NCBI GenBank assembly: GCA_963965975.1
Contig: OZ014420.1
Span: 4,614,001-4,678,000, forward strand
Direction of reading: 5' to 3'
From: Xestospongia bergquistia
Taxonomy: Eukaryota > Porifera > Demospongiae > Haplosclerida > Petrosiidae
DNA length: 64,000 nucleotides
Position 1 is the first letter of the stretch. Each line of letters starts with the position of its first letter. The notes under the pieces were generated by a model, which was not told the DNA's origin, did not search any database, and saw only the letters and a list, made by a program, of their open reading frames with translations. Of the stretch, positions 1-64,000 are shown in pieces. Made by a program: the position numbers and the translations under genes.

Positions 1-444
1 AGAGAATTGAAACAGAAAGAGATTGCATGAGTATAGTAGAGATAATAAGGCTGTTAAGATGATGATTAAACCTCATTTTTAATAGAAGACTATTCCATTC
101 TACCTAAAGAAAATCATTAATGTAAGTGCTTTCTGGCAGTCTCAGCATCGATTAGTATTGTATGATTATAATATTGAAAAGCCATTACATAATTTAGAAT
201 TTATACACCATTAATGTCAGCTCTTCTTTAAAAAAGACAATAAAACCACAAGAAGTTTATATAATTATGATTAACAAATTATCTGTTATATAAAGCATCA
301 TTGTAGCAATATATATTTTGAAGGAACATTAAAACTGTTGGTAAAAAATTTACTATCATATTAATTTGAGTATTTAGACATCACAGAGGAGGAGGATAGG
401 TCCAAGAAGGATCATATGATTCCTTTGTCCTAAAACCAAGTTCT

Positions 445-839
445 TTATTCTCTTTGTCTGTTGACAGAGTAGGAGGATAAGGTGCAGGATTGTAAGAAGG
501 AGGGGGCGAGTATTGTTGGATTAAAGGATGGAGGAGGCTCTTGAACTGTGGTTGAAGGTGTTGGAGGTGTGTCTAGCCTTGCTAACGAGATGGGAGGATG
601 GTTTGAAGTAGTTGAGCTAGGATGATCTGATGGTGTCCAAATTCGACTGACATTACGGAATGGATTTCTGATGTTACGGAATGGGTTTCTCACATTACGG
701 AATGGATTCTCAGGTAAATTAATCTTTCCTTTTTTATGTTGGTCTCTAATAAACAGTACTACAACAACAACAATAATCACAAATCCAATAACACATCCAA
801 TTGTAGCCCCAACAATAGTTCCAGTATGGTCAATTGTGT
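445..839 (-). CDS. Receptor C-terminal exon: transmembrane helix and NPF/proline-rich tail
   Basis: The exon opens after a TTTTCTAG acceptor and reads a hydrophobic stretch of about 23 residues (TIVGATIGCVIGFVII then a run of valines) followed by basic residues DQHKKGK. This is a transmembrane helix with a cytoplasmic stop-transfer signal. The tail of about 95 residues holds three 7-residue repeats NPFRNVR, NPFRNIR and NPFRNVS, then proline/threonine-rich sequence (TPPTPSTTVQEPPPSF), and ends at a stop at 445. NPF tripeptides are known ligands of EH-domain endocytic adaptors, so an internalisation role is possible but inferred. It is the last exon of the SRCR gene above by order and strand. 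Confidence 0.65.
653..715. repeat. Three 21-bp tandem repeats encoding NPF motifs
   Basis: The core TTACGGAATGG occurs three times at 21-bp spacing. Because the unit is a multiple of three it encodes a seven-residue repeat (NPFRN(V/I)(R/S)) in the receptor tail on the minus strand. Confidence 0.85.
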
Positions 840-1008
840 CTAGAAAATATTTTATAATAATATCAATTAAAGAAAAAACAATTTACAAGAACAAGATCTA
901 ATGGTGTTACTACTAGCAGTAGTACTAACTGAATCTGCAGGGTTAAAGAAAAGATGACTATTAAATTATCAAATTAGATGGTAAGCTAGTACTATTAAAA
1001 TATAGCAT

Positions 1009-1111
1009 GTTACTATAGCAACAGTGACTATATAATATATTGTCACTATGACAACAGTGACTATAATAATGTATTGTTACTATGGCAACAGTGACTATAT
1101 AATATATTGTC
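1009..1111. repeat. Tandem repeat of about 35 bp
   Basis: Three imperfect copies of a unit like TTACTATRGCAACAGTGACTATATAATATATTGTC follow one another in the intron between the tail exon and the last SRCR exon. Confidence 0.75.
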
Positions 1112-2178
1112 TTTATAGGTTAACTGTATTAAAACATCTACTTACAACAGGTAATGGTGTCATCTTCATCATGTCCACAGTTATAATCTTCACTGCCAGG
1201 ACAGATGCTCATATTGATAATAGGTATTATAACCTAATTGTTTACATGTTGCTATAGCTTCATATGATCCAAAAGAGTCATCACAAACTGTTCCCCATTG
1301 TCCATTACAATACACCTCTATCAGTCCTTCGCTGATATAGTTGCCTCCAGTGAGATGTACCATACTATTATATGGGTTGTTCCAAGTACGTAGAGTCTGT
1401 AAGGAAAGTTAGACATCCATCCATAATTATGACAGTCTATTCATTCACTATCCATCAATTAGTGTATCCATCCAGCTGTTGATTAATCCATCATCCATCC
1501 ATATGTCAGTCCATATATCATTCTAAAACTTATAGCATGTCACAGAGATGTCATTATTATCAGTACAAGAGCTACTGATAATACGACTCACAGTACATTG
1601 AAGTATTATTTGATATTGACTATTAGAACATGACACATCATCAAATAGAGCTGGTCTAAAATCAATACCAAACCTACAATCTATGATAATATTTATGATT
1701 TAGTAATAACTAGTAGTTTATAAACTAACAAGTCTTGTTCTGCATAAGACCAAGAAGAAGCTCCAGAATAAGTTAACTGATGACAAATGACATCAGCTTC
1801 AGTGATATTAAAACGACAGATATTACCCAATATCGTGAAGATGATGTCAATGAACCAACTCCATACATTACAACAAACCCAGAGGTATATGATTTAGAGT
1901 TTGTCCCATTTCTTGTTAATATAATTGTTCCAGATTGTGGTATACCTAATGAAAAGGAGCCAACAGGGCAACAGTAGCAATATATTTTACTACAATATAC
2001 ATATGTATTATCATTTAAATAAAACATTTCATGAAAAAGGCATTCAACTTCTTACGTCATGTTCAGGCCATGAACAGGCAGTAGACAAGTTTAATTCCTT
2101 TAATAGAAACACTACATATCTGAAACTATTATTGGTATATAAAAGTACACATGTAGCCTTTGTAAAACTCATCAGTGA

Positions 2179-4250
2179 GTGAGAATGGCTTCTTATTATG
2201 TTAAAAAAATATTGGAAAATCAATTCAACAAATTCAAAGTTAGTGTTCCCTCTAAATATTACTATAAGCCATTTCTCTATGATTTAAGGTTAGATTATAT
2301 AACAGCTGCAGTAACAATTTTTAACAGTCCATCTGAAAACACAATATCAGCAATAGAATCAATAACACAATTTTGACAATATTAATTCTTTCCATCTTCC
2401 TTTATATTGTTTGGATATAGAACTGTCTAGATATACTTTATTGAATCATATACTGGTAGCACTTTTTCATCATTAGCCAAAAGCAGTAGCAATGAAAATT
2501 GGAAAATATGCAAAGAAAGCTGCTAGAAACTAGCTTTAGCATTTCTCAAACAAACTTTAGTGATAATACTGGATTATGTTCTCATGTAACCTTTTTAACC
2601 AGCACCTATTACTTTGCATTTGTTATTGAAAATTGTTACTTCTTTAGGAATATCCTTCCACCACTTTCCCCTGATAATAGTGTACATCAACTTGTTATTT
2701 TGTTAAGTAATAACGGAGGTGGTTTTATGACACATTTGATAGCATTGTTTTATAAATACCAGCAGTTATGAAGCTTGTTTAACATCTTCAAGTTTTTGAA
2801 TTTTACTGACATATTGGCTTGTAACAATATTGGTACTGTCTTATATGTTATATTTGGAAGAATGTATCTCTAGACTGAATGGGTATACCCAGTTCATCAT
2901 TAACACTGACATTTTAGGTGGTGGTTCGAGGAATCTTTCTAAAATAAATATACATAATAATTCAGAGACACAAGTGACTTTCAGAAACAATGTTGGAAGA
3001 GCTGGATACACTTCAAAGAGAAGTTGCTACTTTGTCAAGTCAATAGTGATCATGATGTATCTTTAGTATTGAATTTTACTTCAACTGTTAAGATCAAACA
3101 TTATATCTTGATAATTGTGTTAATAAAACAATTCACAATTACTGCTGGTTCTAATGTTATATTAGATGTAAATTCAAGCCTTGCTAAACTTCCACTGTGA
3201 GATTATTTCTTGGTCAGAATATTACAGTAGAAGCAAATGCATCAGACTATTATGACAATCCCTTGCAATGTGTGGTAACTATAATTTTACTATGTGGTCA
3301 TCAATACATTAAATGTGAAAACTTTATTAACAGCTTTCATATTAGGATTTTTGGTAATATAATACCAAATCAATTCTGACCAATGGAACTAATCATCTTG
3401 ACTTTTACTTTCTTATAACAACAGAGGAGCTTATTACAATACTATAGTCTAAGCTTGCATTTCAATTTGATATTATATATAGACACTCAAGATACTCTAA
3501 ATATCAACTTGACTAAATGTCCTTCAGGTTATAAGTTTTATAAACATACAAGTACTTGTGTCTTTGTCAATAATTTGAACAAAAATATTAAATGTGATTG
3601 AAGCTTAAATCTAACCTGTGTTAAGCATGGTAATTGGTTTGGAGAAGTTGATAAAGAGTACATTACAGCATGATGTCAGTATCCTTATTGTAAGACATCT
3701 TTGGTATCCTGCCTTGATTGCTTCAAATGTGAAAACAGCATTCTTTGGCTACTTTTATACAACAGGTCTTCATATAGTGTATCATACTGGTCATGTGTAG
3801 GAGGAAGTTTGTAATAACTGTTGGTAAAATCTTTAATAGGACATCATTTGTGTATTGCATGTCACTCACATTAATTGCCACCAATTTCAACCAGTAGCCA
3901 GCAACCTTGCATTGGTAATTGTCTTTTAAATATGTCTTGGTTTTGTTCTTGTATTGTTTCTTAAGCTGACAAGTAAAGCTGGATCTGTTTGCCTGTTTGG
4001 ACCACTATTTGTTCTCACTACATTAGGTCAAATACCATTTGATCATTATGAAACATTGGAAGCACTAGCTTTGCATTTAACCATGTCATTTTTTCAATCT
4101 ATGTTCTACTTAACCTTGAAATTTTTGATCAAATCCCAGTGTTTCTTTGAAATAGTCCAATTTAACTTTTTTCTTTTCTTGGTCCAGTTTCATCGTCATG
4201 ATACTAATAGCCACAGTTATATTAGCTTGATGCTGTTCTAGATGCTTTCA
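2179..4250 (+). pseudogene. Decayed large cysteine-rich/beta-helix-like membrane protein
   Basis: Several open stretches in different frames form a broken gene on the plus strand. Around 2690-2770 and 2830-3060 there are N/G/T-rich segments (LLSNNGGGF; TFRNNVGRAG) like those of parallel beta-helix extracellular proteins. Near 3505-3800 a cysteine-rich segment reads KCPSGYKFYKHTSTCV, then CVKHGNWFGEVDKEYIT and SCLDCFKCENS, with in-frame TGA codons after KCD and after YITA. Around 3950-4240 hydrophobic segments suggest a multi-pass membrane part. The arrangement of Cys-rich CPxGY segment before membrane helices is my reading; I cannot name the family. Multiple stops and frame changes make a functional product unlikely. 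Confidence 0.45.
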
Positions 4251-5449
4251 CTCCATATAGTTCACCAGTGAAGTTTATATCTTTCTCTTATACTGGTCTC
4301 TAGTTGAAACATGCATTGACTTTATGCAATGGACAATTATAAATGGATTCCTTGTGATTTCATACTGTTGTTTTCACAGCTTTTATAAGTTATAAGATGA
4401 GTCTAACACAAATCAAACCTCTTCTGGATTAAATCCAATCTGATTATAAAGACAACCTTTGCTGGTACTCAAGTGTCTTCTGGTATTTGCTGTGATATGT
4501 AATATTGTACCATGCTTTTGGCTTATGTTGCTTCTTGCTTTAATCACCAGTGTTCACTTTATTTTTTAACCATATCAAAGTCGTAGGTTAAATAATAATG
4601 ACGACTTCATATATTTGGTTGACTTACTTGTACTTAGACTAGATTATGGAAAAGAAAGTTTTATTTATGCATTTATTATATATTTACTACTACTCTTGTA
4701 CATTATATTGAGATGTATATGACTTTCAATCAGACAAACTGGATTAAATTGATATATAAGACGAAGACAACAAGAGATTTGAGTGAAGAGGCAGTTGTTA
4801 AGTGTACAAGGGATGTCAGTCAATTCTGTTGGAATGACTGAGATAGATATCAAGTATAATATTTAGAACAACAATTAAGGGATCCAATGTTGAATGCTAC
4901 TTAGTTACACATTCTTGCTTCTTCTTATGCAGTATATAATTATAAATCTATAAGCTGTATTCTACAAGACATATATTTTTTGAAATTTCTTTTCTTAATA
5001 AGTGATTTTGTAGTACAAAACTGTTAAATCAGATTTACATAACAAGAACTTTAATACTGTTTGAAACAAAGGTTCTTCAAATCAATTTAATGTCATAATT
5101 ATGGAATATTTATTCATAATAACTATACCATTTTGCTTATATAAAAGCATTAACTTTCATTGGTTAGTCTACTTCAACATATATAACTGAGGCTCATGAA
5201 CAGTAGGGGGGGAGGGGGGGGGGGGGGTTTGGCTTGCTGATTTTATACTACCTAATATCAATAAAGGCTCACACACAGCTGCCAAAATGTTGGGTTAAAA
5301 ATTTTGGTAAAATTATTGTGACATGACTAGCCAAACAGACTGGGAATAAAGTAACTTATTAATTTGAATAATCCTAATAGAGACAGTTAATGTAAAGAGA
5401 AAATACGTATGAACACTACACAGGATTCATGAAAGATGATGTTATGTTC
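4251..5449. other. Non-coding stretch
   Basis: No convincing exon on either strand. AT-rich, with a G-rich tract at 5206-5227 noted separately. It ends at the left terminus of the transposon at 5450. Confidence 0.5.
5206..5227 (+). repeat. Poly-G tract
   Basis: A run of 22 bases that is all G except one A, in an otherwise AT-rich region. Could form a G-quadruplex or be an assembly/sequencing weak point. Confidence 0.9.
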
Positions 5450-5687
5450 TGTCACAAAAAATTTGGTCCGGGTGCAAAATTTGGACCTAGGACCAAACTT
5501 GGCAACAAAAAGTCTGCCAAATTAATTCCGCCTTGCAATATTTGGACCCAGGCGTCTCAGACTGTATAACTTGGTAAAGAGAAGTGGAATTTGACACATA
5601 CAAATTGATTTATCACTTCTTATGTTGTATGTACTTAAATGGAGAGCTTTAGCCACCTGGTGAAGTTTTCAAAGTGTCAAAAAAGCG

Positions 5688-5786
5688 ATGTCACAGCAGA
5701 GAGAAGATGGGAACCTGACAGAAGAAGCAATAAACTACATAGAAAACGGAACTTATGGCTCAGATTGTTCTGAAGAAAGCTATTAA
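5688..5786 (+). CDS. Possible short upstream exon or uORF of the Ulp1-like/PHD gene
   Basis: An ATG opens a 32-codon frame (MSQQREDGNLTEEAINYIEN...) ending in TAA at 5784-5786, just before a GTATGT donor-like site at about 5794. It has hydrophilic, protein-like composition and may be part of a 5' exon whose splice boundary I cannot place, or a remnant of the deleted N-terminal region. Confidence 0.25.
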   Translation: MSQQREDGNLTEEAINYIENGTYGSDCSEESY

Positions 5787-5809
5787 TTCTGAAGGTATGT
5801 ACACTTTAC

Positions 5810-6628
5810 ATGCTCTACTTCACTATTAGCTCTTTATCAATAGAATGTGTGGACCTAACAAACAAGGAAGATGTCCCCACAATATATTGGATACAAGAAT
5901 TAACATTGTTTCCATCAGACAAAAATTCATTGATCAATGGTAGGTGGCTGAGTGATGCACTCATCACTGCTGGACAGAAAGTCCTGAAAGATGCCTATCC
6001 ACACATTGGTGGACTTCAACCCACTATATTGGGGATGACATTGGCATTCGAAGTGCAGAGGAAACAATTTGTACAAGTACTTCACATCAATGAAAATCAC
6101 TGGATCACTGCTAGTAATATTGGCTGTCCTGTTGCAACTGTTGATATATTTGACTCTATGCGATGTACTAGACTATCATTTAGAGCTAAGGCACAGATTG
6201 CAGCAATGCTGTTCACAGACCAACCTGAAATAACTGTGCGTTTTCAGCCAGTTCAACTACAACATGGTACAAGTGATTATGGGGTTTTTTCATTGGCTTT
6301 TGCCACATCTCTTTGCGGTGGACAAACCCCAACACAAATAACCTACATTCAACATCAATTGAGGGACCACCTTTGTCACTGTCTTGAAAATAAGACAATT
6401 ACCCCTTTCCCTTGTCAGCAGCGAAAAAAGAAAGCAAAACAATATGTTGCTGGTATAAAATTCAGAGTATACTGCAAGTGTCGTCAACCAGAAGAGGGTA
6501 GAATGATTGAGTGCGAAGACTGCAAAGAATGGTATCATGAAGATTGTGTTGAAGTCCCAAGTGTCATTTGGCAGACTAACAGTCACATATCATGGATATG
6601 TGACTCTTGTATAAAAACTCTTAATTAA
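5810..6628 (+). CDS. Ulp1-like (C48-fold) protein with C-terminal PHD finger, catalytic Cys replaced by Tyr
   Basis: Single open frame of 272 residues inside the transposon. Residues about 45-165 resemble Ulp1/SENP cysteine peptidases: a histidine in ENHWI (H97), an aspartate in VDIFDS (D112), and a Q-H-G-T-S-D-Y-G block at 151-158. The family block is QxGxxDCG, so the nucleophilic cysteine position is Tyr157 (TAT at 6278-6280). Residues 222-267 form a PHD finger with ligands in Cys4-His-Cys3 order (C222, C224, C235, C238, H243, C246, C264, C267) and a preceding basic KKKAK. PHD fingers read histone tails. The product is therefore probably catalytically dead but could bind chromatin or SUMO-like partners. 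The frame is otherwise undamaged. The true 5' end may lie upstream and be spliced. Confidence 0.8.
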   Translation: MLYFTISSLSIECVDLTNKEDVPTIYWIQELTLFPSDKNSLINGRWLSDALITAGQKVLKDAYPHIGGLQPTILGMTLAFEVQRKQFVQVLHINENHWITASNIGCPVATVDIFDSMRCTRLSFRAKAQIAAMLFTDQPEITVRFQPVQLQHGTSDYGVFSLAFATSLCGGQTPTQITYIQHQLRDHLCHCLENKTITPFPCQQRKKKAKQYVAGIKFRVYCKCRQPEEGRMIECEDCKEWYHEDCVEVPSVIWQTNSHISWICDSCIKTLN

Positions 6629-6714
6629 TTGTAACATTATCTATATAATATAACCTATAATTACATAACTTGTACTGACTTTATTTAGATTAAATGCTAA
6701 ATCTTATTATAATC

Positions 6715-6950
6715 AGATCAAATTGGACTTGGGACCAAGTCTTGCTGCCAAAAGTAGACCTAGGTCCAAATTTTGTTGCAAAAAGTGGACCTATCTCTAG
6801 GAACAAATTTTGCAGTATAGGTCCAAATTAGGCAGCAAAATTTGGTCCTAGGTCCAAATTTAGCTTGCATAAATTGGACCTAGGTCCAAATTTTGCATGC
6901 AAAAATTGGACCTAGGTCCAATTTTAACTAGGAACAAATTTTCCATGACA
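6715..6950. repeat. Subterminal array of palindromic GGACCTAGGTCC motifs
   Basis: At least four copies or near copies of a GGACCTAGGTCCAAATTTTG-like unit in both orientations occupy the right end of the transposon. Related sequence lies at the left end (about 5461-5575). Such arrays are typical transposase-binding subterminal repeats. Confidence 0.75.
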
Positions 6951-7249
6951 GTTCAACTAATTGGACTATTATCACCTTATTGATTATTTTGTAAATATGA
7001 ATCTAATTACAGTACTGTATAAATAGTCTTGACTTTTCTGATTTTTGTAGTATTGTTGAGTATTGTTATCATCTGAGTATCTTAATAAAAAATATTTGTT
7101 ATAACTTAAAGGACATAACAGATGATGATACTGAAACTTTGACATGAGGAAGATACTGAAACTATCTGATAGGCAACAAACCAAAAATGCTTTTAATTTT
7201 CAAAATAGTGATTAAATTGTTTATTTCCCTAATGATAGAATAAAACTCA

Positions 7250-7435
7250 AAGAGAATTTACCATATGACTTTTATTCCTTCAGACTACTAACTTTAGTTG
7301 ACTTTTATTCTCACACAAATGCCTATTATAACTCATTTATCCAAGCAGCTGTTAGACATTGGAATCTATTGAATACATCCCAAGTAAACCAATCTACAGT
7401 GATATCTTTTAAACCTAAATTAATGATTTAACTAA
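7250..7435 (+). mobile_element. LINE 3' fragment (end of reverse transcriptase ORF)
   Basis: Translates to LPYDFYSFRLLTLVDFYS followed by NSFIQAAVRHWNLLN and a serine/phenylalanine/lysine end before a stop. The pattern 'NSFIP.AVRxWNSLP...SxxxFKxKL' is the common C-terminal end of animal LINE ORF2 proteins. Nothing further upstream is recognisable, so this is a 5'-truncated copy. Confidence 0.65.
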
Positions 7436-7629
7436 CTAATATTTCAAGTAAATATTACTTTTTTACTAGGGGATTTCATTGTATTAGTTCTCACTATGTA
7501 AATAATATCCTGTGTTCACTATTATTGACACAAATTTTCATTTCAAAAAGATGAGACTAAATGAATCAACTCTAGATGGATTATCCTATGACAGTGAATA
7601 TCTCTGTTTAGTAAAGTATCATTAGCTCA

Positions 7630-7725
7630 GTCTTGTAACTTAAAGGAAAATACTATAAGAATGACATTTTCTTTAGTCCAACTCCATCAGTCTCTCAATC
7701 AGTAAAGAGAAGCTGTACAGCTTCT
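7630..7725 (+). pseudogene. Fragment of NLR NACHT region
   Basis: The sequence around MTFSLVQLHQSLNQ matches the intact NLR gene near 10890-10940 (MTFSSSQLHQSLGQ), followed by a TAA at the equivalent of the next residues. It is an isolated piece of an NLR gene about 1 kb upstream of the intact copy. Confidence 0.65.
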
Positions 7726-7953
7726 GCTAGTTCTCCAGATATCAAATTTTTGAATCTCAATAATTTTTTACAAATTTTTACAATAATTATTTTTAACTGC
7801 ACTGCCTATGTTTTTTATTGCAAACTCTCTAATGATATAAAGAGGGCAATGTTACTAAAAATAGATAACGCCACTACAACTACCAACAATGGTCATAAAT
7901 GTGACAACACCCCTTTGTATAACTAACAGACTACTAGTGGGACTCTGTTGAAG

Positions 7954-8490
7954 CAGTGGCGTAGGAGCTGTAGCGACCGTAGCAGCCATGGCCGCTACAC
8001 TTTATCATAGTGATTAATATTCATAAATTGTTAATAATGAATAATAATTAATTTTACTACTCTAGCTCTTCCCTTTCTTTACACTTCATTGAATCTAAGA
8101 GTTACAGTTTGTCAAGGATTCCTATAAAGATGACTTTGACACTGAGCAGTTAAGTATGCAGTTACACGTGAATAAAGTGATGTCTTGCAATCTTCCTCAA
8201 TAATCGCAAAAGGACGCTCTCCACAGTTTCTCTTCAGTGATTGGATTTCTAAGGGAGTTTTCAGACTCACAAAGATCTTTAATACCAGAAGTCTGTAGGT
8301 TCGCTTGCCGGCTACAAACGCAGTTAGTGAAAGATCTTTCAGCTCCTTACATCGGGTTAAAAGCTACTTGAGAGCGACTATGAGCCAGACAAGACTTAAT
8401 AGTTTAATGGTGCTCCATGTGCACAAAACTCTTACTGATTCTCTGTCATTAATAGACATTGGCAACGATTTTGTCAAGGGTTCAAACTAG
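7954..8490 (+). mobile_element. Internally deleted hAT transposon remnant
   Basis: The segment starts with CAGTGGCGTAG, a typical hAT terminal sequence, and further on encodes LPATNAVSERSFSSLHR then VKSYLRATMSQTRLNSLMVL, the highly conserved hAT C-terminal dimerisation region. A TAG directly precedes the VRLPATNAV stretch, and no catalytic DDE region is present, so this is a deleted and inactive copy. I could not find the right terminal repeat with confidence. Confidence 0.75.
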
Positions 8491-8655
8491 AGAATCCAAT
8501 TAATCAAGTTAATCAATCCGTTCCATCCATTAATAACTAGCCACGCCTACGTATTATACCCATTGGCCTCTGCACTTAGAAATTACTTCCTACACCTTTA
8601 TGAAGTTAGCAGCGTGACCTCTTTCTACTTGTCTACTAGTCTATACTGTGTGGAG

Positions 8656-8662
8656 TATATAA
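8656..8662 (+). promoter_or_regulatory. Candidate TATA box of NLR gene
   Basis: TATATAA lies about 140 bases upstream of the start codon. The surrounding 150 bases (ACTATAGAGACAAGA, CTAGTCAATATGTAGAG) are conserved upstream of the related pseudogene, where the same TATATAA is at 38536-38542. Conservation across copies supports a promoter; the exact start site is unknown. Confidence 0.5.
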
Positions 8663-8802
8663 CATAGTGTTGATATATACTGACTATAGAGACAAGAGGT
8701 TAGTAGTAAACTAGTCAATATGTAGAGTATGTTTTCTTTTGATATGACATACTTACATAATATGAGAGATCGTAAGTTGACTTAATTATCTCTCAATGTA
8801 TT

Positions 8803-9034
8803 ATGATTAATACAAGTCAATGGAGAATTAGTATTGGGTTATGGTATTGTCATCAGATACCATATATTACTAAAAAGGGAACTACTACTGATATGTCAGG
8901 ATGGGTGGAGTCAATATGGTCTGGAGGATCAGGAGATGAGGGTGGTGGTAACCTGGCTTTTTCTTTAGCTATGTTTCTTTTGCTTCTTCTCATTTTATCG
9001 GGTGATATTGAACTAAATCCTGGACCTAAAATAG
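8803..9034 (+). other. 2A-like translational skipping leader exon
   Basis: This first exon ends with LSGDIELNPGP, which fits the 2A consensus D-x-E-x-N-P-G-P preceded by a hydrophobic helix. 2A peptides make the ribosome skip one peptide bond and release the upstream peptide. Here the released 74-residue leader would contain a signal-like hydrophobic stretch, and the NLR would start with proline. When skipping fails, the fused product could instead be secreted or membrane-targeted. Confidence 0.85.
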
Positions 9035-12000
9035 GTTAACATTAAAACATATAACTGATACAGGGATTATGTCTCATTTACTTCAATAGAATTGACGTCA
9101 AGTAATGCTCTAAGACTTCTTGTTAAGAGTGGTTTTGTTGTTAAAGACAAGTGGACTGAACTCACTAGTCTACTAGGTGTCTCACTGGAGGAAAGGAGAA
9201 GACTCAAGAAAATGGCCAGCAGTGATCAAGACTACCACTTTGCTTTAGAGGAAGGTTTACAATGGTGGATTACAAACAGTACTGACCCCTCTTGGGAAGA
9301 ACTCATTTCAGCTGTTGAGAATTGTGGAGATAAGGATATAGCTGTTATAATGAGAAGACAACTAGATATTAAGTATGAAGGTTAGTTATAGGCAATTTAC
9401 ATAATTTGTTAGTACTACATTATAGCTTTGCTCACTCCAAGTGAACTATTTCGTACTCATTCTGCTGATCTTAATGGTATCATTACTCCTATCCTTACTA
9501 GTGTAACTGATGTACTGTATGCTAAAGGACTGATACCATTTGAGATTAAAACTAATATGTTATCAATAACAGGAGAAGATGATCACAAAAAATCTAGTAA
9601 ATTGGTAGGTGTATTACAGAGACAGTTAAAAGCACATAGAGATCCACACCAGTATCTAGTGAATATATGTCATGTATTAAGAAACCAACAACACCAGAGA
9701 CTAAGAGAGATTACTAAGTTTATATTACAACAATTAGGTGAGTCAATTAATATATTCCTTTACCTTACTATGTACCTTACTTCATTAAGGTGAATGTACT
9801 GATGATGATACTCCGCCCACCAGTTCATTAGACCCTGATGTTCAGCAATATTGCAACATCATGGTAGACCAATACAAATACCAACCTATTGTCCCTACAG
9901 ACTGGCCACCACCAGTTGGACAAGATTTCTTTGGAAGATTAGCACTACTACAAACACAAGACAGGCATGCCACTGCTCAAACAATACTACAGAAACAATG
10001 GTGTATGTTAAGAGGACAAGTTGATAAAATACATCAAGTTACTAAAGATAAAAAAATAGATATCCAGGATGTTCTTAAACCATGTGATAGTGGTCAGTCT
10101 CTTAGAGTAGTAGTTGATGGTCCTCCTGGCATTGGTAAGACAACACTTTGTCGTAAACTGTTAAATATGTGGGCTAACGGAAAAATCACACATGGACAAT
10201 ATAACTTGGTACTTTACTGTCCTCTCAGAAATTATAAGTTGGCTCAAGCTAATGAATTAAAACAACTTCTTAAGTACACATATGATTGTAATGAAGTTAC
10301 CACTGTCACTGAATGGCTACAAAAAATACATGGAGAAGGACTACTAATAATCTTTGATGGTTGGGATGAATTAAGTACAAATCTCAGACAATCCTCACTA
10401 GCTGCTAGAATAATTCATAGAGAGATATTAGCCAAATGTTCAGTAATTGTTACCTCTCGTAGCTATGCCTCCTACTCACTTTTAAAAATATCTTCAGTTA
10501 ATAGACATATTGAAGTGTTGGGATTTTCAGAGGAGGAGATCAAAGCAGTAATCAGAGGAACATTAGAAAAGGAACCAATTCTAGCAGAGAAACTCGTTGA
10601 AGATCTTGAAATACGAGGTGATGTTCAGTCATTGTGTTATGTACCACTTGTGTGCTCCATAGTTATCTCAGTTTATCGTGATTCAGATGGACAGTTACCA
10701 ATAACACTAACAGAATTATATGAGAATTTTATCATACAAACTGTCAGAAGACTAGTTGAAATTACAAGAATTAATAATGTAGAACTTGTACAAGTATATA
10801 ACCTTGATGATTTACCATATGTCTTGGATGTACCATTTAAAGAGATCTGTCAGTTTGCCTATCTCAGTTTAAAAGATAACAATCCAAAAATGACATTCTC
10901 TTCAAGTCAACTCCATCAGTCTCTTGGTCAGTCAGTGAATAAAGGTTATCTTGGACTAATGACAACATTTATTGTAGGTATTGAGGAGAGGTATCAATTC
11001 CTTCACCTGAGTATTCAGGAATTTCTAGCAGCATGGTGGATATCTAAGTATGAGAAAACAGAGGAAGTGTTTGCAGAACATTTTTGTAATGATCACTTTA
11101 GAATGTGTCTGAGGTTTGTGGCAGGTCTAACTCATCTTGAACATGAGAGCTATCAACAGTATTTTAACAATGAAATTGACCTACAATGTGAAAAAGGGCC
11201 ATTGTTTGGATTTGAGAAGTGTTACTACTCTTATTTCTGTCAACAGAGAACAGATATCGATGTACACTGCGATTGGTTATCTCCGACAAACCAGATCATT
11301 CTTCTCTTGCAACTCTTATATGAATCACAGAACACCAAATTATGTCAAACATTATCACAATCCATAAAGAACCACTCACTGTGTTTCCGTAGAGGCAACA
11401 TAAGATCATCACTATTTGATATACTATGTGTTGGCTATTTCCTCAATAACTCTAACACAACATGGAATTGTTTGGACTTGTGGTGGTTAAATGGACAGGA
11501 CATACAAGTCCTTTCTAATACACTAAAGAACAACAACAGCCAATGTGTAAAACTAGAGATGATTCTGACATTACAACATTCTAATGTGCCAATTACATGT
11601 AAGTATTTAATGAAATTGTTTAATTCATTAAGGTTGCATAACCTTCGAGAATGTTATATATATATAGAGGCACCATCACAGCTACTACATAGTATTGCTA
11701 TAATATTATCATGTTTGATCAAGCTACAGCAATTGAAGGTGCTATCCTTTAGTATCAGACTACACTGGGAATATCTAATACCTGAGCAATATCTAATACC
11801 TGAGCTAAAGATCTTGTCTGAATTGGAAGAAAATCTATATGTCAACAATACATTATGTGAACTGGAGCTAGATATTTCAAGTGAAGTCAATAATCACTCA
11901 TCCCAATATATTATAACTGGTGGTATAGTCAATAGTGTCATTAAAGGAGTAACTAAAAACAAATCAATTCAAGCATTTTCACTTAATTGGGATAATGATT

Positions 12001-13067
12001 TTAAACCAGGACAGACAATGAATGACGGAGAGGTTTTAAAAACAATTGAACTTTTACTAAGAAATAATCACACATTAAAAGCTCTTAAACTGGCAATAGA
12101 TGATGGCTTTGTATTATCATGTGCACTGGATATAGTAGATGTGAACACACCACTTACTGCACTTGAGATTGGATACCAATATTCAGATCAAGTGGCATCA
12201 TGTCCTCCCGAAAATATAAAAAAATTAGATTGCCTAATATTACATCAGCTAGTACATCAACCATATTCACTGCCTCTTTTATTTGACTCTCATCCAAATC
12301 TTCAACAACTTCAACTATCACTAGACACAAGTGAGAGTGTTATTGAACTACTTACTATTGTACAGAATAATACTACACTTAAGGCTTTAAAAGTGAAAAT
12401 AGTGGGAAGTGACATATATGACAGTATGGGTCCAAGTTTACAAGATATGTTAACTCTAAACCAAACAATAGAATATTTTGAGATTGATACTTCAGCTTTG
12501 CAAGATTGTATTCCCAGTACTCACCTGTTATTTCTAACAACTGGTCTCTCACACAACTCCAGTCTACAAGAGTTGAGAGTACCCATTCCACTGTCAGGTA
12601 CTAACTATGAACAGCTAACAACTTTCTTTAATGTCATCTCTCACAAGAACAACACCACAGAACTAAAAGTGCAGTTTTTACTAGATTATTCATGTGTGAC
12701 CAATGATTGCAGTGATGAAGTAAAAGAAGAAAAAATGACAAAGTTGTTCTATGAACAGGGATTACCTCTTATTACAAACATGTTGAAGTTACACACAACC
12801 ATGAGAATTCTTGGTATATTGTGTAAAAATGTCAGGAAAGAATCTCAACACAACTGGACTGAATTATCACAAAACTTTTGGCAAACTATTTTTCATCATC
12901 CTTTTTTTCAGTATATTGCAGTCAATATAAGTGGGGGAGGAACTGACTCAATGTTAACAGACCTATATCACACTCTGAAATCACAAGAGAAGACATTAAT
13001 AGCCACACATACACAACAACAACCACTGAGACCTCTACCATTAATAGGATGGGGTCACACCATGTAA
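8803..13067 (+). CDS. NLR-type immune receptor: 2A leader - DEATH - CARD-like - NACHT - LRR
   Basis: Four exons, 8803-9034, 9090-9380, 9426-9737 and 9790-13067, join in matching phase 1 and give 1370 codons plus stop. Exon 1 encodes a conserved tryptophan-rich leader, a hydrophobic stretch (residues 51-66) and the 2A motif GDIELNPGP, with separation expected between G74 and P75. Exon 2 is a DEATH domain (WTELTSLLGVS ... PSWEELISAVENCGD). Exon 3 is a second death-fold, CARD-like domain. Exon 4 carries the NACHT ATPase: Walker A GPPGIGKTT (about residues 389-397), Walker B LLIIFDGWDEL (about 463-473), sensor-like VTSRS, and FLHLSIQEFLAAWW, typical of the NLR winged-helix end. Leucine-rich repeats fill the last 600 residues. 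NLRs sense microbial or danger signals in the cytoplasm. No frame damage was seen. Confidence 0.9.
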
Positions 13068-14939
13068 CAGTATTATATGTCAATAAGTGATTATTAAATT
13101 TTTAGTTGGTTTAGATATTTGTAGTATTTTAGTTATTACTATTTGTTTCCATTGCATAAGTAGGCATTAATTAACATAAGTGTATACATGTAAATTATGT
13201 TTTGGTTCAGTTTACCATGTCATTTTATTTTTCATTTAGATTACATCACTTATCTATTTAATTATATAGATTTTAGTTTCTATATAAAGAGTGAGTTGTT
13301 GTTTCTATGTAGAATTATCCATTTTTTAAGAATATCGCTATCAATTTTTAAGATCAATGTTAACATTGAAATTTGAAGACATTCACTGAATAGCTGTAAT
13401 GCAAATCATAGACCTGTATATCAACTTTGCCAATTTAAATTTATAATGTTGTATGTCGCCACATGTCAGCAAAAATCCACTTGGTATGTAAAAATTTGTA
13501 ATCCCTCAAATGTGAGTAAATTAAGTCATCAGTTATGTAGGGGTGGCATGTTTTATATCTTTCATCTTATTTTATCTTTCTTAGTCCTCTAAGTAGTTTA
13601 GATATAATATTTACACTGTACTATATAATATAATAATGATATGTGGACAGTTAAAAATAAAAAAGTCAATATTGTCTACTCCTTACTATACATACTGTCC
13701 TTACCTCTTCAGACACTTGATGATCCCATAAAACATCAAAATAATCTTTTTTAAAAAAGTTGCTAATATTTCTCCCTTACAAGTCCAATGCATGAAGTAA
13801 TGTAAGATGATGTAATGTCATGTACATATCAAGGTTATATTACACATATAATTATAACATTGTTACATACATTGTTATATATAAAGATGTTCCTTTCTCT
13901 TTATTAGGAGGATATAGGCTAAAACTTAAGACTTCTAACATGCCATATTTTGGATTTATTTCCAATGTATTTCAGAACTAAATGAAGCCAGTAAAACATT
14001 AAAAAGTAGTAATTTATTGAGCTTCATAACTGCATCATTGAATTTGTTGTATGATGTATCACTTAGTGATTTTTTGACCTTTCCAAGACGTTCAGCTCAA
14101 CCGTGAAAGGTGTGTGACTGCATTAGATGATACAGCTATGAAACTTGCTAATTTTTAGTGTTTTGCTGGCTTCAGTTAGGTCTAAACTACATTGGAAATA
14201 TATAATAGATACTGAAATTTTAATGATACAAAGACAAAATGACTGCTCAAACACAAGTTTTAGTGTGATTTCCAAAGTCGATCATCATTAGGAATATAAT
14301 ATTTAATGTTCAACCTACAGTACACTGTGTAGTATATTTATATAAATAACACAGGTTTTTGAGCATTACTCCACATTGTAATAATACATTTATAGTAAGT
14401 ATATTTATGTTTATTATCAATAAACTAATTAATGATTTTGTATAACTGAAGAGATAATAACAAATAAGATGAGAGAGAAAGTGATACTTATAACATGTAA
14501 CAATAAAGTAGTAAAGAGCATATAGTTTTTTTGTCTCTTGTATCTCTTGTTGTTGCAAGAACAAGACAAGTTAAACATCGAGGCATTGTCAAAGATATAA
14601 ACTTACAGCTTCTTTCAAGATCATTTGTCACAGTTTCTGACCATCTTTAGCTAAAACTTGACCTTTTACTTGTTTAGTTTTAGCAGCTTGTAATTTTTTG
14701 TCAAGAATTTGAAATAATTGATCATACATTGAGCAAACTCTATAGTAACATTTATGGGTAGTAATATTGATGTCACTTAAGAAGAACTTATTACCATAAA
14801 CATTACATATAATTTTGTTAGATATGAGTTTGATATAACCTGTGTTAAATTCTTATTTTGAATCAATGGTCAAAATTACAATGTGGCATAAAATCTAAGT
14901 AACAAATAAATCATCTCAAAATTTTTTATGACATTCACT
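13068..14939. other. NLR 3' flank, non-coding
   Basis: AT-rich sequence with no supported exon. Holds several possible AATAAA-like signals (for example near 13658) but no clear gene. Confidence 0.4.
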
Positions 14940-15230
14940 GTGATACATATACTACTGCTATGGTAATAACTGCAATGGCAATATTGCTGATGATATATGC
15001 TAATTGTTACTGGTCCTAATGTTGCTATAGTATTGTTTACTATGGTAAAGTTGCTATGGTAAATGCTCCCATGGTAATATTGCTATGGTAATGGTTACCA
15101 TGACATTTTTGCTATGGTAATTGTTACCATGATAAAGTTACTATATGGAAATGGTCACCATGGTAATGTTGCTATGTAATGTTTCTGTGGTAATGGCTTC
15201 CATGGTAATGTTGCCTAGTGACATATATGC
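14940..15230. repeat. Degenerate minisatellite of about 28 bp
   Basis: About ten imperfect units built from TTGCTATGGTAATGGTTACCATGG. The unit contains the internal palindrome CCATGG / TGGTAACCA, so the array is rich in hairpin-forming sequence. Confidence 0.8.
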
Positions 15231-15234
15231 ATGC

Positions 15235-17190
15235 TGATATTACTTGCTATGGTATATATATCTGGTTGCTAGAGATATTTTTGCTGGTCCAAAAGGCCTA
15301 ATATCAGTTATAACAAACAAAATTACTTTAAGTTATGTTATGAAGTCACTGATATGTCCTATATAAGTGACTTTATTGTCAGATAGTGTAATTGATGAGA
15401 TTATTAGATTTCTTCTCATGATGAGAACTAATCTTAAAATTGGTGGAGACATCAATCATATTTTGTGCAATACAGCTGCTATAGTATAATCAATGAATTA
15501 CACAACACACTCATCCATTCAATTAATAAGCTCCATTCATTAATTGAATTTAACTATTCATTATATTGGGTAAGGTTTATTTGAACCACACCTCATATTA
15601 TTTATTTAATAGCTTCAGTTTGAGAAAAGGCCTGGGGATGTATGAGCTCGGTTTGTAATTATTTGGTTTGGTAAGCTTTCACTTCAGATGATGTACTCAC
15701 TTTTGTTTGTTGCTCTAGAATTTTAAAGATATTCATTAGTTTACATACACACGTACTAGAAAACTAAGAGCCTTAGTAAGCAGAAGCAAGCAGAAATACT
15801 AGATACAAGCTAGGAAGTAGCTGTATTATGTCTTCTAGCAGGCTTAAGGAGAAAAAGGCAGTGGAGAAGTATATTATAACACCCTATTAGCAAAGTCACA
15901 ACCACAAAAAAATAAGTGCAAGGACCATGCCCACTTTTCAAGCCTAAGTAGGCACACCCACTAACAGTTTTGTGTGTGGCTTAAGTTGATCGTACCTCAT
16001 ATTTAAATTAATGCTCTTGGTTGTTTCATTTCCAGCCCAGAAACGTGTTGAGGTATAGGGCTGACAATGAGACAAGTTCATTTTGACTTCCTTATCCTCT
16101 GGATGATATATTCACCTTTTCCCCTTGTTCTCAAAGGTATAATTATATAGTACTTTAATTACAATTGCTCTCCCTACTTACTTTTCCTACTGTTCTAGAG
16201 TGTTTAATTGTGTATAATATATAGGAACGTTTAGTTACAAATACACAAAGGTTTACCTCAAGTATGTAATAATCACCAAATGTAGCACTACCAATCACTA
16301 CAGTTCATGTCATTATGTACAACTAATAGGGTATGCTGTTAACTTATACCTCAGATTTAGAGATAGATGGAGTCTTGATCCTTGATCCTGATATCCAAAG
16401 ATGCTCTAGAAATAAAAAAAAATAAATAGTAATGATGTACAAATATACTGACATTACAAAATTATATTGAGAGTATTTACATTTGGGAGTATTATGTTTG
16501 ATAATAATACTTTTGGTAATACTAGGTTATAATGTCAAGGTACCAGTTAACATTTATGCATTTTTATGATTAATATACTTACAAATATTAAGGGTTTGAT
16601 CTGCATGTATGTGGTGAATGCATGTGTATGTGTGGATGTGAGTAACAAGATACAGTAATACTGTTAAGTGATAATATCTGATATTAAGTATATGTACGAT
16701 TACACTGATATCCAAGCTTCATATCTTGAAGGATAAGAAATTATAATATCACTGACTATAATTGAGTATATTGCTATGTAATAGATTATGTTACCATGTG
16801 ATATTGATGTCCCATAAAACAAAAAATTGGCAAGAACTGGACATTATGTCATATGTTTTATAAACCTGAATGAAAAATAAGAATATTTATTTAACTTTCA
16901 TTATTATCAAAAGGATAGGACTAGTTCTAGAAAAAAGAAAAAGAATCAAGCAATATTGTGTTGAAAATGTTCACTTCTTAGTCGTCTCCATAAGCTGTCT
17001 CTAGTGACAATGATACATAAAGATATAATACATAAGTTAATCCATAGTCTATATATGTAGCATTAATGACTGTGGATATAGTAATGTGAGATGTCATTGA
17101 ACAGAATGAAGTCTTCATGAGCAATGTGATAAAATTGGCACAAAATAATTGAAAGAGTAAGATTAAAGTTGACTGATTATCTGCAGTCTA
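15235..17190. other. Non-coding stretch
   Basis: No supported exon, RNA gene or element was recognised on either strand. Confidence 0.35.
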
Positions 17191-17196
17191 CATAAA

Positions 17197-17246
17197 CAAT
17201 ACAGGTTATATAGACTGATTATCTGCAGTCTATATAACCTGTATTG
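17197..17246. repeat. Perfect 21-bp inverted repeat (hairpin)
   Basis: CAATACAGGTTATATAGACTG is followed after an 8-base spacer by its exact reverse complement. A third partial copy (GACTGATTATCTGCAGTCTA) lies just upstream at 17170-17190. Confidence 0.85.
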
Positions 17247-17576
17247 ATAGAACATTGTACAACATTTAACAGATTAGACTCTTACAAATAGTCCCAGAAG
17301 AGTGCCAGTATATAAACCCCAGTCTGTTCCTAGTGATATATAATAGGTAAACACAATGGCTAACCAATTTCACAAACTCAATATGGACCTGTGATACAAT
17401 CATACAAAGAGAGAAAACACAATCTTAATTATACAAGAGTCATGCATATTCTTCATTATCCAGGAGTTAGCAGACTATATTTTCTACTCCATTAATACCT
17501 GTAAACTACAAACATAACAATATGTAAGGTAGCATGAAAGATCTTCAATCTTCTTCATTCTTATCAGCTGCAATGT

Positions 17577-17734
17577 CAGTTTTTCAAAATTATGGCAGAT
17601 ATGCATGCTCTCATGAATTGTAGTATACTCGTGTGAATTGTAGTTTACTGACATAGTATAACTCAGTATACTGCATCAGTATACTACAATTCACGTGAGC
17701 ATGTACAGTTTGCTGCCATAATTTTGAAATGCTG
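17577..17734. repeat. Imperfect inverted repeat, MITE-like
   Basis: The left arm CAGTTTTTCAAAATTATGGC pairs with the right arm GCCATAATTTTGAAATGCTG, and the inner arms also pair (GAATTGTAGTATAC with GTATACTACAATTC). A short non-autonomous foldback element is likely. Confidence 0.75.
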
Positions 17735-17989
17735 ATATATTGATCATGCAATTATGTTTACTTGTTTTCCCATACATGACTCAACAGAAGGCAGGCCTCA
17801 ACTTGCCTTGTTTACTGTTTATGTATTTCCATCGTTGGCCTATAAAAAGGCACTGTAACTTTCAGTAAATAAGACAGTCTTTAAAAGAGTCTTAGACAGT
17901 TATAGCAATAGAGGTCCTAAATCCTGTTGTTGTAAATCCTACTCCAGACACCTTGAACCCACTGTTACTACCAGGAAGTAGTCACGGTT

Positions 17990-18090
17990 GTTACATATCC
18001 ATTCATCTATTAATGTGTATGTTAAACTGTCCGTTTGTCCATTAATCCATCCATATGTCCATCTATCAATCCATCCATTCATCTATTATA
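17990..18090. repeat. CCAT-rich low-complexity repeat
   Basis: Degenerate repeats of CCATC/TCCAT. Similar tracts occur near 1430-1520, 33510-33530 and 35855-35885. Open frames through it are Ser/His/Pro-biased and not genes. Confidence 0.7.
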
Positions 18091-18816
18091 CCATTATATC
18101 CTCTAATATGTCATCCACAATAGATCATGCTGTCTCATTCAAATATCATATTGAAAGTGAAAGTGTTTGTAAGTTTTCTCGTACTTTTGTATTAGGCAAA
18201 TTCATTATTTTGAAATATAAGATAATAAACATACACAATGGACAGATGGATCAGTGTAAATGGATAGATAATAGTCTAGTTGGGCAGATCTGTCATGTGA
18301 AAATCTTTCATATGTCCTAGGAATCTATCTAGTGTTATCATCCACTTAATATAGAGAATATACTGTAGGTACTTCTGTCAAGACAGCACATTGGACGGGA
18401 ACCATTTTCCTTAGCAGAAAATATCAGACAAGTTGAATAGATGGGCAAATAAACAGATAATAGTAATTATAGTAGATGTAATATAACTAGTAATTACTTA
18501 CTTTTATTGCATATATAATTTTATATATACCTATAATTTCTACTTTTGTTTGATCAACATTTACAATGGTTGTGTTATTGTTTTTGATCTCTCTCTTGTT
18601 CATTGGTCAACATTGTAGAGGTACTCTCACATTATCTACTTTTCTTTCTGTTTTAGATCATCTCAGAAAGCATAATACAACAGTCTTCTAGGTAACTTCT
18701 TCCATATTTATTCTCGGTTTGCTTTTTTCCATAGTTACAGACAACACAAATTAAAATAAAGCTATAAGCAGCAGTTGTTGTTGAGAAAAAGCTTGCTTAG
18801 TCTTTACTGTTTTATG

Positions 18817-19145
18817 TCTTCTTTAGTAGAAACTACTAATGATAGAAGATAACTAGCTAGCAAAACTGATAACTACTAGATACAGTCTACTAGTGTTAAT
18901 AGAAACTAAGTTTGTTTAGTAGTAAGTTAATAGTTGTAATGTTATCAAGAAATCTTTTGATGTTGTATGGATCAGTACTTTCATTGAATTGTTAAAATTG
19001 AGTGTATTATGAAATAGAATGTGTTATTAAATATAATATTAATTTGTTAAGTAAATTGTGTGTGTGAAATGTGTGTGTAGGAAATACGTTTTTAGGTTAG
19101 GCCAAATTAATTGGCTTTAATTAATGGATTTAGCAGTAGTAATTA
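18817..19145 (+). repeat. Duplicated segment, copy 1
   Basis: Closely similar to 31141-31449 in the same orientation (shared blocks such as AGATACAGTCTACTA and GGCTTTAATTAATGGATTTAGCAG). Here it lies beyond the 3' end of an LRR exon on the opposite strand; in the other copy it lies immediately upstream of an LRR exon on the same strand. Confidence 0.85.
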
Positions 19146-19487
19146 GTGGTATTAGACGTAGCGATAATATTTAATTTTATATAGCTACTAACTAGAGGAC
19201 TAACTAGAGGACTATTAATGTACAATTTAGTTTAGTTTGTTTGTTATAATTCTTTTTGTAAATATTATAATTAGCAATATTTAAATATTTGTTACTTATT
19301 AATGTAGGCGTGGTCAATTGTCAAGTAGAGTTGTGTTTCTAGAGAAGTGAATTATAAAAATTGTTAACTTTGTTAAAAGGCAAAGACCTGGAAACTAAGG
19401 TATTTAATTAATAATTGACTTATTTGAGTTTAAAATAATTCGTTTTTAGTAAAAAATACAACAACAATAGTACAAAAATAACTATAA

Positions 19488-20041
19488 TTAACAGAAATAA
19501 TTATCATTAACATACAAACTCTTCAAATTATTATTTTTAACAACAACATTTTGCAATTGTTGTTTACCTAATTCAGTTATTTTAGGACAGCCAAAAAGAA
19601 CTACTACTTCTAATGTGTTATTGTTAATGGTGACATGAGAGAGATGAGGTATATAATAATCAGTAATGTTAGTGTCATTATACAAGGCTAACCACTTGAT
19701 TATTTTGTTACCAGTTACAGCTGTTGTTAGTAAGTGGTAAGTATTTTGTAAGAGAGGTGACAAGCGAAGAAGTAGGACTTCCATTGTTTTGTTATAAGTT
19801 ACTACTTGTGATAGTTGACTGACACAGTTAGTATCAAAATGAGTGTTATATATATCAAGTCCTCTCACTTGACATTCATTAATATCAGTTAATAGTCTTA
19901 GTAAACTTTGAGGAGATAATGAGATAAGTTCAATCCACCATATTGTGTGTTGTTGTCTCTTTAATTGATGTATCACTTCTTTACATTCTGATGATGTAAG
20001 TATAACTCTATCACTAGTCCATTTAACACTTCCAGTGTCTC
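19488..20041 (-). CDS. Leucine-rich repeat C-terminal exon
   Basis: The exon opens after TTTATTTTAG at 20042-20043 and reads about 184 residues to a TAA at 19488. Repeats of the form LLRLLTDINECQVRGLDIY, NKTMEVLLLRLSPLL, GNKIIKWLALYNDTNIT and NNTLEVVVLFGCPKITELG are leucine-rich repeats of the NLR/RNase-inhibitor type. The upstream exons are not evident in the adjacent kilobase. It could be the 3' exon of the DEATH/CARD gene at 26.7-29.9 kb on the same strand, separated by the Gypsy insertion, or the last exon of a lost gene. A related truncated copy is at 31465-31705. Confidence 0.7.
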
Positions 20042-20044
20042 CTA

Positions 20045-21094
20045 AAATAAAACATAGTTACTATATAATATTCACACACAAAACAATAGCTGTACACACA
20101 CTCTGACATGCTCAACTACGATTGTCAAGGCCTAACAAAGAAGGCAACATCATTACTAGAGTAGGTTACTATAGCAACAATATACGAAGATGAACAGAGT
20201 CTACAAACGGACTGAGTATAATACTAATAATTTATTATATTAGATGATCTGAGCCAGGATGGGGATGTCACTATCTACTACTGAGACAGACACACAAGGT
20301 ACTGAACTGTCAGATAGACGTCAGTGAGGATGACTCAGTTATATCACTAGTCAAGACAATTCACAACTAAGAAGCAACACTCAAGCATGAATTATCATGA
20401 TGTCTTGTAACAGAGTTTTGTTTTTGATTGTCTTTTGTGTGTTTATATCAACTGATTTACGTTTCTCTTTTACTTTACAAATGTGATGATCTAATAAAAC
20501 AATATATTTAGTGTTGTGATATAATAGCATAATGTATATTGTTTATAATTTACTTCAATATTTTTGAAACAATAATTATTTGACAATATCCTATTAACAT
20601 TGAAGCTGGAACATGAGTGTAATAATAGTGACATCATTTCTCTATGTCAGTTAATGAGCACCAATTAACTCACATGTCATTACAATATTTTCAGATCAGC
20701 TCAAGAATATTATTGTTCTCTCCATTTCTTATATCATCATACATGACGGTACATTTATACATCTAACTGAAAATATATTGGTGAGGAATTAATTTCATCA
20801 TGTTAGTGATTGTTGAAATTCTACAACTTCTACGTTTATTTTAATATAATACATTGTAAGCTTTAAATTTTATTCTGTCCAATATTTCCACTATATTCAG
20901 TACAGTACATGTACTATACATTCATGTTAGTACATGATAATAATACTATTAACTATATATAAAACATAATACTGGCATTTCCTTTATATGAGTGAATTCA
21001 TGTATAGCTTGTCTTATGGAGCCATATGATACAATATAGTCTTCAAATGTACACTCAAATTTGTCTATATCCTGTGGACATCTTTTATAATACC
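20045..21094. other. Non-coding stretch before the Gypsy element
   Basis: No supported exon. The last bases (CAGTG, 21094-21098) are one copy of the retrotransposon's target-site duplication. Confidence 0.4.
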
Positions 21095-21098
21095 AGTG

Positions 21099-21334
21099 TG
21101 TGGTATCTCAATAACTCTTGATAGTCTTAACTTAATATTCTTTTCATGCTAATGTATTTATGCCAATATGTTATGGTTTTGTGGGTGTGAAACCACGTGT
21201 AGAACTTCTAGAATATTCTATGGATTTCCATATATAAACGTGTGTACATGTGTTTTCTGTGACTTATTACTGTTCGTCAGTACTTTCATTTATCAATCAG
21301 TTGTTTATATTTGAAGGTGTACTAGATCACTACA
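21099..21334 (+). repeat. 5' LTR
   Basis: Starts TGTGGTATCTC and ends GATCACTACA. Contains a TATATAAACG promoter-like motif at about 21231. Same length as the 3' LTR. Confidence 0.93.
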
Positions 21335-21352
21335 TTGGCGACGAGGTATCGT
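21335..21352 (+). promoter_or_regulatory. Candidate primer-binding site
   Basis: TTGGCGACGAGG directly follows the 5' LTR, where the tRNA primer-binding site of Gypsy elements lies. The matching tRNA was not identified. Confidence 0.5.
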
Positions 21353-21367
21353 AACGTTCCCACGACC

Positions 21368-22060
21368 ATGTCATCCGTTGGTAAAATTGAATCGTTTGAC
21401 CCTACTCAAGAGACTTTTCCCCGCTATGTGAAGAGAATTAAGAATTTCTTCTCCGCCAACGAGGTTGCTGATGCTAAACAAAAGTATGTATTCTTAAATT
21501 CACTTGGTAGAAAGCACTACAACCTATTGTCGAATCTCTTAAGCCCCGCTGAACCAGAAGACAAATCTCTTGATGAGCTTATCACCATGTTGACCAAGCA
21601 CTTCCAGCCTACTACATCGATCATCGCCGAATGATACTCGTTTCATTGCCGTTGTCAGACCCCTAATGAAAGTATAGCTGACTTTGTTGTTGGTTTAAAG
21701 AAGTCAATTACTTGTTGTCAGTACGAGCCTCATGTGCAAAGTATATTACTCAGAGACTGTTTCGTGTGTGGCTTGGCCCACGAGGCAACTCGAAAATGCT
21801 TGCTCACGGAGGACAATGATCTCACGTTCGATCGAGCTGTGGAATAGTCACTAGTGTGGAGAGAGCATCAGTTCAAGCAAGGCAGATGAAAATGCCGGAC
21901 AGCAAGGTATCAGTGAACCAGATGAAAGGCAAGCAGCAGACTAGTTATTTCGTCAACCCTCCCAAAGTTTGTTACCATTGTGGGGGACCTCATCTAGCTA
22001 CCACGTGTTGTTTTGTTCATGAAACGTGTTGAGCATGTGGCCATATTGCCAGAGTGTGTC
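21368..22060 (+). pseudogene. Gypsy gag, interrupted
   Basis: ATG at 21368 starts a capsid-like sequence (FDPTQETFPRYVKRIKNFF; LLSNLLSPAEP). It meets TGA at 21632 and later a TAG at about 21845, with further stops. Near 21970-22060 two CCHC zinc knuckles are visible (CYHCGGPHLATTC and a second with an in-frame TGA after its first cysteine). Gag forms the particle and binds RNA. The copy cannot make full-length Gag without readthrough. Confidence 0.8.
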
Positions 22061-25000
22061 GAAGCAAATGCTCAGAGCATGGTACAAGCTCTCGAGGATC
22101 CGGTAGCTCAAGAACTGATCCTCATATCCGAACACATCTTCTCGAAGTTTCCAATTCGTCTTCAGATCCATCTCCTATGACAACCAGCAACCCATCTAGT
22201 TCAACAACTACTGCGTCATCTGAAGTATATAGAATGTTTCCAGTGGTCTCCAGATCCAAACCGTTCACCCTGTCCATTATGATTAATAACCATCCACTCC
22301 CTATGGAATTGGATACGGGAGCATCAGTTTCTGTTATTAGTGAGTCTACCTACAATACAGTGTTGAAGGATACAGTACCCTTGGAGTCAACAGATATTAG
22401 CCTACGTACGTATATGGGGGAAGAGTTACCAGTGTTAGGTGTGGCCACAGTTGCTGTCGGCTATGAGTCGCAAACAACGTCTCTTCCATTAGTGGTTGTT
22501 AAAGGTGACGGAGCATCCCTGTTTGGCCCTAATTGGCTAGAACGTATCAAACTGAATTGATCTGTCATTCATAGTGTGTCTAACAATCTGGAGGTGGATG
22601 TCCTGCTCCAGAAACATGAATAGTTATTCCGCGAGGACTTAGGAACTCTCAAGGGTGTGGAAGCTCAAATACATGTTTCACCCAATACACAACCTCGTTA
22701 TTTCAAACCTAGGCCATTGGCATACTCACTAAAAGCCAAAGTGGAGAAGGAGCTTGACCGGTTGCAGGAAGCTGGAGTTATCAGGCCAGTCCAATTTTCA
22801 GACTGGGCAGCTCTGATAGTACCCATTGTGAAAGAGGATGGAAGCATCTGCATCTGTGGTGACTATAAAGTGACAGTCAACACTGTGTCAAAATTGGACA
22901 ATTACCCATTACCGAGAGTGGACGACTTATTTACTGCAATGTCAGGAGGAAAAGTATTTTGAAAACTCGACCTCACACATGCTTACCAGCAGGTGCTGTT
23001 ATCAGAGAGTTCAAAAAAGTATACTACGATAAACACTACCAAAGGTCTTTTTGAATACCAACGACTACTGTTTGGCATATCATCAGCACAAGCTATTTTC
23101 AACGAGCAATGGAGGGCTTATTGCAAGATTTACCTGGTGTCCTAGTTTATTTAGACGACGTGCTGGTGACAGGTCCAAATAAGGAAGAACATCTCAAGAA
23201 CCTTGATAAGGTGATGGATCGCCTAAAATCGGCTGGGGTAACTCTGAAGCAACTTAAGTGTATTTTTCTGGCCCCATCTGCTGAGTACCTGGGACATATA
23301 ATTGATAAGGATGGTCTGCACCCTGCACCTGAAAACGTCCGAGCAATTCAGGATGCCCCCGAACCACGTAACTTGTCAGAACTAAAATCCTTCCTGGGAC
23401 TCATAAAATATTATTGTAAATTCATGTCTAACCTTGCCATGTTTCTTTCTCCCCTCTATAGGTTGATGCAAAAAGATGTTAAATGGTTATGGACAAAAGA
23501 ACACTCTGAAGCATTCAAACAAGCCAAACAGCTATTACAATCATCCACCGTGTTAGTTCATTATGATAGTGAACAAGAACTGATTGTGTCTTGTGATGCA
23601 TCACAATATGGATTGGGTGCCCTTTTAGCCCATAGGATGGACGACAACTCCAAGAAACCCATCACTTTTGCCTCCCGTACTCTCTCTAAAGTGGAGCAGA
23701 AATACTCCCAAATTGAAAAAGAGGGGTTAGCCATAATATTTGCAGTAAAAAATTCCATCAATATTTGTATGGATGGCCCTTCATTATCTATTCAGACCAT
23801 CAGCCCCTGAAATATCTTTTTAATGAATCCAGACAAGTGTCAGTGATGGCTTCCTCAAGAATACAGAGATGGGCATTGATGTTAGGAGCATATCAATATA
23901 GTATTCAACATCGACCTGGGAAAAAGATGGGTAATGCAGATGCCCTAAGTCGGTTACCACTTCCAGAACATCCAAAGGTGTCGGACATTCCACCACCAGG
24001 AGATATCAAGATGTTATTCCAGCACTTTTCAGACACTATAATAACTGCCTCTCATATTCGCAAGTGGACAGAATAAGACCCTACATTATCAAGAATTCAC
24101 CACTACCTCCTTCACAGTTGGCCAAAAACAATTTCTGATTCCTCCTTTCGACCTTACTTCAATCGTCGTGAAGAACTGAGTGCTGTAGATGGCTGTATTC
24201 TCTGGGGGGCTAGAGTTGTGATTCCCCCACCTGGACGCAAGTTAGTATTATCCCAACTTTATGATACTCACCCTGGGATTTGTAAAATGAAGAGTCTTGC
24301 TCGCTTGTATGTCTGGTGGCCAGGGATGGCCACTGATATCATTACCACTGTTCAGCACTGTGACACGTGTCAACAACACAGACCGTCTCCCCAAAGAGCT
24401 CCCCTTCATCCATGGGAATGGCCTTCACGCCCATGGTCCATAGTGCACATTGACAACGCGGGTTCATTTCAAGGGAAGCTTTTCCTAGTACTAGTGGACG
24501 CACATTCCAAGTGGATAGAGGTACATATAGTTCCCTCTACATCAGCTGCATCGACTATTACCAAATTACGACACATCTTCGCTACATTTGGTCTCCTGGA
24601 GCAAATTGTGTCAGATAATGGTTCCGGCTTTACTAGTGTAGAGTTCCAGCAATTTTTAGTGGCCAATGGAATAAAACAAGTCCTCACATCGCCATACCAC
24701 CCATTAACCAATGGACTAGCTGAGAGAGCGGTACAGACATTCAAGAATGCAGTAACAAAGTTAGATGGCCCAATGGAAGTGAGACTCAGTAAGTTCTTAT
24801 TCAAATATCGTATTACCCCTCCGACAACAACAGGACTCTCTCCAGCTCAACTTTTGATGGGGAGGAGGTTGAGGACTCATTTGGATCTACTTCACCCGGA
24901 TACAGCTGCGCGAATGAATGACAAGCAGGAGAAAAGTATTCCAGGAAGAGCGCCAAGACAATTTGAAGTTGGAGACAAGGTATATGCCAAGAATTTCCAT

Positions 25001-25138
25001 GGACCGAAATGGATTACAGGGAGGATAGTTAAAGTTACAGGACCTGTGTCATACCAGATTGAAACAGATGAAGGATTACCCTTACAAAGACATGTAGACC
25101 AGCTGAGAAGACAATATGCAGATGAAACAAGTGAGTGA
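22054..25138 (+). pseudogene. Gypsy pol (protease, RT, RNase H, integrase), interrupted
   Basis: Domains in order: retropepsin with MELDTGASVSVI near 22300-22340; TGA at 22558; reverse transcriptase from about 22660 with PRVDDLF, KLDLTHAYQQV and the catalytic YLDDV box near 23150; RNase H with VSCDASQYGLG near 23590; integrase with a zinc-binding part (HPGICK ... CDTC), and DDE residues in HIDNAG, VSDNGSG and GLAERAV. The last 306 codons (24218-25138) are open. Disruptions include stops at about 22621 and 22960, a frame change near 23100, another near 23765, and TAA at 24074. The order RT-RNase H-integrase is diagnostic of Ty3/Gypsy. Confidence 0.9.
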
Positions 25139-25318
25139 GACACCCAATTACCCTCATGCGTTGATGATGAGTGGGTTGGACAAGATGGGTTCTCCGGTAA
25201 TTTCCCAACACCTGTAATCCTCAGACGTCCTATCCCCTCAACTGATGGAACAGCTCCTATCTGACATTCCACCCGGTTTCATCCACCAGTTGACAGATAT
25301 TCACCCTCACGTCACATT

Positions 25319-25332
25319 TAAAGGGGGAGGAG
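25319..25332 (+). promoter_or_regulatory. Polypurine tract
   Basis: AAAGGGGGAGGAG lies immediately before the 3' LTR, the normal primer site for plus-strand DNA synthesis. Confidence 0.85.
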
Positions 25333-25568
25333 TGTGTTATCTCAATAACTCTTGATAACCTTAACTTAATATTCTTTTCATGCTAATGTATTTATGCCAA
25401 TATGTTATGGTTTTGTGGGTGTGAAACCACGTGTAGAACTTCTAGAATATTCTATGAATTTCCTTATATAAACGTGTGTACATGTGTTTTCTGTGACTTA
25501 TTACTGTTTATCAGTACTTTTATTTATCAATCAGTTGTTTATATTTGAATGTGTACTAGATCACTATA
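25333..25568 (+). repeat. 3' LTR
   Basis: Starts TGTGTTATCTC and ends TCACTATA, followed by the CAGTG target duplication (25569-25573). Same length as the 5' LTR; about 10 substitutions and no indels by eye. Confidence 0.93.
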
Positions 25569-25573
25569 CAGTG

Positions 25574-26705
25574 GTAGTCCTAGGTACTGATGTCAAGAGT
25601 AACTATTCCTGCATTGTTTGATGACATGTTTGTTGTTGATTTCTTGGTCTCTAGTGATCATGTGACTTATTGTTACTTTTTTTGTTGTATCACTTAATGG
25701 TAAATCAAATACAACTATATTAAAATCTATTTGCATTCACTTGGCCAGTAAAAAAATTATCAACTTTTCTAGTAACTCAACAAAATTCAAAATTTCAAAG
25801 TCAAGTGGTCTCCTGAAGACCATTCACTTCTCTTTATGTCATTTCTATATGATACAACCCATAGGAACAAGATTTAATGTACTTTCCATAAGCAAAGTAT
25901 AGGATATGCCAATGACCACGAGGAATATGATCTTGTGGATTTTGTTAATCAATAAAATGGCTGCTGCTTGACCAGTACACAGTAGTCAAGTGGGATATTG
26001 TCACTGTATATAAAAGCTATGAACAGTATGTTGTATTACTTCCTTTATTAAAACAGTTTGGATTTACACATACCCTATATGTTGTGTATTATTTACAAGA
26101 GTCTGTAATTTACCCTCTTGAGAGATGCATGCATTATGAATGTCACTCACACTTCTTAGTAGTGATAACACCTGTAGCCTCTATTGTACGTTCTACAATC
26201 CTCTCTCTCTTAACCCTGATACATATATCTATAGCACTAAATAGTTACGTTACAGGAATCTCCTTCATTTGTATTTGACAAATTGACTCTAAAAATTTGA
26301 TGTCCTAATTTCCATATTATACTCAAGCTCTGAAGGTATCTTGAAGTAAACAATAACTTGGACTACATTAATTGGTACATGTGTAGGTACTATCATGACA
26401 AGGATCATTATAGAGGTCTACTATAGATTACTGAGAAATATTTGATAGTTGATTTTTTTTATTGTTACTGAGTCATCAGTGATGGATTAATCCATCACTT
26501 GAATATACATGTCGGACAGGTATGATGATGTAAACAAGTAATGAAATAGACTATGTGTCCATTGAATTAATTTCACATTCAGTTGCTGCTAATTGTGAAA
26601 CCATCCTAACTTATCATGTGTTATAAGAATGTGCTGTATAACAGTAAGTTAGTACACACTTAACCACGGTGTTTTAAACATTAGTACATTAAAGTTATAA
26701 TGACA
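25574..26705. other. Non-coding stretch
   Basis: No supported exon. Includes a short perfect palindrome TGATGGATTAATCCATCA near 26480. May be an intron of the minus-strand gene to its right. Confidence 0.4.
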
Positions 26706-26709
26706 ACTC

Positions 26710-29700
26710 ACTTCGTAGTTCTTCATCATCTAATGATTCTTGTTGGCTGTCCTCCTCATTTGTATCTTTTGATGTTAACTGAGTGATGATTTTATCTTTC
26801 TCTGTTGACGTCAATTGAAGATTTAGTAAACTAATCATCTCCAGTAATATTGTAATCTCTTACATTTATAATACATGTACAATAAGTTAATGTCATGTTG
26901 ATGTATAGATAATGACTATAAGGAATGATAAATTTTCTTTGACATTCCATCTCTAAAGCAGGTGAGTACTGTACTCAAACACTGAAAGTGCAGTCCACTT
27001 TCCTAGCATCTCATTAAATACCTTAATTTTCGCTACATCAATGTAGGTACTATTGCTAACTACAACGTTGTTTTAATAAAGATTTAGTAATTTTGTCTCT
27101 GTGCATATGAATATATACAATTAGAAATTATAATATAGTGCTATTTTTCAGATATCAGATGTTTGACAGAATACTGCATGTGACTGACAAATGACCAATC
27201 AAATTGCCTATGAATTACTATATCTTACTTTGACTAGTGATGTCATTATCATCTACTCTGTCATCTGATTCTTCTTGAGTTAGTTTGTCATCCAAAGATA
27301 GCTCTTGTTTGCTAGCTAGTGCCTTCTCAAACTTTTGACTTAACTGAGGATCATCACTTCTAATTTGATCAAGTAACTGTACTACCTGAGACTGTAGAAC
27401 TAGACAGATTATCTGATATAATAGAATATCTAGTAATTGTTTACCTTTCATGTTCTCCATCAACTGACTAATCTTTTCTTCTCTCTCCATTAACCGTAAA
27501 GTTAACAATGTTATCTTTTCTTGTAGCATCTTAATCTCTTTTTGCTTGTCTACTAATACTTTATCAGTAGCTATAGAACATAACCATATATGGTATATGT
27601 ACCACTAACAGTACTACAGCTCACCTTCTTTGTATCTGGTTAACTTTTCAATCTCTAAGGTTTTTGCTTTACTCATTCTGTCCAACAGTTTCAGCTTCTC
27701 TGTTTAAATTAGGCACATAGTTATATCCCAATTAATGTACATGTACCTGATAAAGTGTCACTTGATAATTGATCTTACGGTCTTTCTCTATCCATAATGT
27801 GTCCTAGTAATAAATAATACAGTATAGAAATATAATACAGCGCTGATTATCATTTGCTATTAGTATTGTTAAAAACAATTGTAACCAAGACATTGTCAAG
27901 TTGTCATAGTAATTTTACAGAAAAGTATTAGTGGGAAATAAAAATATTTTAGCAGCAGTTATTAAATAGCAATTAAAATTTTGGAAATTTTATGCAAATA
28001 CTACTAACTGTAGACATGACAGCTAAAAAAATTCCAAATCATTAAATTAATTTTAACCCTTCACTGATGATACCCACACTATAATATGTACTAAAATATA
28101 CTCAAATCACTTTCATTTTCTTGGACAGCTGATGCTAACTTATCTGATTGTAACTTTCCTTTAGAAACAGTTATGTAAAGATTACTAACACATGTGCGTA
28201 TATTATACCTTCATCAAAGACATCTTTTGACCTCACAACCTTACTAGAATAGAGTAATTCTTCTTTGAGTGAAGTCACCTTCTCTTCAAGAACTTTCACC
28301 TCATTCACCAGATCTCTCACCTCCTACATTCATCAACACACACAATATTGTCTAGTACTATACACAGGTCTTACCTTACCCTTGTTACGTTCATCCCATA
28401 TAGTATGGAAGGCAATTGTTAACTTGATTACTCCCATCTTTATTAGTATGTGAAGATTCTTTTGTGCTTCCATCAATAGAACATTCATTATATTTTCTGG
28501 AGCATAACAGGTCACAATAATGGAGTTGCCTTCATCAATGTGTTTAACTAACACTCTCTTAGCCATCTTTCCAAATGCCTTCCATAAAAGTTCTCTTATT
28601 TCATTGAAAGTGTGTTTATCAGTCTCCCATTCTAAAACAAACTTGATGGTCTCGCATTTGAGAAGAGACGATGGACCTGTCATGAAATTCTCATTTTGGC
28701 AAACACTGAGTTTAATTTCTTCACAGAGTTTATCAACTTCAGATTTGTAGGTAGTGATATGAACTTTAGCTTCTTCAACATTGTAATGGTTAATAATGGC
28801 TTCCGAGTAACCAATATTAACTACAGTACATTTCTCTTCAACAACCTCCATGACATCATCAAATGATTTAGCTATAGACAATTGAGGTTTTAGCTCTCGA
28901 AAGCACCTTCCAAGGTATTTTTTGAGCTTTTCCAGTGGTGAAGGCACATCCAATAAAGTTGCCTCAAGTGTCGTTACTTCTGGTGAATTTGAAGGAGGCA
29001 CTGACATCACTGCAGATTTAATCAGAGGTGCTATGGTATCGACAAGTGTTCCAAATTTTCCTCTTATACAAACAAAGTTATCTTGATAAGTAGGTGACAG
29101 ATAGAGCTCTGCTACACAACCTATAATAACAATACATTATTTCTATGATTACTTAATTCAGTACATTAACTACACTTACCACAATCTTTAAGTGTGTCTT
29201 TTGCTACATGTACTGTCTCCTCCGATTGTAATAAGACACTAGCAAAAGTTTTTAACTGGCGAGGATCTTTAGATACTGTGTTATGTAGTGCTCTCAATGG
29301 ACCATTGGCTAGCAAGCCTCCTGATTGTTCAATTTCATGATAGGTTTGTTTTGATATAACTCCCTCTGTATATAATGTCTGAACTACTTCCATAGGGAGA
29401 ATGAGCTTTGATAAACTTTCAGAACGTTTCTGAAGTATTTGATCAGTGAGATCATGAACTGTGTAAAGATATAAAGAGAAAAAATACTTTAAAGTACAAT
29501 TACAATATACAGGTCTTACTTTCTTTTAAAGCTTTGTTATAGTCTTCTGCAATTGTTTTCTCACCAATGGTTTCTGTCCTCAGTGTTTCCATAATGTCTC
29601 TTCTCCTAGCAGTGGGATTAGAACTAAGCCACAATTCAAACATTTTAATAGCTTTGAAAACACCGTCTTCATTCATCAATCTGATACCATCTAGCTTAAT

Positions 29701-29865
29701 GATATCTAACTTGAGGAGTACACCAAATGCGTACCACTTTGTTTCGACTCTGACGTGCCTACATAATTCATCAAGAGTTGGTTTTTCGTTCAGAAAAGCC
29801 TCAAAACCTGTTAACTCTCCTACAACTGCCATAGCAAATAGCATAGATGGGAGAGGCTCATGCAT
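26710..29865 (-). CDS. DEATH - CARD-like - unnamed module - coiled-coil adaptor gene
   Basis: Exon 1 (29865-29520) starts MHEPLPSMLF and encodes a DEATH domain (TKWYAFGVLLKLD ... KMFELWLSSNP ... MTLR-like end). Exon 2 (29458-29180) is a CARD-like domain (VISKQTYHEIEQSGGLL ... LRALHNTVSKDP ... VLLQSEETV). Exon 3 (29120-28375) is a 249-residue module with no name known to me. Phases of exons 1-4 match exactly. Exon 4 (28323-28209) begins a coiled coil (EVKVLEEKVTSLKEELL). Further short coiled-coil or acidic exons follow at about 28158-28102, 27808-27750, 27699-27626, 27571-27443, 27397-27232 and 26823-26710; their borders are less certain and one junction is not in clean phase. The protein would link two death-fold recruitment domains to an oligomerising rod, like a signalling adaptor. 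The 3' end is not placed. Confidence 0.75.
28375..29120 (-). other. Unnamed conserved-looking module in the DEATH/CARD gene
   Basis: A single 746-base exon. Visible features: LKKYLGRCFRELKPQL helical start, FDDVMEVVEEKC, a middle cap with LSVCQNENFMTGPSSLL, then KFVLEWETDKHTFNEIRELL, VLVKHIDEGNSIIVTCYAP and MGVIKLTIAFHTIWD. The alternation of helix and strand suggests an alpha/beta fold, and the GNSIIVTCYAP segment has the look of a conserved strand pair. I do not recognise a named domain. It sits between the death-fold exons and the coiled coil, where an effector or sensor domain would be expected. Confidence 0.6.
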
Positions 29866-30319
29866 GCTCAAATACAATTACCACGCCCCACGAATTTTTT
29901 GGGCAAAATGAGTTTAAAGGGTACAAACAGAATAAAACAATAATAAATAAAACAGAATTAAGGTATTAAAGTACAGGATATAGTATAATTAATAACACAG
30001 AGATAAAATAACTGATTGATAGTATATGATAAGTTTTAGTGTGATAAGTGATAGTGAGTTGATGGTTAGTAAAGAAGCATATTTACTTTAGAGTTAAAAG
30101 TGATTGGAGATGAGCTAGATTTCACATGATATGTGTACTGTATTACTATTTGATTATTGTGTTGTAATACTTATGAATATCATTATATTGTGCATACTTC
30201 CTGTCCCATAAGTGATCCAGGCAATATACTTTATAAAACGTTCATGTTGTGTTATTGTTGGATCTTTTGTTTGGAGTCTTGAGTTTGTTTTATATCATAT
30301 GTGAATGTGTTTGTACTAA
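29866..30319. other. Upstream flank of the DEATH/CARD gene
   Basis: Likely contains the promoter of the minus-strand gene. No TATA box or other motif could be assigned with confidence, and no exon was found. Confidence 0.35.
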
Positions 30320-30915
30320 AATAAAGTTATTAACCATAACTGAGTCAATACATCACAATATGGAAGTGAATTTCACAGAGAGAGAACAGAAGGGACAAAT
30401 GAGTTTTGTGAAGCAGATGAGTGAGAAAAAGAGATGGTAAAGGTGAGAGGATCAAAGTGACAAGAAGCATAACTTGGTGGAGGTTTGTGAATAAAAATAT
30501 CAGAAGGAAAATAAAGGAGGTTGTTAGTGATTTTATAGAGAAGACATAATTTGGAAATAGAGCGACGAGTTGAGAGGGTCGGAAGGTAAACTTTGAGAGA
30601 AGAGATGAGTTGTCATTGTCCCATTTATGAGACCAGATTTTAGAGCAAAGAGTTGGGTTTTCTTGAGAATTTCAGAATTAGTGGAAGATATGGGTGGGTT
30701 CGAGACAGACAAGCAATAGGTAAAATAGGGAATGACAAGAAAGAGATACAAAGTGAGAAGAGTATGAGGAGAAACATGCTTATAGAAGTAACAGTAGATG
30801 ATCCCATTGGTTTGATGAGCTTTAGAGCAGATATATTGTATGTTAGAAGTCCATGATTAATTAGAGGTGATAATAACACCAAGATATTTTAATGAATTGA
30901 CTTATTCAAGTTGAG
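30320..30915 (-). mobile_element. LINE reverse transcriptase C-terminal fragment
   Basis: On the minus strand: SLKYLGVIITSN, a stop, then SWTSNIQYICSKA, GIIYCYFYKHVSPHTLLTLY, and further on NSFVPSVLSL-stop-NSLPY. These are the thumb and C-terminal motifs shared by many non-LTR retrotransposons. Internal stops and one frame change show it is dead; the 5' part is missing. Confidence 0.75.
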
Positions 30916-31140
30916 AACATTTAAGAAAAGAGGAGAGAGGGAGGTAACATTTTAATTGGACTTTTTAAAATTGAAAAATAATATGCTATAAAAATAATTT
31001 ATGAATCTTGCACTGCATTATGATATTTCTGATAATTTGTTTAACAAAAAAATATGAAAAAATATTTTAAAAGTATCTTATATAGAAAAAACAATTAATA
31101 AATTTTAAAAAAATCAAATTCAAGACTGTACCCCCTTAAC

Positions 31141-31449
31141 TCTTCTTTACTAGAAACTACTAATGACAGAAGATAACTAACTAGCAAAACTGATAACTAC
31201 TAGATACAGTCTACTACTGTTAATAGAAACTAAGTTTGTAAGTTAATAGTTGTAATGTTATCAAGAAATCTTCTGATGTTGTATGGATCAGTACTTTCAT
31301 GGAATTGATAAAAGTGAGTGCATTATTGAATAGAACGTGTTATTAAATGTGATATTAATTTGTTAAGTGAATTGTGTGTGTAGGAAGTACGTTTTAGGTG
31401 ATTTGACAAATTAATTGGCTTTAATTAATGGATTTAGCAGTAGTAATTA
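31141..31449 (+). repeat. Duplicated segment, copy 2
   Basis: About 310 bases closely similar to 18817-19145, with small indels. It runs directly into a truncated LRR exon. Confidence 0.85.
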
Positions 31450-31464
31450 CTGTATAATTGTCCA

Positions 31465-31705
31465 CCTGTTACTAACAACAGCTCTAATTAATAATGAAAT
31501 AATCAAGGAATTATACTTGTGGAATGACACTAACATTACTGATAAAGATATACCACATCTCTCTCATCTCATTAACACATTACAAATACTAGATCTTGAT
31601 GGCTGTCCTAAAATTACTAAATTTGGTAAACAACAGTTACAAAATATTGTTGCTAAAAATAATAGTTTGATGAGTTTGTATGTTAATGATAATAGACTCT
31701 GTTAA
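31465..31705 (+). pseudogene. Truncated leucine-rich repeat exon
   Basis: About 80 residues from LLLTTALINNEIIKELYL to SLMSLYVNDNRLC and TAA. It is clearly related to the last half of the minus-strand LRR exon at 19488-20041 (shared LWNDTNIT/LYNDTNIT, GKQQLQN and SLYVNDN). The 5' part of the exon and any acceptor site are missing, so it looks like a duplicate cut short at the junction with the duplicated segment. Confidence 0.75.
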
Positions 31706-32189
31706 TTATTAGTTATTTTTGTACTATTGTGTGTGTGTGTGTGAATTATTTCATTTGTCAAATATGATGATAGAAAATTTTAATTATGTTTGTTAACAAT
31801 ATGTAAAGGACTTTATGTTAATGAAAGTCCTGTACATGTTCCATGTTAATATTATATTGTTTTTACTCCCACTATTATATTGAGGACACCACTATACTAA
31901 TGACAGTTTACAAGGCACATATGAACTTGACGACTGTATAAAGTCGTACAAAATATTTTATAGAGAATAAGAGAGAAGTCTATTTTACTGAACTACAATA
32001 TCTGGACAGATGCACTATATTATGCAATATATGAAGTGAAGCATATTTTATTATGATGATACACTTTGTCTGTGGATTACATTAATTATTTATTTTCTTA
32101 ATCATTTGTTGAAAAAAGAAAAAGATAGTAGTTTGATTTAAAAAGACCATTCAATTATAAAGATACTAAACCTACTCTACCGATGTCTA

Positions 32190-34755
32190 TTGCCATTGCT
32201 GCTCCATCCACACAAGGAGCTGTATCAGAAACTTTGACCGGAAAAGTGGGTGAACTGGAAAAACAGGTTTACAAGTGATTATTTCCTTGATTGAAAATTT
32301 ACAAGTTTATTTTCCAAAAGAAAACGAAATTATTGAGTGAGAAAAATGAGTTAAATAAACATGTATTGAATGGCAAGCAAGAAATCAGTAAACTAGACGG
32401 AAGGTGTTTTTATTGTTTACTACTCCCCCTCCCCCCTCTCTCACTAGGTGTTATCTAAAGAGAAGTATGAGTTACAAGCATCTTTAGCTACTATGGAAAG
32501 AGAGAATCGTGATTTAGTCAAAGCTAAAGACATTTTACAAGCTAAAGTACATTTGATTATAATAAATGGTGTATTTAATAGCTCTTTGTTATGTTGCAAA
32601 TACTGCTGACAATAGAAAAGTTCAAAATGAACTCTCACAAACTCAACAACAACTTGAAGCTAGTAATAAAGTGAGGAATGACAGACAAACAGACAAAACA
32701 ATGAACAATAGGAACATATAAAATCGTTTTGTGCAGGAATTAAAGAAATTGTCAGGTTAAATGGAGTCTTCAAATAAACAGTTTAAAACTAAGATATTAT
32801 CATTAAAGGAGAAGAATTGTACTCAAAAATCTCAAGTTGACCAACTAAGTATATCATTAGTTATAATATCATTGTGTTATTGTGTTATAAATAATAGATA
32901 AAGATATAACTGATATGAGAGAAGAGAATGACTTGTTAGTTACTCAATTGCAAGAAGCACAAGGTACATTGAATGGATGGATGGACTGGACAAATGGATG
33001 AATGACCAGATAGATGGATCAATGTACTAAAGCTGACAACAGACATTAATAACAAAATATTTATATTTCTAATTTTATTTTAGAATTATCATCAAATTAT
33101 GCTAATGATTTAAAATTAACTCAAGAAGAAGTTGTAACATTAAAGAACCAGATAGAAGTTAGTATCACTGATATAACAATGTATATATCCTATATAATAT
33201 ATATATCACTAATATAACAATGGATATATCTTATATATAATATACAGACAAATTATAAAGAAATTGAAGAGATAACTAAAAGTAAAAAGGAAACCAAAGA
33301 AAGAGTTAGACAATATCAACAACAACTTCAAGATGAAACAACTAAACAGTAAGTGATATAATATCTATAATGAGGGGATAATGTGATATTGTGTAGGAAT
33401 AATTTAACACAACAATTAAAACATTTACAGACAATGTTGACTGATAAATCTCGTGATTTTGATATGACAAAGAAAGATTAAAGTATGTAGTATAACTTGT
33501 CTATCCATTCATCCATACCTCATTCTGTCTGTCCATTTTCTCATTATGATCTAGAGAGACGAAGTCAACTAAGAAGACATGAAATATCTAAATTACAAAA
33601 TGGAATTACTGAATTAAAGAAACAAATTAATTCTCTTAAAGAACAACTTTAGTAAGTAACTATTTACAATATTTCTGTGTTTGTTCTCAATAATTGTAAT
33701 ATTATTACTTTTCAATTGAGCAAGAAATATTTTATAATATTCGAATAATGCTTTGATGTGTCTAGTACATGTACATATTAATACATGTAATATCCACTGC
33801 TGTATTTTGTCAGCTTCTATTGTTGTCTGTTATCAATATAATCATTGTATTTAGTTACTATAATTTTAGTATAATGGAATTTTAAGTGCTTTAATAACAA
33901 TTTATTTTGTATTTTAATAACTGAACAAAAGAAGATATAAAAATTAACAAAAGAGAAGGAAACATTAAATAAAGAGTCGTCAACAAAAACTGTCAGAGTG
34001 AGAGAATTAGAACAGAAGGAGAAAGAACTTGACCATCAACTTAAATCGAAACAGAATCAGTACAGCTGCTACAAAAACAAACGAAGTAAGTGTATGTTCT
34101 CGTATTACAGCATGGGTGGAGTCTTTATGGGCAGAGTCTAGTTTATGTTGTGGACATCAAAGATGTATGATTTTTTAGAGACAAAGACAAAATTATTTAA
34201 AAGATTACAAGTGAGACAGATGAACTACAAAATGAAGTAAAGAAATTACATGAAGACTTAAAATCTTCTCTTCAACGTATCAGTGAACTAGAGAAGCTCT
34301 TATCAACATAACTGTATGTACATCATATGATATAATACAATACTATAATAGTGGAACATATTGTTAAGTAATAGTTGTAATGTATATGGACAGATATTGT
34401 AGTTATGTTGGAGGAATAATGGATACATCAACAGATTAGTTGATATAGCTGGATGAATAGATGGATGAATGAATGGAGAAATGGATGGACAGTTATCTAG
34501 TTGGATGAATGAACAATGTGTCAATTATTTTTAAGTGTATTCAAACGTTGGTGCTACTTGGTACTTTAACACACAAAGACAGTCTAACTGCTTTGTTCTG
34601 TATGTTGAAATGTGTGTTCACTTTCTGTTTTCAAACACTATATAGTCATGATAAAATGATAAAGAACATATGATAACATTATTGAAAGAACAAGTTGAAG
34701 AATGTCATACTCAATTAGAAACAATTAAATCAACTCCAATTATTAACCCTTCATA

Positions 34756-34797
<42 letters not shown>

Positions 34798-35245
34798 CAT
34801 TTGTTTTCCTTTAGAGAAGATATTGACACAGGACCAGATCAAGATTTACAAGAAGAGTTAGAGAGGTATGTAAATGAAGAAACCATAAAACAAACTAGTC
34901 ATATTATTATAATAACATGGAAATATATTTTTAACTATTCCATTATTTTTAGAGCTAAACAACATATTACAGAACTATATGCTAAGGTGACAGACTTAGA
35001 GACACAACTAGTTACTAGGTAGGGTGATCTATTACATTAGTTTATCTCTTGTATGATATGTGATAGTGGAGTTAGTAATGATATATCTTCTATTAGTGTG
35101 TTACATAATAGTAACAAGTAAGTCCATCATTGTATAGTACTAACTGTCTGTAGTTAGTAATGGTAGTTATTATAATTGTATATTTAGTCAAAGCATTTAG
35201 TCAAAGTAAAAAGATCAAACAGTTAGAAGAAGAAATAACAAGGTA
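32190..35245 (+). CDS. Many-exon coiled-coil protein gene, partly decayed
   Basis: A chain of short exons, each bounded by plausible AG and GT sites, encodes long charged heptad-like helices: TGKVGELEKQ (about 32190-32265), KKTKLLSEKNELNKHVLNGK (about 32320-32405), VLSKEKYELQASLATMEREN (about 32450-32547), ELSSNYANDLKLTQEEVVTL (33085-33160), TNYKEIEEITKSKKE (33249-33349), NNLTQQLKHLQTML (33397-33480), RRSQLRRHEISKLQNGI (33556-33650), KLTKEKETLNKE (about 33935-34087), EDIDTGPDQDLQEELER (34815-34867) and AKQHITELYAKVTDLETQL (34953-35021). In-frame stops appear in a few segments (near 32759, 33479, 34199), so either some borders are wrong or the gene is degenerating. The role is unknown; it resembles the coiled-coil tail of the DEATH/CARD gene on the other strand. 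Confidence 0.5.
34759..34794. repeat. (AG)n microsatellite
   Basis: Uninterrupted AG dinucleotides over 36 bases in an intron of the coiled-coil gene. Confidence 0.97.
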
Positions 35246-35888
35246 ATATAACTATATGTTCATCTCTCTATTGATCCTCTCCTCATTTGATGGCCAAAAC
35301 TGAATGAATTTGTATTATAAATATAGTTTAATAATGTTTATATTATAGGGACTGGTATTATTACCCAGACCCAACTTATAATGATAATAAAATATTTGAT
35401 GTATTATATTTCAATGAAATGATGTATTTAGTAGTTACTTTAAAGTTGAAATTAAACAAAATCTTTAAAGTCTCTTTTAAAAAAAATGTTTTTGTCTGGA
35501 GATGAATGCTCTTGAACTAGGATATTCAGAAATATCTTAAGTATCAGATGTTGTCTATAGGGTCAGAACATGTGTACTTATAAAGGACACAATGAGATAG
35601 GAAACTAGCAAAGAGTGTCTACAATCTAAATGGATAATATATGGTATGTGAAAAAAATATTTTCCTGATGTCATGTAAATGTACTGGGTTTATATGTACA
35701 TGTTATAATGATGACCTTATCTTTAATTGATTGTAATGGTCTCTATAGGTATTTTTGAGTTGTTGAGTAATACTAACTGTAGATTATTGTAAACTGGTTA
35801 TCTTGTCTTCATAACCTTGATGTTTAATCTAACAATGTTAAATACGTATCTGTCTGTCTGTCTGTCCATCCATCCATCTGTCCGTCTA

Positions 35889-36300
35889 GATCAGGTAGCT
35901 GACAGTAACAAACAAGAACTACAACAATGTCTGCTACCAGTGATTACTGATATATCAGAGGTACAGTCCTCTCTGGATAAGAACACTGCTGCTCAACTTC
36001 AATTGAAGGAAAATTTTGAACACATAAAAGCAGCTATTGAATTGGCTTTTGAAGCTCTCTACACTGCTCTTAGAAAATGTAAGGAGAAACTTTTCAAGAT
36101 TTACAAAAGGTAACTTCTGTCAAACAAACTAGATTTAAGATGAGGAGAGACAAGATAAGAGAAGCAGAGAAGTTGAGTTCATCAGTTAATGTAATTGAGT
36201 CGATAGTAGCTACTTACACATCAGCAGAATTAGTGTCAGTCTGTGACCCACTCAAAACCTACCTCCACAATAAAAAGATCAACCATTATAATGTCAGTAT
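35889..36300 (+). pseudogene. TRIM/RBCC-type coiled-coil fragment
   Basis: Translates to QQCLLPVITDISEVQSSLD, then FEHIKAAIELAFEALYTAL and KCKEKLFK. After a frame change near 36100 it continues VTSVKQTRFKMRRDKI and ATYTSAELVSVCDPLKTYL. This pattern (FxxIxxAIExRxxxLxxxL followed by a second helix) is that of the coiled coil after the B-box in TRIM proteins. No RING, B-box or NHL/SPRY part is present. The frameshift and missing parts indicate a fragment. Confidence 0.5.
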
Positions 36301-38500
36301 TACACAGGCTCCTTAATTAAAGAAATATAAATGATATGTGATAATAAGTATAATCAAATATTGGCAGATCAACACACATACACTCAGTATATGACATGTA
36401 AATAAAACATTTATAAAAATTTGTTAAATGTAGGAATGGTGATAAAAACATCTCAATCAGACCCAAAAGTAGGAATGGTAGTATGGACATCCTTATATTG
36501 TAGCCACAAGACTAAGGGCACAATAATGCTTATTTAATGTAATAATGGTAGCAGAACTTTGAGGCAAACAGTCTCATAAGATGTTACTGGTTGTTTTCAT
36601 TAGATATAAAGTTTTATTGCTTCAGTAATGTGTTCACAACATAGCAAAATATACCTTTCAAATATAAATATTGTGTTCAGGCACTTCGGTGTTGCTACCA
36701 TGTAGGAATGTTCATACTGCTATTTCTAATTTGGCCTTATATATAACTGACTTCTACTATGCAGCATATATGGAAGGTTAATAAGTGTTCTGGATGTTTT
36801 TAAGTGTTTGGGAACATTTATAAAACTTCCTGGGCTACTTATCAAGATTTGTTATGATAGTTATATAAACCAAATTTCATTGGTCAGTTTGCTGCATGCA
36901 TGGTAGAAAAACAGATTATTACAGACTATTAACGGAAGATTTTTAAGTCTACTGTTTGCTCTTTATTAGCCTCTATTCTATTACTCTGAGGTCTGGTTGT
37001 GATATTAACATGTTTTAGTAGCTCAAAATGCTCTGCATAGATACAATCTGTCTGAGAAAAAGCGATAGTGTGCTCCATAGTCAGAAGTAGTAGACAATTC
37101 AAAATACTAATAGTTATTGTAAATAGCCACACAGCAACATACTATCCAATACAATGTGATTGGAGAGTATGTCTGTGTAATACTATAGTGAGTACTAATT
37201 ATCTGAGCTTGAATGCAGTCACTAAATTAATACATAGTAAGCTCAAATACATAATCCAATTGAAAGTGACATACACACTACACAGCTGTAAAACTTATAT
37301 AATTAAGTTTAAAAGGAAAAGATATTTTATATCTATTTACCTTTTATTAAGATATTCAATTATCTTTTCAGCTTTCTGTACATTATTAACCAAAGGTCTC
37401 TTCATGACAACTGCAGGCATAGAATATAATGTACAGAAAAGTTGCCCATATGGGGTTCAGTTGGTTCACCCACATATTACCATATAAGGTAAAATGTTAT
37501 TATTATTATGAGAGAATCCAGTGATATATAGAGGGTTCTAACTGTGTATATGATATAATAAGTGTAATAGCTTAATGTATATATGAAGGAAGCAATTTTG
37601 CCCAATTAATAGGAACTTCGTTCTACCTCTATGCTCATCTCCAGTGATGGTACATATTATATTGAGATATCATCAGCTTAAGAGCTTATAGTGCGTGTGT
37701 GGTTGTACTTTAGCATATGTTCAATTATTTCAAGGATTTTCCTGTAAAGATAAATCTCTCCAAGTATAATTGAAAACGAATTGTTTCCAAATACTCTTTT
37801 ACGAACATTGTTGATTGTTTACTCAATGTTGTAAAATAGTATATCATAGCAATCATTAAAACTTATTACTAGTTCATATATTGTTGTATTAATGAATAAA
37901 CTTTCCCCCAAATCAGATATATGTACATTGTTTATGTATACATTTCATTGGAACCTCTGGAAACGTCCACCTGGCAAAATCAAGGTGTTTATTGAACTGC
38001 AGTATCTGTAGATATGACAGGTTTATCAAGTACAATATATAGTGTAAGAGTAGCACCAGGTAGACAAGCATCTTAACTGGTAGCATACCTGATGATAAGG
38101 TGAAATACAACAAGTATCAGGAGTGATTTTACTTCTAATTTAGTAGTCTAAGTATCAACTCTGTCATATTAAAAATATAAATATAATTATTTATTCCATA
38201 GCTAATACCAAAAGTCTGTTGTCACTGTATTGACCTTCAATAATCAAATTAATGTAATTGATATCCAATTAATTATTGAAAAAGGTTTCATTTATAAGTA
38301 TCTCTTGTCATTTTGGAGTAGACACAGCAAACTACTGGACCTGTACATATTCTTTTTATTTACTTCATATAGTTTATACAATTAAACATGTTATTATAAA
38401 TACTTACTTGAATATATTATACAATGACCACATATAGTCATTGTGGTTTAAACCACATTCCTTGAGGTAACTACAAATAATTTTTAGTTGGTAGTCTTTT
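36301..38500. other. Non-coding stretch with a MITE
   Basis: No supported exon. Apart from the MITE at about 36395-36745 no element was recognised. Confidence 0.4.
36395..36745. repeat. MITE, family also at 50.99 kb and 59.4 kb
   Basis: The left arm contains TTAAATGTAGGAATGG and AGGAATGGTAGTATGGACATC. The right arm carries the inverse (TACCATGTAGGAATGTTCATAC). The same blocks, in the same relation, are at 50990-51300, and one arm is at about 59375-59475. Confidence 0.7.
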
Positions 38501-38535
38501 CCTACTTGTTTACCAGTCTGTATTGTGTGAGTGAG

Positions 38536-38542
38536 TATATAA
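38536..38542 (+). promoter_or_regulatory. Conserved TATA box of NLR pseudogene
   Basis: TATATAA in the same context as upstream of the intact NLR gene (8656-8662), followed by ACTGACTATAGAGACAAGA. Confidence 0.45.
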
Positions 38543-38682
38543 CATAGTATTGATATCTACTGACTATAGAGACAAGAAGTTAATAGTAAATTAGTCAATA
38601 TGTAGAGCCAGTTATCTTTTGATGGCATACTTAAGGGATATAAAAAGATCTTGACTTGATGTAATTATTTTTTTGTGTAGTT

Positions 38683-38914
38683 ATGATTGATACCAGTCAA
38701 TGGAGAGTTAGTATTTGGTTGTAGTATTGTCATCAGATACCATATCCTACTAAAAGGAACTACTACTGATATGTCAGGATGGGTGGAGTCAATATGGTCT
38801 GGAAGATTAGGAGATGAGGGTGGTCGTAACCTGACCTTCTTTCTAGTCTTGCTTCTCTTACTTCTTCTCACATTATCAGATGATATTGAACTCAACCTAA
38901 AACAGCTATTTACA

Positions 38915-38945
<31 letters not shown>

Positions 38946-41575
38946 ATATATATTTGCTGGTCCTCCTGGTATTGGCAAGACAACACTATGTTGTAAACTA
39001 TTGAATATGTGGGCTGAAGGAGAGCTCATACATAAACATTATAACTTGGTACTTTATTGTCCTCTCAGAAATGACAAGATAGCTTAAATTATTGCTTTAC
39101 AAGAACTATCAAGCACAGTTACAATTGTGATAAAGTTACTATGGTAACTGAATGGCTGCACAAACTACATGGAGGAGGACTATTGATAATTATTTTTGGG
39201 ATGAATTGTTAAGTACAGATCTCAGACAATCTTCATTAGTAGCTAGAATAATTTGTAGAGAGATATTAGCTAAATGTTCAGTCATCATTGCCTCTCATAG
39301 CTATGCCTCCTACTCACTGTTAGAATTATCTTCAGTTAACAGACATGTTGAAATGTTAGGATTTTCAGTTAAGGAGTTTGAGGAAATGGTCAAAGGAACA
39401 CTAGACAAAGAAAAGCATCTAGCTGAAAAACATATCCAAGATCTTGAAATATGAGGTGATGTCCAGTTATTGTGTTAATACCATAGTCTGTTCCATAGTT
39501 ATCTTAGTTGATTGTAAGTCAGAGAGATATTTACCAGCAACACTCATAGAGTTGTATCAGAAGTTTATCCTACAAACTGTCAGATGACATGTCAAAATTA
39601 AATGTACTCACAATATTGAACCTAGGAAATTAAACAGCTTTTGCAATTTACCGTCTTAGATACAAATGTCCAAGATTAAAGTCAGTTTGTTTACCTTAGT
39701 TTAAAAGAAAATAGATTGCTTTTTTCTTCACTCCAACTTTATCATTCTCTTCCTCAGTCAGTGAAAGAAGACTATCTTGCAGGTCTAACTCATCTTGAAC
39801 ATGAGAGCTATCAACCAAATTTTAGAAGAAGACTAAATGTGCAATGTATAAAGACACCATTGCTCGGATTTGAAGCATCTTTTCCTTCTGATTTCAATCA
39901 AAAACGTGTATCTTTATATGGGATTTTATACGGTAAAATTGACATCCTGTTGCTGCATTTATTGTATGAGCCACAGAATGCAAATTTATGTCAAATATTC
40001 TCACAAGTCATGAAGAACCACTCACTATATGTTTCCATGGAGTAAAGCCATCACCATTTGACATTTTGTGTCTTAATTATTTCCTTCATAATTCTACCAC
40101 AACATGGAATTATTTGGACTTGGGAGACTAAACAGACAGTCATTAGAACTTATTGCTAACACATTAAATAAACTGATGAGCAACAATCACTTTATAGGAC
40201 TAGAGATGCAAATATTTGGAACATCAACTCACTATGACCAAATGACTTTAAACATAGCGAGAAATTTATTTCCATTTTCTCTTGCACAATCTTCAAGTAT
40301 GTTATATTGTACTGCACTCAATTAGAGCACAGGATCTACCTGATACTACGTTCATACTACCGCACTTAATAAAACTACAACATCTATATAAAGTTTCTTC
40401 AATTTGATACTTATACATTAATAAATCAGATAATCCTGAAGACTGTAGGGAAGTCGACAAGATGACAATATCTGAATTGGAGGTATGTTTGTGTAACAAT
40501 ACTACACTACATGAATTGATAGTAAAAATTGATTATTCTCCTGAATGTGTACCATCTCTATCTCTTTGTTGATCCAGATATTATAGTCCATAGTTAGGTT
40601 AAGGGAGTAACCAGAAACAAATCTATCCAAACATTTTCACTTATTTGCCATGATATTTTCCCTTATCAACAGATAAATTTGGATAAATCTAACCAATATG
40701 AAAGAATTAAAAGCTTATTGAAAGACAATGACATGTTACAAGCTCTTAAGCTAAACATAAATGATGAGCATGAACTTTTGGATATAGTAGATGTGAACAC
40801 GCCACTTACTGCTCTAGAAATTGGTGTACAACTTGAATCAGTACTTTTTCAATATATTAAAGGATTAAACTGTCTTTTACTACATGATATTCTGTATCCA
40901 CTACCCCTTTTATTCCAATATCATCCCAATTTGGAACACCTTGAACTAAGACTAGACACAGCTGAGAGTGTTAATAAACTATTTACTATTCTACAGAGTA
41001 ATACTACACTTAAGGCTTTGAGAGCGAAAATATCAGAATTTGGAGACATTTTGATCAGTTGTGGTCCTAGTTTACAAAATATGTTAATACTTAACAAAAC
41101 ATTGGAATCTCTTGCAATTAATCCAGATGCTGATAACTTTCTAAATTACCTTTCATTTCCTAACAACTGGTCTCTTGTACAACACCAGTCTACAGGAGTT
41201 GAGTGTACCTATTCTACTACCTGATACCTACTATGAACAATTAACAAAGTTCTTTAGTGTTATCTCTCAAAAGAACAAACTCAATAATGAGAAGGAGAGA
41301 CATCTGTTTATGAACAGGCACTACCTTTTATTACCAAAATTAACGTTAGAGTTGCATACAACTGTGACCCATATTGAGTGTTTTATTGTTGAAATCAGTT
41401 CATCTCAACTAAAACCTATAGCTGGAAGGAATCTACACAACACTTTTGGTGGACTGTGTTCCTTTAATGTTCATTTTGTTATGTTAGGATCTTCAAGTCG
41501 TAAGTTATGGAAGATTCTGTTAGATTGCAGTTAAATACATTGATTGATGCACACAAGCAGCAATAACATCCATCA
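38683..41575 (+). pseudogene. NLR pseudogene related to the 8.8-kb gene
   Basis: The leader exon is recognisable (ATG ATT GAT ACC AGT CAA TGG) but has a TAG at codon 14, a one-base frameshift before GTTTDMSGW, and a 7-bp deletion that removes the end of the 2A motif (GDIELNPGP became DDIELNLK). The DEATH and CARD-like exons are absent; a (TA)n tract at 38914-38953 joins the leader directly to the NACHT Walker A (FAGPPGIGKTT). The rest shows stops (for example after RNDKIA), a missing winged-helix segment near 39780, and LRR pieces at 40679-41224 and 41175-41534 in shifted frames. The upstream 150 bases still match the intact gene's promoter. Confidence 0.9.
38914..38953. repeat. (TA)n tract at deletion junction
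   Basis: An AT dinucleotide run lies exactly where about 0.9 kb (the DEATH, CARD-like and linker regions) is missing relative to the intact NLR gene. Confidence 0.85.
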
Positions 41576-41944
41576 AAACCTCTACCAATAATTGAATTGA
41601 ATGTGTGTAAATGTACTGATTATAACATTATGTAGAAAATAATGTTTCATAATTGATATAGACTTAGTGTTTCATTAAATTATTGTTTGTTATTTTTAGT
41701 ATAAATTGCTAGTTACATTGTTTGAAATAAATATAAAATTTAATTACAGTACACATACTTGTGCATGTAGTAAACTTAAAGTGTACTTACTTTAGTCCAT
41801 ATATCTAACTAACAATTAATTGCTTTAGGACAAAGTGCCTATAAATGCATGAAATACATTACCATTAGCTTCATTACATGTTTGTATTTACATAATTATG
41901 CACTTTAGCAGTATGATCTTGACACATTTCCTCTTGCATTGATA

Positions 41945-42065
41945 TTCCTATAACAGCCTTCTCCAGTCTACAGGTGTTGAACATACCAATTACACAACTG
42001 TCAGATACTAACTCTGAACGAATTGCAGTTTTTTAGTATAATCTCTCACAATATACAAAATGTTT
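41945..42065 (+). pseudogene. Isolated NLR LRR fragment
   Basis: Resembles the intact gene around 12540-12650: shared CTCCAGTCTACA, a leucine/proline-rich segment and CAGATACTAACTCTGAACGAATT matching CAGGTACTAACTATGAACAGCTA. No open frame continues from it. Confidence 0.65.
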
Positions 42066-42405
42066 GTTAAAGTAACAGAGGTCAATACAGTAACAACAGG
42101 CTTTAGCTAAGCAATAAAAGTAAAATTTGAATGTCACAGAGTTAATACTTAAACTATACTAAATTAAAAATAAAATCACTACTGATATATATATATAAAT
42201 ATGTTTATACTAGTTGTCACCGGCGGGTTCAGAGAGAGGGGGCAGACCTTGCACGTAGAGAGCGGCTAAATTTTGACCCTAATAAATATTCATAAATTTA
42301 TTATTCATAGCGCACTTTTAATTGTAAGGTGTGGTTGCAAGAATTTGTTATGAATATACTTAAAGTAATAATTATATACCACATGCACAAAGTGTGATTT
42401 GAATG

Positions 42406-42448
42406 ATTGACTATGAAATTGTTATAGATAACAATATTCATAGTCAAT
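42406..42448. repeat. Inverted repeat upstream of the 2A-CARD gene
   Basis: ATTGACTATGA and TCATAGTCAAT flank a central palindromic part (TTGTTATAGATAACAA). It lies about 120 bases before the start codon and could be a regulatory palindrome or transposon scar. Confidence 0.6.
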
Positions 42449-42568
42449 ACAGTGTGAAGGTGATATTACCAGAGCCAAAGGTGAGACTTGTAGTGAAATC
42501 ATGTCAGACAATGTGTTAATACGATTTCACCATTGTAATCTGTCTTAATATTGTAGATCTAGTTGACT

Positions 42569-44154
42569 ATGATTGACACCTGTCAATGGAGAATTGCTAT
42601 TGGGTTATGGTATTGTCATCAGATACCATATACCACAAAAAAGGGAACTACTATTGATATCTCAGGATGGGTTAAGTCATTATGGTCAGGATATGAGGGT
42701 GGTGGTAACCTAGTTTTGTTTTTCTTACTTCTCATTTTATCAGGTGATATTGAACTCAATCCTGGACCTAAGACAGGTAATCAGTAGATCTATATATAAT
42801 AAAATATGAACCACACTGATATAGATAAATCCACTCCAAGTGAACTATTTCGTACTCATTCTGCTGACCTTAGTGGTATCATTACTCCAATCCTTACCAG
42901 TGTAACGAATGTATTATATGCTAAAGAACTAATACCATTTGAGGTTAAAACTAATATATTGTCAATAACAGGAGAAGATGATCTTAAAAAGTCTAGTAAG
43001 TTAGTAGGTGTGCTACAGAGACAGCTACAAGCACATAAAGATCCACACCAGTATCTAGTGAATATTTGTCATGTATTAAGAAATGAGCTCAAGCAACATG
43101 AAAGAATAAAAGATGTTGTAACCTTGATATTACAGCAATTAGGTGAGTAAATATTAATCAGAAAAGGCTATTCTATTAGGTAACCAAATTTTCATTTTAT
43201 ATTGGTTACCCACATTGATTCCTTTTTTTTACTGGCACAATTTATATAAGGCAATTTTATGATGTGGTATATTTTCAAGTGCAATAAAATAACTTAAATT
43301 GTTAGCTAATGTATATAATATAATATGTCTCATATGTTTGTATAAACTCACTATAGTGGATTAGCTGTTCCTTATTCAAAACCATTGTTACAACTAAGGG
43401 ACTTAAATGTAATTTACTGTCATCACAATTATTGAAAAGTTTTATGAAACAGATACTCCTTGGCAAGACTGAGCAAGTATCTTATAATTTTGCCTTTTTC
43501 CACCTTAAGATATTTTTTAAGATTATAATCTATTTCTATAATCTTGCTTTAACATTAATTTTAGCTAAGTGCAAATATCACCAGCACTACAAGGGTTGTA
43601 CTCTTTGTTTCGTATGGATGCATGTATTTTTGCATAATGTTGTCCAATTATCAACTTTGCATTATGTATGTGTGACATCATGCATTGCAATGGAGTTATC
43701 TGTACACATGAACTTACATTGAAGTATCTACTTCATACATTTGTTGGGTTTATATCTTGCAAATAATCTTACTTAAAATAGAACTTTATTATAATAATGA
43801 TATATAGTGATTTATTTGTGCAATATTAAGCTTCTACCATAATTTTTATTTACACATTAATTTCAGAAGAGGAACACATCACTCCAGCATGTCAAATATT
43901 GCATAATCATTTTGATATGGTAAGACATAATAGAGAGTATGTATACTAGACCATAGTTTACTCTGTAGAATGTGGCTGCTATTGAAAAAGAACAAACAGT
44001 CACAGTGAAAATAAAGGAGAATGAACTGGAGTCTGCTAAGCAAAAGGGTAAAATGGTCACACACAATTTGTATAGAGATAAGCTATGTAGTTCACAATGG
44101 AAGACATATAGTAATGTCATCACAGCTGTCCTAGAATCATTGATAACATCATAG
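42569..44154 (+). CDS. 2A leader - CARD-like small protein without NACHT
   Basis: Four exons, 42569-42776, 42825-43142, 43867-43919 and 43969-44154, sum to exactly 255 codons including the TAG, with consistent phases (1, 1, 0). Exon 1 is a close relative of the NLR leader exon and keeps an intact 2A motif (ILSGDIELNPGP). Exon 2 matches the CARD-like exon 3 of the intact NLR (LFRTHSADLSGIITPIL ... KSSKLVGVLQRQLQAHKDP). The DEATH exon is absent. Instead of NACHT, two short exons give a lysine/glutamate-rich end with CSSQWKTYSNVITAVL. It could act as a decoy or adaptor that binds the NLR's CARD-like domain (inferred). A GGTAAA donor-like site inside exon 4 leaves room for other splice forms, including joining to the next gene. 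Confidence 0.75.
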
Positions 44155-44387
44155 TAATTGATGTCCAGGTCAATGGAAGTTGACAAATATTTTCATGCTA
44201 TTAACAATTAACTGCTAAAACCATATGGCAAGCATTAGAACATTGATTATGCTTCAAGGCTTTTAGTACTTTTTTTCTGTGACTGCTTTGATAAAATCTA
44301 CAACTTTTATAAACCTGTAGTGTTTTTTGTAAAGAGTATTCTAAATACAATAAGACATTTTTATATAACACAAAATCATTGTTTTAA

Positions 44388-47309
44388 ATGGATCCTATCA
44401 CTACAAGTCTTCATATTTTTACTTGTGTTCCTGAAAAATTAGATGGAGCATCAAAGATGGCTTCCAGTGAATTCACTACTGAATGGAATACGTTAGTTCC
44501 ACAGCAACAATGTTTTGTAATTACAAGTGAAACAACTGAAACTGAATCAATCAGTCATCAAGGTACGTTGTCCCTCATATTTGACACAAATAATGACACA
44601 TTAAAATATTAATTTTATTATGTAGATAAAGTAAAACCTGTTAGTTCTATTAACAAATTCCCAACACAAGAACTTGCGTCAAAAGCAAGACACCTCAAAA
44701 TGAAATTTTATGACCTTTTATCAGCTATAGAGATATCCAGCAAACAAAAAAATGTTGAAACATTTAAATTCAACGTTCAAGTTTTATTGACTGATGCTCA
44801 AGAATCTCCTCAATTAACTACTACAATCTATTATCTTAATGAAGTAAAACAGCTAGAAACCTCAAGTGATGTACTCCTTTTTTTGAAGATGCATGGTTTT
44901 ATTGGTTATCAGAACTATGAATTACTTGAATACATAGTTGGGTGTTTGTTAAAAGATGATTTACAGGTTGTGACTCAAATGGATGAGTACATTGAGAAAT
45001 ATGAGGATTTTGAACAGCATTTGTCTCTAAATGAACTAGAAGAAATTAGTCGCGAAGAAGATCTTCAACCCAGAGCACCATCTGGCTTTCCTAAGTTTGC
45101 TTTAAGAGCAAATGGTGATACCAATGTTCATCAATGGAAGAAGACATATTCAGAGAAATTTCCATGGTCTAATCGTACTTTACTGAAGGAACTTAATCCT
45201 TGTAGTATTGTTATGACATATGTAGCTCTACCATGTGTAGTGTCTAACATACTTAGGGACCTCACTGATCCAGTTATTTTGAGTGAATTAGAGTCAATAG
45301 GAGTAACCGTTGTCCTCTTACCACAATGTAGTGATACATCTGAGGTATTTGCATTCACTGATAAGTCAATGTGTCATATCATTGTGTAGTTGTCATTATC
45401 AAGTTTTGTAGAGAGTGAACATGTACAAGATAACATGAAGCAAAGTGGTTGGTCATTTTGTTCCATACTCTTATTATCTTTTATTTTAGTACAAATGATA
45501 TGTGATCTTGAAGAACCCTTGTTAGATCCTATATCTACCCAAGAACCCTTGTTAGATTCTGTAGCAATCAAAGAGCCCTTGTTAGATCCTGTATCTACCC
45601 AAGACGCTACTATGGTATGTTATTATGTTAATGATTAAGATAATTATCATATTATATCATGATAGTCCTCACAAGACAACATAGAAAGTAACACATTAGT
45701 TCAAGACAATGGTAAAGTCAATTAATACATTCAACACTTAATATATAATCTTTATATTACAGGTCAACAACTAGTACTACATAGTATACAATATGACAAC
45801 ACATTGGTATGTATAATAAGCAAAATGTATCTTATAATTATATTAGTGATATATTATATAGGATGAACCTTTATTAACTGCAGTAAGAAAGAACAATATA
45901 TCTGAAGTGAACAAATTATTAGAAAGTTATGCTAATCCAAATTGTTTTGAGAAAGTTAGTAATTTAAGAGTTTTCAATGTTTAAACCATATCATTGTTGC
46001 TTTGTTTTGTATGTTATAACTACTTTACGTATCATGATATAGCTAATGATAAAAATATGTGTGGCTTAAACTAAGGACAAATAAAGAAAGAATAATTATT
46101 AATATGATATGTAATATATTTATAGCAGTACAGAGTATTAAATTATAACTTAATATCTATTTTTGTTTATAGGATGGATATAATGCTCCCCTCCACATTG
46201 CTGTAGACAATGGAAATAATGATATTGTTAAAGCTCTATTATCAATGGGAGCTAATATTAATATGACAACAAAGGTAAGGTAACAAAATTATAACTGTAT
46301 AAACAGTTGTCCTAAGGTTGTTTAATACACTATTTTGGTTATTGAAATCATAACTTCAATAATATTGAGTGGAGGGTTTGGGTCAGGTGCTCAAGGCTTA
46401 AGCATCAAGCTAGCTTAAACACTTTTTGAAGTACTTCAAGTACTTTACTAAAATGGGCTTAGTGCTTGTGCTTAAGGTATAATTTAAAGTAATTTTAAAG
46501 CACTTCCAAATATAATTTATTATATTTAAACGTGTCATGTCTATACTTCGACTGTCACTTATGTCAATTATGTAATTATGTAATAGTTGTAGCAATGTTA
46601 CTTGCAATATGCCCTGATTTTTTGAGTCTAACATTAGAAACCCAGAGTCAAATTGAAAGGTGTATTTGCTTTAATCATTCATGCACAATGTCAGCACACC
46701 TGCAATGTGCATCAGGGGTTAAAATATGTGGATTAATTTTATTGTTTACTTTGTAAAGTTGTGTACTATACAATAGAATTATGCATGTACATTCCACATA
46801 TGTATGACCTAATACAACCTTAGTGCTACCTGACATATAAAGCTTACTATGTGAAACGATTATTATATCTTGTTATTATAGGGATATTGGAAAGAAACTC
46901 CGCTTCAGATTGCTATTAGAAAACAAGATAAGATTATTGTTCAATCTCTGTTATTAATGAAAGCTGATCCTAATATTAATGAATCAGTAAACAACCAACT
47001 ATTTGTGTTAATATAATATGCATTGTATGTTGAATTGTTTATAGATTGAAGATAAACCTCCCCTCTTGGATGTTGTTGAAAGTGAAAAAATTGACATTAT
47101 TGAAGTTTTACTATCAGCAGGAGCTAATCCTAATATTACTTCACGTGTAAGGAACTATAAAAATAAAAGAGTATAGAGTATTATTTCATTTAAACTGATG
47201 TAAAGTGTATATTGAAGTCATTTTAAATATAGCTAACTACAGACCATTAATAATTGGTAATGTTTTGCACATAGATGATTCTATAATTGATTTGAGTTAT
47301 GTGTTGTGT

Positions 47310-47353
<44 letters not shown>

Positions 47354-50300
47354 ACATACATATATATGTGACTGGTGTTGTATTGTTCTAGTAAATTAAA
47401 CCACATACTTTAACTACCAACACACAGTCACTGATGAATTTAGTATACTACAATAACTTACTTCTCTGTCTTTAACATTCTGTAATCGCTCTATACTTCT
47501 GGAGACTGCAATATTTAAACTCAAATGTTTTTTGTGACATCAGTATCTTCAAAACTAGTCTTGCAAGGCCAGATGCATGTCATGCAAGGCTATAGACTTC
47601 AAAACAATTATAAGAACTCATAACTTTGTTATATAGGTTTGATATTGATTATAATGTAATTATTTGTTGTTCATTTGCAGTTTGGAAATAGAGCTCCTCT
47701 CCATGTTGCTGTTAAAAAAGGCAATGATGATATTGTTAAAACTCTGTTATTAAATGGAGCTGATCCTAACATTACCTCAAATGTAAGCAATTGCAAAATA
47801 TTACTTACTTTACATAATATTATTGTATACCTTACAGGATGGAACTCCTCTTTGTATTGCTTTTAAAAGTTGTAATGATGATATTTTTCAAATTTTGTTA
47901 TTAAATGGAGCTGAACCTATTGCTACATTTGGTTGTGTAAGTATCATATTACCGTAAGGGTATAAATTTTCGTTGGGGGATTTAATTTCACTGTATTCAT
48001 GGGTTGTTGTTTTATCATGAAATTTAACTTTATTCCACCCACGCATAATCATGTGATCTCAATAAAGCATGTAAATAACAGCTACTATAAAGGGTTACTT
48101 CTTTCTATTTTACACTGAAGTACTTCTCTGTCAACTGCCTCCCAGATTTTCTTGTATATATGGTACCCTCTCACTATGGATTCATAGGAATAGCTAGCCA
48201 TACTTCGCAAAAATCACGCTTGTGTTCACAACACGTGTCTGATACCACACCCATTAATTAATACTTCACACCCACTAAACACGAAAGTTAATACCCACGA
48301 AATTTAAATAAACACGAAAATTTAAACCCTCGAAAATTTATACCCTTACAGTATGTACTAAAGAATGTATTATGTTACCATGAAAATGACCTTGTACACA
48401 TAAATTACATACAGTGGGCAAAGTTGGTGAGGATGACATTTAGTGAATTACTTCTATAATAGTGTTTGGCAAATTTAAATTTGGTGAATCATTGAAATCT
48501 GATTATGCTAATTAATAGTTATATAAGCATTTCTGCTATTAGCCAGGATTAACTTTGGCAAAGTTGCTAAAATTTGTCAAATTGCAAAGTTAAAACCTTC
48601 ACAAAGCTTTCCCATTATACAGTGTATTTTGCATTTTTATTTTTGTGTTTTTATAAATATAGTAATAAAAAATATTTTCTAATAAAATTAAATAAATGTA
48701 GAAATGACTAATATCAGTCCAATACAAAGAAATGAAACAAATTTAAGTGAAATAGATAGTTAATGAAAAATCATTGTTTGTGCCACCTGTGCTATTATTA
48801 TTTTGGATTATTGTGGGATGATGCCATTGTGAAATGATTTATATTGCTTGGCATGCACAGTATTCATGGGTATGTTAGTTTTTATCAAAATTATTGTTGT
48901 ATATGACTTTCATGAGAGACGAATGAAAATAAACCACACCCTTCCCTTAACTGCCAATGCATATAGCAACCAATGGTATGACTAATAATGCTCAATAGTG
49001 TGACGATGGATATGACTGACAATGCTTGAAGCTTCTCACTAGCTTGCTCTTCTATATTTCTAGCATTCTTTGGCTATTAGTCTTCCACAGATACTGCTGC
49101 TAATTATTTGATTTTTTGTAGCTCTAGCAGTGTTTCACTGAGATGATTTTTCAATTATAATCTTGTTATAATTATATTGTTAATAATAACACCTACAATT
49201 ATCTGAACTAATCAAAGTATCAATTACTTGAAAATTGTTAATTTAATGCACCATATTCCCTCCAGTAGTTGCTGTTCTTGGATAATAGCCTCCCTTTTCT
49301 CTGTATGACACTGAAATTAATGCCAAACATTAGAAATGTCTATTACTTATTTTTCCAGTCTAAAATGTCTGTTTGTGTTAACAACACAAATAGACACATT
49401 CTCTTACAATAAGGGCTTTTATCAGTTAGAAAATAGTTGAAATTTTAGAAATTTCTTTAACAACAAGCTCACAACTATATAATAATGTATAAAACTTTTA
49501 ATTTTTCAGTTTTGCTTAAAACCACTGTCAAAGCTCTAGCTATCATATCCTACCTGATATACAGTGTTCTGAAGCTACAGTTTATTATAAAGGTTCAGAA
49601 TCAATTCTTATATTAGTGGTTTGATTATTCCTATATTTAAATGCCAGCCTGGAATATTTGCAACTCTTGAATAATAGCCTTCCCCATCTATAAACCTGAA
49701 TTAAAATAGATTCCACAGCTCTTATTTGAGGAATGCAGTTAATCATACTAAACTTGCTTGATTATTAAATGTATGACAGTTTAAATTAAAGAATCTGTAA
49801 TTAAAGTATATGAAAAATTGTATTATGTAAATGATATCTCACAGGACAAGGAAGCTCTACTTCATCATGCCGCTAGACAAGGTTTCAGTGATGTAGTGCA
49901 AGTACTACTGGACAAAGGAGTCGAAGTCAATGTTGTTGATAATGTAAGTTATATTATATTATCATACCATTATATTTTACATAATAATTATAAGCAATTG
50001 CAGACTTTTCATCCCGCATATGAAGCATGCTAGTTAGTTCTATAATTCCTTTACCTCTAGTTTGTATCTATACCAGTATGTTTTTTTATGGTTTTATTTT
50101 TTATTCCTGTATTTGATTAATAAAGAAACTAACCCTCTCACTAACCATTGATGGCTTTGATATATGTAGTAGCCATAATTGAGTGTGCTTGGTACAATGG
50201 TCTAGTAAATAATTCATACCTACATTATAGCTTTTTCAACTCTAATTTATCAAAAAATAGTGCTTGTTTCATACAATGATTTAAGGCGGTGGACCATATG

Positions 50301-53300
50301 TAACCCACCAGCCCTACATGAAGTATAACAGAAATATATTTATCAGACAGACATTAGTACTGCCTATGTAGGGATGGAACAATGTTTTATCCTCTTCATA
50401 TTATTATTATTCTTTCTGTTACGTAACAATAACTATAAAAGTAGAAGTCTTATAGAGATTATTTTTACACAGAAAGGCAAGATTTCACATGAGATATAGA
50501 CTTTTACAAGTCTTATTTTGAGCAGCTTTAACAATGAAAGTAGTGGTTTGTGTAGGGCTTGGAAATAGCCTCTGTGACAGATGCCAATTCATAAAGAAAA
50601 ACAGAGGTCATTAATTGTATAGGACCAATATTCTAATATTCTGTTCCATCACAAGGCCTGTTCTACCTGGTATCAACTTGCATTCTTTGTCAGTAACCTT
50701 TGTTCCTGTTTTCTAAGGAATCAGATTTGTCTTGTCTTCTAGCAATTTAAGAACAGATATCATCACAGTACATTTACCAATTGAATTAGCTATTTCTGGC
50801 CAATTATATACACATATAATATAACTCATTCTTTCTGATGCATGCATGATGTATTGTTGTTAACCATTTTAAATTATAGCAATACCCTGTTGTATAGTAT
50901 ATCCTGACTAATCTCATTCAACATGTAATATTATAGAAAACACATTGTGGACATATTTTAACTAATTTATAATTAAAATAAAAGTAACACAAACAAGTAA
51001 GTAAAAATTTCTGAAAATTCATTAAATGTAGAGATGATAAAACATTCAAACATGCCCAAAGTAGGAATGGCAGTATGAACATCAATGCATGGCAGCCACA
51101 TGCATTTGTATGGCAAAAATTGTCACTAAGAAGTCAAAAGTAAAAGACACATTGCAACAAAGCATTATAACCATGATATTGTGGCTACCATGTAGGGATG
51201 TCCATACTACCATTCCTATTTTAGGCTTGTTTTGAGATGTTTTACCACCATCCATATTTAATGAATTTTTTAATTTTATTTATTTGCAACACTTCTAGTT
51301 TATTACTGCCTACAGGTGGGGTTTCTTTGTAGTGTAAAATTCTTTATTAAAGTTACAATGCACATATAGCACAATTTTCATTGTAAATTTCTAAGCAGAA
51401 ATGATACCTTTACAAATTAATTCATAGTCTATTAATTGACATTCTAGAGTGGGAGAACTGTTCTTCATAGTGCTGCTGAGGGAGGAAATGTTGATATCAT
51501 TAAGACATTGTTAGCCAAAGGTTATGATCCTAACATTAAGGATAAGGTGATTTATATCTAATACTAGATTATAATGATAACATCTATGTTGTTAACAGGA
51601 TGGTTATACTGCTCTTCATGTTGTTACTACATTTAATTCCACTGTTGCTGTGCAAGCATTGTTAGACGGAGGAGCTTGTCCTAACATTGTCTCAAATGTA
51701 AGCAATTATAAAATGTTACTTATTATATGTAATATTACAATGTAACCTATAGGATGGGACTCCACTTTGTTTAGCTATTATATCTAGTAAAAATGATATT
51801 GTTTATACTCTGTTATTTAATGGAGCTGATCCAAATGTTACATTTGGTCAGGTAAGTATCATTCATATATTATGTACTAGAGAATGTATTATGTTACCAT
51901 TGAAATAAATAGATTACCAACTGTTTAGTTTTAAACACATCTTAAATCAACACCATGTTCCAAGAACAGGATGTGTTTACATCTGCTATCCCGTTGAACA
52001 GTATTAGCCCAGAGCTATAAATAATGCATTGTGGTTGTTCTGTCATAATGACCTAACATAGTGAAATTTGGTAAGACATATTTGCTTTGCTCGGACGTGC
52101 ATATTTCTGTTAATTCAAACCACACAAATCATAGCACACTCATAATGATAAAAGTAATAATAGTGAAACAAATGAAAGACTTAGAAGTCATGGTAATTGT
52201 CCAGCCAACAATCCCAGTCCAACAAATCCACTTGACTAGAGTCACTTGAATCGGAGCCATCCATGTCACAACTGGTGGTAGTAGCAGCTGAAACATGTGT
52301 TTCATTCTTTCTGTACTTCTTCCTCTCCTGATTCGGACGCTGTGTTTTTGCCTTCCACCAAATTTCTATACTGTCATCAGGATTGAAGTCTTCCACACTC
52401 ACTTTTTCAACATTGATGACTAGCAAATCATCAAGAAGTTCATTGCTCATTGATGACCGTCTGTCCTGTTTGATGTTTTTCATTGTGGAAAAAACTGTCT
52501 CAAGTTTTACATTTGAAACTGGAAGACTAAAGAGGAGCTGAGCAAGTTTCAAGGCATTCACCCAATCTGAGGCATCTGGAGAATGAAACAGATTCCACCA
52601 TACTGCCTGGTAGCTTGTACTTGATAGAAAAATGAATTGTGTTGCATACACAAGCATATCACAACAGCAACTTTGGCAACTACTACTCCTGATGCTTCAA
52701 GTGGAACCTTGAACTTGGAAATCAAGCGATCAATGGCTTGGACATAGCCTTCACCTTCCTCATCTGCTAGTTTCTGCCAGCCTTGCGTAGCAAGAAAAAC
52801 GATTACATCTCTAACAAATTCTACATCTGTCCACTCTAGTCGAGATCTAAGGCAGGTGGTTACTGCAGTGCAGTATTGTTCACAGTGTGATGAATAATGC
52901 TGCTGAGCTGCATCAAATCTTGCTAGGGCTGTCTGCTGGTAGAGATGGTTACCATCTTCCTGAGTAATGCTTTTGAGCACAGATGAGTAAGTAGGCCACT
53001 GGTCAAAGGACTTTGAGCAGAGCTTCTGCAATTCCTGCATTGTACGAAGAAGGCTACTAAATCCTCACAGTATATCCAAGCTATCCTGTTGGAGAACTTT
53101 ACTGAGAACAGCACAGGGAGACAGAAGATCACTGAAAAAAGCACAATCCAGAATGTACTTAGCATCAGACCACTTTGTACTGTACCCACGAAGCTTGGCT
53201 CGATTCACATATTTGATAGATATGTCCTCAGATAAAGCTTTTAGATGACTGGAATAGGCACCAAATTTCGAGATCACTCGCTTCATAGCTGACAACTATG

Positions 53301-56300
53301 CGATACCCAGCATGAACCACATGCCCTGACTGGCTTTATCCCAGCATCATCAAACTCAATAAACTGCTTAAGATCATTGATGATTTCCTCCAATTCCCGA
53401 CACTTTTTGGGGGATTTTTCATATATATAGTATAGATGGAGAACCATATCATCTATTAGGGAAAAAGAAGTGGGTTTTAAAGCATCCTTCATGGCCAACT
53501 CTACACGATGAGCTAAGCACCAGCTCCAGTGTAACCAAGGAGCTTCTTTTTCAACTAGACCTTTAAGCCCGGCTGCAGCAATATTTGCTGATGCACCGTC
53601 AGTTCCAATGCCTACCAGCATTTTACACTCATTGCCTCGATACCGACAATGCGCAGGCTATTGTCTAAGCAATCAAAGAGGCCTTTCCCATCGACACTCT
53701 TAGGTCTAGAAACACAGAGGTAAGACATGTGCATGTGAACCAGTTGATCATCAGTATCAACACCACACCATAAAACCAGAAAAATTTCATCATCAATATT
53801 GCCAGAGTCAGTGGGGCCATCCATAAGGATAGAAAAATATTGAGCTTTATGCAATACTTCCTTTAAATGCTTCCTCTTAGACTCTGCAATGAAGTGACAA
53901 AAGGTCTTGCCAGCATTTTCATTACGGTAGGCGGTACCAACCACAACACCATGCTTAGATTTCAGGTTACAAAGAGCAGGGTAGTTACCGAAGGATATCT
54001 GTTGAACAGCAACAAAATGAGCAATATCAAACTTTACCCTGAGGGTTTTTTTGTCAGTTTCAGACATTTGGTTAAGTACATTTGGTTATGCACTTGCATC
54101 AAGACTGCTAGCTTGAGCCTGGTTCTTTCTTAGAATTTGCATTGCATGTGCATGCTGATCAGAACGAGCATGGTCCCTGATGTTACTGTTTCTAACAGAA
54201 TCTGCACCCACAATCCATTTATCATTAAAATTCTTTCTGCTTTCAATACTTGAACGATACTGGATACATACCTTGCACTTGAGCTGTTCCACAGTTTTCC
54301 TAGCCCCTGTCCCAATAGTTTCACACTCCAACCAAGAGAGAGTTCTGCATTCCTGATCCAACTCAGTTTTCCATTTTTGATAAGTAGCAAGGCTGACCTT
54401 CCTCCGCTTGATATTATAACTCTCGCTGCTCGGAGCACTGTCTGAGCTAACTCGCTTCATTTCCTAGGTACAAAAATGGTAAGCTTTTCAGCATAGAACA
54501 GTATCACTCCCTGAGTCAGTCAGCTCCACACCACACAGCTTAGTGTCGACTCAGCAAAAATACAATCACACCAAAATGCGCATGCGTAATAATGTGCAGT
54601 GTCAGGCCATTATGGCCGACCAAGTTGCTCTTCGCGCGGCCACATACACGTTTTGTTTGGAAAATGACCGATGGCCGACTGTAATTTATAGCTCTGTTAG
54701 CCATACTGTTAAGTCGTCTGTTAGTAGTGTATTTTCTTGCTACTTTAGTCTTAGAAGTCTCGGGATTTGAAAAGCAATTGTACAGCACTGCTAAGGTTGA
54801 GTTATGTCAGTTGCTTATACATAATAAGGTCTACTCTAATACCTATAAGTAAATAAAACATTTATTAAAATAATAAAGTAAATGTAGGAATTCTTTGTAT
54901 TGGACTGTACTAACTATCCCTATATTTACTTCATTTTTATTAGAAAATGTTTTTTATTTACTTGTTAGCATAAATTTTAAATGCAATTTTTGATAGCTAA
55001 TAGAGAAAGCTGTAACATGCTAGGAAGTAATGAATTTCTATGTTTAACCAGCTCACAAAAGCATTCTTATATATTGTGATGGGGAAATAATTATTACTAA
55101 TAATTAAATTGATAAAGGAAAATTAGCTGGGAACTTGAAATTATTCCATCATCAGTTCTGGACAGCAAAGAGGTCCTCCGGAATACAGTAAGAAAATCAT
55201 TATAATACTTAAATCTGTTAGATTCTGTGATGATCGATAACACAATACTAATTCTACTACTACTAACAAGGGACAAAATCAGTACAGCTTGATAAATAAA
55301 CCAAAATCCTTTTTCATAAAAGAGAAGAAGCAGGAAAATAGCCAGAAGCCAAAACATTTCGAAAAAATGGAAGATGATGTAGGGATGACAATGCCAAAAG
55401 GAAAGAAACAAGGTAGGAATGAACACATAAATCTATCTTGAAATCCCTACATAAGTAGCAAGGAAAGCTTTACTAGTACAATTTCTATATAAACACTATA
55501 TACTCTTCACTTCAATATACAGAAGACTATAATAATTTGATACCAAACTTATCATGTTATACTGACTGACTGCTTACATATGGATTTTAATATAGATTTT
55601 TGTCCATCTCTACCTTGTTTTTTCTTTCCTTTTTGGCATTGTCATCCCTAATTATCTTTCTTTTTTCAAAATGTTTGTTGTTACTTGCTAACAACTACTC
55701 AACTATATAATAAGCACTTAATACGTATGTGGACACCTAATGTTATTGTCACATTACTTTCAGTTTAATGGAAACCTGTTTTTTTCTATGTTATTGAAGT
55801 CTGTTGACGTTGTCACTTGTATGCTATTTGAGAAAGTGCAGAAATCATACTAAAATTGGTTGAATATTAAATATATGACAGTATAAATTAAAGAAGCTGT
55901 AGTTAAAGTACAGAAAACATTGTATTATGTAAATAATATCTCAATTTCACAGGACAATAAAACTCCACTTCATCATGCTGCTAAACAAGGTGACAGTGAT
56001 ATAGTGCAAATACTACTGGATAAAGGAGCTAAAGTCAATGTTGTTGATAATGTAAGTCTCTTAAATTATTGTAACATTTTTTTACATAATAATTATAAGT
56101 TATTGCAGATTTTTAGATGACTATTGAAATTAACCTTCTCACTAACTATTGATGGCTTTGGTACACATAGTAACAATAATCAAGTGTGTATGGTACAACA
56201 GCTTAGTAAATAATTCATACCTACATTAGAGATTCTCAGCTCCACTTTTAGCCAAAAACTAGTACTTATTTCTTGCAACAATTTTAGAGTGGTGTACCAT

Positions 56301-58864
56301 AAGTATGGACTTTTAATTGATTTTCTAGAATGGGAGAACTGTTCTTTATTGTGCCGCTGAAGGAGGAAAAAAAACTATTATTAAGAGATTATTGGCCAAG
56401 GGTTGTGATCCTAACATTAAGGATAAGGTAATTCATAACTAATACTAGGATATAATGCTAACATTTTTGTTGTTAATAGAATGGTGACACTGCACTTCAT
56501 GCAGTTACAAATTCCAGTGCTGCTGTGCAAGCATTATTAGATGGAGGAGCTAATCTTAATACTATGAATAATGCAAGTGTAGATATCAACTTTCAATAAG
56601 ACTCTTCTACTTTATATAAATTATATGCCTGGTTTATAAGTTAATATAATAACTAGTGTATCAATTTACAGTCAATATTTTATAATTGCTTTTTATACAC
56701 ATATATAGAACGGTCAGACTCCTCTCCATTTAGCTGCTAAATGGTTTCATGATGATATCATTAGGATATTACTAAATTATGGAGCTAATCCAAATATTGT
56801 TGGTACAGTAAGTATTACATAACCCACCAACCCCCCTCCCACACACGCACATAAAGTACATACATGCATTCATGTATACATACACACACGTGTGCATGAA
56901 TATATCAGATATATACATGTACATACTAACAAGATTATATAATTTAAAGTCACTCTATAATTATTTGGAAGATGCCGACTTCACAGTGAAACACTTACTA
57001 GAGCTACAAAGATTATATAACTAGTAATAGTGTCAGACTAATAGCTATAGTATGCTAGAAATATAGAAGAGCAAGCTAGTAAGAAACTTCAAGCATACAT
57101 ACCTATTGACATAGTGCTCGTAGTTAGGATTAATAAAATTCATTGCTTGTCAGTAGTTAAAGGATGCAGTTTAAGTTCATTCATCACTCTTGAAAATCAC
57201 ATACAACAATGATTATATTAAAATGATGAAAACAACATACTCATCTATATATAGTTAAACTTGGTCCAAAACAATTATAGGAATACCTGGCACACTGCAT
57301 GTGTCAGACAGAAAAAAAAATCTTCCAAAGTTCCTTGATCAATAATGGTTAAATAGATTGTTTATTTGTAGGAAGGAAGAACAGCTCTTCATTATGCTGC
57401 TGAACGAGGAGATGTTGATATTATTAAGATATTATTGAACAAGGGTTGTAATCCTAACACTCAAGACAAGGTAATTTAGAACTATTATATTGTAATGTAT
57501 TATCTACTTTGTTGCTAACAGTATGGCAACACTGCTCTTCATGTATTGATGACACTTACTACAGTTGATGGTGGTTCTTATATGACACGCGCCATTGGTG
57601 ATGGGACATTTAACGATATTGTTCGAACACTATTACAATGTGGAACTAATCCTGCCATTGTGAATAATGTAAGCTAGTGTAATGTATATATACACAGACA
57701 TACACACAAATATAATTATGCATAAGTGTATATTATATTCCTCCTAAAGATTTTAGGCTGAGAGCTATATACACATGTCCACTATTACTTTATTCTATTG
57801 TTGTATGTGATAATCAACAAAGACAAATGAAATTAAAATGTATAGAGATTAACTACTGATACACCAAGCTACCAATTAATTTCGTTAGCCTTTTCTGTGA
57901 AAACTACAATCTGGGTATGGCTGATCAAGTTTAGAAGTATCTACATTAAGTAGCTTGCTTTTTTGCCTTCTAACATTTTATATTGTCTTGCTATCTGTCC
58001 AATTTCTATTACCATAGCATGTAACAGTCAAGCATTTCAGACTAATTATAAAACTAAACAAAGACACAGAGTTGTTCAAACTTTAAGCCTAATCATGGAC
58101 ATACTGATAGAGCTGACCATACAATGTAATTTAAGACTATCTTCTATCCTTTTTCTATTCTCTATTAAAGTCATTACTAGGAATAGTATGATTATGATTT
58201 CCACCATGTCACCTCACCTTACAAGAATTACATCAATTTATGAGAGTATTACAAATTATAAGATATTGTAATAAAGCACAAAATGAACATAATGAAATTT
58301 ACTAATTTATTAATAGAATGGTCAGAAACCTGAAGATATGATAAAAAGTCATAGAAAGAAAAGAATATTTAAGACACTTTTTGAGAAGTACACAAAATCT
58401 TTAAGAGATATCACTACAGTAAGTTACTTTATCTAACAAGCTCTTACTTCAATACATACACAAAGGTTCCATTGTCTCCTGATGACAACCCATCTACATA
58501 TTCAACTACTTATCCTAAATCTATTCATGAGTCACCTACTTATTCAGAACCGATACAAACAGAATTGTTGGAAGATCCACAAGTAAAAGACATTATTAAT
58601 ATATTATATATGACATTATAACATTACTATTAGATATCTTCTGACTGGTCACTTGGACTACAAGAAGGTGAGTTGTATAACTGTACTATATAAAAGAAGG
58701 TACTGGTTATTTATCCAGTATGAAATTGGTCTCCATGCACCCTAAACTATGCATATACAACTGACAGACAAATAGCTAGCTACTCCTAATTAATGTATTG
58801 GTTAGTTTATTTTATATTATACACAGGGGCAGAGACTCAAGAGGAAACAACTAGACCAACTTAA
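44388..58864 (+). CDS. Unnamed N-terminal module plus 16 ankyrin repeats, one repeat per exon
   Basis: Exon 1 (44388-44562) and exon 2 (from 44626) join in phase and encode a roughly 310-residue region with HGFIGYQNYELLEYIV, LQPRAPSGFPKF and ALPCVVSNILRDLTDPVIL. I know no name for it. An in-frame TAG at 45387-45389 follows; the same frame continues with a hydrophobic stretch and EPLLD repeats to a donor at 45614. Two linker exons (45667-45711, 45765-45805) lead in phase to ankyrin exons. Ankyrin exons are phase 0 and 93-105 bases each, except one of 147. After the last repeat, 58317-58418 and about 58466-58583 encode a basic and then a Ser/Thr/Pro-rich tail, ending TAA at 58862-58864. Ankyrin stacks bind proteins. 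Whether the TAG is spliced out, read through or a true end is undecided. Confidence 0.7.
44626..45389 (+). other. Unnamed module preceding the ankyrin repeats
   Basis: About 250 residues: a helical first half (KMKFYDLLSAIEISSKQKN ... HGFIGYQNYELLEYIVGCLL) then a segment with PSGFPKFALRA, WKKTYSEKFPW, SIVMTYVALPCVVSNIL and LESIGVTVVLLPQ. The second half looks like alternating strands and helices. The module ends within 50 bases of the in-frame TAG. Confidence 0.6.
45513..45602 (+). repeat. Three 30-bp coding repeats (EPLLDPxxxQ)
   Basis: Three consecutive 30-base units encode EPLLDPISTQ, EPLLDSVAIK and EPLLDPVSTQ. They follow a hydrophobic segment (SFCSILLLSFILVQM). EPLLD/DEPLL resembles acidic dileucine sorting signals ([DE]xxxL[LI]); DEPLL recurs at the first ankyrin exon. 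Confidence 0.85.
45862..47936 (+). other. Ankyrin exons 1-6
   Basis: Exons 45862-45954, 46173-46274, 46882-46986, 47045-47146, 47681-47782 and 47838-47936. Each is one repeat with the APLHxAVxxGxxDIVxxLLxxGAxPNI pattern, and each is bounded by AG and GT in phase 0. Repeat 6 is degenerate at its end (AEPIATFGC). Confidence 0.85.
47312..47350. repeat. (TA)n microsatellite
   Basis: A TA run flanked by TACATACA on both sides, in the intron after ankyrin exon 4. Confidence 0.9.
47950..48353. mobile_element. 404-bp MITE with TA target duplication
   Basis: Termini TACCGTAAGGGTATAAAT and the inverse ATTTATACCCTTACAGTA at the other end, with AAATTTTCG/CGAAAATTT continuing inward. TA at both borders is typical of Tc1/mariner-type MITEs. 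The paralogous intron after ankyrin exon 10 shows the uninserted site. Confidence 0.9.
48650..48750. repeat. Dispersed repeat related to the palindromic element at 54.85 kb
   Basis: AAATATTTTCTAATAAAATT and AGTCCAATACAAAGAA blocks match, in inverse orientation, one arm of the element at 54848-54966. Confidence 0.6.
48900..49150 (+). repeat. Intronic repeat, copy in inverse orientation at about 56965-57210
   Basis: Shares CACTAGCTTGCTCTTCTATA, TTTCTAGCAT and GTAGCTCTAG followed by GTGTTTCACT with the reverse complement of 56965-57210. The two copies lie in different introns of the ankyrin gene. Confidence 0.75.
50040..50985. other. Long intron segment
   Basis: Part of the intron between ankyrin exons 7 and 8. 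Nothing recognised except similarity of its first part to the intron after exon 11 (CTCACTAACYATTGATGGCTTTG). Confidence 0.45.
50990..51300. mobile_element. MITE with long inverted arms
   Basis: The left arm (AAATTCATTAAATGTAGAGATG, AGTAGGAATGGCAGTATG) pairs with the right arm (CATACTACCATTCCTATTTT, AATGAATTTTTTAATTTT). Same family as 36395-36745. Confidence 0.8.
52150..54470 (-). mobile_element. hAT-type transposon (ZNF862-like) in an intron, antisense to the host gene
   Basis: A decayed but long transposase gene. The N-terminal part (54460-54086) has a zinc-finger-like region with LKCKVC and SDQHAHAM. After a TAA at 54088-54086 the frame continues with ILMDGPTDSGN (first catalytic Asp region), then after a one-base shift GIGTDGASANIAAAG (second Asp) and WCLAHRVELAMKDA (the CxxH motif of hAT). 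After more shifts near 53290, 53065 and 52650 comes the C-terminal dimerisation region (VSNVKLETVFSTMKNIKQDR). These motifs mark the hAT superfamily, of the kind that gave rise to the ZNF862-type genes. Terminal repeats were not located. A GC-richer upstream part to about 54720 may be its promoter. Confidence 0.8.
54848..54966. repeat. Short palindromic MITE
   Basis: The first half (GTAAATAAAACATTTATTAA, AAGTAAATGTAGGAATT) is nearly the inverse of the second half (CCCTATATTTACTT, TTAGAAAATGTTTTTTATTTACTT), giving a foldback of about 118 bases. Confidence 0.7.
55345..55680. repeat. Inverted repeat element
   Basis: AAAACATTTCGAAAAAATGG and AGGGATGACAATGCCAAAAG near 55352-55405 are repeated inversely near 55612-55676. 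A non-autonomous element in the intron before ankyrin exon 11. Confidence 0.75.
55953..57668 (+). other. Ankyrin exons 11-16
   Basis: Exons 55953-56051, 56329-56427, 56480-56572, 56709-56807, 57372-57470 and 57522-57668. Exon 13 (56480-56572) ends at AATAAT followed by GCAAGT, a GC-AG type donor. Exon 16 is 147 bases, with an insertion between its two helices (TTVDGGSYMTRAIGDGTF). Confidence 0.85.
57720..58310. other. Intron segment
   Basis: Between the last ankyrin exon and the tail exons; nothing recognised. Confidence 0.4.
58317..58864 (+). other. C-terminal tail exons of the ankyrin gene
   Basis: 58317-58418 (basic: KSHRKKRIFKTLFEKY), about 58466-58583 (Ser/Thr/Pro-rich: DDNPSTYSTTYPKS), about 58635-58668 (SSDWSLGLQE) and a last exon from about 58828 ending GAETQEETTRPT and TAA at 58862-58864. 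Confidence 0.6.
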
Positions 58865-59374
58865 TAAATTATTGTAATCTTTTTGTTGGTATGATTTTGA
58901 AGTTATTAATATAATAGAGTGCTGAACATCAGTCACTGCAGTCAAATCTAGCCACATACATTGAACTCATATATATGTATGTGTGTGTGTGTGTTTAAAT
59001 GTTATGTCATTGCACATTATGTTTACAAAGGACTTGAGAGTGTACTGGAGAGAAAACTGCTTTTGTATAACTTGTAGTATTAAATGTATACTCTTTGAAT
59101 TCTTAGACTATTGTTCAGTTAGAACAGAAGACCTATGTTTCTGCAGACATAGAGTGTAACTAATAATTAACTAATAGCCAGCTTTCCTTTGGTCACTTGA
59201 ATTAAGAGAAAGGATGAGTCACTGAAAAGTTTACTAGATCTCAGAAAGCAATATTAATGCAAACGTTTCTTCAACACAAAGAAATTAATCACTACATTTA
59301 TGCATAATTAATTTTTGTATTATCTGTCTACATTTTAACTACAGGTCAACAACCAGTATGTATCACATGTACAA

Positions 59375-59475
59375 GTAAATAAAAATTTCTAAACAAATCA
59401 TTAAATGTAGGGATGGCAGTAAAAAAATATCTCAATCAGGCCCAAATTAGGAAAGACAATGTGGACATCCCTACA
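59375..59475 (+). repeat. Half copy of the 36.4/51-kb MITE
   Basis: TCATTAAATGTAGGGATGGC, then ATCTCAATCAGGCCCAAATT, then GTGGACATCCCTACATAATA match the left arm of the family. The right arm was not found. Confidence 0.6.
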
Positions 59476-59727
59476 TAATAATCACAATATAAAGTTTAAC
59501 ACAAAGACTAATAATTATTCATTAATATTATGACATCACACAAGATAACAAAACTTCAGTTCATTATTGTTAAGAGTGGTCATAGTAACGTAGTTCAGAC
59601 ATAACTAGATAGAGGAACTACTATTGAGGCTTTTAGCAAGGTAACTAGCTGTATTATATATAAGTTCATACAGCAAAAAGTGATGAATAATGTATTAAAG
59701 TTGGGAGTTTATTTACCACGTTATTCA

Positions 59728-60087
59728 TGTTTTTAAGAAAAGGATTATTTGAGCTTTATGAACGTGATAAAAATATATTCTGAAAAAAGTACAGAACGTT
59801 TCGGCCAAAGGCCTTCATCAGCTGTATGAAACTAGGCAAAAAAAGTCACGCTATTTATAGCAATGCATGATTGTTTACAGTTAGTAATTGGGCTAAGAGG
59901 TGAAAGGTTGTCCCAGAAGGCTAAAAAGAGACGCTAATTTGTTCCATGTGGAAGGTGAGAAACAACATCTTGGACCATAGAGGTTTCATACAGCTGATGA
60001 AGGCCTTTGGCCGAAACGTTCTGTACTTTTTTCAGAATATATTTTTATCACGTTCATAAAGCTCAAATAATCATTTTCTTAAAAACA
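59728..60087. mobile_element. Foldback element with 105-bp near-perfect terminal inverted repeats
   Basis: 59728-59832 and 59983-60087 are reverse complements with about one mismatch in the outer part. Both contain GAACGTTTCGGCCAAAGGCC. The 150-base centre is unique. No clear target duplication was found. Confidence 0.92.
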
Positions 60088-60659
60088 GAATAATGTATTA
60101 ATTCAATAACACACCAATATTATGTGCTGTTTTGCCTGGCTATAATGATGTAGTTAAAATATTACTAGACAAAGGAGCTAGTATTGGCAAAGTGACTAAT
60201 AAAAATTAATATAAATAATAATTATATCTTACGATATCACACAATACAAAAACTTTTTACTTCATTATACTGCTAAGAAGGTCACTTTGATGTAGTTCAC
60301 ACTTTACTAGATAGAGGAACTACCAGTGACAAAGTGAGGATGATCATTAATTTTTAACAAGGTTTTTTAATATATAAGCTCTTAAATATCATTTAGCCTT
60401 GTTATATAATTTTATGATAAATTAAACAGATCAATGATAATGACTAAATTATAATGAATTACTAATAAAATAATTGTTTCATCTTAAGCACATATAATTA
60501 CTTATGACTATACTTATCATATATGTGTTGGTATTTTATGACCTACACAATATGTATTTTAAGTTATTTGATATTACAGGACTTACTACACTCTGCTACT
60601 GAAGGTGGTGGTTGTACTGATATTGTAATAAAATTAATTATTGGATGATGTCAAAATGA

Positions 60660-61125
60660 ATGTCAGTATGGTAGATGTGGTGAGCCTATATGTAGATGCA
60701 CTATATCTATATATTTAGTTTTCATGATTAGTTTTGCATGTGATATAAATTTTACAATGTCTACTCTAAGTGTTATTTAGGTTAAACTATTGATTTATGA
60801 AATCGTTTCCCTTCAAATCATGTTGATGTAATAAACTACTATGAAATATTTAAAGCACAAACTCATACATAGATTCTAACTTGAATCTTAGCTTTTTAAA
60901 TACTTTATTGAATTTATTTTATGGGATTGATCAGTTGTCACTTGACTTATGGGAATTAATATCATAGGAGGATGTCATTACTGTCATACTTCAGTATATA
61001 TAGTGTTGTATGTATGAATGCTATCTTTGAAATATACACAATATTGATGTTTATATGTAAATAATAAACAAATAAGAACTAATGTAATATCATTTCTAAC
61101 ATAAACTATTAATTTTATTTATTAA
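60660..61125. other. Non-coding stretch within the ankyrin pseudogene
   Basis: No exon relic recognised. Confidence 0.35.
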
Positions 61126-63145
61126 TAGAATAACAAAACTCCACTTCACTGTTGAAGGAGGTCAAAGTGATGTAGTACAAGTATTGTTAGACAGAGGAGG
61201 TAAAGTCAATGTTGTTGATAATGTAAGTCTTTTAAATTATTCACATTATTATGTCACACCTTTGTATTTTATGTAATTATTTAATTAATCATATCACACA
61301 CATATACAGATACATACTCAAGGTTGCTTTACATCTTGTTTGTTTATCTGACAAACTATTGATGGATTTGATATATATAGTAGACTAATTACTTATAATG
61401 TAGTGTGCTTGGTATGTCTGACTAGTGTTAGAAAACAGTTCATAGCTATATTACAACTATTAATCTTAGCAAAAAACTTGTAATTTTACTACATCATAGC
61501 AACCACTAGTACTACATCGAAAAAGTGCGTGTTGAGTTAATTGTACAATTACTGACGTCTTCATAGCTTTTCACTATACTTATTTTTTGCATACTCCAAC
61601 AATTTAAGACAGTGTTTCATGTCACCACATACAATGTGAAAACTAGAATCATATAGTATAATATATTTAGTATATTATAAACCTACACTTTAGTGTTTTG
61701 GGATATGGTTTCCTTATAGTATAGTATTGTGTATTAATGTTATATGATACATATGGTGCAAGTCTTGTTGTAAAATTCTAAACAGAAACGATACCTTTAC
61801 AAATTAATTCATGAACTATCAATTAATTTCAGTTTCATTTTTAGAGTGAAGGAATTGTTCTTCATTATAGTGGAAATGTTGATATCATTAAGGCATTATT
61901 GACTAAAGGTTGTATTTTTTGTTAATAGGATGGCAACATTGCTCTTCACAGTGCTTATGATTCCAGTGTTGTGCAGGTATTATTAGATCGAAGAGCAAAT
62001 CCAAACATTATAAATAATGTAAGTGTAAATATAAATATTAAATAGGACTTTTCTACTTTATATGAATTATATATCTAGTTTACAAGTTAATAAAATAAAT
62101 AGTATAGCAATAACCTCTTATATACAGTCAAATTTTTATGATTGTTTTATCCATGTATAAAGTACTCCTCTTCATTTAGCTGCTAAATCATTTTGTAATA
62201 TTGATATCATTAGGATATTACTAAATTATAGAACTTTGACAGCACTAAAAAGACAGTGTGATTATATGCTTATAAATATTATAGCAGTTTCATAACACTT
62301 GATATATCCAAGATATACAATTTTTTAACATTTATGATATTTATAATATATATAACTGGCATTTATGAAAGTAAGTATATACTGCTGGGTTTTTTACTCC
62401 TTGCATGATTAAGTTCTTCAGATTTAATGTAACTTTACTACATACACCTGATATATTGACATATTTTAAAAAGTCTTTATACAGAATGTTAGATTATTCA
62501 GTACCATTAGAACAAGCATGTAGTGTGCAAAATTATGGGATGCTATCTAATGTGATGGAATTTGATCTAAGTGACATGCAAAACAACTGAAATACTAATA
62601 TTGAATAAGTCTGTTCTACTATATATATATGATATAAACATTACTTAAAGCAACCAAGATGTAGTAAAATTTTTATATTAGTTGATGACATCATGTCATA
62701 AACATAAATATTAAGTAAGACTCTTCTACTTTATATAAATTATGTGTCTAGTTTATAAGTTAATATAACAACTATTGTATCAAAAATGTTTTATAAACAG
62801 TCAATATTTTATGATTGTTTTTATACATGTATATAGGAGTATCAGATTACATTAAAGTAACAAATAATGTTCTGTTCATTGGTCAGATAACTGTTTGTTT
62901 GTAGAGATGAAGAACAGCTCTTCGTTATGCTGCTCAATGAGGAAATGTTGATATCATTACGACATTACTCGACAATGGTTGTGATCCTAACATTCGAGAT
63001 AAGGTAATTTATAACTAGTATATATTGTAATGTATTGTCTACTTCGTTATTACCAGTGTGGTGGCAATGCTCTTCATTTAGCAATGACACCTTTTGGTTG
63101 TCATATGAAGATAAGGACATTCACTTATTTTGATATAACATCTAG

Positions 63146-64000
63146 CAGGCTTGGGCTCAAATACATGAGTATTTGTATTTAGCTGTATTTAAATACTTTT
63201 TTTGAGTATTTGTATTTATATTTGTATTTTGAAATTTTGAAACAGGAAGTAGTTGTATTTGTATTTCTAATACTTTGTGAAATCTTCAAATACTCCTTTT
63301 AAATTGTTCGTTTCCTGAACTTTCTTCTGCATAATTATGTGTAAGATCTATTGACACCTATGAGTACCAATAAGTATGAGATTGGATCAAAGGAAACAGC
63401 TGCTAACACTTTTCTTTGAACTTTTTTTGAAGTTTAATATAAGCAGCTGCTTAAATACATCTGACACCTGTATTTTTGACGGACTACTTGAAAAAGGATT
63501 GTGATGGCTGCCAAGAAGAAGCCCATTCCAGTTGTATTCAGGCACTATGATATTCCAGAAAATGTTGAAGGTAGCTTTAAAGCTAAGTGCAAACATTGCA
63601 CCACTACAATTTCAGGATCTACAAAAACCACATCAAATTTTTTGCTCCTCATTAAGGTACTCCAAATCACCAGTTTATTTTCAGGTTTAATTTTTTCATT
63701 TTCCAGCAGAAGTATGAACTAGTATATAAAGAATAAAAGAAACTCCACATACTCAACCATCTGGAAGCCTTCAGCAATCAACGCTTGACCCTCTTGTCTC
63801 CAATCCCAAGAAGTATAACATGAAGGACCATCATCAAGTTGCAATTACAGAGGCACTGGTCACCTTCATAGCTGGTGATTTGTTACCACTTTCCATTGTT
63901 GATAGTCTTCGTTTCTGCAATCTTATGGATGTTGCAAATGTAAGATATCAAGTTCCAAGTCGAAAACATCTCAGTACCAAACTGCTACCACAAAGGACAA
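63146..64000 (+). mobile_element. hAT transposon 5' part, running off the window
   Basis: The element starts CAGGCTTGGGCTCAAATAC, a typical hAT terminus, followed by TATTTGTATTT repeats common in the 5' region of this hAT group. It has inserted into an ankyrin exon relic. Its transposase gene follows at 63501. Confidence 0.8.
63501..64000 (+). pseudogene. BED-finger hAT transposase, 5' part
   Basis: MAAKKKPIPVVFRHYDIP leads to a BED-type zinc-finger start (KAKCKHCTTTISGSTKTTSN then LLLIK). A donor GGTACTCC at 63656 and acceptor TTTTCCAG near 63705 suggest an intron. After a small frame problem near 63735 (AAAGAATAAAAG) the reading frame continues as TPHTQPSGSLQQSTLDPL, ALVTFIAGDLLPLSIVDSL and YQVPSRKHLSTKLL. 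The 'DLLPLSIVDSxxF ... VPSRxxLxxKLL' block is diagnostic of hAT transposases. The remainder is beyond the window. A frameshift or mis-set exon border leaves activity uncertain. Confidence 0.75.

Follow-up and report, generated by a model that had tools for sequence, protein, structure and literature searches.

Exon 1 of a Death-NACHT receptor gene in the sponge Xestospongia bergquistia encodes an N-terminal leader that runs through a hydrophobic segment into a canonical 2A octapeptide, and at least 136 leaders of this type with an intact octapeptide are present in this one animal genome, where about half of the NACHT places listed have one upstream. The explanation that best accounts for these observations as a whole, and in which we have good confidence, is that exon 1 encodes a 2A (StopGo) leader, translated into two products by ribosome skipping and spread through the genome as a module. 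If skipping is true, each such gene would give two proteins, possibly with two addresses.

A receptor gene that begins with a probable 2A leader

The gene lies in a stretch of 64,000 nucleotides (the window; all positions below without a contig name refer to it). Joining positions 8803-9034, 9090-9380, 9426-9737 and 9790-13067 and translating the spliced exons gives 1370 amino acids in one frame. The three introns, of 55, 45 and 52 bases, are all GT-AG, and exon lengths place each junction in phase 1. The parts of the gene, and two related leaders further along the window, are as follows.

8803 to 9034, plus strand: exon 1, the leader (conserved N-terminal motif at 8803 to 8868, variable linker, hydrophobic segment, 2A)
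8956 to 9003, plus strand: hydrophobic segment AFSLAMFLLLLLILSG, which contains LLILSG, the L-rich hexapeptide that precedes the octapeptide (position by counting)
9004 to 9027, plus strand: 2A octapeptide DIELNPG/P, with the predicted skip between Gly (codon end 9024) and Pro (9025 to 9027)
9035 to 9089, plus strand: intron 1, 55 bases, GTTAAC...TTCAATAG, phase 1
9090 to 9380, plus strand: exon 2, Death-like domain (Pfam PF00531 and 99 related places in the genome)
9426 to 9737, plus strand: exon 3, possibly a second death-fold (CARD-like) domain (CARD at E 0.003 in one of five relatives)
9790 to 13067, plus strand: exon 4, NACHT and a long C-terminal part (Pfam NACHT at E 1.4e-23; LRR by eye only)
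38753 to 38896, plus strand: third leader, a remnant with a broken octapeptide, preceding a NACHT fragment at 38950 to 39078
42569 to 42778, plus strand: a second such leader with its 2A at 42746; an exon-3-type open frame comes next, at 42803 to 43147

Exon 1 contains no stop and translates to MINTSQWRISIGLWYCHQIPYITKKGTTTDMSGWVESIWSGGSGDEGGGNLAFSLAMFLLLLLILSGDIELNPGPKI; its 77 open codons and one further base end in LSGDIELNPGPKI. Read to the Pro of the octapeptide, the exon gives 75 residues, with a hydrophobic run followed by LSG-DIELNPGP at its end, and its junction with the Death-like exon is in frame. A sequence-only reading of this DNA had described exon 1 as ending in a hydrophobic stretch followed by GDIELNPGP, and the stop-free translation of 8803-9034 bears this out; as that reading also had it, the predicted skip falls after residue 74, the Gly. 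The hydrophobic stretch itself is there, at a length of 15 rather than 16 residues when counted as the run that lacks D, E, K, R, N, Q, H and P. As the leaders have the first ATG in common, a start at the second Met is rated the less likely choice, which is a weak argument in a set of 38 leaders chosen with a motif that demanded Met or Val at that place.

The receptor behind the leader looks like an NLR, as previously proposed. Exon 2 matches PF00531 at E 1.3e-4 with 22.5 bits, marginally below the Pfam cut-off of 22.6, and the Death exon of another locus (L043) matches at E 5.3e-8. The NACHT domain of exon 4 scores far higher (PF05729, 83.9 bits against a cut-off of 26.7). Among solved proteins compared by sequence, the nearest are NLRs, with NLRP3 first (best E 6.8e-14). 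A CARD identity for exon 3 is weakly suggested by its relatives, and the comparison of this exon by sequence with solved structures gave no relative under E 0.9. Pfam LRR models are absent among the exon 4 matches at E 0.1, and the LxxLxL-type repeats of its C-terminal part were noticed by eye only.

The junction at 9034/9090, on which the earlier proposal depended, has comparative support from the rest of the genome. In all 19 leader-Death pairs, a phase-1 donor lies 31 bases past the start of the octapeptide and, with an AG acceptor immediately ahead of the Death exon, would produce an in-frame join. These 19 are only the pairs found by motif, and they are paralogues rather than independent events.

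The octapeptide and the leader family across the genome

A degenerate DNA pattern for the octapeptide has 162 matches in the 146.5 Mb genome, as against none for the same pattern read backwards, a number well beyond chance. Listed by type, the octapeptides comprise 95 DIE and 66 DVE forms, 161 together; flanking sequence was read for 52 of the sites. Not all of them belong to leaders. The DNA of one octapeptide recurs eleven times, in one case with a base changed, at C4:8604524-8907047 (G000) and C1:2165171, and the one read of these (L010) is a short frame with SN-DIELNPGP that is not a receptor leader. At four further loci (L017, L018, L019, L023) the octapeptide lies immediately 5' of a zinc-finger-like frame, possibly of retroelement proteins. 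L023, the one scanned, is a PHD finger by Pfam, and the QWRxxIG head typical of the leaders is absent from the upstream frames of the three readable loci among these four.

Using the leader of one locus (L039) as a protein query, we obtained at least 150 matches at E 0.01, counting fragments, a lower bound since scoring covered 150 of 195 candidates. The earlier observation holds, and its scope, a single gene, was too narrow, as the canonical octapeptide D(V/I)ExNPGP is kept in at least 136 leaders (136 of the 150 matches listed). The query itself contains the octapeptide, so that weak matches without the motif may be missed; among the 84 matches of at least 82 bits, where this bias is least, two do not have the canonical form.

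Twelve of the 14 non-canonical matches were read, as 11 short genome stretches and one place in the window. Two of them (L061, L062) carry GVELNPGP, a form inside the expanded motif of PMC12846837. Their 2A activity is doubtful, because G at the first octapeptide place occurs with other upstream contexts in that paper. Another two (L058, L066) have an altered octapeptide in a frame still open through the motif, and the other eight read are truncated, shifted or stopped. The remaining two have four stops each in the match table, so that a usable octapeptide is missing in 12 of the 150 matches listed, 10 of which were read.

Placement ahead of receptors is strand-specific. Considering at least 95 NACHT places (scoring covered 103 of 156 candidates), 48 of the 95 listed are preceded on their own strand by a 2A no more than 6 kb away, and the opposite-strand control gave two; 200 random placements, for which the sizes of four contigs were guessed, gave a mean of 0.4 such places and a maximum of 3. 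Similarly, a 2A lies within 1.5 kb of 75 of the 99 places like the window's Death exon, with none in the opposite-strand control. A contrast group exists in the same genome: for 29 NACHT places at C2:8826416-9146653 (G000), the 6 kb upstream hold no canonical 2A.

The 2A could be imagined as a mobile-element relic, inserted upstream and outside the receptor mRNA. Sequences of the 2A type are known in non-LTR retrotransposons (PMC4981915), and other octapeptides in this genome stand within a PHD-finger frame, or within a short one whose octapeptide DNA is recurrent. Against this stand the strand-specific placement ahead of receptors, the phase-1 junctions to Death exons, in frame in every one of the 19 pairs, and the signs of selection in dN/dS borne by the leader protein (below). 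Given the placement and the junctions in particular, we have lowered this explanation to highly improbable.

The leader is not confined to NLRs

Of the 136 intact leaders listed, 88 have no NACHT among the listed places within 6 kb, although some NACHT domains were possibly missed. On contig C14, five or more ankyrin-type motifs lie between the leader and the next 2A in 16 of 19 loci; on the opposite strand none of the 19 reaches this number (one locus has four motifs), and single motifs occur upstream in two. Pfam found long ankyrin arrays in all four loci scanned (L039, L044, L046, L048), and genome-wide at least 19 of these 88 leaders have an ankyrin match within 9 kb. With these ankyrin frames and the many leaders listed without a nearby NACHT, we rejected the idea of the leader as an NLR-only feature. 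The leader, Death exon and ankyrin exons of such a locus would presumably belong to one transcript.

Other arrangements also occur. L043 carries a pair of Death-type exons and lacks ankyrin motifs; the ZU5 domain read there by eye was dropped, as Pfam gave no match at E 0.001. On C3 (L033) the exon after the leader is death-like by eye, with no Pfam match at E 0.001, and on C4 (L069) an exon resembling it, again by eye, comes after the leader. A variant leader (VWRARIGLF ... DVEVNPGP) lies 5' of a tetratricopeptide-repeat (TPR) open frame at L011. The leader, often together with a Death exon, would be a module that spread across more than one receptor family.

Leader anatomy and selection

We aligned 38 distinct leaders, leaving out duplicates and sites without a loose N-terminal motif (Met or Val start required). 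Their common layout is a head of approximately MIDxxQWRxxIGLWYCHxIPY, a variable linker, the hydrophobic run and the 2A. The hexapeptide is LLILSG in 25 of the 38; in one leader it includes a Lys (LLKLSG). In the ten residues beyond the hexapeptide, only two of 380 are charged, and the maximal 15-residue Kyte-Doolittle mean in the window's leader, over the uncharged run preceding SG, is 3.01. No Pfam family matched the leader.

The ratio dN/dS, taken over 600 leader pairs that differ at 10% of bases or more and are not independent of one another, is about 0.09 for the octapeptide, 0.26 for the hydrophobic segment, 0.32 for the N-terminal head and 0.72 for the linker. The head and octapeptide values are biased, the leaders having been chosen by those motifs, while linker and hydrophobic run were not chosen for.

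Predicted ribosome skipping and its products

Ribosome skipping at the 2A of exon 1 is very likely, judging from its likeness to tested 2A elements. DIELNPGP at 9004-9027 falls within the octapeptide motif (D/G/C/N)(V/I)ExNPGP, and the upstream LLILSG, compared by eye, falls in the LLLLSG-like class of viral StopGo elements described by Li et al. 2026 (PMC12846837), with which the sponge element shares the canonical octapeptide, D at p12, G at p11 and an L-rich hexapeptide. By analogy, the nascent chain would stall with LLILSGDIELNPG inside the exit tunnel, the Gly-Pro bond would mostly remain unmade, and translation would resume from the Pro. The main products would be a leader of 74 residues, with the hydrophobic segment and DIELNPG at its C-terminus, and a 1296-residue Death-NACHT receptor with Pro first, staying cytosolic. 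By our own alignment with the F2A sequence, the leader presumably also has the tunnel-contacting residues L7, L9, D12, E14 and N16. In alanine mutants of F2A, changing D12 or N16 abolished activity, and L7A and L9A left 34% and 82%, respectively (PMC12846837).

A minority of ribosomes that did not skip would make a receptor still attached to the hydrophobic segment, which could be directed to the ER membrane or into the secretory pathway. Such predicted dual targeting from one mRNA is plausible. An ordinary signal peptide is less obvious here than in the sea urchin, as the hydrophobic run does not start until about residue 51. Because this start comes some 50 residues in, after the head, we would expect the unskipped form to show a signal-anchor-like effect, or no effect, no less readily than a cleaved signal; the skipped form would be expected to leave a small tail-anchored peptide. 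Against secretory targeting, a NACHT receptor would have no obvious job within the secretory route.

It is quite possible, without being probable, that only the skipping matters, the hydrophobic stretch being the upstream part that a 2A requires, with neither dual targeting nor any function of the leader; the leader would then be a by-product, kept for setting the receptor level or the Pro N-terminus. L-rich upstream residues are themselves needed for 2A (PMC4981915, PMC12846837), the FMDV 2A needs more than 30 residues for full activity (PMC12846837), and four assayed upstream classes, one of them L-rich, skip at approximately 93 to nearly 100% (PMC12846837), which would leave little unskipped product. 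However, the head stands about 50 residues ahead of the 2A and yet varies less than the linker between them (0.32 versus 0.72, the first value biased), and the almost charge-free hydrophobic run reaches about 10 residues past the hexapeptide.

A slightly less probable alternative, in our view rather unlikely, is that the released leader of 74 residues is a product in its own right: a tail-anchored membrane peptide with the head QWRxxIGLWYC, made 1:1 with the receptor and perhaps acting as partner, sensor or decoy. Skipping would indeed put the hydrophobic segment at the C-terminus with a tail of seven residues, and the head is common to the 38 aligned leaders, from NACHT and ankyrin-repeat loci alike. 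On the other hand, the leader lacks a Pfam family match, recent duplication can mimic conservation, and the sequences were selected by a loose head motif.

Returning to the 2A leader as a whole, a fuller form of the proposal, which we hold only tentatively, would combine these elements: a leader cassette of head, membrane segment and 2A, spread over at least two receptor-like classes (NACHT and ankyrin), from which each translation would give a cytosolic receptor and a tail-anchored 74-residue peptide whose head has a role of its own, with a small unskipped fraction at membranes.

Relation to known 2A systems

The principle of an N-terminal 2A leader is already known from sea-urchin NLRs (Roulston et al. 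2016, PMC4981915), and the sequence-only reading had mentioned 2A-like sequences at the N-termini of NLR-type proteins in some marine invertebrates. In the sea urchin, 85 of 241 NLRs have a 2A-like sequence, and 14 NCBI entries have an N-terminal one of 26 amino acids; skipping by a leader was estimated to be about 80% efficient in vitro, and a leader kept from skipping by a mutation directed the reporter to the Golgi and the medium (PMC4981915). In the joined sponge frame, as in SpNLR2A, a 2A stands N-terminal to Death-like and NACHT domains. Both systems have D(V/I)ExNPGP N-terminally in receptors of the Death-NACHT-LRR kind, the sponge ones having a borderline Death match and LRR seen by eye only, and in many copies per genome; in both a tract of long hydrophobic side chains precedes the 2A (PMC4981915). 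Unlike the compact sea-urchin leader of about 26 residues (PMC4981915), the sponge leader has 74 residues up to the Gly, a conserved head and an exon of its own, and it is also found where ankyrin repeats rather than NACHT come next.

The viral StopGo elements lie inside polyproteins, whereas the element described here is N-terminal in cellular genes (PMC12846837). The same paper (PNAS 2026) calls the cellular use of 2A recoding rare and restates the sea-urchin principle. Among demosponges, Dysidea avara has an enlarged NACHT-LRR repertoire in which some genes carry Death domains and some lie in clusters, and transmembrane segments are reported for some of its NLRs; a term search of the main text of that study gave no occurrence of 2A-like, NPGP or signal peptide (PMC12909245). 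The term "2a-like" in PMC5890393 is part of an unrelated gene name.

In the open-licence literature searched, we recognised no account of 2A leaders for sponge NLRs or for Death/ankyrin genes. The survey of Rao et al. 2025 (Cell Rep 44, 115822), reportedly a systematic one of eukaryotic and viral 2A to go by its title, may include such leaders. Relative to the open-licence papers, the spread of the cassette, its reach beyond NLRs and the long leader with a conserved N-terminus look new. In other animals, some NLRs annotated as membrane-bound might owe this label to a leader that is lost during translation. With so many natural variants of a single element, skip efficiency and leader function can be put to the test.

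Other features in the window

At the second leader locus (42569-45389) there is no room for a Death exon between the leader and the exon-3-type frame, and a 258-amino-acid open frame downstream (44613-45389) has no Pfam match. The third leader heads a broken NLR-like copy (38753-41534) whose open frames resemble the C-terminal part of the receptor by eye; a scan of one of them, 40598-41221, gave no Pfam match. Mobile elements are also present. Positions 22033-25138 hold pieces of an LTR element that we call Gypsy-like, a naming of our own, with aspartyl protease, reverse transcriptase/RNase H and integrase by Pfam. A hAT-type transposase lies at 52181-54463, with its C-terminal dimerisation region found by Pfam within 52184-52696. 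Finally, an open frame at 5774-6628 has a C-terminal PHD finger in the scan and an N-terminal part that is protease-like by eye.
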